This document shows positions 1-64,000 of a stretch of DNA of 64,000 nucleotides, one piece after another. Source of the DNA: Xylogone sp. PMI_703 (lineage: Eukaryota > Ascomycota > Leotiomycetes); NCBI GenBank assembly GCA_021399445.1, contig JAJTUQ010000006.1:3658001-3722000 (forward strand). Reading direction: 5' to 3'. A model generated the notes under the pieces. It was not told where the DNA came from, did no database searches, and saw nothing but the letters and a program-made list of their open reading frames with translations. The translations under genes and the position numbers were made by a program. Numbering within the stretch: the first letter of the stretch is position 1; each line of letters begins with the position of its first letter.

Positions 1-2578
1 GTTTAGTAAAGCAATCACGAAAAGAAACATTATGAGGAAAGGAGATTGGGGAGGCTCAAGCCACTCATTTTCCATTATATCGGGCTGCGAAACCTATTAG
101 GGATGCGTGTGACCTTTGACTTTGAGCAGAGCTATCCAGTATTCAGTTCACATACGTTTTTGTTGGAAAGGTTATGGCAAATAACAATGTAGCATATAAC
201 TGACCTGAGCTACTGAATAAAAGCAATTGAATAGTAGTAAGGGAGGCATATGTACAGTCCTCTATCGCGCTCAATATTTCCCTGTATTTGACATCCCTAC
301 TACGCAGCTTTAGTAGTTGTACGTAATTTCAGATCTACTTAGCAGTCCGCAAATGCAAGGCATAAGTGATACCTTAGGTTTGAATGGCTCCTTTTTGAAT
401 TTGCAAGATCTGAGATTGTACTACCGTATTTCACGGACCTGTGAACTTGATTTGTTCAAGGCCTTACAATAGGACGTGTCAGAAATAGCCAGTAATTACT
501 GGATGTAAGCTACCTTATGAGTTCGAAGACGATATCAATGACTCCGAGCCCATCAACTTTACATTATATTCATTGCGTTAACAAAATTATAAAATCTCCA
601 CAATTTATGTAACTTTAACTATGGAAGTACAAAAGATAAGTATTTACGCAGCAGGAGAAATGCATAAGCAATAACTCTATGTATATCTGGTTATAGAAGC
701 TGCCAAGGTTGATTAAGTCAGTATGAGATGTATGATATCATGAAATGATTGAAGAGTTACTATCTAATAAAGGTACGTAAAGGTCTCTCCTGATGATGCT
801 GTGCAAATACTTAACCGCTGTACGATTGCATGAAAAGGAAATATATTAATTTCAAAATAAACGACTTCAATTTTAACAATAGTTTTGTTTAATGTATTAC
901 ACTTGTCTGACTTGAGCATCTAGAAACCTTACGTGATGAGAAATACAGCTCTCCTTAAGGCGGAACCGTGTAAAATAGCCGTCATTGGTATTCTTTTCTT
1001 CATTGGAGCAATTTTTCGAGACTTCTTCCCTTTTCAAAAGCTTATATTTTCTGTTGCAAAGATACGGAAGGGAATGAGTCCTACGGAAATTGATGCGAGC
1101 ACTGGCTCAAGTAGAGACCTGGTTATTTTGACGACCATCTGTGTTCCTGAACTAATAACCTTCATCAATAGTTTCCAGAAACTCCGTTCATCTTGCCCCT
1201 AAGACCTCTATGGGTTATCCTCTCGCCTTCACTAGTAGACGAAGTCAAAACACTGCCGGTGAGCAAAATGTCTTCAGATAGACTTACTTTCAATGGGGCA
1301 CAAATTTCCTGTTGGAATGTAAATTGGTTTCGCAAACGCTTTTCTATCCTACCTCCCTAGTAAATCCTGATGCAGTTCTCAGCAAGAAATCCTAGCCACC
1401 ACGTAGTGAATTTTATCCATGGCGGTATGGGGCCATCCACACTAGAGGAAGTGAGGAAAACATGCATCAGTTCGTTTCTGCGGATCGAAATAACACTATA
1501 TTCGGCGCTAGCCCACATGCTTCTTGAGGGAAATTCTTTGATAGCCACCAGATAAAGATCGTTATGTTGGAGCTGTTGAAAGGTAAGATCTTGCACTTGG
1601 ACCCAACGACGATATTGAGGGGCAAAATGGTTATACTTGACCTAAAACATTGGAGTTCATCGTTTTATTTGTCTGGCCCACTTACAAAGGGTTAATTACA
1701 TCAAGGCTCTGGGAGATGCAGATTAGTGGGAGGCGAAATGAGTTCTGTAACAACTGCCCCGTAAAATGCAAAGTATCCACTCCCACTCCGAGCACTATTT
1801 ACATGAATCTGTTTGTATGAGCCTCTAATGACTGTAATCCTAAGCTCGATCCGACCTACGGTGTGAGTGCTATGTAAGTATGTCGGTATCAATGAGAGCA
1901 TATTTGTGCGTATGTCTTAACTTCGTCTGTTTTAAGGGGGGTGTAATCAACCATTTCCTACCTCCAAATTCCTTACTAAAATGGGGCGCATTTTAGAATA
2001 ATAACCAGTCCAATTTAGTCAAAAAAAGCGTCTGCCACACAGTGGTTGACAGATGGATTCGAGATAGAGCCAATTAGGTTGCGATTCCCTTATCGAATCA
2101 AAGAATGCTGAGTAAACTACTCGGAAGAGATACCCCTGATTAAGTTACCCAAGTTGATATCCAAAGCCTTCAGTTTGAAACATATATTCCGGCCCATTCC
2201 TAAATTAGCTATATTACGGCTAATTTTGGGCCACATTGATGGCCACATTGCAAGCCATTCACGGGCTGTTTAAGTGCTGTTCAACTGTCTCAGAATACCA
2301 TATGACATTCTGTAACCACATATACTAAAAATGAAGATTGTTATTAAACAGTATAGGTGGAAACCTCTTTGTATTGCTATAATTTGGTTTTAAAGTCTAG
2401 ATACATGAAAGGCAAACAGCTTGCGAGAGGTTAAGATGTGATTATTGTCCGTTTATAGCCTAATATCTACCAGTCTTGCGACACAGAATGCTTATATAAT
2501 TGTCCCCACGCGTATCTCAGCCAAGCAGCCAAGCCAACATAGTTGAATAGCCAGCTGCAGTGTACAGGAATCCGCGTC
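1..2578. other. Gene-poor stretch, no supported gene
   Basis: No reading frame here shows a recognisable domain, a plausible intron structure or family similarity. The longest open stretch (936-1202, plus, ATG start) would encode 88 residues with no motif I recognise. The base composition is fairly AT-rich but not as extreme as the transposon block. I see no repeats or transposon ends. Confidence 0.5.
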
Positions 2579-2921
2579 TCAAGTAAGAAGCTGTGTCACG
2601 CCCTGCCAGTTGTTTATTCGCACTTTTAAATTAGCATCTATCAGAGATAATACTAGGCAAGGACCCACCTCGGCATAACCAAGTGCACCAGGGATCCAGT
2701 AGCAGGAAGTGACGCACTCCTGGATAAATATTAACTATTCAGTTACCCTTCTCCTCTGGATAATTACATACCTGTCCAGGCTCACAGGGATGGTTTCCAC
2801 TAGATGTAACACAGATTTGAGGGTCTTGATGGTTGCATGTACCATCTTCGGGTGTGCCGCCTCCAATAAGAGCCATGGCAGTACTGCAGAGTGCAAGAAC
2901 AGCAGCAATAGCGAACTTCAT
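2579..2921 (-). CDS. Small secreted cysteine-containing protein
   Basis: Unknown function; a small secreted protein of the kind often listed as effector or antimicrobial candidates. The ATG at 2921 is preferred over an upstream in-frame codon because it begins a typical signal peptide (residues 1 to about 18, Lys-Phe then a hydrophobic run ending in Ala). Exon 1 is 2921-2772. It ends in a CAG followed by a good GTATGT donor, and an acceptor at 2720 (TATCCAG) restores the same phase. Mature cysteines are spaced C-x7-C-x8-C-x4-C-x3-C, with a sixth downstream if exon 2 is read straight through to the stop at 2579. A second intron (donor GTGGGT near 2668, acceptor GGCAG) is possible and would shorten the C-terminus to end in a short Gly-Val-Thr tail. 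The gene is divergent from the FAD oxidoreductase at 3357, with 435 bp between start codons. The start and exon 1 are fairly secure; the C-terminus is not. Confidence 0.6.
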
Positions 2922-3356
2922 TGTGGATTCTGGGTGGACAGTAGAAGAAGTCAAAGATTGTTACCGTAAGATATGAGTTAGAGCTAGAGTGTAGTTATAG
3001 TGTTGATTTAAGAACTGCAAGACAAAGATAGTTATTTATATCATTTCATGACTCCAGAGTGCGTGCATTCCCCAATGTTGACTTACTGCCTGCGCTTCGA
3101 CTTACCATGGGCGTTTCGACCTTCCTTCAATCGTTAACTTAAGATTCACGACTCGACCTGCCATTTACAGTAGAGTTTGCTTTCTTACATAAATAATATG
3201 GAATGCATAATTCCCGCTACTCAAAGTGGTTACCGCTTGATTGTTGGGGTATCTTGGTTTAAGGGTAGCAATTTAGTTAGTGCTGGATATTTTGTCAGCC
3301 AGAATAATTGAGACAGAACGCTTTCAATAGAACATTATTTTTCCTAAATTTCCAAG

Positions 3357-5020
3357 ATGAGATCTCTTTTTGTGATTTCCTTGTTATTGCGACTGCTACA
3401 GATCAATGCCCATCTCACACCAAACGATCTGGATACGCTCTCTAGACAGCTATCAACCGAAGTAGAAATTCATGACCAAAACTCTCCTTATTTCAGCTAC
3501 ATTACGGCACACCACAATTCGAGGATACAACCTCAGATTGACATTGCTGTCGAGGCTGTGACAGTATCCGACGTTAGGAGTACAGTGCGTCAGCCTACCT
3601 CTGGCACTAAAGCGAAGAGAGACACTGAAGAGCGTTCTAGATCTCATTTGCTCGCTCTCAGAACCGTCCACTGATTATTCGGACAACCGGCCATGGGAAA
3701 TCGCAGAGATTATCCGATTCTCAAAGCGGCGTACAGTTATCACTACGGAAATTCAACTCAATCAAAATCAATCCAAGCGCAAATATTGCCATCTTAGGTG
3801 CTGGAGTTATTAATAGTGAGCTTGTGGCAGCATTATGGCAGGCCAAGAAAAGAACCGGTAATCTCTACAATAACTAAATAGAGTCAGAGACGAGATATGC
3901 CTGAGATTAACATTCTATCTAGCCACACTAGGGTGTGACTGTGTCTCGATTGTGGGTGCGTCACTTGGGGGTGGCCACGGTCGTGAGCAGGGCATCTACG
4001 GGCTTGTATCAGATCAAATTATTTCGATGACTTTGGTAACAGCTAATGGAAGCATAGTTAACGCCTCCGCAAGGGAAAATGCAGACCTGTTTTGGGCTTT
4101 GAGAGGAGCTGGCCATAACTTTGGTGTGGTTGTAGAAATCATGCTTCAGCTCTACGATACGGAACCCGGATGGGGAGAGCATTATTTCATAGCTGATTAC
4201 TTTTTCCGACGAGAACAGCTTAATGAGATCGTAGAAGCGCTTAACACGATTATATTTGCCCCACAAAATCCGGAGTTGAATATATTTGCTTGGTTTAGAC
4301 GTCAATATATTCATGTCAGCGTGCAGTATGGTGGTAGACAGCCCGTTTGGGAGCTCATTGCGCAGATCATTGATCTGAAGCCATATTATACTTCAGAAAA
4401 GACTGTACCATGGCCGCTTGTCCCAGCTGCTACCGGCCTCGGCCTTGCTAATCGAAGCTGCAATATCAGATCTGATGAGTACTATTCATCAGCTAGTGTT
4501 ATGATGACGGCACTTGACAGTGCAACAATTCGAGACATCTTGACCTTGGCTGACAATGTTTCTACAAAGAATAAAGCGTCTGGGATTGGACAACGGAGCT
4601 TCTTCTTTGTTGAATTATACGGGAGAGGGAAGTTTGAAGAGACTAAAATGGCCGAGAGTAGTATATATGGACATCGTGACATGAGAGCAATAGGGTAGGT
4701 GGTTAAATTTAGAGGGTACTCCTGAAAGTATATGCTGACCATTTAGTACATTTGAAACGTCTTACCGTCAAGCCCATCATGTGGCTGCCGCAGATAGTTT
4801 TATAAATACTGCGAGAGATCTGCTTTTGAAACATCAGCAGCAGGAAAGAGTCTATATAAACTATGCAAATGGAAATGAAGGAGCGCTTGCTTGGTACGGA
4901 AATACGTCTCATCTCGCAAGGCTGCAGAATTTAAAGCGGGAGTATGATCCAGAAGGAGTATTTTCTACCTTCAGCCCAATTCCTGATGTGGTACCTTTTA
5001 CAAGGAAGAATGAGTTATAA
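3357..5020 (+). CDS. Secreted berberine-bridge-type FAD-linked oxidoreductase
   Basis: Oxidase of the FAD_binding_4 plus BBE family, which oxidises alcohols, sugars or secondary-metabolite intermediates using covalently bound FAD. The short frames look broken but splice into an intact 493-residue protein. Exons are 3357-3584, 3641-3857, 3932-4694 and 4747-5020, with introns of 56, 74 and 52 bp, all GT...AG. Residues 1 to about 18 form a signal peptide. His94 in TTGHG is the expected FAD-attachment histidine. Cys150 aligns with the second covalent FAD site of bicovalent members, followed by a GGGHG loop. WALRGAGHNFGVV closes the FAD domain. The C-terminal BBE signature INYANGN...WYGN...RLQNLKREYDPEGVF is present near residues 440-480. 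The length is typical for the family. Substrate is unknown. Its neighbour at 2579-2921 is divergent and may share the promoter. Confidence 0.88.
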
Positions 5021-7307
5021 TACATGGCTAGTACTATGTAATTATTTCATTGTGGATATGATTGATAATAAGAAACCACTGCCATTCCACGTAAGATCTG
5101 CCAAGAAGCTCAAGCTCCAAGGGCTTCTATACTCCATCTGTCCGTATCCCAAGCTTTGTCTCATTGATGAACCACCAGTTGCACGGGTAGCTAATGCCGT
5201 AGTTCTCTCCGTATTCCCTAATATTTCAACTTCTGTGTGAGGAGTCGTATGGATGTGTTATCAAGAAACTGGGGTATCATGTACAAGTTACTACTAGGTT
5301 TAGTTACCTATGTTTGGAGTTTCTTGGTTCGGGAAATTACCTCAACGCTAGGAGAGCATGGTGAGTGTTGTCTAGTCCAACAACATTCTTACTGCCGCTA
5401 GTGCAGGTGTCGTAGTGTAAGCTTTGAAGAACACAGCTCGGAAGAAATAGCATCTAGGGCTCCGTTTTTGCGGATCTGGTCGGACCAAATTCCGAATCAA
5501 GCCTTAGTAGAATCATATAATAATGTAATTGTTAGTTAAACTGGCATGTTAGATCTAGTGCTTACGTTAACTACACTCGTACAGCAACGCCGTTAGCCTA
5601 CTTCGTATATCCCCTGTACGGTCTCTTATGTGGCCGTGTGTTCATGTATCGAAAATGGCTAATAGTTGGCTCCCTTGGTGGGCTCGCAATTACGGCGCAA
5701 CCGAGCGAGCCAACTATTACTCCGTAGTCAATTGCTAACGAGCATACCCCCCACACGCCCAGCTCATTTCTCGTAGAACAGCTCAGGAATCAGCCAATGT
5801 TTGCTAAGTGTGCCATGATATGACCTAAGTCAGCACCGCCAGCTTCCATTCTAGCTACAGCTACTTGCCTTAGGCCTGTTGTGCGACCGCTCTGAAGCCT
5901 CCAGAGACTCTACTTTCATAGGATTGGTCATTAGCGTAAGAGCAACCCCGCTAGCTCTTGTCTAAAGCAGCTACATTATATACCCTCTAGGGTTCTCCGG
6001 CGTTCTCTGTTAATAAGAGCTGAAATAATCACCTTGCGTGAGTTACTATCCTTAAATAAGGTATGTTACGGTGATCGATAGCTTACAAGTCCCTGTAATT
6101 ACAGAGCTACCTTAGTTATGCAAAAGAGTTAAACTAAGGAGTGGCCAAAACCCGGTGTTACCATTTGTCAGCAGCCACTAATACATCTCTATAGAAGGCC
6201 TTAAGTCAGTTTCATTTATCTCTTTCCCATTTTTAGAAGTCAGTTATTAAATTAATGTTTTGTTTACTTTTTGGTTAACATATTATATTAGGTTCCTTAT
6301 TAGTTATAGCTCCCCTCTAGTAGGTAAGCTAGGGGGGGTAATATTGTATACAGAGTAAGGGGGATTAGGACTGGTTACCCACAATTTGGTTTAGGCATTC
6401 AAGGTCCATGGATAGCTAAACTATGTAGAGATATGATCGGCAGGCCTTACGAAGCTTATCACGAATTCAGCTAGTCTAACTCTGGGAATACGAAGCATTA
6501 CGGAGTACAAGCGCACTCCGATCCAAGCTCCGCTTCCGACAGATTAAGCGAGTCCTGTTTGTTTGTTATAGGCCATATACCGGATGAGAACACTCAATAT
6601 ATTTTAATATTTGCCACTCTAGAAGGTAAAACAGCTAGGCCTTAACGAAATTACTTTAGTTATGCTAGACTTGACTGTATTCTGCGCAAGAACTGATGCT
6701 TTATCATGGTGTATGTCTATGGCCTATGCCGGAGTGTCCAGAGCGGAACCAGGGACCGCAAACACCCTAGTCTCTTATTTGAGTAATATTTTCTATGGAG
6801 AAAGTATCTACAATGCAGGGAGTTGGACAATCAGGCCACTGAATGAGTTTCTTTAAACTGCTGGGGATGCATTTAGGAGGGGGGAAATAATATAGTACTA
6901 GGTTAATTTGTAATTTGTTCATAGTAAGCATTGGGCTTGGGGAAGAAGTGGTCCAATTATGGGTAAGTAGTAGAGTATTAATTGAATTATGCCCATCTTA
7001 CAGTGAGTGCAACTAAAATGCAATTTATAACGAGCGTCACACTAGCGGATCAGCAAGTGAGTGGATTTACAAAGCAGGTTCTTCTTAACTATTCCTATCG
7101 ACGATATAACAATTTGCAGTTCTTATATGCGACCGCAACTGTTCTGACGCGGGTAGGCTTATCTGGCTTAAGGTGACTAGCCACTCCCTCAGCGAGAGAG
7201 CGTGTTGCCTAATAAGAATATTATAGGAAGATATGCATGTTTTCATTGAACACAGCAATACGATTCAACTCGTTTATCCATAGCTATTACCCTTTCACTT
7301 CACCATA
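5021..7307. other. Intergenic stretch, no supported gene
   Basis: About 2.3 kb without a convincing gene. The open frames at 5021-5240 and 6662-6856 have no recognisable motif. A 60-bp imperfect hairpin (5660-5719) is annotated separately. Short runs of G (around 6331) and a TA-rich tract near 6240-6300 give it the look of decayed DNA. Confidence 0.5.
5660..5719. repeat. Imperfect 19-bp inverted repeat (hairpin)
   Basis: The left arm at 5660-5678 (TAATAGTTGGCTCCCTTGG) and the reverse complement of the right arm at 5701-5719 match at 17 of 19 positions around a 22-bp centre. The arms are strikingly more GC-rich than the surroundings. It could be a remnant of a fold-back element or the joined ends of a small DNA transposon. 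No flanking duplication is clear to me. Confidence 0.55.
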
Positions 7308-9267
7308 ATGACAGTTGAAAGTCGAAGTCACACTGGTTGCTGGACGTGCCGTTTAAGAAAGAGAAAATGCGACGAAAAGAAGCCTGCCTGTTCACAATGT
7401 GCTTCTTTGGGGCTCCATTGTCACGGACACGGTGCAAAGCCAGCGTGGATGGATGGAGGATCCAAGCAAAAGTCTCAGTTGGAAAGAGTCAAGCAACAAG
7501 TAGCACATGCGACAAGACGGAGACGTATAGATCGGATTCACGAGAGATATGAGGCGTCTTCCACACTGCCACCAAGCAAACCGACTGTTAACAACATAAA
7601 CATCAGCCAAGCCACTACCAAGACCACGACGGCGCCAAATAATCAGCCTGTTAGCCAAGAGATTATTCTCCAGTATCTCCCTACCGAGTTCTTCTCAGCC
7701 GAGAACACTCCAGTCCGTGAGCCACTGCTGAGTGATAATACGTTCTCTGAATTTATTTCTGGCGCTACCGCCTCTACAATCCATACTTCTCTTGATGAGA
7801 TCTCGTATTTTTTGTCTGGCGATCATTTCACCGAGAAAAATCAAATATCGCAGCATGCGATGGATTTGCAATTCACTACTTACGCGCCGCCTGAAAGTGC
7901 GGAGGCGATTATTTGTATTGAGGAGAAGTCCAAAGACCACAACACCACGGGAGAGGAAATAATTCTGGCAATAAACAATATTGAGGATTCAATGTTATTA
8001 GCTTATTACATTAGCAAAGTATTCCATTGGCAGTTCCAATTCTGCGCTTCTCGGTTACCGTCTCTTGATCAGGGTCATATTCTATGGCTGATGTCCCGGT
8101 CACAGTCGTTATATCACGGAGTACTTATGTTAAGCAGCACGCACAAAAGCCTCCAAACAACTTCTAGTAACTTAGGAAAAACTGAAAGTGAACTTACTGC
8201 TCGGTATAACATGGCGATGGCAAGTTTTCAACGCGACTTGCAGAGACCAAAATCCTGTGATGATGTTCAGATCCTAGGTTGCATACTCATGTTTTTGAAT
8301 TTGACTGTAAGTTGACATAATATTTTCACTTACTCCCAGCGTACTGACGAACAATTTTAAGTTCCTATATGGCTCCAGTAAAGTTGATTGGCCCGTCCAT
8401 TTGGAAGCCGGTACCTCCATAGTCTCCTCCTGGATCGATCACAATTTTGAATCTACCATTTCTAAGACTCGCTGCAAACAGAACAGTCCTGAAAGTATAG
8501 AGGAATCTATCAGAAGCATTTTAATTTGTTCGATAATCAGATTCGACATATTCTCTTGTTTAACAAGAGATTCGGCACCGTCATTAATTGAAAGTTATCG
8601 ACGTGTGTTTAGGAGAGCTGATTCTGTGATTTGTATGCAATCCGCCCTTGGATGTCACAATTGGGTATTCAGCATTATCCTAGACATATACGCTCTTCGA
8701 GACTGGAAGAAACTGGCCATTTCTGCAGGCGTTCTGAGCATGTGGGAACTAACCTCAAAGGCGAGGACAATCAAGAGGGAGCTTGAAAATAACATTTCGC
8801 TCAATTTTGATCGACTAGAAAATATCCGGCATCTGAGCAATGAAGAGGATGATTTCGCTCGATTGGGTACTCGGGAATATGAAGATTCTGTAGTAACGCA
8901 CATTTTTGCATGCGCTGCCTCGGTCCTCGTAGAAGTGATCGTGTCAGGTTCCAACCCACAGCTTCCAGAGATCAAGAGAGCGGTGGACCGCGCACTTGAG
9001 TCATATGTTTATATTAGTGATGTGGAACTATTACACGTTTTGCGCTGGCCCTTATTCGTTGTGGGGTGCGTAGCAGAGCCAGAGCATTATGATATTTTCA
9101 GGACTTTACTCTCGCTGTCGAGCGTCACGAAGATCCCTATATTTCGAGATACATTGGAGTACCTTGAGAAGAACTGGGAGATGACCACAGGTGGGAGATT
9201 TACGCGCGAAGGACACAGTTTCTCCCAAGATCGACCATATATGTCTTGTAATCTTCTCATTGCTTAA
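7308..9267 (+). CDS. Zn2Cys6 transcription factor (Fungal_trans_2 type)
   Basis: Nuclear DNA-binding regulator, 634 residues in two exons (7308-8306 and 8362-9267) joined by a 55-bp intron (GTAAGT...TTTTAAG). The zinc cluster is at the N-terminus: Cys11, 14, 21, 28, 31 and 38, in the pattern Cx2Cx6Cx6Cx2Cx6C, with a basic stretch RLRKRK. A Lys/Arg-rich linker follows at about residues 50-80, then a long helical C-terminal half typical of the Fungal_trans_2 regulators. The exon junction reads through FLYGSSKVDWPVHLEAG, a segment characteristic of that family. The target is unknown. The nearest possible targets are the divergent FAD oxidoreductase pair upstream or the 53-residue and UstYa-like gene pair downstream. 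No damage is visible. Confidence 0.9.
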
Positions 9268-9697
9268 ACCATTAATTACATCCATACCTCAGTTCATGTA
9301 ATCGTGCCTTAAGCCAATCTATCTCTTTAATGCCCTTCTAACTCAGTATTTCTTACACAAAACTGCACAATCGCAAAAAATGTACCGATATTCTAAGTAG
9401 AATAGTATTGGAAATATACGCTAAGGTGTCGATGATGCTCTTGATACAGCCTCGAATCTAGTTACTCATTGCGAGTGTTTAAGTCGATTCGAGCTGCTGC
9501 TTATATTGCACTATGCATGTCTATATTCCGCCTTTTGATTATATGGTTTGTAAGCGCTACTATACCTTGTAAGTTTATACAATATGCCGATTACCCAATT
9601 AACAATCATGTAAGAGTGACGGCCGTTTTGATATGTGTGAGGGCTAGCTCATTACGAGACAAGCGTTGCCACCACTATGTTGGCTAGGCTGGTCACT

Positions 9698-9859
9698 TCA
9701 ATCACAGAGAGCCCAGACAGCCCAGAGTAATACGATAAACACCATGAGGTTATAGTAGAAAGGGAGGGTTGCGGTCCAAACATCTTGGGTGTCGTTAACC
9801 ACATCCTTTTCCAAAGCAGTAATACGAGTCTGATCCTTGTTGTTGCTCAAGAAGCTCAT
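9698..9859 (-). CDS. 53-residue single-pass membrane protein
   Basis: A small uninterrupted frame, ATG at 9859 and TGA at 9698. The first 30 residues are polar and charged (start MSFLSNNKDQTRITALEKDV), followed by a hydrophobic helix of about 17 residues (roughly 34-50: YYNLMVFIVLLWAVWAL) and a two-residue tail (Cys-Asp). It looks like a tail-anchored or single-pass micro-membrane protein. Its start codon is only 89 bp from the proposed start of the divergent UstYa-like gene at 9949, so the two may be co-expressed. Function is unknown. The clean amphipathic-then-hydrophobic layout argues for a real gene, but without homologues it could be chance. Confidence 0.5.
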   Translation of the reverse strand: MSFLSNNKDQTRITALEKDVVNDTQDVWTATLPFYYNLMVFIVLLWAVWALCD

Positions 9860-9948
9860 TATAGCTCCTGAAAACAATCATTCATTATATCGGCTCTTGC
9901 TCTTATACTAATTTGACTCTCGAACATATATTGTCCAAATCTTTCATC

Positions 9949-10770
9949 ATGGATCTGGTATATTATTGTTGCTCTTGGTTTTCGATATAGTAGAATACTG
10001 GAAAATGTACATCTCTAACTCATGAATAGATAGATCATAAAGCCAAAGGACCGCTAATCCTAGATTACGAATCTGCCTGCAATTCATCCCAGAATCTTGA
10101 ACCGAAATCAAGAGTAGAGGAAAATGGATCATATTCTTCGACTAATGATGATATCTCAGTCCGCAAGATCAAATTTCTTCCCCTTGGACATCGCCTCCTG
10201 ACACTTGTCACTTTTATTCTGGCGTTATGGGGTTTAGTGGACTTGCTATACCGTTTGTTTAACGCCATCTCTTTTCCGTCAGCAACAGTTGCAGTATCAG
10301 ATTCTCCATCCAGCGAACACCCAGTTTGCTGGTGCGGAAGCTCTGATGAAGAGGCGATTGCAATGGGATGTCGTTACGACCATATTGCTGTGGACTGGTT
10401 ACCGAATGATTGTATTGACGACGAACTAACGGCAGAATTCGATAGAGCTGGGCCTGGCCTTAATGGATCGTGGAACTATTACACAAAACTTCACGGCGGC
10501 CACCTAATTAACAACAGTGAGATTGACGACTACGCAATTACTGCTACTGATTACTTTGCAACCCGTGAATGGCACATTGCACATTGCATTTTTACCTGGC
10601 GAAAACAATTTCGTAGCCGGTCAACGGGTAAAATTATAGAGCCGTGGAATGAAAAGGAAGAACACATCAAGCATTGCGGAAGTTACATTATGAGAGCAAT
10701 CAAGCACAAGCAAGATTTAGATGAAGTAGATACTCATATTTATGGAAAGGCTAGACATGACAGGGAGTAG
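9949..10770 (+). CDS. UstYa-related membrane protein (CWCG / HxxHC type)
   Basis: Predicted single-pass membrane protein of about 228 residues, a paralogue of 58817-59533. The main exon is 10093-10770. It has no in-frame ATG at its start, so I join it to a nine-base exon (ATG GAT CTG, 9949-9957) across a 135-bp GTATAT...CCCAG intron; this start is inference. Residues about 38-57 form a transmembrane helix. The lumenal part has CWCG (82-85), MGCRYDH, AVDWLP, CIDDEL, NGSW, and two HxxHC motifs: H164-I-A-H-C168 and H194-I-K-H-C198. Paired HxxHC motifs are the hallmark of UstYa (DUF3328) proteins, which oxidatively cyclise RiPP peptides, but the rest of this protein differs from classical UstYa. 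It is therefore best called a divergent relative. No precursor peptide was recognised next to it. Confidence 0.75.
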
Positions 10771-11654
10771 CTTAGGCTTATGGTAGCCTTCAATACAGAA
10801 ATACCCGGTATACCAAGGCTTTGGGTTCTCAACTCCACTAGTTTCCATACATTAGAACTTATATTGCGCTCATATTTTCACTGGTGGTCATACTGGGATT
10901 ATCAGCACTTGAGATATGCTTCAAACAGTAGATTTACTATCAGAATACATCTGATAATCACAGCCTCAAGTAATGACGAAAACATTACGAAACTCAAACT
11001 TTACATTAACCGGGAGGTAGAGTAGAATCTAATATTAACAGGCATAATGGAGGCAGGACTACACTTTTCTTTCATTCAAATGAATAAACGAAAGAACACG
11101 CGTAATTGCACTGATATTTGCCGAAACAACACAGCCGTCCGTAAAACCTACCTCTTATGCTGGGTATTCATCCTTAAGTGCAGCGGCCAACTGGCAGCTG
11201 TACCTTCGTCTTATATCATAGATGTCTATTCCGCCCACTCTATTTAGTAAATTTACATAATTTCATCTCGATTCTAGTTACTGATGTAAGCATGTATTTG
11301 AGCTGTCGATTCGAACTTCTAGTCTTGTTTGTTCTCAGGGATCTACATCATCCTATCCTCGTGTGGCCCTTCCCCTTCGGAGGGTAAACCTGCCGCAGCA
11401 GCCTATTTCCTAGATTTGCTTTACACATATGCGAATTCAATTGAATTCCAAAATCACGCAACACGGCCTCTCTGGATTGTTATAAAATGGTGATATTCTG
11501 CCCACCATTATCTTCACTATCAAACAAAAGCTTCAGCTTCCTCGAGAATTTTCAATCTCACAAGATCTACAGTTCGGGATTAGCATCATAGCAAATTAGC
11601 CGCAGGCTTATCAAGCAAACCAAATATTCAGATATTCGCTTTAGAATTCTCAAA
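10771..11654. other. Intergenic stretch before the secreted protein
   Basis: About 880 bp with no supported gene. Open frames at 10780-11025, 11047-11247 and 11178-11387 have no recognisable motifs. The last 200 bp before 11655 probably contain the promoter and leader of the secreted protein gene: a TATAAAA-like sequence lies at 11480-11486, about 170 bp upstream of the ATG. Confidence 0.45.
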
Positions 11655-12248
11655 ATGGTTCTCCTTCCATTGGCTGCATTGATCAGCGCTGCTGTTTGCT
11701 CCCCAGTTATATCGCAATACCGTTACGTTCATAGCGTGAACGCCTCAAAGGAGATTCGACGACCCGATTATTCCACTCCAGTCACTTTCAACAATGTTTC
11801 TATCGGCACTAAAGCTCTCGACGAGACAGCAGAATCTGGGACTATCCACGCCCTAACTGACGGCCATCACTTTTTTCAGAAAGATTGGTTCCTGACCAGC
11901 ACTAATGGCGGATCGTGGGTGTACTTGCCTAATCTTCGCGAGACTTTCACTGCTCATCGCAAGAGACAAACTGCGGAGATGGAGATCGCTTGGAATGTAT
12001 ACAATGGAAATATCGGCCCCCTCTATGTCGGTCAAGGTCTAGCAGTTGGAGAGGGTGGGTTGCTTGAGACTGTAGAGTCAGTCTTTGCGGAGCCTGATTT
12101 GACCGAAATTGGGTGGGACGTTATTTCTGACACGGCATCTGACATCATCATCGATTTTATTGACGACGGCGCGTTCATTACCTCGTCCACCGCTTTTATT
12201 GGCGATCTGGTAGATATCTTCGTCAATGCTTTGGATATCTTCTTCTAA
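11655..12248 (+). CDS. Secreted protein of unknown function, 197 residues
   Basis: Single-exon gene. The ATG at 11655 sits in a good context (CAAAATGG) and opens a signal peptide (residues 1 to about 16, cleavage near Ala-Val-Cys-Ser). The mature protein has a possible Kex2 site, Arg-Lys-Arg, near residue 102. That would split it into a polar N-terminal half with candidate N-glycosylation sites (Asn-Ala-Ser, Asn-Val-Ser) and an acidic, hydrophobic C-terminal half rich in Asp, Ile and Phe. I recognise no domain. It has no internal repeats and a single cysteine at the signal-peptide boundary, so it is neither a disulfide-rich effector nor an obvious RiPP precursor. It lies 884 bp downstream of the UstYa-like gene. 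Confidence 0.65.
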   Translation: MVLLPLAALISAAVCSPVISQYRYVHSVNASKEIRRPDYSTPVTFNNVSIGTKALDETAESGTIHALTDGHHFFQKDWFLTSTNGGSWVYLPNLRETFTAHRKRQTAEMEIAWNVYNGNIGPLYVGQGLAVGEGGLLETVESVFAEPDLTEIGWDVISDTASDIIIDFIDDGAFITSSTAFIGDLVDIFVNALDIFF

Positions 12249-12679
12249 GAAAGAAAGTGGAGTATATCCATAGCTGGTGCTGTGTCTGCTGTTAGACGGT
12301 GAAGTCTTTGAAAGGATCAAATTATCAGATTTATATGGGCACGAAGACATATAAATTGGGAGAAACTTATATGGATTATGTTAAATTTTCTATCTGCATG
12401 ACCAATACATTCCGTATCATATTTGCTCGTCAATTGCCATATATGTATGCTATTTAGAAACTACCACATTGGATGTAGTTTAGGTGGGCTTATACAAAGC
12501 CGTATGATCGTACGCGCTGTCATGACCCGTTGTTATAAACAGCCTAATTATTAGTCTTGCGGCTGAAGTGATGTATTCTACTGTCTAATGAGAGAAGCTG
12601 TACGTACAAAAGCGTTTGCTAAACCTGGCTATGAATTCCTCACGCCAAAAAGAGATCTCCGTCTGCCTAGCTGCTTCTC

Positions 12680-13390
12680 TCTTATATTACTCTGATAGAA
12701 TCCGATCCTGAGCTCGATACCTCGAACGACGGCGAATCTTCACGACGCGATTCAACGACCAGGGCCGGATTAGCACCATGGTCGAGAAGGAACACCTTGC
12801 ATAGATTCGGTCCCAGCGGTGACCAAGACGCAAGTGCTAGAGGCGCTCTCCCAATTCCGGTCAATCGCATCTATATCTACTCTGTAATTAAGAAGTAGCT
12901 CCAGTACTTTGACATAACCCTCACCCTCTGCTTCGGATTGCCAAAGATTTAATATTCTGTGTAGACTAGTTTGGCCTAGATCATTGATGGAATTAGGATC
13001 AATCCCTTGATCAAGCAGATAGTTGACTATGTTGATATTCGTGGCATCCTCGCGTAAATTCACTATTACACCACCTCCGCTCTCTTTTAAATCAGCTCCA
13101 AAGTCGATCAAAATCTGTAAAAAGTCGATTATATCGCTTTTGTTGTGGCGATTGTTTATCTACGGATTATGTAGAGCTAGAATAGCGAGAGGCGTACCCC
13201 ACGGAGTCCTTGGCATTGGCATTTGTACGAGCCGATAAGAGAAGTTTTGCAATCTCTTTGTGTAGTCCTAGAGCAGCGCAGTGCTGTGCTTTGATAAGCC
13301 TCTTCAGTACGTTGCTGGTGAGTTCGCACTCGTAATGCTTGCCGCTATCTCGCGGTTCTACAGCAGTTGTCGTCGCGTTGACATCCACTT
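12680..13390 (-). pseudogene. Ankyrin-repeat protein fragment, frameshifted
   Basis: Read on the minus strand, pieces of at least four ankyrin repeats lie in order but in different frames. The segments are HCAALGLHKEIAKLLLSA (near 13240-13290), VNYLLDQGIDPNSINDLGQ (near 12960-13030), VLELLLNYRVDIDAIDRN (near 12865-12915), then GRAPLALASW and VFLLDHGANP (near 12770-12850). Frameshifts occur near 13190 and near 12865, and stops interrupt the upstream part. No intact start or end is visible. Ankyrin proteins are abundant and fast-evolving in fungi; this copy is dead. Confidence 0.75.
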
Positions 13391-13640
13391 ACAGCTCCAC
13401 CATGGCCTGGACCAAAACTCTTGTGCGGTGGATGCAATTACCTTGTCTACATCAACAGCGTTGCACACATCACAAGCAATTGAAATGGCCCCACCTTTCC
13501 CATGCTTCTCTTCAATCTCGCTGGCTACCTCTTTGGGTTCACAGATGTCAATCAGGCCGACTTTAGTGCCTAGGTCAGTTAGCATCAATGCTGTTGCTCT
13601 ACCGATGCCATTGTTAGCTTCTCAGCGCTCATATCTCCAA
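13391..13640 (-). pseudogene. Short-chain dehydrogenase fragment (N-terminal half)
   Basis: The minus strand encodes NNGIGRATALMLTDLG, the cofactor-binding loop and following helix of a classical SDR. It continues with VGLIDICEPKEVASEI, then ACDVCNAVDVDKV, the second beta strand and the Asp-Val that contacts the adenine. The frame runs into the ankyrin remnant before the NNAG and YxxxK catalytic regions, so the enzyme is truncated. It is a different, diverged copy from the plus-strand SDR remnant at 14062. Confidence 0.75.
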
Positions 13641-14061
13641 CAAATAGAGCCGTAAAAAATATCAATTGATGATAACCCTAAGGTGAAAGTATAGCTAGAA
13701 TTTGGGGACAAGACCGAATATCAGGCTGATCACCTGAAGCAGGAGCCGCATCCGGAATATCACAGTATTTGATGTCATGCTAGACAGCGTTGTAACCAGG
13801 ATGCTATGTATAACATCGGAGACAGGTATGACAGGGTCAAGCTCGGGGAAGTACCCCGAATAAAGATTGGATAATACAATCAGAAAAAGCTTCGCGGAAT
13901 CGGAACATGAGCGGGAGAGCGGAAGGAGGGAGCTAGACGCCTTCAGTTGTCCTGTGGTCGAAAAAGCAGATCAGTCATACTCTGTATCAGCTAATAAGTC
14001 ACATCATATCGCTATACCGAATTAAGGAACCAGAACGTCATAATCATATTTTCAGGCTTGT

Positions 14062-14935
14062 TTGCTACTACGTGTCAATATGTCTTTTGCCGGGAAAGTG
14101 TTCATTATCTCAGGCGCAGGTTGTGGGATGGAAAGATTGCGGCAACCATGCTCGCCCAGGAGGGTGCAGAAATCAAGACTCATTGACATTTCGTTCCCTT
14201 CTGACTTGGCTAGTCATTTCCAATCCATCGGTGGGGAGACGCTTATACTGCCGTGCGACGTTCGTTCTAGCAACGCCGTAGACAAAGCAGTAAAAGCAGT
14301 AGCAGAAAAGTTCGATCCCATTGATGGTAAGTGAGTTTGGCTGGGGGACTGAATGATGGAGTTTTAACACCTTAAATATTTCCTTTTTGAGACTAGCAGG
14401 GCAGTTACAGGTGCTGCAAACCTTGCTGGGGTTATTGGCGCAGGCCATTGTGCAGGTCTCTTATTCGTATCACAGATGATTAGTGGAGTCGGGTCATCGA
14501 CATAAACCTTACTGGAGTTATGAAATGTTTGCACGCAGAGCTCAAATACTGGTCAAAAAACCGTTCTATCATCAATGAGGCAAGTGTCTCAGGACGGAGA
14601 GGAACAGCACATAATGCAGCATATAGTGCCAGCAAGGCCGGTATCATTGCGTCAACGCAGCTAGTTGCAGCGGATATGGGTACATTTAGTGTTAAGTTCA
14701 ATGCTGTTAATTAGTAAGTGACAATTTGACAACGAAATTTTATATTTATCTACTTTTCATTAAAGATCATAGTCTGACTGAATCATGCAGTAGTGTCACT
14801 GATACTCCAAGCCCAACCACATCGAAGACCTGAACACAAAGCTCAATTGCGCAAATGTTAATGCATTCGGCCGCCAGAGAGAATAGAAAAGATTGCCAAG
14901 ATGATTCTATTCTTGCTTAGAGAGGGCAGTAGCTT
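14062..14935 (+). pseudogene. Short-chain dehydrogenase pseudogene
   Basis: Remains of a full-length SDR. It opens with MSFAGKVFIISGAG at 14092, then shifts frame: the expected GIG helix is readable only in another frame as IAATMLAQEGAEI. It shifts back to read LIDISFPSDLASHF and LPCDVRSSNAVDKAV. A probable intron (donor GTAAGTG near 14327) is followed by TGAANLAGVIG, DINLTGVMKCLHAELKYW, the catalytic segment with AAYSASKAGIIASTQLVA (Tyr-x3-Lys, near 14617-14670) and a C-terminal KIAKMILFLLREGS near 14890-14930. At least two frameshifts and a stop make it non-functional. Confidence 0.8.
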
Positions 14936-15277
14936 TTTTTTAAGGCACAGTACGTACCTCCTCAGTGCTCTGATGTGTAGGAATCAACTTGAGGAAATGG
15001 CAAGGTCACACGTTTACTAATGCATTGGGTACATTCAGGCTTAGAACGTGGATATGGGACCAGTATAAGTGGTAGACTCCATCGATATAAGGCCACCTAT
15101 GTAAAACCTCGAGGGTGGTAAAAGTTTACTAGAAAAGTAGCTGAGTTTTTGGATTCCAGTTTAATGAAATACCGAGGTACAGCGGTTAAGTATTTGCACA
15201 GCTCTAGCAGGGGGAAGCTTCACTTTCCTCCATTAGGTAGTAACTCTCCAATCATTTCATACATTCATACATCTTTA
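14936..15277. other. Intergenic stretch up to the transposon
   Basis: No gene or repeat was recognised. The stretch ends at the TA dinucleotide (15276-15277) that is duplicated on the far side of the pogo-like transposon at 32278-32279. Confidence 0.5.
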
Positions 15278-15323
15278 CACGTGATCCCGGGATAACTCCC
15301 ACTCCGGGCAACTTTCCCACTTT
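15278..15323 (+). repeat. Left terminal inverted repeat of pogo-like element
   Basis: 46 bp, preceded by TA. It matches the reverse complement of 32232-32277 with a single C/T difference at position 24. The near identity contrasts with the heavy decay of the interior. Confidence 0.92.
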
Positions 15324-15355
15324 TTGCCCCTGACCACCACACTTCAATCACCAAT

Positions 15356-15775
15356 ATGAAGGTCAACGAAGCTTCAATTCAAGAGGCGATTATAGATTTG
15401 GAATCGCAAAAGAAGCCTAATTTTAGTGCTATAGCTAAAAAATATAGCCTCGAGCGTACAACTCTCGCAAAGCGATACAAAGGTCAACATACCTCTAGGG
15501 AAGTTGTTACCTCTACACATAGACAACTTCTTAATAACGCCCAAGAGAGTATTCTAATCAAGCATATCAACAATCTCACAGACCGAAGAATACCACCAAT
15601 TAGTAAGATTGTTCATAATCTTACGGAAGAGATTATACAAGGGCTAGTAAAAAAGAACTGAGTGAGGCGGTTTGTCAAACGTTATAAGGAAAAGATTAAG
15701 AGATTATATTTAAAGAATATGAACTTCTATAGAGTCAAATCTGAATATAAGCTAATCTTTGAACATTTCTATTAA
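15356..15775 (+). pseudogene. Pogo-type transposase, N-terminal part
   Basis: The ATG at 15356 opens a 101-codon frame with the Psq-type helix-turn-helix of pogo/CENP-B transposases (IQEAIIDLESQKKPNFSAIA, then KYSLERTTLAKRYKG). The next region is a Tc5-type DNA-binding half (QLLNNAQESILIKHINNLTD). The TGA at 15659 replaces the Trp expected in the family, and the same frame continues VRRFVKRYKEKIK up to another stop at 15772. TGG to TGA is the change RIP makes. Beyond this the DDE catalytic domain is too AT-degraded to read with confidence, and the gene is then interrupted at 16588. Confidence 0.85.
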
Positions 15776-16587
15776 TTAGTTAAATATTATTTCATATGTT
15801 GTAAACTAAAATATGTCCTAATAATCAGTTATTAACTGAAAATGATATAATTATTCTTTAATATCGAAAAATATTATATTCAGTCTAAGAATATATATAA
15901 TATTGATAAAAAAAGTTTCTTGTTAAACTTTATAAAGTTTTTTAAAAAAAATTATATCTATTAAAACTTTTGAAGCTAGTAAAGCTTATAATACACAAGA
16001 TGAGAGTAAAAAATTCTTTATAATACTGACATATATTTTAATGATTAGGAAAGTTTTCTTATTAAGTTTTATATATCAAGAAAAGTCAGAAAATCTTTGA
16101 AATAATTAGGTAAAAGATTTAAAGTTTAATGATAAAGTATTTTTTACTTCTTTAGCTAATAAATAGAGTTATAATATTTAGGCTATAAATAGTTATAATA
16201 AATATTTAAGTTATATATTAAAACTCAAACAAGTAAAAAATATTATTTATTTATTATTGATAAACATTTTAGTTATATCAATATGTGGTTTATCGATTTT
16301 ATGTATAACCATAAAATAATTATAATAATTTTTTCATTTTATATTATATATCACTTATAGTCTTTAGATATAGACTTATTCTTTTTATTAATTTTAACTT
16401 ATTCAGAAAAATAAAACAAATTAATACAGAAAAAGAATAAAAAGGTTTTTATATCAAAAGTTTTGTTTTAAAGTATATTTTAGCCTTTTTGATTATAAAG
16501 TTTTATAGTAAAGAATATTACTTTTATATTCAAAAAGATTAGTATATAATTAATTATATTTTTTATTATTCTTGAAAAGGTATTCTT

Positions 16588-17209
16588 TGTAACGTTCTTA
16601 CAAGGGTTTAGGGTTATCTATTACTCAAATGATAGATGAAGATAAAGGGCAAGAGAATAATTTCACAAAATTTAAAGTAATTATTATAAAATGTAAATAT
16701 ACTATAAATCAATTAAGTTAAGTATAAGACTTTTATTTACTATAAAACTATTTACTTATATAGTATGTGTTAGTGACTAGATTTGCTTAGATTCTTATAA
16801 TCTTAGATCCAAGAGATTTTATCTGGTCCTGGATCCAAGAGATCTTATCCAGTCTTATTTATTACATACTTACTTATTTACTAGTATTAACTTTTTGTAT
16901 ATATAAGCAAATAGTTAGTATAAACGGAAAAGTAGTACTATTTTCCTAATAATATTATTATTTGGTTAGTATAACTAAAAAATTAATATTATAACTTTAA
17001 TAGTATTATCCTTTAGTTTGTACACTTCTTTTTATAATATTAATGTTGAACTTGTATTATCCTTTCGTTAATATTAGTAATATAATAATATTAACAATAT
17101 TATAACTAAGTCCTTGATAATTATCTTAATTTATACTTATTTAACTGAGGTAATAATTATAAGGGCTTTATACTTAGGTTATTTGTCATAATTCTGTGAA
17201 ATCGTGATA
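16588..17209 (-). repeat. 3' LTR of outer retroelement
   Basis: 622 bp, the copy nearest the antisense frame at 17300. Many positions differ from its partner by C/T or G/A, as expected from RIP. The element is read on the minus strand, so this is the downstream LTR. Confidence 0.85.
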
Positions 17210-17259
17210 TTATTCTTTTCTTAACTTAGCTTTGTCCTGAAACTTATAACTAGGACATA

Positions 17260-17925
17260 AAAAACTTTATAATAATTTAAACTTTCTTTCTTTCTCATTA
17301 TGTCTCTAAAGTGTCAACTTAAATCTATAGACATTAAGAAGTCGAGGAAAAATTATGAATATATCTGTCTGACTTGTTATCTTGATAATGTTAACGACAA
17401 AATGATTCTTTGTTCTTTTTGTAAAGCTGAAGGTCATAAGTGTTTGGTTGACTTTAATAAGTTATCTTATTATATAGAGTGTATTCGAAAAAAGTATACT
17501 GGTTATAATACAAAAGTTACTTTAACTGAGGGTTAAAAAACTATTAATAAGTAATATAAGAAATTGAAAGAAGAAGAGGAAAACGTTATAATGAAGATTC
17601 TTTGTTTGCGAAAGTAATAACGTTTGCTCGACGAGTATAAGGCTAAAATGGTTTATTGTAGTTTGTATTCTCTGGATGAGTTAAATACTGAGGAGGAAAA
17701 GGAAAGAAGTGAACAGAAATAAAAAGAAGATGAAGTATTATAGTAAATGGAAACTACTCATCAGGTTAAGACTAGCCTCTCTGAGGCCTTTCCTTCTGAT
17801 GTTAATTTTACTGTTTATATTAATGTTCTGTTTGATCTATCCTAGTTTATTTCGTCTATTTGTACTTCTTCAGGAGTTTATTAAAATTAATAAAATGTTC
17901 CTCTGGTTTTCAGGTATTTAACTAT
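17260..17925 (+). pseudogene. Antisense Cys-rich accessory frame of outer retroelement
   Basis: An ATG at 17300 opens a 78-codon frame on the strand opposite to gag-pol, just inside the downstream LTR. It contains CLTC, CSFCKAEGHKC and a further Cys (CIRKKYTG), suggesting a zinc-binding module. After the stop the same frame continues through TAA codons into a charged segment ending SLYSLDELNTEEEKERSEQK, and then SEAFPSDVNF and INVLFDL. The inner element has an equivalent frame at 20086. Function is unknown; both copies are dead. Confidence 0.6.
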
Positions 17926-19389
17926 TTATATTCTTCTTATTCTTTCTATTTAATTAAGTATTATTTCTTGTTTTTTATTAACTTATTATTTAAGATTTTT
18001 TTTATTTTTTATTCTATGTTTAAATCTTATTCTAATTTTAAGTCTAGAACTGGTGGCGATTCTGGTAATACTTTTTCTAGTATAGTTATATAAAATACTA
18101 AGTATATTTGTATAATATTAAAGAATTCTAATTTATATGTTAGATTTTTTAGTTTTTTTTTTATTTTGTATAAGTTAATCTTTTTCCAGTCTAATTTATT
18201 GTTCAGTTTTGTTGTTTTAATAAATCTGTAAATGATATAAACTTTATCTTTTTCTTCAAATTCAGGTTTTATATTATACTTTTGATTATAATATTTCTTT
18301 ATATGTTTTTGTATAAATTTAATGTTATACTTTAAGTAATTATAGATTTTTTCTAATTTGTTTACTTATTGTTCAGTTATCTTAGAAATGTTTTTTATTT
18401 CTGTTTTTATGAAGTAAGTTTAAGTTTTATAGTTATAATTTGTAAAAAAAGGTATAATTTTAGTAGTTTTGCTTTTTACGTTATTATATGTTAATTATGT
18501 CATTAGTAAGAGATCTTTTTAATTTGACTACTTATAATTTATATAATAACAAAAATAAGCTCTTATGATCTGGTTGACTTACTTGATTTGACTATTTGTC
18601 TGAACTTATTTTTTCATGATAATTTTTCTTTTAATACTTAATTTTTTGTAGATTATTTCCTAGAATTTTGATATAAAAAGTTTGTCTTTATCCAAGATAA
18701 TTTTTGCAAAAATATTATAATCTGTTATAATCCTGGAAATTATAATTTCCGCTAAATCCTTGGCTGTTTATGTTTCCTTTTATAATAATATAATAAAGTA
18801 CTTTGTAAGTTTATTTATTATAATGAGGATTAAGTTATAGTAATCTTTATCTAGTCTGTTAACATTTCTTGATAAGAGTAATTCTGTGATAAAATCCTAT
18901 AAAATAAAAGTCTAAGGTTTCTTTAGTATTTGAAAAGATATTAATTATCTTATAAACTTTTTTCTTGATATTTTAGTCTTATAACAAACGTTATAATTAT
19001 TAATGACTTTAATAACTTCTTGTTAAAGTTTGAAGATAAAGAATTCTTACTGTAATCTGTTCTTAGTCTTTGTAATTTCTTGATGACTATGTATAAGTAA
19101 TTTGTATTATTCTTTCATAAACTCCTGAATAATTACTAATAAGATAAATACTCTTTTATCTTTTAGTCAAATGTCCGGAAATTCCTGATCCTTAAGTTAA
19201 CCAGCCTCAGGATTCTTAAAGATCTTTTTCTTTTTTACACTAATTAATTTAATCTTTTCTAATCATTCTTCGTTAATAATTTATATGATCATTAATATTT
19301 ATATATAGTTAAAGTGTAAAGTATTATCTTCTTTCTTAAACATAATAAGTTTTTGTTTAAAACTTTTTTTTATGTAATTTAGTTATTTG

Positions 19390-19995
19390 TGTAATGTTCC
19401 TACAAAGGTTTAAAGTTATTTATCATTCAAATGATAGATGAAAGTAAAGGGCAAGAGAATAACTTCACGATGGTTTAGGATAGTTATTATGAAATACAGG
19501 TATACTATAAATTAATTAAGTTGAACATATAACTCTTATTTACTATAAAATTATCTATTTATTAAGTAAACAAACCTTGGGATCAGATAGATCAGTTTGA
19601 GCTTAACTAATCATAAAATCAGTACGATCAGTACTGATTTTCCTAATTTCTCCGGGTTATGTTAATCAGTACTGATCTGACTGATTATCTTAGTTAATCC
19701 AGATATTTGCTTAATTATTAGTATTAACTTTTTGTATGTATAAGTAAATCGTTAGCATAAACAGAAAGGTAATACTATTTCTTTGATAATATTATTACTT
19801 AGCTTGTACAACCTTTTTTATAGTACTAATGTTGAACTTATATTATCCTTTCGTTAGTACTAGTAATGCGATAGTACTAACGATATTATAACCAGGACCT
19901 TGATAATTATCTTATCTTATACTTATTTAACTAAGATAATAACTATAGAAGTCTTATAATCAGGTCATTTGTCATAACCTTATAAAGTCGTGACA
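19390..19995 (-). repeat. 3' LTR of inner retroelement
   Basis: 606 bp. It contains a central part with repeated GATCAGTAC/GTACTGATC words (around 19625-19685) that the outer LTR lacks, while both flanks resemble the outer LTR. Confidence 0.85.
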
Positions 19996-20085
19996 TTATC
20001 CCTTTCTTAACTTAACTTTGTCCTGAAGCTTATAATTAAGGCATGAAAAGTCTTATAAAAATCTAAACTTCCTTTCCTTTCCATT

Positions 20086-20680
20086 ATGTCTTCAAAGTAT
20101 TCAGTTAACGAAAAGTTTATTGACTTAGAAAGGCGGAAGGTTTTGACAACCGAAAATTACAGTAAATTATATTCTCAAATTAAATTTACAGGAATTCTAA
20201 TATTATTCCTGTGTTCATTTTGTGAAAAGAGAAAACTAAATTATGTTATAATGAAAAGTTCTTGTCGTTGTATAAAGTGCATGAAAGCCAGAAGCTATAC
20301 GAAATATGATATTCTTTTTCTAAGTTCTGAGGAATAAGACAGGATAGCCCGTGAAAAGGCCTGGTTAAAGGCTGATCGCAAGGAGGCCTTAGTTAAATTT
20401 CTTAAACTTAATGCATAACAACAATAACTTCGGTCTTACGCTGGTGAGATGCTCTGGAGAGGGCTCAGTACCCTAGATGAATTAGATATTGAGGAAGAAA
20501 AAGAAAGACTTGATTAAGAACAGAAGGAAAAGGAAACACTCCGACAGGCAGAAATTATTTAGCAGACAGAGACTAGTCCTTCCGAGGCCTTCTTCTCTGA
20601 CGCTGATTTCTTTGCTTACGTCGATGTTCTGTTCGATTTATTCTGGCTTACTTTACCTGTTCATACGTCTCCAGGAGTTT
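20086..20680 (+). pseudogene. Antisense Cys-rich accessory frame of inner retroelement
   Basis: This frame runs opposite to gag-pol and begins at an ATG at 20086 in good context. The first 83 codons contain CSFCEKRK, then CRCIKC, a possible zinc module. Past the TAA at 20335 the same frame continues as a charged coiled-coil-like segment (DRIAREKAWLKADRKEALVK, then STLDELDIEEEKERL) and an acidic SEAFFSDADFFAYVDVLFDL. Each internal stop is a TAA or TAG where a Gln codon would fit, which is the RIP signature C to T in CAA/CAG. The frame was evidently an intact protein of at least 190 residues before RIP. Confidence 0.65.
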
Positions 20681-20899
20681 ATTAAAATTGATAAGGTATT
20701 TCTCTGGTTCTTATGTATCTAACCATCTATACTCTTCTTATTCTTTCTATCTGACCAGGTATTATTTCTTATTCTTTACTAACTTATTATCTAAGATCTC
20801 CTTGACTTCCTATTCTATATTTAGGTTTTACTTCAGTTCTAAGTCTAAAGTTAGTAATAATCTTAATAATACTTTTTTTAACATAATTATATAAAATAC

Positions 20900-23800
20900 T
20901 GAGTATATTTATATAATATTAAAAAATTTTAGTTTATATGTCAGATTTCTTAGTTTCTTTTTGATTTTGTATGATTTAATCTTTTTTTAGTCTAATTTAT
21001 TATTTAATCTTGTTGTTTTGATAAATTTACAGATAATATAAACTTTATCTCTTTTTTCAAGTTCAGGTTTTATATTATACTTTTAATTATAGTATTTCTT
21101 TATGTATTTTTGTATGAATTTGATATTATATTTTAAGTAATTATAAATTTTTTCTAATTTGTCTATTTATTGTTTGACTATCTTAGAAATGTTTTTTACT
21201 TTTACTTTTATAAAATAGATTTAGATTTTGTAATTATAATTCATAAAGAAAAGTATAACTTTAGTAATTTTACTCTTTATATTATTATATACTAATTATA
21301 CTATTAATAAAAGATCTTTCTAATTTGACTACTTATAATTTATATAACAACGAAAATAAACTCTTATAATCTAGTTTATTTATTCAGTTTAATCATTTGT
21401 CTAAACTCATCTTTTCGTAATAATTTTTCTTTTGATACCTAATCTTTTACAGATTATTTCTTAGAATTTTGACATAAAAAGTTTATCTTTGTCCAAAATA
21501 ATTTTTGCTAAAATATTATAATTTATTATAATCCTGGAAATTATGATTTTTGCTAAATCCTTAGTTATTTATGTTTTCTTCTATAATAATATAATAAAAT
21601 ACTTCGTAAGTTTATTCATTATAATAAAAATTAAATTATAATAATCTTTATTTAGTCTATTAACATTTTTTGATAAGGATAATCCTGTGATAAAATCCTA
21701 TGAAATAAAAGTCCAAGATTTTTCTAATATCTGAAAAAACATTAATTATCCTATAGACTTTTTTCTTGATATTTTAGTTTTATAATAAACATTATAATTA
21801 TTAATAACTTTAATGACTTCTTACTAAAGTTTAAAAATAAAGAATTCTTATTATAGTCTATTTTTAGTCTTTATAATTTCTTGATAACTATATATAAATA
21901 ATTCATGTTATTCTTTCACAAACTCTTTAAGTAATTAATAATAAAATAAATATTCTCTCGTTCTTCAGCCAAATGCCTGGAAATTCCTAATCTTCGAGTT
22001 AACTGGCCTCAAGATCCTTAAAGATTTCTTTATCTTTTGCAGTAATTAACTTAATCTTTTCTAATCATTCTTCGTTAATAATCTGTATAATTATTAATAT
22101 TTATACATAATTAAGGCACAAAGTATTGCCTTCCTTTTTAAACATAATAAATTCTTGCTTAAAACTTCTTTTTATATAGTCTAGTCACTTGCTCAAAGCA
22201 TCAGCCTTAATATTCTTTGATCCTTGGACATAATGAATCCTGAAATCATATTATACTAACGTTTTGTATTAATATATTTATTTATTGTTAAGATCTTTAA
22301 TGGTCATAAAGGTTGTTAGATTCTTATGGTCTGATAGAATCTCGAATAAATGTTTAGTACTACATAAGTAAACTTTTTAATACTTATAATAATCTATGAT
22401 AGCCAAGAGTTCTTTCTCGTAAATATTATAGTTTAACTTTACTAAAATAAACTTTCGAAAATAGAAGGCTACTGACCTTTAACGTCCTTTGTCATCTTTT
22501 TATGACAAGATTTCATTTAATACTTTACTTAAAACATCTATTTTCAGTAAGTATAATTTCTCAGGATTAGTATAGGTCAATATTCAGTCTTCGTTAAACT
22601 GATTTTTAATCTCTTGGAAAGCTCTTTCTTATTTCTCTTCCTAAACGAAAAATATATCTTTTTCGTTAATTCTGTCAATAGGTTAACTATCTTTGAGTAA
22701 ACCGTTATATAATGTTTATAATAATTAGCAAGTCTGTTAAACTATTAAACTTCTTTAACTGTTTTTAGAATAGGCTATTTTCTAATAACTTTTACTTTTT
22801 CCAGGTTTATTCAGAATCTTTTGTCTAAAATTATTTCATTTAAGAATTTCACTTTTGTTATATTAAATTAACACTTAGCCAACTTATACTTTATGTCATT
22901 ATTGATCAATGCCTTAAATATAGTATAGATATACTATCTGTGTTCTTCCAACATCTTAGAATAAATTAAGATATTATCCAAATATACTATTACAAAATGA
23001 TCTAAATATAGTCTTAAAATCATATTATTTACTTTTTGCATAATTATTAATATATTCGTCAAACTAAAAGATATGACCAATGATTTATAAAGTTTATATT
23101 TAGTTCGAATAACAATGTATTACTTGTATTCTTCCTTGATCCTTATCAAGTTAAATCTTATAACAAAGTCTAATTTCGTAAAATATCTAGCTTTAATAAG
23201 TATATTCCATATACTATTAATATGAGATAATAAATATTTATTTTTTATGGTTTTATTGTTTAAATTTTTATAATCTTTATATAATCTTCCTCAGAAGTTA
23301 TCTGGCTTTAGTATTTATATTAATAACATTTTCTACAAAGAGTTTGACTCTTTGTAGAAACTTTTTGTGGTCTGTTCATCTAGTCACTTTTTCAGGATTT
23401 TATCTTTAACGAGATTTGTTCCATAAATAAGTCTGTAAGAAAAGGTTATACTTTCCTGGAAAATGATTTTGTGATCTCATTCTTTATGTAAAGATAAAGT
23501 TATATCTTTTGGTCGTAGAATAAATAACTTATGACAGTCTTAGTATTTTTCCGAGAAAATGTCCAGTTTATTCTAGAGGTCATCCTGAGTAAGTTTAACA
23601 GTAAAAAAATCTTGTATAAGTTATTTTTTAGTCTAGTACTATAGTAGTATTTAAATGTCAATTTCTTTATTTTCTAGTTAATATTTAAGTTATAAAATTC
23701 TAATCAAGGTTATCTCAGGATAATATCTTTTCTTCCAAGAAAGAAAACCTTAAACCAGATTTGTTCTTGGTGATTTTTAATCTTTATAATAAAAAGTTTA

Positions 23801-26070
23801 GTTCTGACGAATACTTTTTCCTTTATTAATGAGCTGTCGACTATTCATAAAGGTTAATTATAAACTTCAGTTTATATGTTTATCATCTTAGTGGCTTATG
23901 ACAAGATTAGGTTAATCTGGCTTCTCAAATCTATTAAAGCTTTAAAGTTTTTATTGCTAAACTTAACATTTAATTAAATAATTTCTTCTTCGTTAGCCAT
24001 AAATATATCAAAAACAAATTTTATATTAAATTCCTCTTCTTGAGTTATCTGAGGTAATACCCTCTTTGTTCTAGGCTTTCTCAGGTTAAACAGGTTGTCG
24101 ACATACTTCTTAGAGAATATCCATTCATCGTTAAACTTATAATAATAACTTATTTTATAGCTATAATATTACTCTTAATACTTTGTATAGAAAATTGTTT
24201 TTTGATATACTTCTTTTTTAGCCTAGTATATCTTCTCTTGGTCTTTATAATACATAACTTAAGCATAAGAGTCTTGTCAGAGTAGTTATATATTTTCCCC
24301 TAAAGAGTAAAATATTAGGTTATTATAGTATAATCTGTTGATAACGATTTTTTCGAAGTTAAATTATACAATCTTAATTATTATTCTTAATTTTTATATT
24401 TTATACTAAAAAAGTTTATCTTATTAAAATAATATATCCTAAAAAATATTTCTTTTGATTAATCTCTAAGTTTTTATATAACTTCTGTCAAAGTGAAAAG
24501 TTATTCTAATTAATATTATTTTTATTTTTATTTATAACTTATTTGTTTAATAAAGTTAAACAATAAAATCCTTTTACTTTACATGGTTAAAGAACTCAGA
24601 ACCTTAGAAAATTTTCCGAAAGGATTTCTTTACCATTCTTTGGTTAAGTTTTAATATCTTAAGTATTATATATAGAGAATATATTAATGAAATTTTAGTA
24701 TATCCTTTTTCTTTCGGGGATTCTTAGTTAACTTAATTAAAATTATCTTGAAACTCTTCTTAGATTATTAGTTCTTCTTTAACTTGTCCTGGGAGAAATA
24801 GGTCCAGTAAGTCAGTAATGTTTTAATATTCTTCTGGAGAGAAGTTATCGAGGTTAATAGTTTCTAGGTTTTGTTTCTTCACTTTTTCTATAATAAACAT
24901 TAATATGTTTAACTCATTAATAGTAAAAGAAAAGATTCCTGAAGATATTATGTTCTTGGCATTATAGTAGACTTCTGTTGTAAGGTCTTCTGTAGGAAAA
25001 ATTCGTAAGATCTGGTTCATGGACTAATCTTTAATGTCTTTTAGTAACTTGTCAAAGTCATTCTATCTTATCAATAAGACGTTATCCGAATCGTAAGATT
25101 TATAATCTTCGGCCAAGGATATTATAAACATAGTTTTGGCTTCTTTTGGCTTTCTTTTGTCCTTATTATTATGTTCTTGAGTAATATGTCTGGCTTGTTT
25201 ATACTTGTAACAAATTTTTTTTTCTCTTTTTTCTTTGTATTACTCAAGAGTTAAGTTATATTTGTTTTTTCCTTTAGGTAATTTTTTGTTATAGTTCTTG
25301 AGACTTTATCTTCTTTTTCTTGTGATCTTATCGAGGTTTATTAGATCCCCTTGATCATTGACGTAATCTTTTCGTTTATTTGTCTATGAGGAGTAAAGAA
25401 TTTTTCTTTTCTTTTCTATGTATTATTTATATTAAAAATTGTTAATTTTCTTGACTTTTTTCATCTGTTTGATTAACGTATCCGGGCAAGGTCTGATATA
25501 AGCTAATTCGTCCTTAACGGATTTCTTCAATTTTTGGCGATACTAGAACATCAACGTTTTATCCTTTTAGTTAGTCATATTGCTTAATTGTCGGAATTTA
25601 GTGTTATAAGCAGAAATAAAGTTAGTCTGTTTCAAGGTGTATAATTACTGTTTTACTTTATTTATTTCATGAGGATCTCCGAAGACTTTTTCCATTTTCT
25701 TTTAAAGCTCTTGAAGAATACAAACAAGTTAATGATATCTTGTTATTTTTTTTTATCTTTTTTGGTAAAGTTCTCGAAATTCTTTATATATAGCAAAACT
25801 TATTGTAACATTTCTCTTTCTAGGTAAGTAAACAGTTATATAATCTGTTAAAAGTCATTTTGAAATTTGTCCTTATACAGATTTAAATATAAATAAGTTC
25901 AGAATTTGAAAAGTTTTAACTTAAACCTGTCTCCTTTAAAATTTTTGATTTTTCTTAGGTCTAGCTTTCTTTTAATGAAGTTGGTCGTCGAGTTAAGGCT
26001 AGTCTCGGGGGCATAAGGGTTTTGTTGTAAAAATGAATTTTTGGCTATAGTATTTTCAAGTTTAAAAGTA
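20900..26070 (-). pseudogene. Decayed gag-pol of inner retroelement
   Basis: Readable remnants on the minus strand, in gypsy order: a gag piece at 24823-25020 (65 codons), a knuckle-like CYKYKQARHITQEH near 25160-25210, and the reverse-transcriptase box VIVYLDNILIYSK near 22955-23015. Sequence beyond 22.2 kb toward the low-coordinate LTR should be RNase H and integrase, but stops dominate. The element is non-autonomous now. Confidence 0.75.
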
Positions 26071-26077
26071 CTCAAAG

Positions 26078-26683
26078 TGTAATATTTTTACAAAAGTTTA
26101 GGATTATTTATCATTTAAATGATAAATGAAGGTAAAAGGCAAGAGAATAATTTTACGATAGTTTAGGATAGTTATTATAAAATGTAGATATACTGTAAAT
26201 CAATTGAGTTGAGTATATAGCTCTTATTTACTGTGAAACTATTTATTTATAGAGTGAACAAACCTTAGGATCAGATGGATCAGTTCGAGCTCAACTGATC
26301 ATGGAATCAGTACGATCAGTACTAATCTTTCTGATCCTTCTGGGTTATGTCGATCAGTACTGATCTGACTAATCGTCTTAACTAATCTAGATACTCACTT
26401 AATTACTAGTACTAACTTTTTGTACATATAAGCAAATCATTAACATAAGTGGAAAGGTAGTACTATTTCTCCGATAGTACTACTACCTAGCTTGTACAAC
26501 CTTTTCTATAGTACTAATGTTGAACTTGTACTATCCTTTCGCTAGTACTAATAATATGATAATACTAGTAATACCATAACCAGGACTTTGATAACCGTCT
26601 TATCTTATACTTATTTAACTAAGGTGACAGCTATAGAAGCCCTATAATCAGGTCGCTTGTCACAACCTTGCAGGGTTATGACA
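26078..26683 (-). repeat. 5' LTR of inner retroelement
   Basis: 606 bp, partner of 19390-19995 and better preserved. It has the same GATCAGTAC-rich centre (around 26310-26370). Confidence 0.85.
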
Positions 26684-29180
26684 GTTTGTTCAAAGTATTG
26701 ACTTTAGTATTCTCTGATCCTTAGACATAGCGAATCCTGAAATTATATTATATTAACGTTTTATATTATTATACTTATTTATTGTTAAAATCTTTAGTAA
26801 TCATAAAAATTATTAAATTCTTATAGTCTGATAGAATCTTAAATAAATATTTAGTATTATATAAGTAAACTTTTTAATATTTATAATAATTTACAATAAT
26901 CAAGAATTCCTTCTCGTAAATATCATAATTTAATTTTATTAGAATAAATTTCTGAGAGTAGAAGACTACTAGCCTCTAATATCTTTTGTTATCTCTTTAT
27001 GACAAGACTTTATTTAATACTTTATTTAAGATGTCTGTTTCTAGTAAATATGATTTCTTGAGATTAATATAAATTAGTATTTAATTTTCATTAAACTAAT
27101 CTTTAACCTTTTGGAAAGTTTTCTCTTGTCTCTTTTCCTAAACGAAGGATATATTTTTCTTTATTAATTTTGTTAATAGGCTGGCTATCTTTGAGTAAGT
27201 TGTTATATAACATTTATAGTAATTAATAAGTCTATTAAATTATTAGACTTTTTTGACTATTCTTGGAGTAAGTTATTCTTTAATAACTTTTACTTTTTCT
27301 AGGTCTATTCAGAATTCTTTGTCTAAAATTATTTTATTTAAAAACTTTATTTTTGTTGTATTAAACTGATATTTAGTTAACTTATACTTTATGTTATTAT
27401 TGATTAATGTTTTAAGTATAACATAAACATATTATTTGTATTTTTTTAATATTTTAGAATAAATCAAAATATTATCTAAATACATTATTACAAAGTAATC
27501 TAAATATAGTCTTAAAATTATATTATTTACTTTCTGTATAATTGTTAGTATATTCGTCAGACCAAAAAGTATAATTAATGATTTATAAAATCTATATTTA
27601 GTTTAAATAATAATGTATTATTTATGTTTTTCTTTGATTTTTATTAAGTTAAACTCTGTAATAAAGTCTAATTTCGTGAAATATTTTGCTTTAATAAGTA
27701 TATTTTGTATATTATTAATATGAAATAATAAATATTTGTTATTTATGGTTTTACTGTTTAAATTTCTGTAATCTTTATATAATCTTCCCTGGGAGTCATC
27801 TGGTTTTAGTGTTTATATCAATAATGTTCTTTACAAAGAGTTTGACTCCTTATAGAAATTCTTTACAATTTGTTCATCTAGTCATTTTCTCAGGATTTTA
27901 TCTTTGGTGAGATTTGTTTTATAAATAAATTTATAAGAAAATATTATATTTTTCTGGAGAATAATTTCGTAGTCTTAGTCTTTATGTAAAAGTAAAGTTA
28001 TATTCTTTGGTTATAGAGTGAATAACTTATAATAGTCTTGATATTTCTCCGGGAGAGTGTTTAATTTATTCTAGAAGTTATCTTGAGTAAGTTTAATAGT
28101 AAAAACATTTTGTGTAGGCTATTCCTTTGGTTTAATATTACAATAATATTTAAATATTAATTTCTTTATTTTCTAGTTAATATTTAGATTATAGAATTTT
28201 AACCAAAATTATCTTAAGATAATATTTTCTTTTCTAAAGAAAAAAACCTTAAACCAGATTTGTTTTTGGTAATTTCCAATCTTTATAGTAAGAAGTTTAG
28301 TTCTAGTAAACACTTCTTCTTTTACTAATAAACTATCAGTTATTCGTAAAGGCTAATAATAAACTTCAGTCTGTATGTTTATGATTTTAATAATTTATGG
28401 CAAGATTAAATTAATTTGGCTTCTTGAATTTACTAAAGTTTTAAGGTTTCTGTTATTAAACTTAATATTTAACTAGATAACCTCTTTTTCTTTAGCTATA
28501 AATATATTAGAAATGAATTCCATATTGAATTCCTCTTCTTGGGTTATCTAAAGTAATGTCCTCTTTGCCTTAAGCTTTCTTAGGTTAAATAAGTTGTTAA
28601 TATGTTTTTTAAAGAATATTTATTTGTTGTTAAACTTATAATAATAGCTTATCTTATAATTATAACATTATTTTTAATGTTTTGTATAGAAAACTATTTT
28701 CGATATATTTCTTTCTTAGCTTAATATATTTTTTCTTAATCTTTATGATATATAACCTAAATATAAGAGTCTTGTTGGAGTAATTATATGTTTTCTTCCA
28801 GAGAGTAAAGTACTAGGTTATCATGGTATAATTTATTAATAATAATTTTTTCGAAATTAGATTATATGACCTTAACTATTATTCTTAATTTTTATATTCT
28901 ATACTAAAGAAACTTATCTTATTAAAGTAATATATTCTAAAAAATATTTCTTTTGATTAATTTTTAGGTTTTTATATAATTTTCATCAAGGTGAAAAGTT
29001 ATTTTAATTAATATTATTCTTTTATTTATTTATGGTTTATTTGTTTAATAAGGTTAAACGATAAAATCTTCTTACTTTATATAATTAAAAAGTTTAGAAC
29101 TTTAGAAAACTTTCCAAAAAGATTTCTTTATTATTTTTTGGTTAGGTTCTAATACTTTGAATATTATATATGAAGAATAC

Positions 29181-29395
29181 TGTGGTAGGGAAAACATTAT
29201 ACGGCACGTGCGTAGCACGTGTACGTGCGGCGTATCATGTGACCTGTACGTAGTATATAGAGCACGGTTCTTACAACCGTACAACAATCAACCACCTTCA
29301 CTCCTATTCTACCAGACCTTGCCTTCTGATTGGTCAGTTGTATTGTATTACTGTATATACTACCCCAACACCTCTTAGCACCTCTCTCTTCCACA
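29181..29395. mobile_element. 215-bp solo-LTR-like insertion, not AT-mutated
   Basis: An island of normal base composition inside the degraded outer element. It begins TGTGGTAGGG and ends CTTCCACA, so the ends form a TGTGG/CCACA inverted repeat. ATAC is found on both sides (29177-29180 and 29396-29399). The inner element at 24.67-24.70 kb shows the empty site. It contains TGATTGGTCAG (a CCAAT-type box) and TATATAC near its right end, as LTR promoters do. A solo LTR is most likely; a SINE-like or MITE-like element is an alternative. It must have inserted after the surrounding RIP. Confidence 0.72.
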
Positions 29396-30807
29396 ATACA
29401 TTAGTGAAATCCTAGTATATTCCTTTCCTTTTAGTAAGTCTTATAATAAAATACTGAATACTAGTTTAGTGATATCTGTTTTAATCTTATCCTGATAAAA
29501 ACCTTCATAAGTTATTAATACTTTATTAACCTTCAGTAAGTTAACTATGTCCTAATATTCCTCAAGGAGAAAATTATCAAGGTAAGCTACTTCTAAGTTT
29601 TGTTGCTCTACTTCTTCTATAGTTAATATTAACATATCTAGTTCACTTACAGTAAGAGAAAAGATGCCTGAAGATGTTTGACTTCTTGTTTTATGATAAA
29701 CTTCTTCTGTAAAGTCTTCTGTTGAAAAGATTCACAAAATCTGGTTTACTGTCTAATTCCTAAAGTCTTCCGGTAGTTCATCAATGTTACTTTAATCTAT
29801 TGATAAGACGTCACCTGAACTGTAAGATTTATTATCTTTGGCCAAGGATATTATAAACATTATCTTAATCTTTTTTAGTTTTCCTTTATCTTTGTTATTA
29901 TGTTCCTGGGCAGTATATTTAGTTTGTCCATACTTATAATAAAGTTTTTTTTCTTTCTTTTCTTTATATTGTTCAAAAGTTAAGTTATATTTGTTTTTTC
30001 TTTTTAATAATCTTTTGTTACAATTCTTTAGACTTTGTCTTTTTCTTCCTGTGATTCTATCGAGGTTCATTAAGTCTTTTTGATCATTAACATAATTTTT
30101 TCATTTATTTGTTTATAAAGAATAAAGAATTCTTTCTTTCTTTTCTATATATTATTTGTATTAAAAATTATTAATCTTTTTAACTTCTTTTATTTACTTA
30201 ATTAATGTATTTAAGCAAAGTCTAATATAAGTTAATTTGTCTTTAACAGATTTCTTTAACTTCTGATAATATTAAAATATTAATATTTTATTTTTTTAAT
30301 TAGTTATATTGTTTAATTATCAGAATTTAATATTATAAATAAAAGTAAAGTTAATCTGTTTCAAGGTATATAGTTGCTGTTTTACTTTGTCCGTCTTATA
30401 AGAATCCTTGAAAACTCTTTTTATTTTTTCTTCAAAACTCTTGAAGGATATAAATAAGTTAATAATATTTTATTATTTCTTTTTATCTTTTTCAGTAAAA
30501 TTCTCGAAGTTTTTTATATATAGTAAAGTTTATTATAATATTTCTCTTTCCAGATAAATGAATAATCACATAATCTGTTGAAAGTTATTTTAAAACTTAT
30601 CTTTATATAAATTTAAATATAAATAAATTCGAAACTTGAAAAGTTTTAACTTAGACTTGTTTTCTTTAAAGCTTTTGATTTTTCTTAAGTTTAGCTTTCT
30701 TTTGATGAAGTTAGTCATTGAGTTAAAGTTAGTCTTAGAGACTTAAAAATTTTGTTATAAAGATGAGTCTTTGGCTATGATATTTTCGAGTTTCAAGGTG
30801 CTCAAAG

Positions 30808-31429
30808 TGTAACATTTTTACAAAGGTTTGGGGTTATCTATTACTCAAATAATAGATAAAGATAAAGGGCAAGAGAATAGCTTCACAAGGCTTAGGGTAG
30901 TTATTATGAAATGTAGGTATACTGTAAATCAATTGAGTTAAGCACAAAACTCTTATCTACTATAAAACTATTTACTTATATAATATATGTTAATGACTAA
31001 ATCCGCCTGGATCTCTATAGTCCTGGATTTAAGAGATCTCATCTGGTCCTGGATCCAAGGGATCTTATTTAGTCTTATTTGTTATATACTTACTTATTTG
31101 TTAGTACTAGTTTTCTGTACATATAAGTAAATAACTAGCATAAGTAGAAAAGTAATATTATTTTCCTGATAGTATTATTATTTAGTTAATATAACCAAAG
31201 AGTTAGTATTATAATTTCGATAATATTATTCTTTAATTTGTATAACTCTTTTTATAACATTAATGTTGAACTTGTACTATCCTTTCATTAGTATTAGTAA
31301 TGTAATAATACTAATGATATTATAACCAAGTCCCTGATAGCTATTTTAATTTATACTTATTTAACTGAAGTAACAGTTATAAAGGCCTTATACTCAGGTT
31401 GCTTGTCACAACTCTACAGGGTCATGACA
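30808..31429 (-). repeat. 5' LTR of outer retroelement
   Basis: 622 bp, less AT-mutated than its partner and followed directly by the TTCTT duplication. On the minus strand it is the upstream LTR. The bases just inside it read CTTTGAGCACCTTGAAACTC, which does not start with the TGG typical of tRNA primer sites. Confidence 0.85.
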
Positions 31430-31434
31430 TTCTT

Positions 31435-32022
31435 AAAGTCAAAAATACTTTTTATAGTAAGTCATTTAATCTTAAATATTCTTATAATATATAAAGGTAT
31501 TTGATATATACAAAAGTTATATATATATAACTTTTTCTTCATTAAGTTATAATACATTATAAATGTTAATTATAAGCTTTTAGCCAAATTTAGTATTATT
31601 CAATACTTTAATAGAGGTTTAGTCAAAGTTCTAAAGTTACAGAAAAAGAAGAATATATACTTTTAACGGCTTAATCTTTACGGAGAGAAAGTAAGTAAGG
31701 CTTAGTAGTTTAGTATAGAGAAAGTCTTGAAAGCTAAAACTTTATTAGTTAAAAAAGAGACTCAGGAAGAAGCCAAAAAAGAAGTTATAATAACTAAGAA
31801 GTTAATTACAAAGAATAAATACAAATAATTAAAAGTAAAAAGAGTTAAAAAACAATTAAAGCAATAACTAGTTAAAGAGCAAAAAGAGAAAAAAGCTTTA
31901 CTGAAAAAATAAGCTAAAGAATAAACACAAATGCAGAAAGCCTTGGAAAAGCAGTTCTTGGCTACTCAAAAGAAAGCTAAGAAAGCTTTTACATGCAGGA
32001 AAGCTGTACCAAAAGCTTCTTA
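31435..32022 (+). pseudogene. Pogo-type transposase, C-terminal remnant
   Basis: This is the continuation of the transposase after the retroelement insertion. The plus strand is rich in Lys, Glu and Ala codons with scattered TAA/TAG stops (for example around 31740-32020). This matches the charged coiled-coil tail of Fot1-like transposases, and the frame ends near 32022 about 210 bp before the right inverted repeat. Assignment rests on position and composition more than on motifs. Confidence 0.6.
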
Positions 32023-32231
32023 AGTGAGTATTATAGTATAGTTCATGCAAGTAAGGTATAAAGGCAATTTTCGTTGTAAGAATAATTTCGCCACATTGTT
32101 ATACAATAACTAATATCTCAAGAGTGTATTATATTCTACACATTGTAATATAGTTAATTTATTAATTTCGATTCAATTGGAGCTTTTGTTGTTAAGATAT
32201 AATACTTGGAAGTGTGGTGATGTTCATTCCG

Positions 32232-32277
32232 AAAGTGGGAAAGTTGCCCGGAGTAGGAGTTATCCCGGGATCACGTG
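32232..32277 (-). repeat. Right terminal inverted repeat of pogo-like element
   Basis: 46 bp, followed by TA at 32278-32279. It is the partner of 15278-15323. Confidence 0.92.
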
Positions 32278-33146
32278 TATGTTAGTCCAACCGAAATTGG
32301 TGCCTCTGGATTACTAGATATAGATAAGTCTGTCGTTCAGGGATAAATCCCCTGCTAGCACTATACAAACAATCTACCCGTTATACAGTACTCCCGTAAA
32401 ACAATCCACTACCGTAAATCTGCAGAGCTACGTAAACAGGCCTCTTTCTCTAGGAGTGATACGTCTCTATGTGTTTATAAGTTTTGATGTGTAACTTGTG
32501 TGTGTTTCCTGTAGAAAGGAGAAGAGAAAATGGGGTATTGTAGGAGGACGCGGTAAATAGTCATGAGACGACGCCAAGGCGCTAAAATTCTACGTGCTAA
32601 AGGCCGCCTATAATCCTAGTGAGCTCAGCGTATTGATACCCTATGAGACGCTATAATTACAGGGTATTTCAGGCTGTCAGCCTCTAAAAACAAACACATA
32701 TTGCGTAGTCTTGTGGCACGTGCACCCAAAGAGTCGTCTGAGACGACTCGTCCGTATCAACTTCTCCGATTACAGAAAAAGGAGTGGAGAAAGGTGATTG
32801 ACTCCTCATCTCCGCGCCTAGTTCCAAATACGTTTACTCATAACGGCAGTACGAAATCTCATTCGGAAAAGCTGCACTATATTTCCGCGGAAGCGATGAA
32901 GTGGAGATATGCGGAAAATACGATTCTTGTTAATAAATGTGCCCTTTTCAGTATAGGATCATCTTTCCGATGAACCCGAAATCCATCAATACTTAGGTTC
33001 ACAAAGCGACTTAAATCGGCCTGGTCCGCTCCCTCTTCTTTATCATTTCTTGCCAGAGAATTTCTTTTCGCCAACTCTGAAAAGTAGATTTTTCACTAGG
33101 AAGCAAAAGAGACATAACTGAAGGGGCAGGATATATAACTAGGACC
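32278..33146. other. Intergenic stretch between transposon and monooxygenase
   Basis: Base composition returns to normal immediately after the transposon. The frame at 32701-32973 starts with TTG and has no recognisable domain. The final 150 bp presumably hold the promoter of the monooxygenase gene. Confidence 0.5.
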
Positions 33147-35605
33147 ATGACCGATTCGGATAATGTCACATCGGTTAGGGGGAGAGGCAACGGAGCTGTG
33201 CCAACATCAGCATCAGGAGCCTTCAATATGGATTCCAGCGGCAAGCGGAAATGGATAGGACCAAATAAGGACTATGAGGTGCCAATGATAACACTAAACG
33301 ATTCAGCTAATCGGCCACTGAGGGTCATAACCATTGGAGCAGGCGTTTCTGGGATTATGATGGCGTATAAAATCCAGGAAATGGTAGAGAATGTTGAGCA
33401 TGTCATTTACGAGAGAAATGCCTCACTGGGCGGTACCTGGTATGAAAATCGATATCCAGGGTATGTTTGATGCATCTCGCGTATGAAGTATTGGCTAACA
33501 TGGTATTTAGATGTGCGTAAGTAGACACGAAATCCACCATATTAGAATGATTTACGTGGACCTAGTCGAGGTAAACTTCAACTAATATGTACTTATAGAT
33601 GTGACGTGCCATCGCATGGTTACACGTATCCTTGGGCGCCATATCCAGAATGGCCCAGGTTCTTGTCTCATTCAAAGGATATATTGGAATACCTGAACTT
33701 TGTAGCTGATACGCTTGAATTAAAGAAATATATTAACGTGAATTGCCAAGTTGCTGAAGCACGTTGGGATGAGGATCGCGGCAAATGGCGGGTAAAAATC
33801 CAACGAGTGGAGCCCAAAAGAGATTGGTCATCCACAGAGCCGCTCAAGGTTCTGAGTGAGTTCTGGGATGAGGCCGATTTACTTCTCCACGCAACAGGAA
33901 TTTTGAACCGCTGGGACTATCCGAAGATACCAGGTCTTGATAAGTTCAAAGGCCGTGTGGTCCACACCGCTGGCTGGCCGGATGACTTTGGTGAGGACAA
34001 ATGGAAAGACCAGCGCGTGGTGGTGATTGGAAGCGGTGCAAGCTCTGTCCAGACCGTCCCCGCAATGCAAGTAAGTTATAGGATGCAATGTTCCTCTTCC
34101 TGAATATTGGTAGGATGCTCCAGACAAGATTGACTAACTCATAAATAGCCTCATGTGGGACACATGGATGTATTTGTGCGGACAGGTGTTTGGTTCGTAC
34201 AGATCCTAGACAACTTCGGTAACAATCACGAATGTAAGATTATAGTTATTCCTACAAATATGTTGTGAGGATGTTGGCTTATGCAATGTGTTTTGCAGAT
34301 AGCGAGGAGGAGAGAGAGGTCTTTCGTAGGGATCCGGCGAAGTTGGTTGCTCATATCAAGGAGATGGAAAACGGCTTTAACAGCCGGTTTGATCATAATA
34401 TAGTCGGTCACCCCGAGCAACTTGCATTTCAAGAGACTGTAACAGCCAGGATGAGGGAGTACGTCAAAGACGACAAATTGTTCAAAGGTTTGCTTGGCAG
34501 TCTCCCGAGACCAGCTATATTTTGCTGACCACACTAGGTATATTGCCCGACTTCCCCGTAAATTGTAGGCGTATGACTCCGGGGGACCCATATATGCATG
34601 CCATTCAACAGCCGAATGTCGATGTTCATTTTACTGGGGTCGAATGTGTCACAGATCACAGTGTCATTGGAGTGGATGGTGTCGAAGTCGAATGCGACAT
34701 AATTGTGTGCGCAACCGGGTTCGATACCACCTGGCGGCCACGTTTCCCAGTTATCGGGCGGGATGGAACCAACTTGCAAGACATGTGGAAGGATGCTGCT
34801 GAAGCCTATTTTGGACTTGCATGCCCGGAGATGCCAAATTGGATTACCTTCCTAGGACCGAACTGGTACGTAAACTTCTTGTCCCCCGAATTCCGCTCGT
34901 CACAGATTTTACAAAATACAAAAGAAGTCAGAAGTCTGTTCGGCTGATTAATATTAGGCCAGTTGCCGCAGGGAGCATCATGGGTGCTTTGGACGCCAAT
35001 GGTGATTACGCTATAAAATGCATTAAAAAGATGCAAAAAGAAATGATCAAGAGTTTCTGTCCGAAACAGAGTAATGCTGATCTTTACAACGAACATACAC
35101 AAACCTGGGCTACAAAGGTGGTCTGGGGGCAGGACTGCCGTTCATGGTATGGCATGACAAACACAGATGTGATTGATTGCATACTAATTGATGTTTAGGT
35201 ATAAAGACAGCGAGACTGGTCGTTTACGGTAAGTGAAATCTTTGTGGACGTAATGGTCGTTGTCTAATGTTTCTTTCCCATAGTGCCGTATATGCAGGCT
35301 CAGTTATGCACTATCGCGAAATGATTGAGCAGCCTAGATGGGAAGATATGGACATCAAGTACATCAATGTAAGTTCCCCACTGGATAGCCTGCTTGACAC
35401 TTTTCTGGAAAACATACTGATATCAAGTTGAATTTTTTAGAGCCAAAATAAGTATGCCTTTATGGGCATTGGCCGACATATGGTCCAGAGCGAGAAAGGT
35501 AAAAGACTTGGGCTTGACCCTTCTCCATACACCAGTCTCGATAGGGTAGATCCCCGCATTTTACAGTTGATACAAAGGGGTGAGGGTAAAGTAATAACTA
35601 GATAG
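33147..35605 (+). CDS. Baeyer-Villiger-type FAD monooxygenase
   Basis: Flavin- and NADPH-dependent enzyme that inserts oxygen next to a ketone, common in fungal secondary metabolism. Ten exons give 620 residues: 33147-33460, 33511-33516, 33599-34070, 34149-34233, 34299-34487, 34538-34865, 34958-35146, 35199-35228, 35284-35368 and 35441-35605. Exon 2 is a 6-nt microexon (ATGTGC) that completes the conserved YPGCACDVPSH stretch. Other motifs are the FAD-binding GAGVSG (64-69), the type I fingerprint [12 protein letters not shown] (223-234, FxGxxxHTxxWP), the NADPH-binding GSGASS (251-256), and CATGFDT with [10 protein letters not shown] in the C-terminal half. Length and order are normal and no damage is seen. 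The substrate is unknown; no polyketide or terpene synthase is in the window. The regulator at 37427 is the closest candidate controller. Confidence 0.93.
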
Positions 35606-36121
35606 ATTGTAAGCAATGAAGTTAGTGGTTTACGGCGGTGAGGGTAAGCATGACAGTATTGTTATGACAATGATAGCACATACTATAGAACATCGTTGGG
35701 TATATGGAAGTGTACTATCAGCTTGGTATATTCTGTGCCACTTGTCTTCTGGAATGTGTCTGCCACCTTATTCCATCCCTCGCTGGGAGTGTTCCGCGAA
35801 GCCATCGTGCTTTTCGATTGACGTACCTAATGTGCAGGACGGATCTGAAATTAATGGATGCAAAAGCCGGATGTGAGATCGGGCGAGCGGCATGTGATCG
35901 AGGGTTGCGTGATGCTGTATTAATAGTCACACATGATGGGCACTATTATCAAAACCTCTAGATACCTAACGCTGGGCCCTTTAACAGAGTCAAGAGATTA
36001 GCAGCATTCATTATTTATAACTACATTGCCCTAAATAATATTCTTGTTCCCGCTGCCATGACTGGAATGGACTAATAGATTCTTTATGTTGTAGTCTATG
36101 TATAAATAGACCCTTTAAGTA
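35606..36121. other. Intergenic stretch
   Basis: 516 bp between convergent genes. The frames seen here (for example 35704-35961) lack motifs. It should contain both 3' ends. Confidence 0.5.
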
Positions 36122-36715
36122 TCACATCACGCTATGCATAATATCAACAGCATCCACTACCTCTTCTACCTCCTCCGTGTCTTTCTCCTGCCTTTTGGCT
36201 ACGGCAAGTGCTGTGACCACAACCATGTCAATAAACTCATCTTGCCCAATAACATAAAGTTCAATAGTCTGCTCGCTCTTTCCCTTCCATGAACTGTTGC
36301 TTTTGTGCCTCGCTAGCAGCTGTCCCGCAGCATCAAACAGTTTAAAACTACTACCAAGCCACATATCTGATTTCCATTTGAAATTTCCAAGCGGTGGGTA
36401 GCTGAAACTGTAAGTTTGGCTAGTAGACATTGGGTCCTTTTTCATCTTGATGTTGCGGCCATGTAGAGAGATGTCGATACTTCCGGAGAGGGACCAGGAG
36501 CGAGAGGTAGACGTAGCAATGATAGCGGGCATAAGGTTGCTGGCCGCATTCTGGGGTATTCTTGCGACGGTAAGATTAGGTTTCGACTTCTTTGACGATT
36601 TGATTTTGTGAAGAGGAATCCGCTGCCCATTGGTCGCAAGACTGAATAGCACTTCTGCTTCATCATCAAATACAAAAGTATACACTGGCTGAGGATTGTC
36701 GCTTGAACCGAACAT
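36122..36715 (-). CDS. Tubby/LURP-like conserved fungal protein
   Basis: Single exon, 197 residues, no signal peptide or membrane segment, so probably cytoplasmic. The layout is that of the fungal proteins related to the tubby C-terminal / LURP-one fold (DUF6593-like). An N-terminal strand-rich half with RIPQN leads to the central signature GNFKWKSDMWLGSSFKLFD (about residues 110-128). This is followed by LLARHKS, a strand TIELYVIGQ, and the helix-forming EFIDMVVVTALAVAKRQEK near 160-178. An acidic tail (EEVEEVVDAVD) ends the protein. The family may bind membranes or lipids, but its role in fungi is not established. The assignment is from pattern, not from a search. Confidence 0.7.
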   Translation of the reverse strand: MFGSSDNPQPVYTFVFDDEAEVLFSLATNGQRIPLHKIKSSKKSKPNLTVARIPQNAASNLMPAIIATSTSRSWSLSGSIDISLHGRNIKMKKDPMSTSQTYSFSYPPLGNFKWKSDMWLGSSFKLFDAAGQLLARHKSNSSWKGKSEQTIELYVIGQDEFIDMVVVTALAVAKRQEKDTEEVEEVVDAVDIMHSVM

Positions 36716-37426
36716 GTTTCTCTATTATTGGATGTTATTTTTGCTTTCTCTTAGCTGGATATATCCGAATGTGTCAGCTGCTTTAAGTTAGCTAGCTGTT
36801 TAGATGTTTGGATTCTAATCCCCATTTTTGTATGTCGAGTGTAGCACGTCGGAATTGATCGCCACGAATCTGCCCTACAATCATAATTGTACGTTAACTG
36901 AAGTCAGTGGCTGAGTTACCAAGGCCAAGGTGCCTGGAATAACAAGAAGCATCATGGCAACAGCGAATGCGAGAAATTAAAATTGACAAGGCTCTGGGAT
37001 GCAGCATGAGATCATTCAGAGCTGTGCCTCATGCAACGCTGTGAGGATCCTACCCCGTTGATCTAATCCGCATTGGGATATATGTAGCGCTCCCAAGACT
37101 TTTCTCCAACGTCTCGACTTTGTTGCCAATCGAATGGCATCTCCAGCGCATGGATGTAGTTAATTGCATTTTCAGCTCAATCGCAGCCCCTTTTTGCAGC
37201 TCCCCAGCCTTGTGTTGATCAGGGGCGGAGTAGCCTACCTGCTAAGTAAAAGTAATCTCTTTTCCTTCCAGCACGCTCCTTAGCTATTAGAACGCCTGGT
37301 GCTTGAGCTGTAAATATTGGTAGCTAACATATTGAAGAGGGGCGAAATAGTAAAGAAATAAGTAGCCGTCTTGTAACCGAAGTATATTGAGCGCAAAGAA
37401 AGGACAAGCTGCACAGAACTACCAGA
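36716..37426. other. Divergent intergenic region
   Basis: 711 bp between the start codons of the tubby-like gene (minus) and the Zn2Cys6 regulator (plus), so it must hold both promoters. No coding sequence was recognised. Confidence 0.5.
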
Positions 37427-39067
37427 ATGCCTGGTGTTCCCTCTGGTAAAGGCTGCGATGCGTGCAATCGCCAAAAGAAAAAAGTAAGTTTGGGCCATAG
37501 AATGCTGGGTGTAGAGCGTCATGGACTTTTAATATTAACGTCGGCACCCTTTATCTAGTGCGACCAACAGAAGCCATCATGCTCACGATGCATGCGACTA
37601 CGCATTCCTTGTATTGGTGCCGGTCAGCAGAGGTACAAGTTCAAGCAGGTTCACGGCTCCTCGTCAAATGGAGACAATCAGCAACTTTTGCGGCCATCGA
37701 GCCCCAGCGGACTAATATCGCGGTCCCCTAGTAACGAGGAGAGCTCCACTATTCGTGCATTCATCCGTACATTAGAGGCTACAGATCTGAGATATGACCT
37801 GTGCTGGGGATATGGCACGTTCATGCGGGAGATTCCAAAGCGCCTGGGTACCAATCCGGCATTAGATGCCGCCGCGGATGCCCTGACATCGGCATCTACA
37901 TACCTCTTCAGTGGTGAGCAGTCCCACATGAAGCCAGCCATGGCCCAATACGGACGGGCTCTGAAGACCCTCCGGGCGTGTCTTGATGATCCGGCCACGG
38001 CACGATCACCCGCCACGTTGTGCGCAATCTTATTTATATGGTGCTGTCAGGTCTGCATATCTCTCAACCTTAACCCCAATAATAGGTACTAATAATGTAA
38101 TTCATAGTGCTGGATCAGTACAGAGGCAGACTTTGCGACCGCCCATGGTAAAGCTATAGTCCAGATTTTAGCCACTGCCAGTCTGAGTGAGAGTGGCTTG
38201 CAGAATGAGTTTTATCGTCTCCTACTGCTGGCTGTAGGGACTGCCGTGGTAAGCAGACAACACTCCAAGCTACTCAAGTACACTTGGATTGCTTTATGAA
38301 ACTAACAGAATACTGTAATTAACCTAAAGATCTTTGAAAGCCTCTGCTTTCCCCAAACACAACTAAACCCCTGGATGAAAAATTTCCTCCTCGAATTCGA
38401 CCACCCAGTAATCAGAGATGCCGAAGTTCCACCCAAAGCGGAGCAACAATACTTCGACGACTACAATCAACATCCTCAACTTCCCAGTCCCCAAGTCGGC
38501 CAAATCATGAGCCCTATAATCCTCTTGCCCGAGTTCTTACACTTCAACCCCACACTCCTACCTTTCATTCACTCCACCCACTCCACCGTCCAGATCACAT
38601 GTCGAAAAGTCCGCGATCGTCTACACGAGCTATCATTGAATATGACCACGGAAACTATCTCCCCAATGCTTCCACTCGTCCACCTCCATGCCTACTATCA
38701 CCGCTGCTACGGCATCGTCCTCTGGCTCTCCATGGCTCTGAATGGGATCCTGCAGGCGTACGATCCAGAGCACTTGAATCCCGCTCTAGGTGACGAAGCG
38801 ATATATCTCTCGGAGGAAATGTTGAGGCTAGATGCTGAATCTGATGTTTACAAGCCGCTGGGTGCGACGATGGTACCGTTGTGCCTCATGATTGCGTGGG
38901 CGGTGATTAGAGACCCAGAGAGAAGAAGGGTTTTTGAAGATACTTATAATAGGTATTGGCAGAGGGTTATGGGGAAGAGGCTAGTGGTCGTGGCGGAGAT
39001 GCTAGAGGGTGTACTAGATGAGCTGAGATCTGATGTTATTAAGGCGAAGTTGAGTTTGGGTGTTTGA
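37427..39067 (+). CDS. Zn2Cys6 transcription factor
   Basis: Nuclear regulator of 482 residues in four exons (37427-37483, 37559-38050, 38108-38248, 38309-39067). The first intron splits the zinc cluster, a very common position in fungi. Cysteines are at 10, 13, 20, 27, 30 and 37, with the basic NRQKKK between the first and second pairs. The rest is helical, with Ser-rich linker sequence at about residues 55-80, typical of the Fungal_trans_2 group. The intron after TGCTGTCAG uses a weak donor (GTCTGC) but restores the frame and gives CWISTEADFATAHGKA, so I accept it. The regulator could control the adjacent monooxygenase and hydrolase genes; this is inference from position. Confidence 0.87.
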
Positions 39068-39632
39068 AATCGTGTATATAGATGATGAGCAATTACTTGT
39101 TGATTCAGATATCATATAGCAATACTGATGGAAGAAGGCTTTTGAGCTTTTATGTACTGAGTATTCTTACTTCCTACATATCTTATTTCAGTGACTAGTA
39201 CCTCGACTCTACAAGTGGTATACTCTACCTTCACTTGTTGAAAGATGGGACTATTTTGTTCTAAGGAAATGCTGCCCTAGTACTATATTGAGACATGAGG
39301 GAGAATAAATGCTTCTAAGTAGGAATGCGCAAATATCAGACTAGTATCAAGAATATGGAAGATATGGAGCATTTCGCGCAAATAAATGTACTGGGGAGAT
39401 TGCAGTACATGGAGAGCTCGAACTTGTATGAGTACCAATATTCTCCCGATTCCGCATCCAGCTTCACCAATGATTCAGGCCGCAGCTTAAAGGGAAAACA
39501 TAAATTTGCTCTAATTAGGTAAAACAATCTATCGGATCATAATTAAGTCGCTACTTTCGCAAACTCATCGCACAAATCTCAAACTAAACAATACACTAGA
39601 GCTAAAACCATCTACGTCTTCGCCGACTTGGC
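39068..39632. other. Convergent intergenic stretch
   Basis: 565 bp between the 3' ends of the regulator and the beta-lactamase-like gene. Nothing recognisable. Confidence 0.5.
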
Positions 39633-41483
39633 TCACGGCGCCGGAGGACTCACGGCCGAGACCTTGACCAACTTGGCTCTTGTGGCCGCGGGACTCACCG
39701 CCGTGACCTTACCGCACGAGTCAACATCAAAAACAAACAAGTTAATTGAAATTCCACCATAATGAATAGCATCAACCGTTAACCAATCGAAGTTTGTGTT
39801 GTAGAATCCAGTAAAGGGACCAATAGCGCCTAGTTTCGCTGCTCCAGGCGCATAGTAACTGAGAGTCTGCTTTCTAGTCGATGCCTGGAAGGCGACTTGG
39901 CCGGGCATACCATCTGGCGTCTGTTTGGGGATGGTAGGTAGGAGTCGAGGCCTATATCCTCCAAATAGATCTGTGTTTAGCACATCTGTACCATTGGAGA
40001 TCCAATTAGTAATGCTGAGACCCCCTGTAGCTGAAGCAATAGTGGACTGATTGAATGCAATGGTTACAGTAGAGTTCAGTTTGGGATCGGTCGAAACGTA
40101 GGTACCAGCGTAGGTAGTGGTTGCTTCAACGGCAGCTTGGGCTTCTAGAGCTGGTAAGATGGCAGTTGCCACATAGTCTAGGACAACCTGAGCGGAGTAA
40201 CTGCGATCGGCACCAGTGTAGGCATTCAAAATGCTGAAGCCCGCATCGTAGTCGGGAATCAGAACGAGACAACCACCATAAAAACCCGAGTCACCAAGTT
40301 TCGTGTATAAATCCGTCACTTTGCCCGTTTCTGGGTTTACAACACGATAAATCTCCCAAGGTGCACCAACCGAGTAGGTCAAGCTAGCGGTATGCGTGCC
40401 AGGTTTCATCCATTTGTGTGTTGTGTTTGCTGGCAGCAAAGTGCTGTTCAGGATCGCGATACCAACCTTGGCAAGGTCATTAGTTGTAGAGAGGAGGCCG
40501 CCGGATGGTGTTGCAAGTAGCTCATCAACATCAAACCCCAACGCAGGGGGGCCCACGATGACGGAGCGGGCACGGGTAGCAGCATCAGTTGGTGCAGAGG
40601 AGAAGGTTGAAGTGAGGCCAAGAGGATCGAATATAGCTTCTTTATAGATTACGTCCATCGGCTTACCCGTGACGTTGGAGATCATGAATCCAAGCAGCAT
40701 GAAATTGCCGTTTTCGTACGCGGGATTCGTCCAGAGTAGAAAGGCTGGCGGCTGCGTCCGAACAGCGTCGATAAAGTCCTGTCCCTCGCAGGTATCAAGA
40801 ACATTCCAACAAGGCCCCATCTTACTGAGGTCTACGGGCGGCATTCCCCATGCTGTTACAGGGTCCTCGGTGGGGAGACCCGCGGTAGCGTAGAGAGTAA
40901 AATTGTAAAGTCTGTCGAGTGCTGGCCATGCCTCAGCTGGTATTCCCGAAATCTGAGATGCCAAGGCCCAAGGTGTAATTGTGTCCCATTCAACATTCAA
41001 CTGAGGATCTTGATAGCCTTGAGCGGCGGCTTCCGCCAGCCCTGGGTTGATCTCGGTGATGGGGCGGTTCCAATCTTCAATGCTTAGCGTGCGCATGCCT
41101 GCGAAGACAGTGAAGAGCTTGCTGACACTGGCCATTCGATAGATAGAGTCGCCATCGACCTTATGGGTGCCATTTGGAGAAGTGGCAGTCTCGTGGCCAG
41201 TCCAGTGATACTGCAGGTGCTCTGCGGCAGGATCGTGGAGAGAGAAGAGTCCAAGAGAGAAAGTAATGTTCTCTACACCGGTTAGAGCTGCCGTTTGCGT
41301 GTTATTTATGTGGTCTTTCAGATAAGAATCGAAGGTTGCCGTGACATTCCTCCACGCAGCTGCAACTAAACTGCGATTGCTCGAGAGGTCCACTGGTGCT
41401 GGGTATGTCGGTCCTAAGAAGTCGGCGCGGACATATGCAGTCCATATGGGGAGGAGACTCAGAGAGTATCTTGGAAGATGCAT
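39633..41483 (-). CDS. Secreted serine beta-lactamase-like hydrolase
   Basis: Member of the class C beta-lactamase / penicillin-binding-protein-like family. In fungi these act as esterases, lactone or amide hydrolases in metabolism rather than in antibiotic resistance. Single exon, 616 residues. The signal peptide is residues 1 to about 20, ending AYVRA. The catalytic tetrad SVSK (Ser119, Lys122) is followed by the YxN motif Y256-E-N258 in NPAYENGNFMLLG, at the expected distance. A C-terminal domain from about residue 430 on is strand-rich, as in long fungal members. At least a dozen Asn-x-Ser/Thr sites (for example NVT, NIT, NTT) indicate a glycosylated secreted protein. The pairing with the monooxygenase suggests, but does not prove, a shared pathway. 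Confidence 0.9.
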   Translation of the reverse strand: MHLPRYSLSLLPIWTAYVRADFLGPTYPAPVDLSSNRSLVAAAWRNVTATFDSYLKDHINNTQTAALTGVENITFSLGLFSLHDPAAEHLQYHWTGHETATSPNGTHKVDGDSIYRMASVSKLFTVFAGMRTLSIEDWNRPITEINPGLAEAAAQGYQDPQLNVEWDTITPWALASQISGIPAEAWPALDRLYNFTLYATAGLPTEDPVTAWGMPPVDLSKMGPCWNVLDTCEGQDFIDAVRTQPPAFLLWTNPAYENGNFMLLGFMISNVTGKPMDVIYKEAIFDPLGLTSTFSSAPTDAATRARSVIVGPPALGFDVDELLATPSGGLLSTTNDLAKVGIAILNSTLLPANTTHKWMKPGTHTASLTYSVGAPWEIYRVVNPETGKVTDLYTKLGDSGFYGGCLVLIPDYDAGFSILNAYTGADRSYSAQVVLDYVATAILPALEAQAAVEATTTYAGTYVSTDPKLNSTVTIAFNQSTIASATGGLSITNWISNGTDVLNTDLFGGYRPRLLPTIPKQTPDGMPGQVAFQASTRKQTLSYYAPGAAKLGAIGPFTGFYNTNFDWLTVDAIHYGGISINLFVFDVDSCGKVTAVSPAATRAKLVKVSAVSPPAP

Positions 41484-42415
41484 GCTGATAGTTCAAGACT
41501 TTGAGGAATTATTGATTATTAGACTTGAAGATGGTATGATAAAGCTGGATCGTTGTAGAGGTCAGGAGCATATATACTCGTCCTTCGCCATGCTTGGAAG
41601 ATGAGATGAATTGAATTGAGGCCATGACGAATCGGTTCCTGGGCTCTGCAAGGCTGAGTTCGACTGTTGATCATTGTGATGTGCGTTGTTTATCCTGCGT
41701 CTGTGGCGTAGTCCAATGTTGATGTCGGAGATGTTGAAGGATTGAGCTGAAGCTTGGCTGGAGAAGGCTCAGAAGGGAGAGACCTCCCGCTTCCTAGGTA
41801 CCGCCAACCGCGCTAGACCTAATCAGGCTCTATGTAGCGCTCCGGCCCAAGGCACAGCAAATGCCCATCAACGCTTGGCTTAACGTAAACTTCCCAGTTT
41901 TAAGCAGCATGACCGGCTCGTCAGGCCGAATAGAGGGCCATCGAGCCGGATCTTCGATTCCCCTTAGCTAAGAAGCCAACACTTAGCCAGCTAATTCTCA
42001 ACGTGTTTCTGGGGTAGTGTGAGGTGGCAGAGTCCTCTAGATCCTCCAACGGTTTCCCCTGGGCCAAGGAAATAGCAACATACGTCACGCATTCAATTCA
42101 CGCATCCCTCGTCGAAATAGTCACATGATGTCTCTTGCATTATTGGCTAGAAATGCGGAGGCATATCCTTCCATTTACAGGCGGTGGAAGAGTAGATGCG
42201 CAGAACTCCAGGTACCAAAACTGTTGGTCGGGGTATGTGCATCATGGCATTCCTCACAATGATGAGCGTCTACTATTACTTCATATGCTAGTGAAGTTTT
42301 ATGTTCCATGAAGGCAGCAGAGGGGTACCAAGCCATTTTCGAAAGTTATACAATTTCCAAACTAGCACGATACCTTTCCTAGCTAACTCCAGACGGGTTT
42401 ACGTATACGCCATGA
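41484..42415. other. Intergenic stretch
   Basis: 932 bp holding the promoter of the hydrolase and the 3' end of the next gene. The 41800-42000 part is notably GC-rich with many GGC/GCC words. No gene recognised. Confidence 0.5.
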
Positions 42416-45255
42416 TTACGGATTAAACCACGCATTGTTTGTATTATCAGGAGTAAACCAAGCAGTCTGAGGGCTCAAAGTCGCCGAGGGGTCCCAAGCA
42501 ATATTGGAGACATCTCTACCATTAGACCGGATTTGATTATCCCAAGCATCCTGCGAATTTTGATCAGCAATGAATCCTAGAGGATATAGAAGGTCGCCTT
42601 ATGCCAACCAAAAAGTTGTAAAGCAGTCATGGCAATGTGGATCGCGAACTTACCCAGTCGAATTCCAAAGGCGTATCTGTTATTCCTTCCATTGCGCCTA
42701 ACATTGGTTGCACATTCGTATCGGTATTTCCCACCAGACTTCTATATTGTGTTTGGTACAGTAATTGGCTCTGAATGGTGCTCTGCAAATTCTCTCTATC
42801 ATTATGGCGAATGGAGCTCCTGTGTGGTTCTGATTCTGTTGAAAAATACGCGATCAGGATTTAAAAGATATCATAGAAAAGAGGGGAGTTATCGAAAATC
42901 AAACTTAAGCACATACCCTGTTGAAAGTTCCGTTGATCAGCTCTGAGCTCCATACTCTTGTCATTATTCTTATCAGTTGAGGAACTCTGGCCAGCTCGAC
43001 TACTGTCCGCATGGATGTTCCTCGTTTTACCCAGCATGACTCCCAGTGCTTCTGCAGCTTTCCTAGCTTCAGCAGAGCGGTCTTGGTATGATGTCCAGAT
43101 ACAGTACGAAGTCTCGAGGATTTCCAGCAATTCTTCTCGGTTCTGTTGTAGAGCCTCCTGGTTACCTTCGCTCATCCGGCGTCGCCGCTCTCTCCGCGCT
43201 ACATGTGATAGGTTCAAGCATAAGATCATTGCAGCTAGGAGGAAGTCATGGCTCGTGAGCGAAGATACAAACCATCTGTCCCTATAAAGCAACCCTCCCG
43301 GCAGCGTCTCCTGGTGGATATCAGACTGATGCTTTAGAATCTGTTTTGCAGCATCGATGCATGTGCGTCGAGAATGGGAATAACGCTGGTCTGAATGAAC
43401 GTCGGTTAGATATTTGCGATGCAGCACGCACCGAGACTTCTGGTAGAGCAGGTCAATATTATATCGTTGCATTATGACATCCGCTGAGTCTGTGATTGAC
43501 AGGCTCATAGGACGAGTTTTCAGAAATGGCGGCAAGCTGGCCTGTGCATCTTGTAGATATTTATCGAGCCGCGTCACCTCCTCATAGGGCATCTTGACCA
43601 GTGAATATGTCTTGTCGGAGATTTGGCCAAAGACAGACATAATCCTCCCCTTCGCAATTGTGTAACTTACTGTAGTGCGCTCTGTTTCTGGTCTGGACAC
43701 TGGAAGTATATCAGAGCCTTCGTGAAAATCCTCGTCAAGGAGATTGCTAGGTGGATCCGTATCGCAATGGGAATCTGATATCGCTTTAGACAGGCCAACC
43801 TGGAATGAGACAAGATTATCAATCTGCGATATTAATGCCCAGACCCGGCGTCTCATTTCACCGTCAAATACTGATATCGTCTTATAGTGTTTTGAATCTC
43901 GGTGATAACCCATGTGCATTGCTAGTCTCACGATTATGCTGAGCAGAACAGATACACCGATTTCGGCATCTGGACCCCGAAATTCGGTTCCCAGATAGAC
44001 GAGAAGGGATTCAATTTTATAGCGACCTGAAGTGGTATAGTTCGCGAGGATGAGACATTGTGCAACTCGTGTTTTGTAGATATCACTGATCTCTAAAGGG
44101 TCACCTAGAGGTTCTGGAAGGATATCCCCCGTTCGAAAGTAAATTATCGCCGCAGTACACATGATCCCGTACAGCAGCCCAATCCAGGCCACAGGTACCC
44201 GTTGTGGATCTTCCCAGAATTCTGCGTACTGAGAACGCGTAAGCTATCATATCGAACAGCATGGAAGGATCAGTTACCTCTTTGCGGAAGGTGGGGACAT
44301 GGAGAATTGCTACACTATTCTTTAGTTATTGTATAAACCAAGAAGGGGAATGTGTCTACCCACAAATGCCTGGTTCTTTGGAATTGAAAAACTGCGACAC
44401 GAGTCTGTCTACGACCGGCCTTGGAGGGAGCGATTCCAATAAGTCCAGCTTAGTCACAGAGGATGACGCTCCTAGCAGTAGTCTTAGGCCATGAACTTCT
44501 CTGTTTGTAGCTTCCGTATGAGTCGCTCCAGCCTCCTGGATGTAGTCATTCACTTCTGTAATCTGCTCATGGTATCAATGAAATTATACCAATTATAATG
44601 AGTAGTTGCTTTAGTGAGGGTGTTAGAAATATATTTGAATCACCTACCTCATTCAGGATCGCCTGCCAGTGGGCGGCATCAACATATCTGGTCCCCAGTC
44701 TATCAACAACCATTGTTCCAGGAGAGTCCGCATGGTCTTTTTGTGTCTCTGGCTCATCTGAGAGTTTTCTTTGAGCCGCTTCTCTGTTATCTCTGCTAGA
44801 CGCTGCTTCATGTGTCTCTGTTGCATCTACCTTCTCCCTCCGGTTGTTAAGGTTCTCTCTTCTTAAGGCTACAACAAGTTCCTCGAGACGACGTAGCCGG
44901 CCGCGGATATCCACAAGCCCACCCGACTGATACTGTCCTAGGCTGCGCGGCTCGGGGGATATATACTGGCATGATGAAGGTTGTCCTTTTTTTACGCAAT
45001 TGTCACAAGGACGCCGACGATCACATTTCAGCCTAGTATCTCTGTTAATTGAACAAATCGAAGGAGATATGTGGAGCAGCTGATGAGGGGAATTGTCAGT
45101 TCTGATCCTAGATTGTGCGCTTACTTCTTCTGTCTGCAGGCAGTACAAGACAATCTTATTCGGGTTCTTTTCTTCTCTTCGTACGGAGGAAGATTTGCAA
45201 ATGGATCCATATTATCGTATGGATCATCCTGCATTGATTGAGACGAGCCCTCCAT
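42416..45255 (-). CDS. Zn2Cys6 transcription factor (Fungal_trans type), seven exons
   Basis: Nuclear regulator, 794 residues. Exons on the minus strand: 45255-45125, 45032-44648, 44562-44360, 44314-44278, 44228-42917, 42835-42654 and 42550-42416. The zinc cluster is Cys37, 40, 47, 53, 56 and 65. The acceptor at 45033 was chosen because it alone gives the canonical six residues between the second and third cysteines. A coiled coil (LRRLEELVVALRREN) follows, as is usual for dimerising Gal4-type factors. The middle homology region contains ILHVPTFRKEYAEFWEDPQR and MAMHMGYHRDS, typical of PF04082. The last two exons restore an ordinary Gln/Asn-rich tail ending WFNP. All introns are 45-102 bp GT...AG. 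The possible targets are the flanking hydrolase and dehydrogenase. Confidence 0.9.
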
Positions 45256-46233
45256 TTAACCTTTCCAGCTCTTTCTTGTTTTCCTTAGTAGTTGGGCAGC
45301 AGAGTTAATTGCTTGTGGAATGGTGGTAAGGCTAATTCTATGGGCTTAAACTCCGCACTACCTAGTTATTGGTTGATATTCGGATTATCCATCAGCAGCA
45401 GTACGTATATTGGTCGCCTGGTCGCCTGTCGCGTAGCGCTACTCCAGATAGAGATGTCGGATCTCCGGTAAAATATCTCCGAGATTTGGGTGTCGAGTAT
45501 CGCAGAGGGAATTGATTTAGATTTGGATGATAGATACTCACTCAAATGATAGATAACACCTCCGATCTCAATGGCTTGCTTCGACCGGAATTATATGTGT
45601 AGGTAGGCACGCGGTGATACGACGTAACTGCGACTGGCGAACCGCTAGTCGTCAGATCAACAAAGCCTGGGACCGGACATAACTCTTACGCTTTAATCCG
45701 GGTGGAGCCAAGGTGATTGGAGTCAGCAATTGATGAGGATCTCCCGTAATAAAGACGCGTCTGGATTTCCGGCTAAACTATAGCTAGAATAGCCTGTGAG
45801 CCTATGATTGCAACTATCCAACCTCCAGAACCACTAATTGAGATAAAATTATGCACGGGATATTACCGGATTAAGCATGAGAATCATTGAGGTCCCTGCA
45901 TGATATTCCTGAGCCTAACCAGGGGAGGTGGATGAGAAAAGTGGATAGTCAGCACCTTACCGCGTATGCGTGGCTCTTGGCGCCCAGCAGCTTCAGCTGT
46001 TTCGGAGGGAGTTAACTATATCCGAGAAGCATTGATACAACATCATCATACCGATATGCTAAAGTACAGATGTAGCAATTGCGGATCTCATAGCTATCTA
46101 CAAAAACTAAGATGTAGGAAGCTATCAGGAATTTTTAATTTGTAAATTTTTGAATAGCAACTGGATATTACTTTACTCATCTTCTTCATTCGATTTCTGT
46201 CATATTTATCACCATTTTCTACAAATATTCATC
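45256..46233. other. Divergent intergenic region
   Basis: 978 bp between start codons of the seven-exon regulator (minus) and the dehydrogenase (plus). GATA words occur at 45530-45556. No coding sequence. Confidence 0.5.
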
Positions 46234-47504
46234 ATGTGTGCAAAAGCCAGCCCGTTCTCAGTCAATGATATCCCTAATCTGAGTGGATATACTATTATTG
46301 TCACCGGAGGTAATATGATTTTTATTACTTTTCACTTTTTCCTGTTTTCTTATTTTACCTGTATCTTCACTATCTTTGTCACCATTCATATTTTAGGGAA
46401 GCTTCATTCCTAACTATCAATCTTCCAAATAGGCAACTCGGGAATCGGATATGAGACGACTTATCAGCTTGCTACTCGCGGTGCACGTGTCTACATTGCA
46501 AGCCGCTCAAAAGACCGAGTGACAGAGGCTATCGCAAATATGAATGAGTTAGCCAAAAGAGCGCTTGATCTTCATTTCCTCCAGATTGATTTGCAGGATC
46601 TAAAGTCCGTCAAGTTGGCAGCGAGCGAATTTATGAAGCTTGAAAGTCATCTAGACATCTTGATCAACAACGCCGGTGTATGAATATCTTTCTCACCAAA
46701 GAGCACAAATACCTTGCTAACAGATAAAATCAAAAGATTATGACGGCACCTTTCAAGCTTACCATTAACGGATTCGAAACGCAGTACCAAACAAATTACT
46801 TGGCTCCACACACGTTTACTGTGTCTCTGATGCCTCTGCTCCTGAGCACCGCAGCTCAATCCGGGAGAAAGGATCGCGTCCGGGTTATCAATGTGTCGAG
46901 CGATGCTGCCGCTATTGGGCCCAAAACAATTGAGTGGAATGATGTGAACATGACCAGCACCAAGGGAGTCCTAGAGCTTTGGTAGGTCTCTTCCATACTA
47001 AACATGGAGATATTCAACAGAGTAGTAAGTATCTGATTCCATCATAGGAAACGATACGGACACTCCAAGCAGGCATCAATCCGTGATGCGAGTGAGATAA
47101 ACGTGAGATATAGTAGTCAAGGTATGTACACAAAACATCCTCAGTTCCTTATAAAATACGCAGAGATACATATATGCTGACCATACACAAATGTAGGTGT
47201 AACTGCTTATAGCCTCCATCCTGGAATTGTGCGTTCCAACTTGCAGAGCCATGATCCAACCATAATTGGGAAGATTGTCCGCGCCGCCACCAAATTGGGT
47301 GCTGCCGGGTCTCCACTAGAGGGTGCTATGAACTCGTTATATTGCGCAACTAGTCCACAAGCACCCAGTGTCGCGGCCGGAAAGTTCATTGTGCCAGTTT
47401 GTAAGGTAGACTCGAAGGCTGATAAGTGGACGAACGACTATGAGGGAAACCGTCGACTATGGGAGCTGGGTGAGGAGCAGCAGAAGAGAAGCGGAGTGCT
47501 ATAA
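46234..47504 (+). CDS. Short-chain dehydrogenase (retinol/WW-domain-oxidoreductase-like)
   Basis: NAD(P)-dependent oxidoreductase of 315 residues. Exons are 46234-46309, 46433-46677, 46737-46981, 47048-47121 and 47197-47504. Rossmann motif TGGNSGIG at 24-31, helix YETTYQLATRGARVYIASRS, QIDLQDLKSV for the adenine pocket, LINNAGIM, the catalytic serine region VINVSSDAA, and the active-site YGHSK (Tyr-x3-Lys). Then SLHPGIVRSNL, as in long-chain alcohol or retinol dehydrogenase-like SDRs. The C-terminal part (YEGNRRLWELGEEQ) is also typical of this group. The frame is intact. It probably acts on a lipophilic alcohol or ketone. Confidence 0.9.
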
Positions 47505-47743
47505 TAGTAATCTTAATTGTTGGTCGAAGACAATTCCGGTACTGAATAGTATTCAAGGAGAGCGTAATTTCGAAAGAGAGGGGAGCAGCATATTGAGTTA
47601 TGACGGATTTGCGGATCTATAGTCGTATGTCAGTGGTATGGGAGTCGCGGGAGCCTTTAACAATTAAATTGTAATATATGGTCTGTCTAAATAGAAAATT
47701 TTAGTTCAAACGAAGCATAAAATTCAATATCCATTAATTTGCT

Positions 47744-48283
47744 CTAAAATTGTTTCATAACATCATTGACAATATCACCACCAAACGTGGCCCCGGCACC
47801 AAACATCATTGCGCTTCCGAACCTTGAAGACATGTTCTTTGCCCATTCGTGGTGCTATGATCATACCTGTTAGTTTATGAAGTACGGGTAATAGGAGTAG
47901 AGCAGTGAATAATCGTATGCCGAGGAACAATGAGAAGGAAAAGAGAAGAAGACAACCTACCTTTGGATTTTTAGGATGCGCCGGGTGAGAAGGATCCTGT
48001 GCTTGATGTGCAATGAGCGATGGGTCGAAATTGGACGCTTCGCCAGAAAATTTTGGGTCTACGTATTGTGAAGGTGCTCCTCCGTGTTGCTATGAGGGTA
48101 TATCGTTAGTATCAGATCTTCTTTTTAGGGCTACCTGAAGTTGCAATTATCAATTATACACACCGGCAACTGTGCACTGATGCTCTGAAATTGGGCCGGA
48201 TTTAACACTCCACTGTCACGCAAAAACTCTAATTCAGTACGGATGGTGCTCAAGGAGCGATTGATCTGAGCTGGGTCCGGCAT
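47744..48283 (-). CDS. Small LSB1/PIN3-like protein without SH3 domain
   Basis: 119 residues in three exons (48283-48164, 48089-47961, 47854-47744). No single frame is long enough to stand out. The N-terminus (RSLSTIRTELEFLRDSGVL, then QFQSISAQLP) resembles the N-terminal helix pair of yeast Lsb1/Pin3 and related fungal SH3 proteins. The C-terminus (KNPKHHEWAKNMSSRFGSA, then MMFGAGATFGGDIVNDVM) resembles the Gly/Ala-rich end that follows the SH3 domain in those proteins. The SH3 domain itself is missing. Function is unknown; an actin-assembly-related or stress role is only inferred from the resemblance. All splice sites are standard and phases agree. Confidence 0.75.
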
Positions 48284-49167
48284 TGTCGTGGTTGTAGAAT
48301 CAATTCCTCAGGAGATCTAACTGGGTGAACTCGTTAGTACGTCGATTAGAGCGGCTGAATTGATCCTGAAACAAATTGGGCACTGGCGGAGCTATTTATA
48401 CCGCTTCTGCGTGTGAATTCTGAGACATCATTTCTTTTGCCTGGTTCAGCTATCCCGCCCTCAGACGTCATTACGCCCCTCTATTCTGCCACCTGAGACC
48501 GCCTCTCTGTTGAAATGGATAGTGCTTCTAATAAATCTGATCCGAATAATCGAACTTGATTGGCTGAAAATCCGGGCGAATCCGGTTTGAACAATTCTCG
48601 AATTTATCACGCGATTGAATCTATGCCATTTAGGAAGGCGGTACAGTCTATTCATACTAAAAATGGCAAAATTACATAATCAGGTATCTAAGGACTGAAC
48701 TTGGATACGTTTTTATAACTCATATATTCACTTAATGCAAATATGAATATGATATTTGAATTCTATGTGAAATTCTCTATCGAATGATGTAATCGTCATT
48801 ATGGTTAGAGTGAAATTGATGAAAATACTTAATATAATGAGGTTATAGAATCAACTACTTTAAAATATGGTATATTTTTACTTGAACAATTTATTTCTAA
48901 TACAAATTAACAACATATAAACTAATCAAATAAACCAATCAACTTAAATACCAGTCAAATAGGCCTACAATTATGTAAATTATACAACATTATGCAAATC
49001 CGACAATCCGTTAGGAGCCTTAGAAATGGGGGAGGGTTAATACTAATCCCATTCACAACATACAGTCTACTTCAAGCATTCAGTATTTCAAAAGTTACAG
49101 ATCGAGGTATTGTTCATATTTACTATAGGTAACTATTTACAGGTAATAAAGTCCCCCCTCACATTTA
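48284..49167. other. Intergenic stretch, AT-rich
   Basis: 884 bp. The 48650-49000 part is clearly AT-rich with long A/T runs. No gene, repeat pair or transposon end was seen. Confidence 0.5.
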
Positions 49168-51576
49168 TTAGACAAAGGCCAAGAAGGCCGAGGCATGGCC
49201 ACCACTTCCCCACTCACCACCACTGCGCGTATCGGATACAGGAATCTTTCCTCCACCAGTTCCCGGCACTGAGATAATGTTGGTGAAGGCAGGATTGCCA
49301 CCCTGGATGGCGGTTCCGCCAACATTGGAGTTGTACCATATGCTGTTCGTCGGCGTATTCTTGATCCAGATGGAATTCTCTTGACCAGCTACAAAGATGG
49401 CCCAGAATGCGGTACCATACGAGAAGATGTGGCTACCGCCATCGACGTGCATATCAAATTGAAGCCGACAGTGAGTGTCGCCTCCACCGCAGTTGCTGAA
49501 GTCGGGATCGTGGAATGCACTGTTGATACCCCAGGTCGAGGGAGCAACGGATGAAGTCTGCCAGTATGGTCCTTCAGTTTGCAACATCCCAAAAAAGACA
49601 TTCTGCGCATTGGTGAGTTTGAAGGCATAGAATACGTGATGCTCCATGGCCACACCGACAAAGAACGTGGGCTTCGTGCTCTCAATCAGGGCTCCGCGGC
49701 CAGATCCCACGGCAGAAACACCACCACCGTCGATGGAGTGATCTGCGCCCCATCCCCAGACGTTCTCAAAGTATCCCGAACCGGATGATGTGATATGGAG
49801 TGAAATAAAAGCTGCCCGACACGGATTGCCGGCATCATTACAAGACGCCGATAGGTCATTGCTTGCTTGAGAACCACCGATGCGCATGACAACGTCGAAC
49901 ATGTCAACATCACTCTGCACTTCGACCATCTTGGCCCCTTCATAGACGTGACCGGGCTCAATGATGAAGTCCATCATCTGGATCGTCGAGGTTGCACCAG
50001 CCGTTCCAAGCTGGACCACAGCCTTAGGCGCAGTTTGGTCTTTCCATACTGTGCCTGCTGCGCGGATGCTGGACCAAGCTTCACCCTGCAGGATTGATCC
50101 AGCGGGGACAACGAGAGTATCGGATACGCGATATACACCGTATGGGAAGTAGATGATCTTGCCAACGTTGGCATTGATGACTGCTTGAAGAGCAGCAAGG
50201 TCGTCTGTCGAGCTGTCTCCTTTGGCTCCAGCATCCTTGACATTAACGATGTTGCTTACTGCGAAGCCATTAAGTGTTGGCTTTTGCTTGGTTATGAAAC
50301 GGCCATTTCCATCCAACATCGACGTTGGCTTAGCAGGGGCATTTATGGTGCCACCTCCCGTGAAGTCTTTTGTATAGCTCCCGTCATAAGTTGTTCCTCG
50401 AACCCAGGATCCGACCCTGGTGGTTCCGGATCCTCCAGCAAGGAGACTCTCTCCGGTGTCAGACCGCTGCACAATAGTACCGCAGTTACTCGCCACAAGG
50501 TTATCGATCACAACTGAGCGCGTGTCAGTGGGTGATTGTTTTTGTGCGCTGACGACAAGAGGAGTATTGGTGGCTGTAGAGTCTAGCAGTGTGACGGAGT
50601 TAGCAGACCCAGTGTTGAGGCCTACGTTGCAATTGTTGAAGTTCATCTTTTGCAGTACTCCAACGAACATATGGTCAATGACAATGCCAGTAGCAACGTT
50701 CTGTCGTCGTTAGTACTGCCTTGTCTTGACTCTGGAATGAACTTACGTTAAAGGTGCATGATTTGACATGGAACTGCTGGTTGTTTATACGCAACCCGAC
50801 TGAGCCTCCATTGAAGACCATATCCCCCATGTATGTTCCTGAGCCACCACCGCCGCTTCCACCATTCATGTTGAGACCCTGATGTCTAGAGCCAGTTGGC
50901 ATATTAAATTGGACATTGCGAATGGCGGTAGCTTGCGAAACAGCCCAGTTGACTAGATTCAAGGAGACCGAACTACCCACAGCAGTGCTATCAATAATAA
51001 TGTTCTCTATGTTCTTGTTGAAGTTAAGAGTGGAAGCTGCATTATTCCAGAAGCCACCATCGCTGGGATAACCGTCAATTAAAATAGAGTCACCAAAGTT
51101 CGGTGCGGCTTTGATAGTTGGGCGGTTGGTCGGGTCTCCCTTGATCTGCGTGTACATCGAAATTTCTAACTTCCTGCTCACCCTATAGGTTCCAGGGGGA
51201 AAGTAAACGACTTTCGGATAGCGAGTGGCGCCTGAACAGCTGCTCCTGGCACAGCCATCTCCCTCTGGCTTGTGTGTCAGTCTATTACCCTCATGGGTTA
51301 ATATTGGAGAAGATAGGCACCAGTTAAAGCCCTTTGAATAGCATCATGGTCATCAGTGGTCCCATCACCCTTAGCACCATATTTTGTCACATCGCGGAAA
51401 ACTACATAGCTTGAATCCGTGTTGAATAGAGAAACGCCGTTATGATTGATCTGTGGAAGCCAGTAAGAGCTGGCTCGTGCGTCTAGAGTCTGACCTCTAG
51501 GCGCAGCACCCACTGGGCCTGCATACGTGCAGGTAGCCAGGAGAGATAGCACATGGAGCGTAGAAAGTCGCACCAT
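49168..51576 (-). CDS. Secreted GH55 exo-beta-1,3-glucanase
   Basis: Cell-wall-active glycoside hydrolase family 55 enzyme that releases glucose or short sugars from beta-1,3-glucan, for wall remodelling or mycoparasitism. Three exons (51576-51321, 51264-50747, 50700-49168) give 768 residues. The signal peptide is about residues 1-19. Two right-handed beta-helix domains each begin with a pectate-lyase-3-like signature: first KYGAKGDGTTDDHDAIQRAL with VVYFPPGTYRVS, then DAGAKGDSSTDDLAALQAVI with IIYFPYGVYRVSDTLVVPAG. Gly/Ser-rich turns and Asn-rich ladders are abundant. The first intron (donor GTGCCT, acceptor GCCAG) is the only choice that keeps the frame and yields the expected EGDGCARSSC loop. 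The length is usual for the family. Confidence 0.93.
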
Positions 51577-52839
51577 AGTAGAGTTAGCTAATCAGAACCG
51601 TAAAAAGATAAAGAACAGCGGTGAAAGAATTAACTCTAAATCTCGAGGTAGGAAAGATCATCTTATACCTAGCGGTCCCCGTCTAAATCTAGCCTTCCAA
51701 GTCCTTCTATTCCAAACGACAGAGGCATGGTAACAGGATTCCTGTGAATAGGAATTGTACTAATGTGTAACGTGCCATGTTACTCTCGTAGTTACTGGCC
51801 TCTTGACTCGTATTTTGAAAGTCTGAGATTCCGAATCTGGCAAGTAAGGTCGAGTAGCACTTTTCTAACTGCTGCGCACATCGAAAATGGCAATAGGGCC
51901 GAGAAGTTACTCGTAGGTTCTTGGCAATCAGGTGTTCGTAGAGCATATTATTCGAGTATATTAATTATTTCGGGAGTAGATAGCCGACATTATCCTGGCT
52001 CCCTCCGTACAGTAATAGTTTGTGGGCCTTAGCATGATGTCCGAGTGTTACCGTATTGATCGTAAGATGTTTAGTTTAACGATGACCTCGGTTTATTCAG
52101 TACTGCATTACTCTGATTAGTAGGAGTAGTATTAATGACAGTTGCCATAATGAAATTCTGAGTGGTCGATACGTGTAAATAACTATCTAGCTGCTTGTCT
52201 CACCTCATTAGCTCCTTATAATAAAAATAGACCTCGGTGTCCGGTCATGCCGACAACTTGGGACGATACAACACCCCGGAATACCGAACGTGCTAACCCT
52301 ACGATGATCGATTCTTGTAAGAACCTTAAACCATAATAAATGACGGCGAATTATCATCAGCCCCTCTTAGTATTTCGAAGTCTTTGCAGGCCACAGGTCG
52401 CTCTATCTTCTTGTTTAATAGTTGATTTATGTTTTAGTGCTAACTGTTCATGGTGAAATTACGCATCTCTAGATATTACTTCATGTTGCCTCTACTATGC
52501 TCTTCAAAACCTTTCGCAGAGAATAGAGAGAAATTGAGAGCCGATGCAAGGAGAATAGAAATTCATCTGTTAGGAATACTATGATGGTCGTAATGAGGTG
52601 TTTTCTAAAACACCAGAGCGAATTAATTGACATTCATAAAATATACAATGGAGCTATTTCGGAGCCCGATCTGTTTCTCGGAATCGCTACAGGTATGATC
52701 TCATACACCCACTGTTCTGCCTTCTGAGACCGCTTTCGCCCTGGAGTGGGGGAGGGGTATTGTTGATGAACACCACCAATGCCCTCCATCTATCTACAAT
52801 CTGCTTATTTCCCCCGTAAGTGGATTTTGCATTACCTAT
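51577..52839. other. Intergenic stretch
   Basis: 1.26 kb between divergent genes (GH55 minus, aldo-keto reductase plus), so both promoters lie here. The frames at 51707-52032 have no motifs. A short perfect hairpin (GGTGTTTT-CT-AAAACACC) sits at 52597-52614. Confidence 0.5.
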
Positions 52840-53821
52840 ATGCTGGCTAGGAGATTGATGAGATCAATCATGTCTGCTGCACCACAGTCCTCTCTTCAGA
52901 GCACCGCCAAATTAAACAATGGCGTTCTCATGCCTCGCATCCATCTAGGTGTGTACTGCACATCTGGCCGCGAAACCGAGACCGCGGTTCTCCATGCCCT
53001 GGAAGCAGGTTATAAAGCCATTGACAGCGCCGAGTGGTACGAAAACGAGGCCGAGGTAGGATCTGCGATACTGAAATATCTCAAGAAACATCCCGAGGTC
53101 AAGAGAGAGGACTTGTGGTTCACGACGAAGCTGAAGACCAACTCGGGGTATGATCAGGCCCGAAAACATATTCGCGATAGTATAAAGAGGAGTGGGATGG
53201 GATATATTGACTTGTACTTGCTACACAGCCCTTATGGAGGGAAGATGAAAAGACTGGAATGCTGGAGAGCTGTGGAAGATGCCATTCTCGAGGGCGAGGT
53301 CAGGGCTGGAGGGGTGAGCAACTATGGGGTGAAGCATGTAAGTCTGTTATATAGCCTCTACCAAACCCTACCTTTATTGCGAACTGGAATTTATGGTTGC
53401 TTTCATGGCTGACAGAGATGTGTCATTTCAGGTCCAAGAGCTGCTCGACTCCAAGCCGCGTATCGTCCCAGCAGTTAATCAGATCGAGGTCCATCCCTTC
53501 AACCCGCACTTTGATATCACCTCATTCTGCCAGTCTCACGGTATCCTCATCGAGGCATATGCGCCTCTTGCGCGCGCCATGCGAATGCGGCATCCAGTGA
53601 TCGCGGAACTGTCGAAGAAATATCAGTGCTCACCTGCGCAGTTGATGATTAAATGGTCGCTCCAACACGATTTCGTTCCACTACCGAAGAGCGTGAGCAA
53701 AGAGAGAATTGTGAGCAACGCAGATGTAGACAAGTTTAACATAGATGACGAGGATATAAACCGTTTGGATGGGCTGGATGAGGGACTGGTCACAGATTGG
53801 GATCCCACAGATGCTCCGTGA
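52840..53821 (+). CDS. Aldo-keto reductase
   Basis: NADPH-dependent reductase of aldehydes and ketones, TIM-barrel fold, 295 residues in two exons (52840-53337, 53432-53821). The catalytic tetrad is visible: Asp62 and Tyr67 in AIDSAEWYENE, Lys97 in FTTKLK, and His129 in LYLLHSP. Cofactor region residues PLPKSVSKERIVSNADV match the family's IPKS-x-x-x-x-R-I-x-x-N pattern. The chosen start gives a short Arg-rich leader; ATG codons at 52858 and 52870 are equally possible, and the last (MSAAPQ) is the usual beginning of cytosolic members. Ser replaces the usual Thr or Ala after the catalytic Asp. The gene is intact. Confidence 0.9.
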
Positions 53822-55387
53822 TGAGCGACATCGGGGTCCATTTCGCACGAGATTAGACACCAAGTAAGACGAGGATGAATGGAGGTGGACCATGATGAGA
53901 ATATAGTGGAATTTTCGAGAGTGAGTCACAAGGGATGCAGTGTTTGAGAGGGTGAAGCAAGAGAAAGCGTCGGATACAATTTGAGGTTTGCATCGACGAG
54001 GCTGAAGAGGTATTCTCAGCCGACATCGGCAGCGCTGGAGATGCAGAATGCGAGACTCACGCCAGAGAGAGTCATCGTGATAGTCAGTAATATATCAAAT
54101 TAATTCGCAATGTTCCGTTACTGAAAGCGATACCGGACAACAGTTCATACTCGTTACGACCCAAAAGAGAAAATGTCACACAAGGGGGGGCTATTTGATG
54201 GATTTTTACAGTGACAAGGTGTTGGCAGCTCTGAATTCGCTTCCGTGAGTTCCCGGTACTTGGTTACGAGTCCACTCTGCTGCAGTCTCTACACTTGCAT
54301 GAACGACAGATCCCACAGCACTGGATCGGGCTGTTACTTTGGCATGCTGCAAACAGTCCCATCTACCATTCCCCACGTCGAGATCTGATGGAAAGCATGG
54401 AAGCTGCTCTTCTGCCCCCGAAGAGCTCTCCTTGTTCATGACTGATGCAATTGTGTGTCGCTCAACCACTGAGAGCGCCGCGATAAGGCGGGAATTTTCT
54501 GCGCGAACTCCCAGCCACGATCCCGCCCGGCGTGTCCGGTACAATGGCTCGAATGGGTACTGGTACTTGATTTCAAGTTCTCAGCTGCAAAGCATCACAC
54601 CAAAGCACATGAAAAAAAAATTAATTCTCCTTTCTCATGTGGACAGGAAAATTTTTGAAAGGCTTCAATGTCCACTGCACCTTGATAGATTTTCTCTCTC
54701 TCTTTTCCCCTCCGAGCCCCTCTGCGTGCTCTGTGGCATTCTTCACACGCTAGAAGCCCGCAGTTCTCCACGCCCTGAGTTCTCCCCCTGAAACATGCCC
54801 CACGCTCTCTAGGGGGCTCACAGGCCGGCACCGATAGCGGCGTTGTCACAGAAGCCTCATGTCGCAGCACACGACATCATAGCTGCCAATCCGCAAATCT
54901 CCAATCGACTTAGATATGCGAATTTGAATCTATTCCACCACAGTAGCTATCTTAGCTCTACAGCCTTGTGCTCAGCAGCTCCGATCGATGCTGTTCCTGC
55001 CACTTATGGCTTGCGCTGTGGCGTCCTTTCCCTGCTTTTTTCTTGTCATGATGCACATTTTGGTTTCCCAAGCAGCGCTCCGTTCCTTGCCCGGGGAGCT
55101 AGAGGTCTCCAGATCTCTAGCATGAGCTTGGCCATAATATGAAACGAAATAGCTTTGGCTAAGCGTGTTTTCAATTGTTATCTTCTCAATTGATAGATAA
55201 ATAGCAGGCATGTACCCGTCCCTACTTGGCGCCTCAGCCTTGCAACTTTTGTTTCTCTATTAAGAGCAGTACTTCCTCTAATCTGCATTCTTCACCCTTA
55301 CCAGCATTTGATCATAGACGTATACATATACCCATCTGTTTATTCCAGCCGCTTTTCTACTTTACACAAGACGTAACCAGTTGAACA
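53822..55387. other. Long leader/promoter region of the glutamate dehydrogenase gene
   Basis: 1.57 kb without a supported gene. The 54680-54730 part is a pyrimidine-rich tract, and 55300-55380 looks like a 5' leader, both common upstream of strongly expressed fungal housekeeping genes. Frames at 54206-54870 overlap on both strands and have no motifs. A GATA cluster at 55178-55200 is listed separately. Confidence 0.5.
55178..55200. promoter_or_regulatory. Cluster of three GATA (AreA/NIT2-type) sites
   Basis: TTATCT (55178-55183), TGATAG (55191-55196) and AGATAA (55195-55200) all fit HGATAR in one orientation or the other. They lie about 190-210 bp upstream of the ATG of an NADP-glutamate dehydrogenase gene, a nitrogen-assimilation enzyme usually under AreA/NIT2 control. 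Binding is inferred. Confidence 0.5.
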
Positions 55388-57026
<1,639 letters not shown>

Positions 57027-58816
57027 AGGTCAAGATGATTTTATCTCTTTGTTCAAGCGGATTCTTTGTAGGAGGTATGCTTTGATGTCATGACTACGAT
57101 TATGATTGTACTTTTCTATTTTATTTATTATTGCGCGGTTTATTGGGTGGTTGAAGATGTATGGATTCCCAGTTTTTATCTCCTGATTCATTTTTTCATC
57201 GATAGTTTTATTTTCATTTTAATGCTCAAACACAGAGCCATAAGCTAGTTCTACACTTCAATATAATAACAGCGAGTGTTGATCCATTCCCCTCCTTCAA
57301 TCGCAGTTATTCTATTCCTGCCGTCAATTTGACAATTTATTACTACTTTAGTAGTGGTCTCAGCAATAGTACCAATATCACGCACATTATTCACTTGCTC
57401 CCTTCAGAGGACTTCTCAGCTCCTATCTCAGTGTTCTCGGCCCCGTGGTAATTTTTGTCTGGTTCCGCTTTATTTTTCGTGTCCCTACGAGGCCCTTGAT
57501 TTGGTCCACAATAGCAGAAGCATCCTTCCCATTCTAGCAAACAGCACAAGATTAGCAACTTGACAATCTATTTCAGATAGCGAAAGCTTACTAAACTGGC
57601 ACGCGCAACTGAATCCAACTCGTTTTCTTGCGACGCTGTCAGAGTTCTTCTGTGGTTTATATTCCATGTCTCTCGTTGATTACTCTGATGTGATCTATGA
57701 TTAATCTTTATCGCAGAGTCGTAGAATTTTTGACGTAGTAGGACAGAGAAAAGTTTCGGAAAGATTATGACATTATATGTTTTGGCTGATCCAGCTGAAT
57801 AGGTTATCAGGAAGTTCAGCTGAAAACCTGTCAGGCCTTTGTCCGCAACCATTCATCCGTAGCTGTTATCCAGTGATTGCCTGTAGGCTTTCACAAGTCG
57901 CCGACCTCCATAACCCCGAACATTGACGTAAAACATAGTTCAGGTCACAAAATGAGGTCTTCAATGTCAAAGCCGTTCATTGTACAGTACATTATGTACT
58001 CGCAGATGCGCTCTATTCATCTAGGAAGGAATAATACAATACAAGCTATACTTGATTAATAACTTAGTTCTTTAATAGATTATGTAGCGAGCAAGGTTTT
58101 TTGACGGTCCACCTTGAAAGCTCGATTGCCACATACACGTAGAACAGAGGCTACAAATACTCGGGCCGAACGTTATAATAAAACGCGGCTATTGCAGCGT
58201 ACTTCAGATTTCTTTGCCATTTTGATTAGATAACTCTCTATTCATAACATAAATAAGGAATAATCTAGATTCATGGTGCCGGCCGTAGAGAAGAATGACT
58301 AGTATTCGCACAATTGTGACCCTGTTAGGTTTACTGGTTGCAAAGCAGAGCCTCGTCTCTCGCGCAGGGGACTATACCCAATTTCTGAACCGTGAGTGAT
58401 AGTAGGAAGTCCCTAAAGCTGAATTGTCATTGTGGATACACCCAAGCAAAGTAGTGAAGCTTAAGCTTTTATGACTTCTTATGCAAGGCAACCGGATGAG
58501 AGCCACCGTGATTGCGCCACCACTGCTCCATAATCCGTACAGCGAATGAAAAATCATTGCATGGCATATGCGTACTTTCATATTTGCTTTGATTTATGAG
58601 TCGTTCTTGTAGCTTCGCAGAAAACCCCGTGACTGCTGTTGTTAGTACTACTGCCTTCTCGGCCTGCGAATTAGCTAGTACATCGTCTCTATGTAATCAC
58701 TACCACCAGATTCAACATGTTAGTTCTTAGAATTCTACGAGTCTAGTCAAGTATGCGCGAAGTGAAATATTGTTACATCTCTGTTATTATCTGCTGTTGC
58801 TGAATAAACTTTGATA
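57027..58816. other. Intergenic stretch between housekeeping gene and RiPP-like cluster
   Basis: 1.79 kb with no supported gene. Frames at 57354-57563 and 57568-57852 lack motifs. It separates the conserved genes from the accessory cluster that starts at 58817. Confidence 0.5.
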
Positions 58817-59533
58817 TTACTCCATTAAATGTTGATGCCGATTTCTTCCCCCAATGAGGGTATCTACATCGGATCTGCTGTCCCCCACTGTTTTCAGTAG
58901 ATATTTACCACAGTGTGTAATATGTTCTTCGTTCATATTCCACGGTTCAATGGTGGTTCCCAGCTTCTGGGCACGGAACTGCTTCCGCCAGGTGAAAATA
59001 CAGTGTTGGATATGCCACTCTCTTGTAGTCCAGTAGTCGGTTGCCGTTTCTGCATAGCTATTAATTTCGTCAAGATCAATTAGTTCTCCCGAATATTGTG
59101 ATGTCCAGTATGGCCACGACCCATTGATGCCAGTACCAGCATGATCGAACTCAAATAACAGTTCGTCGTCTATACAGTGGTTAGGAAGCCAGTCCACTGC
59201 AAGATGGTCATAACGGCAGCCCATAGAAATGGCCTCGGCATCAGTCCCTCCGCACCAGCATGCTGCTTTTCTTGCTCCGTATCTTTGGCTCTCTAAGATG
59301 GTCGATAGCCTAGTGAAAAGTCGATTCAAGAGATCCACGACACCCCAGATCGCAAAGCACAGGATAATGATGGTCAAAACCGTACTCTTTTTGTTATAGT
59401 ACTTGAATTGTTTAATTCTGCGGCTTGGCATAGACCATTTGAATTCTTGGAGTTCTAGTCCAACTTCAGGAACTGCACCACGCGGATTTTGTCCCTCAAG
59501 ATCTAATGTAAGTGCTTGCTCTTCATGATGCAT
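58817..59533 (-). CDS. UstYa-related membrane protein (CWCG / HxxHC type)
   Basis: Single-exon gene of 238 residues, paralogue of 9949-10770. I use the ATG at 59533; the frame extends upstream but only to non-ATG codons. A cytosolic N-terminus of about 50 residues precedes a transmembrane helix (about 51-70, TVLTIIILCFAIWGVVDLL). The lumenal part holds CWCGGTDAEA (92-101), MGCRYDHLAVDWLP, CIDDEL and NGSWPYW. Two HxxHC motifs follow: H174-I-Q-H-C178 in REWHIQHCIFTWRKQF, and H204-I-T-H-C208. In UstYa (DUF3328) proteins this pair binds the metal used to cyclise RiPP peptides. Here the surrounding sequence is different, so I infer a divergent relative that may modify the peptide from 63036. It shares a 900-bp divergent promoter region with the next gene. 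Confidence 0.8.
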   Translation of the reverse strand: MHHEEQALTLDLEGQNPRGAVPEVGLELQEFKWSMPSRRIKQFKYYNKKSTVLTIIILCFAIWGVVDLLNRLFTRLSTILESQRYGARKAACWCGGTDAEAISMGCRYDHLAVDWLPNHCIDDELLFEFDHAGTGINGSWPYWTSQYSGELIDLDEINSYAETATDYWTTREWHIQHCIFTWRKQFRAQKLGTTIEPWNMNEEHITHCGKYLLKTVGDSRSDVDTLIGGRNRHQHLME

Positions 59534-60432
59534 AGATGTATCCTGGCTTTTTTTATTAACTGTAACATATAGAGCAGCGCACTTCACTCACCTGGCACAT
59601 TGTGCGAAGACCAACCCGAGCTGCTAAGATTCGTATATAGAGCGAGGACGACTTAACTATAACGCCATCTCTAATCATGGAGACACATATAAGAGCAAAT
59701 CGAGATCAGCCTGAAAATAAACCTGAAAACTCAGAATGCAGCACACCGTGTCGCAAGTACTGCCTAATTCTCCAGATTTTTCCTCCAATATGAAAGGGAG
59801 ATGATGATGTACGATAGTATCGCATGCATAGTTACATAAACGTCAATCATGAGTTCCCCCACCATTAGAAGTAGCTTTGAGTCTAACCAAAGATGACAAC
59901 TATCGTAACGTGTGTTTTACTTTGCTAAGGATCGGCTCTGCGCGGGTGCGGTGAGTGTGATGATATGGTCTCTCCGCTTGACGTTGGCTAACTGCCTGCA
60001 TGCATTCGTTCTTTTCCGAGGGTCGCATGCTTATTCGTTCATGGAACCTCGAACGTAAAATATATATACATACCCTGCCAGTGAGCCTGCATAAGTGCCT
60101 TATATGCATTATCACAGTAGAGTGGAGTAAGACGTCTGGGACATGCAGAAAGATTACAGCATCAGAGATCTGCGTTGGTTGATGCCTCAAAATCCCTCAC
60201 TTGAGTAGACACTCCACAAGGCCGGGAAAAGCGGCCTCTCGCATTCTACTCCCCCCTTCATTGACCTTGGCATGAGAGATGGTCTGTCCCCGTGAAATTG
60301 TTGCTTAAACCTCTGTCATTTGGGCCGCGGTGATACTTGAATTTATCAGCTCTTTCAATTCTATTTTACAACCAGCTTCACACATCAATATTCGACTGGA
60401 GGGCAATATTTCCAGTTCCAGAGGCATCTACA
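59534..60432. other. Divergent promoter region inside the RiPP-like cluster
   Basis: 899 bp between the start codons of two putative modifying genes. It contains a perfect inverted repeat, AGGCCG-GGAAAAG-CGGCCT, at 60219-60237, listed separately. No coding sequence was recognised. Confidence 0.5.
60219..60237. promoter_or_regulatory. GC-rich inverted repeat, possible regulator site
   Basis: AGGCCG and CGGCCT flank a 7-bp spacer in the divergent promoter of two cluster genes, 196 bp before the ATG at 60433. Zn2Cys6 factors often bind inverted CGG-type half-sites with fixed spacing. The site was found only once among the cluster promoters, so the role is speculative. Confidence 0.3.
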
Positions 60433-61291
60433 ATGCGCCCCTACCAGCAGGTTAAGACCTCGTCTACAGAGGACCTTGAGCCATTTATCCCGTATCATGA
60501 CAAATCCCCTAACTTCAAAAATACGGATGATGACACCAGCGTGGTTAATCTCTCGTCTCATCGGAACAAATGGTTGCAATGGGCAGTCCATGCTATCGCC
60601 ATTGCTATAGAACTAAGCCTTGCAGTCTGGTTATTCTTCGCCACAGCGTGGCGTATGTCATCGTTGTCGGCATGCTCTCCTTCTCTGAGGGAGCATGAGC
60701 TTCAGGCTGCCCACTCCGCTGTGCGGTATACCACACGTACTTTCGCAGCCAGTGCCTTTCACGAACACGACGATGACGCACCTTCTGTCTTTGAGCATTT
60801 GGTTGGAGCGGCGACGGAGCATGCTTGGCGAAACTTAACGACTGTCGGCGTGGTTGCGCTGAATGCTGAACAAAACTCGCAACTGGCTTTCCCATCCGTC
60901 GAGTCCCAGCCTGGAATGTATCCTGTAGGGCTCAGCATGTTCCACCAGCTGCACTGCTTGAATTACTTACGCATATCACTCACGATGGGCCCTGGAGATA
61001 ACCCTACGGAGGACGAGCACATGAGAGAAGTGCATCGTATCCACTGTCTGGACTACTTGCGGCAAGCAGTTATGTGCAATGCAGGTAAGAGCTGTTTCTA
61101 TCTTACTTTACGTTGAAGGACGTAGTTGAGCTGATTAAATCTAAATGTTAGATCTTACACCAATGTCATTCTGGTATGATGAGTCCAAGCCTGGGTATGC
61201 GTTCGAGCATGCGGCTGTGCACACCTGCCGTGACTTCGACGCTATCTACGAGTGGGCTGTTGAGAATGCGGCGGATCTAACGATAGAGTAG
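60433..61291 (+). CDS. UstYa/DUF3328 family oxidase-like protein
   Basis: Type II membrane protein of 263 residues, candidate catalyst for oxidative macrocyclisation of the peptide encoded at 63036. Exons 60433-61084 and 61152-61291 are joined by a 67-bp intron (GTAAGA...TGTTAG), the acceptor placed so that [13 protein letters not shown] follows. A frame upstream of 60433 has no ATG. A transmembrane helix lies at about residues 50-70. The diagnostic motifs are H171-Q-L-H-C175 in [12 protein letters not shown] and H201-R-I-H-C205 in [15 protein letters not shown]. The C-terminal [16 protein letters not shown] is also typical of the family. Known members (UstYa/UstYb in ustiloxin, PhomY proteins, AprY) work in the secretory pathway on Kex2-processed peptides. 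Confidence 0.93.
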
Positions 61292-61657
61292 TAAGAGAGT
61301 AGACGCGGTTAAATTACAAAATAATTGCTTCAGTGTGTAATTACTGTAGCCCTAGAACAATTACCATGAATCTCAAAGTAAAGGGGGCCCGTGACTAACC
61401 TAGCATATTAAGGTTACGATGACCAAATACTAAGTAGAGATTAGTCTAGAGAAGCTTTGATCTTCTAATTGAGCAAAGTTCCTCATTTTACATGAAGTGT
61501 CCAGCTAGTCAATAATCCCGTTTAATAATGAGACCATACAGCATGCGACAAGAGTAGACATAGTGTTAAGTATAGCGGTCACTTAGTGAGATTTAAAGTT
61601 TCATACCAACGTTAACTACGCTAATGCCTACCTATAACCTACCCAGCCAAGCTTTAT
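61292..61657. other. Convergent intergenic stretch
   Basis: 366 bp between the 3' ends of the two UstYa genes. Nothing recognisable. Confidence 0.5.
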
Positions 61658-62590
61658 TCAAGCAACAGTGTAGGTTGATGTATTTCTCTGGAGCGCAAAT
61701 TCATAAATAAGATCCCAGTTCCTGCACGTATGCATGATGGCAAAATCGGGCTTGAACGGCGGTACCGGCAACTCATCCCTCTCTCTCCGCGTCTCTTGCT
61801 CCATTCCCCACTTTGTCCTGTCTAGAGTGATCGGTGTCATATCCCCGTGACACATAAGCACCTGGCGGAGATAGTCCGAGCAGTGATCGAGGTGCTTAGA
61901 TTTGGACCATTCGGATTCTCCTGGGTGGTGATTGCCGTCTCTGCTGTAACTCGCGTGCCGTAAGTAGTCGAGGCAGTGCAATTGGTGGAAAACTTCGAGA
62001 GTGACCAGGTATTGTTCTTGATTATCACTGTCCAGGATAAGTTGGCCTTGCATATCAATCAGCGGCGTTGTGCTCATGGGAAGAGCGGCGGCTTCCTCGG
62101 CGTTGAGAACCACCATGCCCACATTATACAACTTTTCCCAGAATGCATCCGTCTCGGTTCCCGGTACTCCAAGGTAAGGGTTGAAGGGGAGTGTGGGATC
62201 GTTGGTGAATCCGCTTGGATCGAACTTCACGTCTTCGTACGCTATAAAGTTACGAACGTATGCTGCCATGATGATTAATTGCTGAGAAATAATCATTTGA
62301 ATAGCTGAAGCGTTGTAAGGAGACTTACGTAGCTCAGACGGTAGTAAGATTGACTCCATACTAATGCTACCAGAACTATACTGATATGAAGAATGGCGGG
62401 CTAGGAGGAGCCCTGCTAAAAGGAGGGTCACAAAGTGCAAGCATAGTATGTATGCCGTCGAAAGAGCGGACGCTATGGAGGTGCTGGTATTATTGCTTCG
62501 AGCCCTGGTCTTGCCGGCAGTGCTGGGCAACCCGTCCACTTGTTCGTCTTGTGGCACCTGCGAATAAAATTTGCTGAACTTGCTAAACAT
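61658..62590 (-). CDS. Second UstYa/DUF3328 family oxidase-like protein
   Basis: Candidate peptide-cyclising oxidase. The frame is open through 310 codons, but I split it into exons 62590-62329 and 62241-61658 (281 residues). The 87-bp segment between them starts GTAAGT, ends TTATAG, is a multiple of three, and encodes a sequence unlike the family. Removing it gives SELPYEDVKFDPSGF, which fits the start of the DUF3328 lumenal domain. The transmembrane helix is residues about 42-63. Motifs: H173-Q-L-H-C177 in VFHQLHCLDYLRH and H204-L-D-H-C208 in HLDHCSDYLRQVLMCHGD. The C-terminus has HTCRNWDLIYEF as in its neighbour. The two classical UstYa proteins here are diverged from each other, as UstYa and UstYb are. 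Confidence 0.92.
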   Translation of the reverse strand: MFSKFSKFYSQVPQDEQVDGLPSTAGKTRARSNNTSTSIASALSTAYILCLHFVTLLLAGLLLARHSSYQYSSGSISMESILLPSELRKSPYNASAIQMIISQQLIIMAAYVRNFIAYEDVKFDPSGFTNDPTLPFNPYLGVPGTETDAFWEKLYNVGMVVLNAEEAAALPMSTTPLIDMQGQLILDSDNQEQYLVTLEVFHQLHCLDYLRHASYSRDGNHHPGESEWSKSKHLDHCSDYLRQVLMCHGDMTPITLDRTKWGMEQETRRERDELPVPPFKPDFAIMHTCRNWDLIYEFALQRNTSTYTVA

Positions 62591-63035
62591 ATCTAAAGGC
62601 CTTGCCGTTTTTCAAAAGTGAAAGTATCTTGTAAAACTTCTTGGAATTATATCCGATAGCAAAGCCGATGTTAAGCTATCTGGGCTCGAAGGTCATTATT
62701 ATAAAGTGAGTAAGAGAGCACAACACGATGTCTGCAGGAATCAAGACTGGGCTCCGGAAAGTGGTAGTTATAACTTTAATTAATACATTTTGCTTATATA
62801 ATATAGTATGTACCGACACTAACTCAGTCCTGTTGATCTAATTACAACATGCCAAAATAAAGTGATTCGGCTCAGATATTCATGCATACAACCAAAACAG
62901 TAATGCAGACAGTCTTTAATTGGCATTTGCTACTTAACCAGTCTTTACTATCATAAATTTTGGAGTTATCCAATATGCGATTTAAGGGTGCTAGACTATT
63001 GCCACTTTTAACCATAAGCTAATCTTAACCTCTAC
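62591..63035. other. Intergenic stretch between oxidase and precursor genes
   Basis: 445 bp between the start of the second UstYa gene (minus) and the end of the precursor gene (minus). It should contain the promoter of the former. A TATATAATATAGTATG sequence near 62795-62812 is the most AT-rich part. No further precursor repeats were found. Confidence 0.5.
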
Positions 63036-63425
63036 TTAATTCTTCTCAGAAGCCTGTTCTTCGTCTTTGCGGTACCTGCCAGGACGTGAGTAAGCCGCTA
63101 GAGAAGACGGATGTATAAAACTGACGCAACATAAGTCTGGCGCTTTTCATTCTCAGATGCATCTTTGTCCTTACGATAGCTGCTAACAATTCAGTAGGCT
63201 GCAAAAGGAGTGTGCAGGATATAATACTAACGCGACATATGTCTGACGTTTCTCATTCTGAGACGTCTCTACTCCCTCACGGTATCTGTCAAAAGATGAG
63301 TAGGCCATAAGGGAAGAAGAATACTATACTAACGCCACATATGTCTGACGTTTTTCTTGGGCAATGGGAGATGCGGCAACCATGCCAGCTAGGAGAGCGA
63401 GGATGCTGATATTGACGAACTTCAT
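63036..63425 (-). CDS. Candidate dikaritin-type RiPP precursor peptide
   Basis: Secreted precursor of 79 residues, four exons: 63425-63334, 63285-63232, 63179-63126 and 63075-63036. The introns are 48, 52 and 50 bp, all in phase 2. Residues 1-18 are a signal peptide (MKFVNISILALLAGMVAA). Lys-Arg pairs, the cleavage site of Kex2, lie at residues 25-26, 43-44 and 61-62. Each is followed directly by QTYVAY (27-32, 45-50, 63-68), then a polar, acidic spacer beginning Arg-Glu or Arg-Lys. The unit length is 18 residues. Each copy is cut by an intron inside the same Ala codon, with donors GTTAGT, GTTAGT and GTCAGT. This plan (signal, Kex2 sites, repeated Tyr-containing core) is that of ustiloxin, phomopsin and asperipin precursors. 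Two UstYa genes and one UstYa-related gene lie within 5 kb. The core and product are inferred; no known product with this core comes to mind. Confidence 0.85.
63126..63351 (-). repeat. Tandem exon-intron repeat units in the precursor gene
   Basis: Each unit consists of a conserved KRQTYVA-coding block plus an intron of about 50 bp. The sequence CATATGTCTGACGTTTxTC on the plus strand recurs at about 63236 and 63338, with a diverged copy near 63130, giving spacings of about 106 and 102 bp. The internal exons are both exactly 54 nt and symmetrical in phase, so units can be gained or lost without shifting the frame. Confidence 0.8.
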
Positions 63426-64000
63426 CTTGTCGTTGATAAAAGCTATCGATTATTCGCAAAATCAAATAACTAGAGTATAGGATGCTCAATCAAGTCAAAC
63501 AATCTGGGCGTTTGAAAGTAAAAATTCAGGGCAGCTGAGCCTTTTATCCTGATACGTGCTAGGTACTACCCCTCACGGGATCTTACTCGTTGCTCTATAT
63601 CTGCGTGACCGCCTATCACTGCTTCCATTCTGATCAACTACAACACTCAGTGGTAACTACAAGTCGGCTACACTTGCAGGTGGAGCTCGGTAGGATATTC
63701 GCTGGTTTCTGGCTTGCCCGTATATCTTCATTCTGCCCCATTATCTAATGCATTGTCTGGGGTAACACTAGAGCACCCTTGGAGCGCAGCACGATTATGC
63801 ATGTCAGAAATAAGTCTATGCTTGCCAGGCATACCAGCAGCAGTCGATCTCTCTGGTGGGTATGGAGCTGTTAACTTATATTTCCGCAAACTGCGTAGTC
63901 TAAACAATCGTTACAAAACACCAGGGATTGTTGTAGAATGATATGTCATACACTATGCATTCAGCCCCCGCCTCTACCGCCCGAGCGCTCAATACTAAAT
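63426..64000. other. Upstream region of the precursor gene, window edge
   Basis: 575 bp with no supported gene. It should contain the precursor promoter: on the minus strand GATAAAAGG near 63539-63550, about 120 bp before the ATG, is the best TATA-like word. The frame at 63714-63941 has no motif. Further cluster genes may lie beyond the edge. Confidence 0.45.

Follow-up and report, generated by a model that had tools for sequence, protein, structure and literature searches.

The core peptide of asperipin-2a, FYYTGY, has tyrosines at positions 3 and 6, and the bond in this product runs from a phenol oxygen to a beta-carbon. AprY is essential for the formation of asperipin-2a, the cluster for which is listed without a tyrosinase (PMC6514808). 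The original definition of dikaritin pathways additionally includes a tyrosinase, a methyltransferase and either a transporter or a peptidase; it was later relaxed, with DUF3328 being treated as class-defining (PMC12048977). Some substrates of UstYa proteins are not RiPPs (PMC12048977), hence the presence of an adjacent UstYa gene is not proof of a RiPP. A DUF3328 gene is found near 1758 of 7878 surveyed KEX2-processed repeat proteins (KEPs; PMC7329392). The cyclochlorotine hydroxylase CctR is described as having two coppers per monomer and as needing its double HxxHC motif for activity (PMC12435403).

Gene content of the QTYVAY locus

The window, meaning the whole 64,000 nt stretch of Xylogone sp. 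PMI_703 DNA that was analysed, contains what is likely, on sequence features, to be a compact tyrosinase-free dikaritin-type RiPP locus. It spans 4.6 kb in full, with proteins A, B and C all encoded within 4.3 kb of the precursor gene:

58817..59533, minus strand: protein C, a membrane protein of a divergent HxxHC kind; 238 aa from one exon, with the motifs HIQHC and HITHC and a hydrophobic transmembrane-like segment
60433..61291, plus strand: protein B, a predicted UstYa (PF11807) oxidase; 263 aa when spliced (intron 61085-61151), transmembrane-like segment, HQLHC and HRIHC motifs
61658..62590, minus strand: protein A, a predicted UstYa (PF11807) oxidase; 288 aa when spliced (intron 62328-62263), transmembrane-like segment, HQLHC and HLDHC motifs
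63036..63075 (40 nt), minus strand: precursor exon 4; rest of core 3, then the tail and stop
63076..63125 (50 nt), minus strand: intron 3, phase 2, interrupting the alanine codon of core 3
63126..63179 (54 nt), minus strand: precursor exon 3; rest of core 2, then a spacer, KR site 3 and QTYVA of core 3
63180..63231 (52 nt), minus strand: intron 2, phase 2, interrupting the alanine codon of core 2
63232..63285 (54 nt), minus strand: precursor exon 2; rest of core 1, then a spacer, KR site 2 and QTYVA of core 2
63286..63333 (48 nt), minus strand: intron 1, phase 2, interrupting the alanine codon of core 1
63334..63425 (92 nt), minus strand: precursor exon 1; a start that by eye resembles a signal peptide, then the leader, KR site 1 and the QTYVA part of core 1

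The four-exon gene (63425-63036, minus strand) encodes, once spliced, a 79 aa precursor with three KR-QTYVAY-R units, QTYVAY directly following each KR site; all three introns have GT...AG ends. Kex2-flanked repeated cores in a secreted-type precursor, as found in dikaritins, are therefore present, with the signal peptide judged by eye. The ends of the core are our assumption; the conserved unit takes in the following arginine. An unspliced reading was rejected: every retained intron leads to an in-frame stop and none yields YVAY, with retention of intron 1 in silico giving QTYVALV and then a stop. The original prediction had proposed the same four-exon precursor, which is confirmed both by the exon model and by an identical 79 aa database entry (P0001) from Xylogone sp. 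PMI_703, there called a hypothetical protein. Because this entry was already deposited, the description of the cluster as previously unannotated was wrong, and its existence leaves unsupported the statement that ORF-based annotation would miss the gene. No relative of the precursor beyond P0001 was present among 13 candidates from the database. QTYVAY had also been put forward as an unfamiliar core, and it was not found in the literature searched; it may be present in the supplementary tables of KEP surveys.

In a scan of open frames against the UstYa profile (cut-off 25), protein A scored 130 bits and protein B 89 bits; each has two HxxHC motifs, and together they provide the DUF3328 component that is class-defining for dikaritins. 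These scores, along with the three KR-QTYVAY units, support the proposed dikaritin-type combination of UstYa proteins and a Kex2 repeat, whilst the further claim that such a combination defines dikaritin pathways holds for the relaxed definition and is too strong for the original one. A 310 aa database form of protein A was rejected, as it keeps the 66 nt intron in the form of 22 residues missing from the aligned relatives (the two protein A alignments used 31 and 26 of the 104 listed relatives, besides the query). AlphaFold models of proteins A and C, both of moderate confidence, are alike in having a strand, two HxxHC helices and a second strand in that order; a PDB fold search with these moderate-confidence models gave no match with E <0.001, and a PDB sequence search gave two irrelevant matches with E ~1. 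All three of A, B and C are probable copper enzymes, C being from a divergent branch of the family.

Conservation of the repeat and its exon structure

A degenerate DNA pattern for KRQTYVA occurs three times in the 50.1 Mb genome, in each case within the precursor gene, and the reversed control pattern does not occur at all. Across the three 27 nt copies of KRQTYVAYR, all seven variable positions are third codon positions at which the change is silent, a result reproduced by none of 100,000 random placements. The three core pairs differ by 3, 6 and 7 silent changes with no replacements, whereas the spacer pair 1 versus 2, the only one compared, has one silent and nine replacement differences. 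A chance repeat was ruled out by the genome pattern counts, the Markov-shuffled controls and this silent-only variation in the cores.

All three cores are interrupted within the alanine codon by homologous phase 2 introns, therefore the repeat unit is the exon. None of the five further repeat arrays that were read in this genome has introns within its cores, and none were found in those parts of the literature on KEPs and dikaritins that were searched. Since it is only splicing that completes each core, and the 54 nt exons 2 and 3 are both phase 2-2 modules, copies of the exon could be gained, lost or skipped without changing a core. Homologous exon-intron units of this kind show that exon duplication is one way in which multicore precursors of fungi can grow, besides expansion within an uninterrupted array; we predict that repeat mining tools working in a single frame will overlook such genes where a spliced model is absent.

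Protein C and repeat precursors at other UstYa loci

Protein C scores 12.3 bits against PF11807, under the curated cut-off of 25, and so lies outside the family by score. It does have a remote profile match to UstYa in which both motifs align (hhalign probability 90%, E 1.6e-6), and this similarity, together with its motifs and hydrophobic segment, gives it the HxxHC(x)nHxxHC arrangement behind a transmembrane anchor typical of UstYa/DUF3328 proteins. Hence the original prediction of a third HxxHC membrane protein near the precursor stands. Amongst ten relatives of protein C, three match PF11807, at 11.3, 20.8 and 23.3 bits, and a precomputed PF11807 tag is attached to three of the 26 listed homologues (24 of which are in the alignment). 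Both HxxHC motifs were found in 11 of the 12 relatives read from the 38 matches to this family in the genome (one being cut by the end of the stretch); the exception has YLVHC and HTKNC. In 29 of the 38 cases, a UstYa match lies within 10 kb, against an expectation of 0.86 under uniform placement, a figure that clustering of secondary metabolism genes would raise. The window itself contains a second copy:

10030..10770, plus strand: protein C family member; open frame, outside the QTYVAY cluster, with no PF11807 match within 10 kb

Repeat precursors with at least three copies were found in six of 13 scanned UstYa regions, including the QTYVAY locus, and in none of five Markov-shuffled copies put through the same scan. 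The regions represent 13 of 49 merged UstYa loci (12 plus the window, two being only half covered), and an antisense echo of a DFAEPL array was left out of the count. In all six regions with repeat precursors, a protein C family match and a UstYa match lie no more than 10 kb apart, compared with two of the seven others (hand count; Fisher 0.016, or 0.027 without the QTYVAY locus, in a small sample). The region with the EVEAG repeat, where the C gene is ~17 kb from the array, was counted by proximity to the UstYa match, and for the C3 region the stretch that was scanned ends just short of the C genes.

This association bears on the best-surviving alternative, that QTYVAY is an unmodified Kex2-processed signalling peptide, similar to a pheromone-like KEP, beside UstYa genes that have another substrate. 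Such peptides are common, 6120 of the 7878 surveyed KEPs having no DUF3328 gene nearby, and tyrosine is found in 38.2% of their repeats; however, the frequency rises to 65.6% in repeats beside DUF3328 genes (PMC7329392), and each QTYVAY core has two tyrosines. The proximity of two PF11807 genes and protein C, with protein A starting 446 bp from the precursor stop, also argues against this alternative, as does the distribution of C-family genes, and we consider it improbable.

With most members below the Pfam cut-off and a strong tie to UstYa loci in this genome, the C family is a candidate accessory factor of copper enzymes; the authors of the CctR study postulate a supplier of copper or electrons (PMC12435403). 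More speculatively, and with some doubt, protein C might represent a second divergent double-HxxHC branch that is a standard UstYa partner in repeat-peptide clusters, either within a hetero-oligomer or as a supplier of copper or electrons, here acting on splicing-completed cores whose copy number per transcript is set by exon gain, loss or skipping.

Proposed pathway and comparison with known systems

The lack of a tyrosinase, originally reported for the window, extends to the whole contig (C22), on which none of the 13 PF00264 matches in the genome lies; the five genes of the original dikaritin definition are thus not all present. Pfam named no methyltransferase, transporter or peptidase among 30 ORFs on the two flanks, ten upstream and 20 downstream (the latter from 27 of at least 130 aa listed at 64-98 kb). 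Three pieces at 81-83 kb resemble an MFS transporter by eye, with no family match. A search of the neighbourhood for a transporter, reductase or tyrosinase, suggested at the outset, yielded one named gene of these kinds: an aldo/keto reductase that lies 5 kb past protein C, behind a glutamate dehydrogenase gene.

An ustiloxin- or phomopsin-type pathway, with the tyrosinase and tailoring genes elsewhere in the genome, is very unlikely: two of the 13 tyrosinase matches, at C1:8.10 Mb, do have UstYa matches and a different repeat precursor next to them, but none is on the QTYVAY contig, and the core has no isoleucine after tyrosine, unlike YAIG and YVIP. That the gene model is right and the locus is decaying or silent is likewise very unlikely, as, despite this being a single strain with no precursor relative among the 13 candidates, the core copies differ only silently, the introns are GT-AG, all four genes have open frames, and relatives of A and C at ~74-82% identity occur in other assemblies.

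We favour, as fairly likely, a tyrosinase-free dikaritin-type pathway made up of the precursor, the two UstYa genes and the divergent double-HxxHC gene; the three QTYVAY copies of this small locus very probably give rise to a cross-linked peptide. The chemistry, expression and role that we infer are as follows. The precursor would enter the secretory pathway and be cleaved by Kex2 after each KR; A, B and C, as membrane-anchored probable copper oxidases with lumenal catalytic domains, would cross-link the released peptide oxidatively; and trimming would give a QTYVAY-derived product, probably with an N-terminal pyroglutamate. By analogy with asperipin-2a, the bond may tentatively be placed between Tyr3 and Tyr6, from phenol oxygen to beta-carbon. 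With tyrosines at these two positions, QTYVAY offers a simple test of how UstYa proteins choose the cross-link position without a tyrosinase.

As none of the tyrosinase matches falls on the contig, the asperipin-2a pathway serves as a closer model here than that of ustiloxin, and the predicted resemblance to asperipin-2a is supported. The asperipin-2a pathway (aprA, aprY, aprT and aprR), as described, likewise combines a repeat precursor and a UstYa-type oxidase with no tyrosinase (PMC6514808), and both hexapeptide cores have several tyrosines, including those at positions 3 and 6; the asperipin-type agreement is limited to this spacing and the lack of a tyrosinase. Asperipin-2a has one UstYa protein, whereas the QTYVAY locus has two and a divergent HxxHC protein; no transporter is named beside the latter, the nearest reductase found is of the aldo/keto rather than the isoflavone type, and the cores are all split by introns. 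Ustiloxin and phomopsin precursors share the signal peptide and KR-flanked repeated cores, and their clusters have more than one DUF3328 gene, but the QTYVAY contig has no tyrosinase match, its core does not have the Tyr-x-Ile pattern, and the 30 flanking ORFs include no named methyltransferase or peptidase. CctR, in the published description, resembles A, B and C in its transmembrane anchor and HxxHC(x)nHxxHC motif, and differs in that its substrate is a non-ribosomal cyclic peptide. KEPs with DUF3328 neighbours are of the same general class as the QTYVAY precursor, the repeat of which differs in that the unit is an exon, with an intron inside each core.

The precursor gene and its repeats

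In the 50.1 Mb genome searched (25 contigs) of Xylogone sp. PMI_703, a leotiomycete, the window covers 3658001-3722000 of contig C22, and the precursor reads as follows:

63425-63334, 63285-63232, 63179-63126 and 63075-63036, minus strand: precursor exons, giving a joined reading frame

The spliced product is MKFVNISILALLAGMVAASPIAQEKR-QTYVAY-REGVETSQNEKR-QTYVAY-RKDKDASENEKR-QTYVAY-RKDEEQASEKN. A protein database search returned an identical 79 aa entry from the same organism; this is an independent gene model, which may or may not rest on transcripts. Together with the exon joining, it upholds the predicted four-exon precursor with three KR-QTYVAY units, whilst the original statement that ORF-based annotation would miss the gene was not supported, as the entry had already been deposited, though unnamed. 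Of the 13 candidates drawn from ~5.8 billion proteins, no other reached an E-value of 0.1; the method requires shared 5-residue words and would miss remote relatives whose core differs.

The genome contains the KRQTYVA coding pattern three times, each time within the precursor, and a reversed control pattern nowhere. Across the three copies, seven of the 27 nt encoding KRQTYVAYR vary, all at third codon positions and silently, an outcome found in 0 of 100,000 random placements; copy pairs differ by 3, 6 and 7 silent changes and no replacements. The first two spacers, by comparison, differ by one silent and nine replacement changes. The constraint continues beyond the intron to the Tyr and Arg codons on its far side, thereby supporting the splice sites and showing that nine residues are conserved, the following Arg among them. 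Judged from the sequence, the repeats are real.

Each of the three introns cuts the core Ala codon after its second base, and exons 2 and 3 share a length of 54 nt and phase 2-2. The introns align with one another (interior alignment scores matched by 1, 2 and 2 of 500 shuffles) and are homologous, hence the duplicated unit is an intron plus an exon. All six donor-acceptor combinations in gene order yield KRQTYVAYR, whilst retention of any intron introduces an in-frame stop before YVAY is formed; hence the second Tyr of each core is present only in spliced mRNA. We conjecture that splice choice sets the core copy number. No earlier description of an intron within every core was found in the mainly open-access literature searched, where introns come up only on other matters. 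KEX2-processed repeat proteins adjoining DUF3328 genes are common (1758/7878 in PMC7329392). The cluster itself belongs to a known kind; the intron in every core is the aspect that sets it apart.

Repeat arrays elsewhere in the genome

Thirteen regions with UstYa (PF11807, DUF3328) matches were scanned for three or more copies of one peptide after KR. Arrays were present in six, and in none of five Markov-shuffled copies: QTYVAY, DFAEPL (11 copies), QTTGDK (seven, exact scan), EAEAQF, EAEAEP (looser test only) and EVEAG. Four are listed here by the local positions of their own stretches (L-numbers), the C family being the relatives of protein C, a membrane protein beside the precursor:

L017:2645-3080: repeat precursor KR-DFAEPLLGE... 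with eleven copies, close to UstYa and to several C-family matches
L035 from ~3925: Kex2 array EAEAQFSNKDW, EA/EV dipeptide after KR, near UstYa matches
L031:1377-1545, minus strand: Kex2 array EAEAEPQYRNADW, EA/EV dipeptide after KR, near UstYa matches
L021 from ~5081: Kex2 array EVEAGADW, EA/EV dipeptide after KR, near UstYa matches, one-base frame change within the array

Four of the five non-QTYVAY arrays form one uninterrupted frame, and that of EVEAG shifts by one base with no visible intron site; no intron was found within the repeats of any of the five. The QTTGDK region contains two tyrosinase matches (C1:8096533 and 8102267) as well as UstYa matches, and from these a cluster with a fuller classical dikaritin gene set seems to be present in the genome too. 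Both tyrosinase positions fall within L026-L028 (G000:C1:8093001-8115000), where the repeat precursor QTTGDKSPKYEDYEVSKR (array from ~L027:3883) is accompanied by the UstYa matches and by four C-family matches; the region looks like a classical dikaritin cluster. The precursor's EDYEV part resembles the EDYXI motif of PMC6339444.

UstYa proteins and the protein C family

61658-62590, minus strand: protein A, UstYa member
60433-61291, plus strand: protein B, UstYa member
58817-59533, minus strand: protein C, 238 aa
10030-10770, plus strand: second C-family copy in the window, ~48-54% identical to C, with HIAHC and HIKHC
L017:8305-9000, minus strand: C-family member whose motifs are degenerate (YLVHC, HTKNC), start cut off at the stretch end

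Protein A is 288 aa long once intron 62328-62263 is removed; splicing out intron 61085-61151 leaves 263 aa for protein B. Their unspliced open frames score 130 and 89 bits against the Pfam UstYa family, and both have a strongly hydrophobic segment near the N terminus and two HxxHC motifs spaced 30-31 residues apart, in agreement with the predicted pair of UstYa genes. The 310 aa database form of A was rejected, as it retains the 66 nt intron (62263-62328, minus strand) as 22 residues that aligned relatives lack. AlphaFold models of A (310 aa form; mean pLDDT 75.2, pTM 0.60) and C (79.9, 0.62) place the HxxHC motifs on two successive helices, with a strand on either side; neither gave a convincing match in a PDB structure search, nor did A give a relevant one in a PDB sequence search. 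In the DUF3328 copper enzyme CctR, according to PMC12435403, the double HxxHC is needed for activity and two copper ions are bound per monomer; its authors assign the domain, which follows a TM helix, to the organelle lumen and postulate that an accessory protein supplies electrons or Cu(I).

Protein C scores 12.3 bits against UstYa, under the Pfam cut-off of 25. When its profile is compared with the UstYa alignment, the probability is 90% (E 1.6e-6) and the two HxxHC motifs are in register. In a 25-row alignment of the C family, G105-C106, D109, W115-L116-P117 and C120 are invariant, as are H204, H207 and C208 of the motifs; H174, H177 and C178 are nearly so. Both motifs occur in 11 of 12 C genes read, the twelfth having YLVHC and HTKNC; the L017 member with these motifs is possibly a non-catalytic partner. 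Three of ten C genes touch UstYa in Pfam (11.3, 20.8 and 23.3 bits, all below cut-off), and a precomputed PF11807 tag is attached to 3 of the 26 homologues listed.

The genome has 38 C-family matches, 29 of them within 10 kb of one of its 108 PF11807 matches, against 0.86 expected under an even gene spread, a lenient null given that secondary-metabolism genes are clustered. For merged loci the figure is 18/26 (binomial 3e-24), or 17/25 (1e-22) without the QTYVAY locus; seen from the other side, a C gene lies no more than 10 kb from 18 of the 49 merged UstYa loci. Evidence against a tight bond comes from the 9/38 C matches and 31/49 UstYa loci unpaired at this distance. Among the former, with every PF11807 match more than 10 kb away, is the copy at 10030-10770 (plus strand), for which the three-copy scan gave no repeat precursor. 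Given the sub-cut-off scores, the motifs in register and this proximity, protein C is best described as a divergent DUF3328-like branch keeping company with UstYa loci.

Surroundings and likeness to asperipin-2a

52.7-53.8 kb: aldo/keto reductase (upstream ORF, Pfam)
55.5-57.0 kb: glutamate dehydrogenase-type gene adjoining protein C (Pfam)
L009:8370-9200, L010:7372-9189 and L012:2672-4843: three HET genes (heterokaryon incompatibility), at most 30 kb downstream of the cluster

Downstream, 20 of the 27 listed ORFs of at least 130 aa were scanned (65.3-94.3 kb from the window start). Pfam named a BTB gene, the three HET genes, a tannase (two pieces, one below cut-off), a fungal transcription factor, an AlaDh/PNT domain, a GH11 and a P450 about 30 kb away, with the remainder without family. 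The ten upstream ORFs include a transcription factor, a pectate-lyase-like gene and three without family. In neither set did Pfam name a tyrosinase, methyltransferase or peptidase. Of the transporter, reductase and tyrosinase sought in the flanks, Pfam named only the reductase in these 30 ORFs; three pieces at 81-83 kb are MFS-transporter-like by eye with no family match. The aldo/keto reductase might represent an outlying tailoring gene, although the dehydrogenase separates it from the cluster. A short open frame at 58295-58400 (plus strand) has, by eye, a signal-peptide-like start (MTSIRTIVTLLGLLVAKQSLVSRAG...), and may be nothing.

In asperipin-2a, PMC6514808 describes AprY as essential and the bicycle as formed by ethers between Tyr side chains and beta-carbons. 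For the QTYVAY locus, the precursor would be secreted and cut by Kex2 after every KR, Gln1 would become pyroglutamate, proteins A and B, perhaps with C, would carry out oxidation in the Golgi lumen, and the spacer would be trimmed away. None of the 13 tyrosinase matches in the genome lies on the QTYVAY contig, and this absence, together with the spacing of Tyr3 and Tyr6, points to a pathway of the asperipin-2a type, in line with the likeness originally noted.
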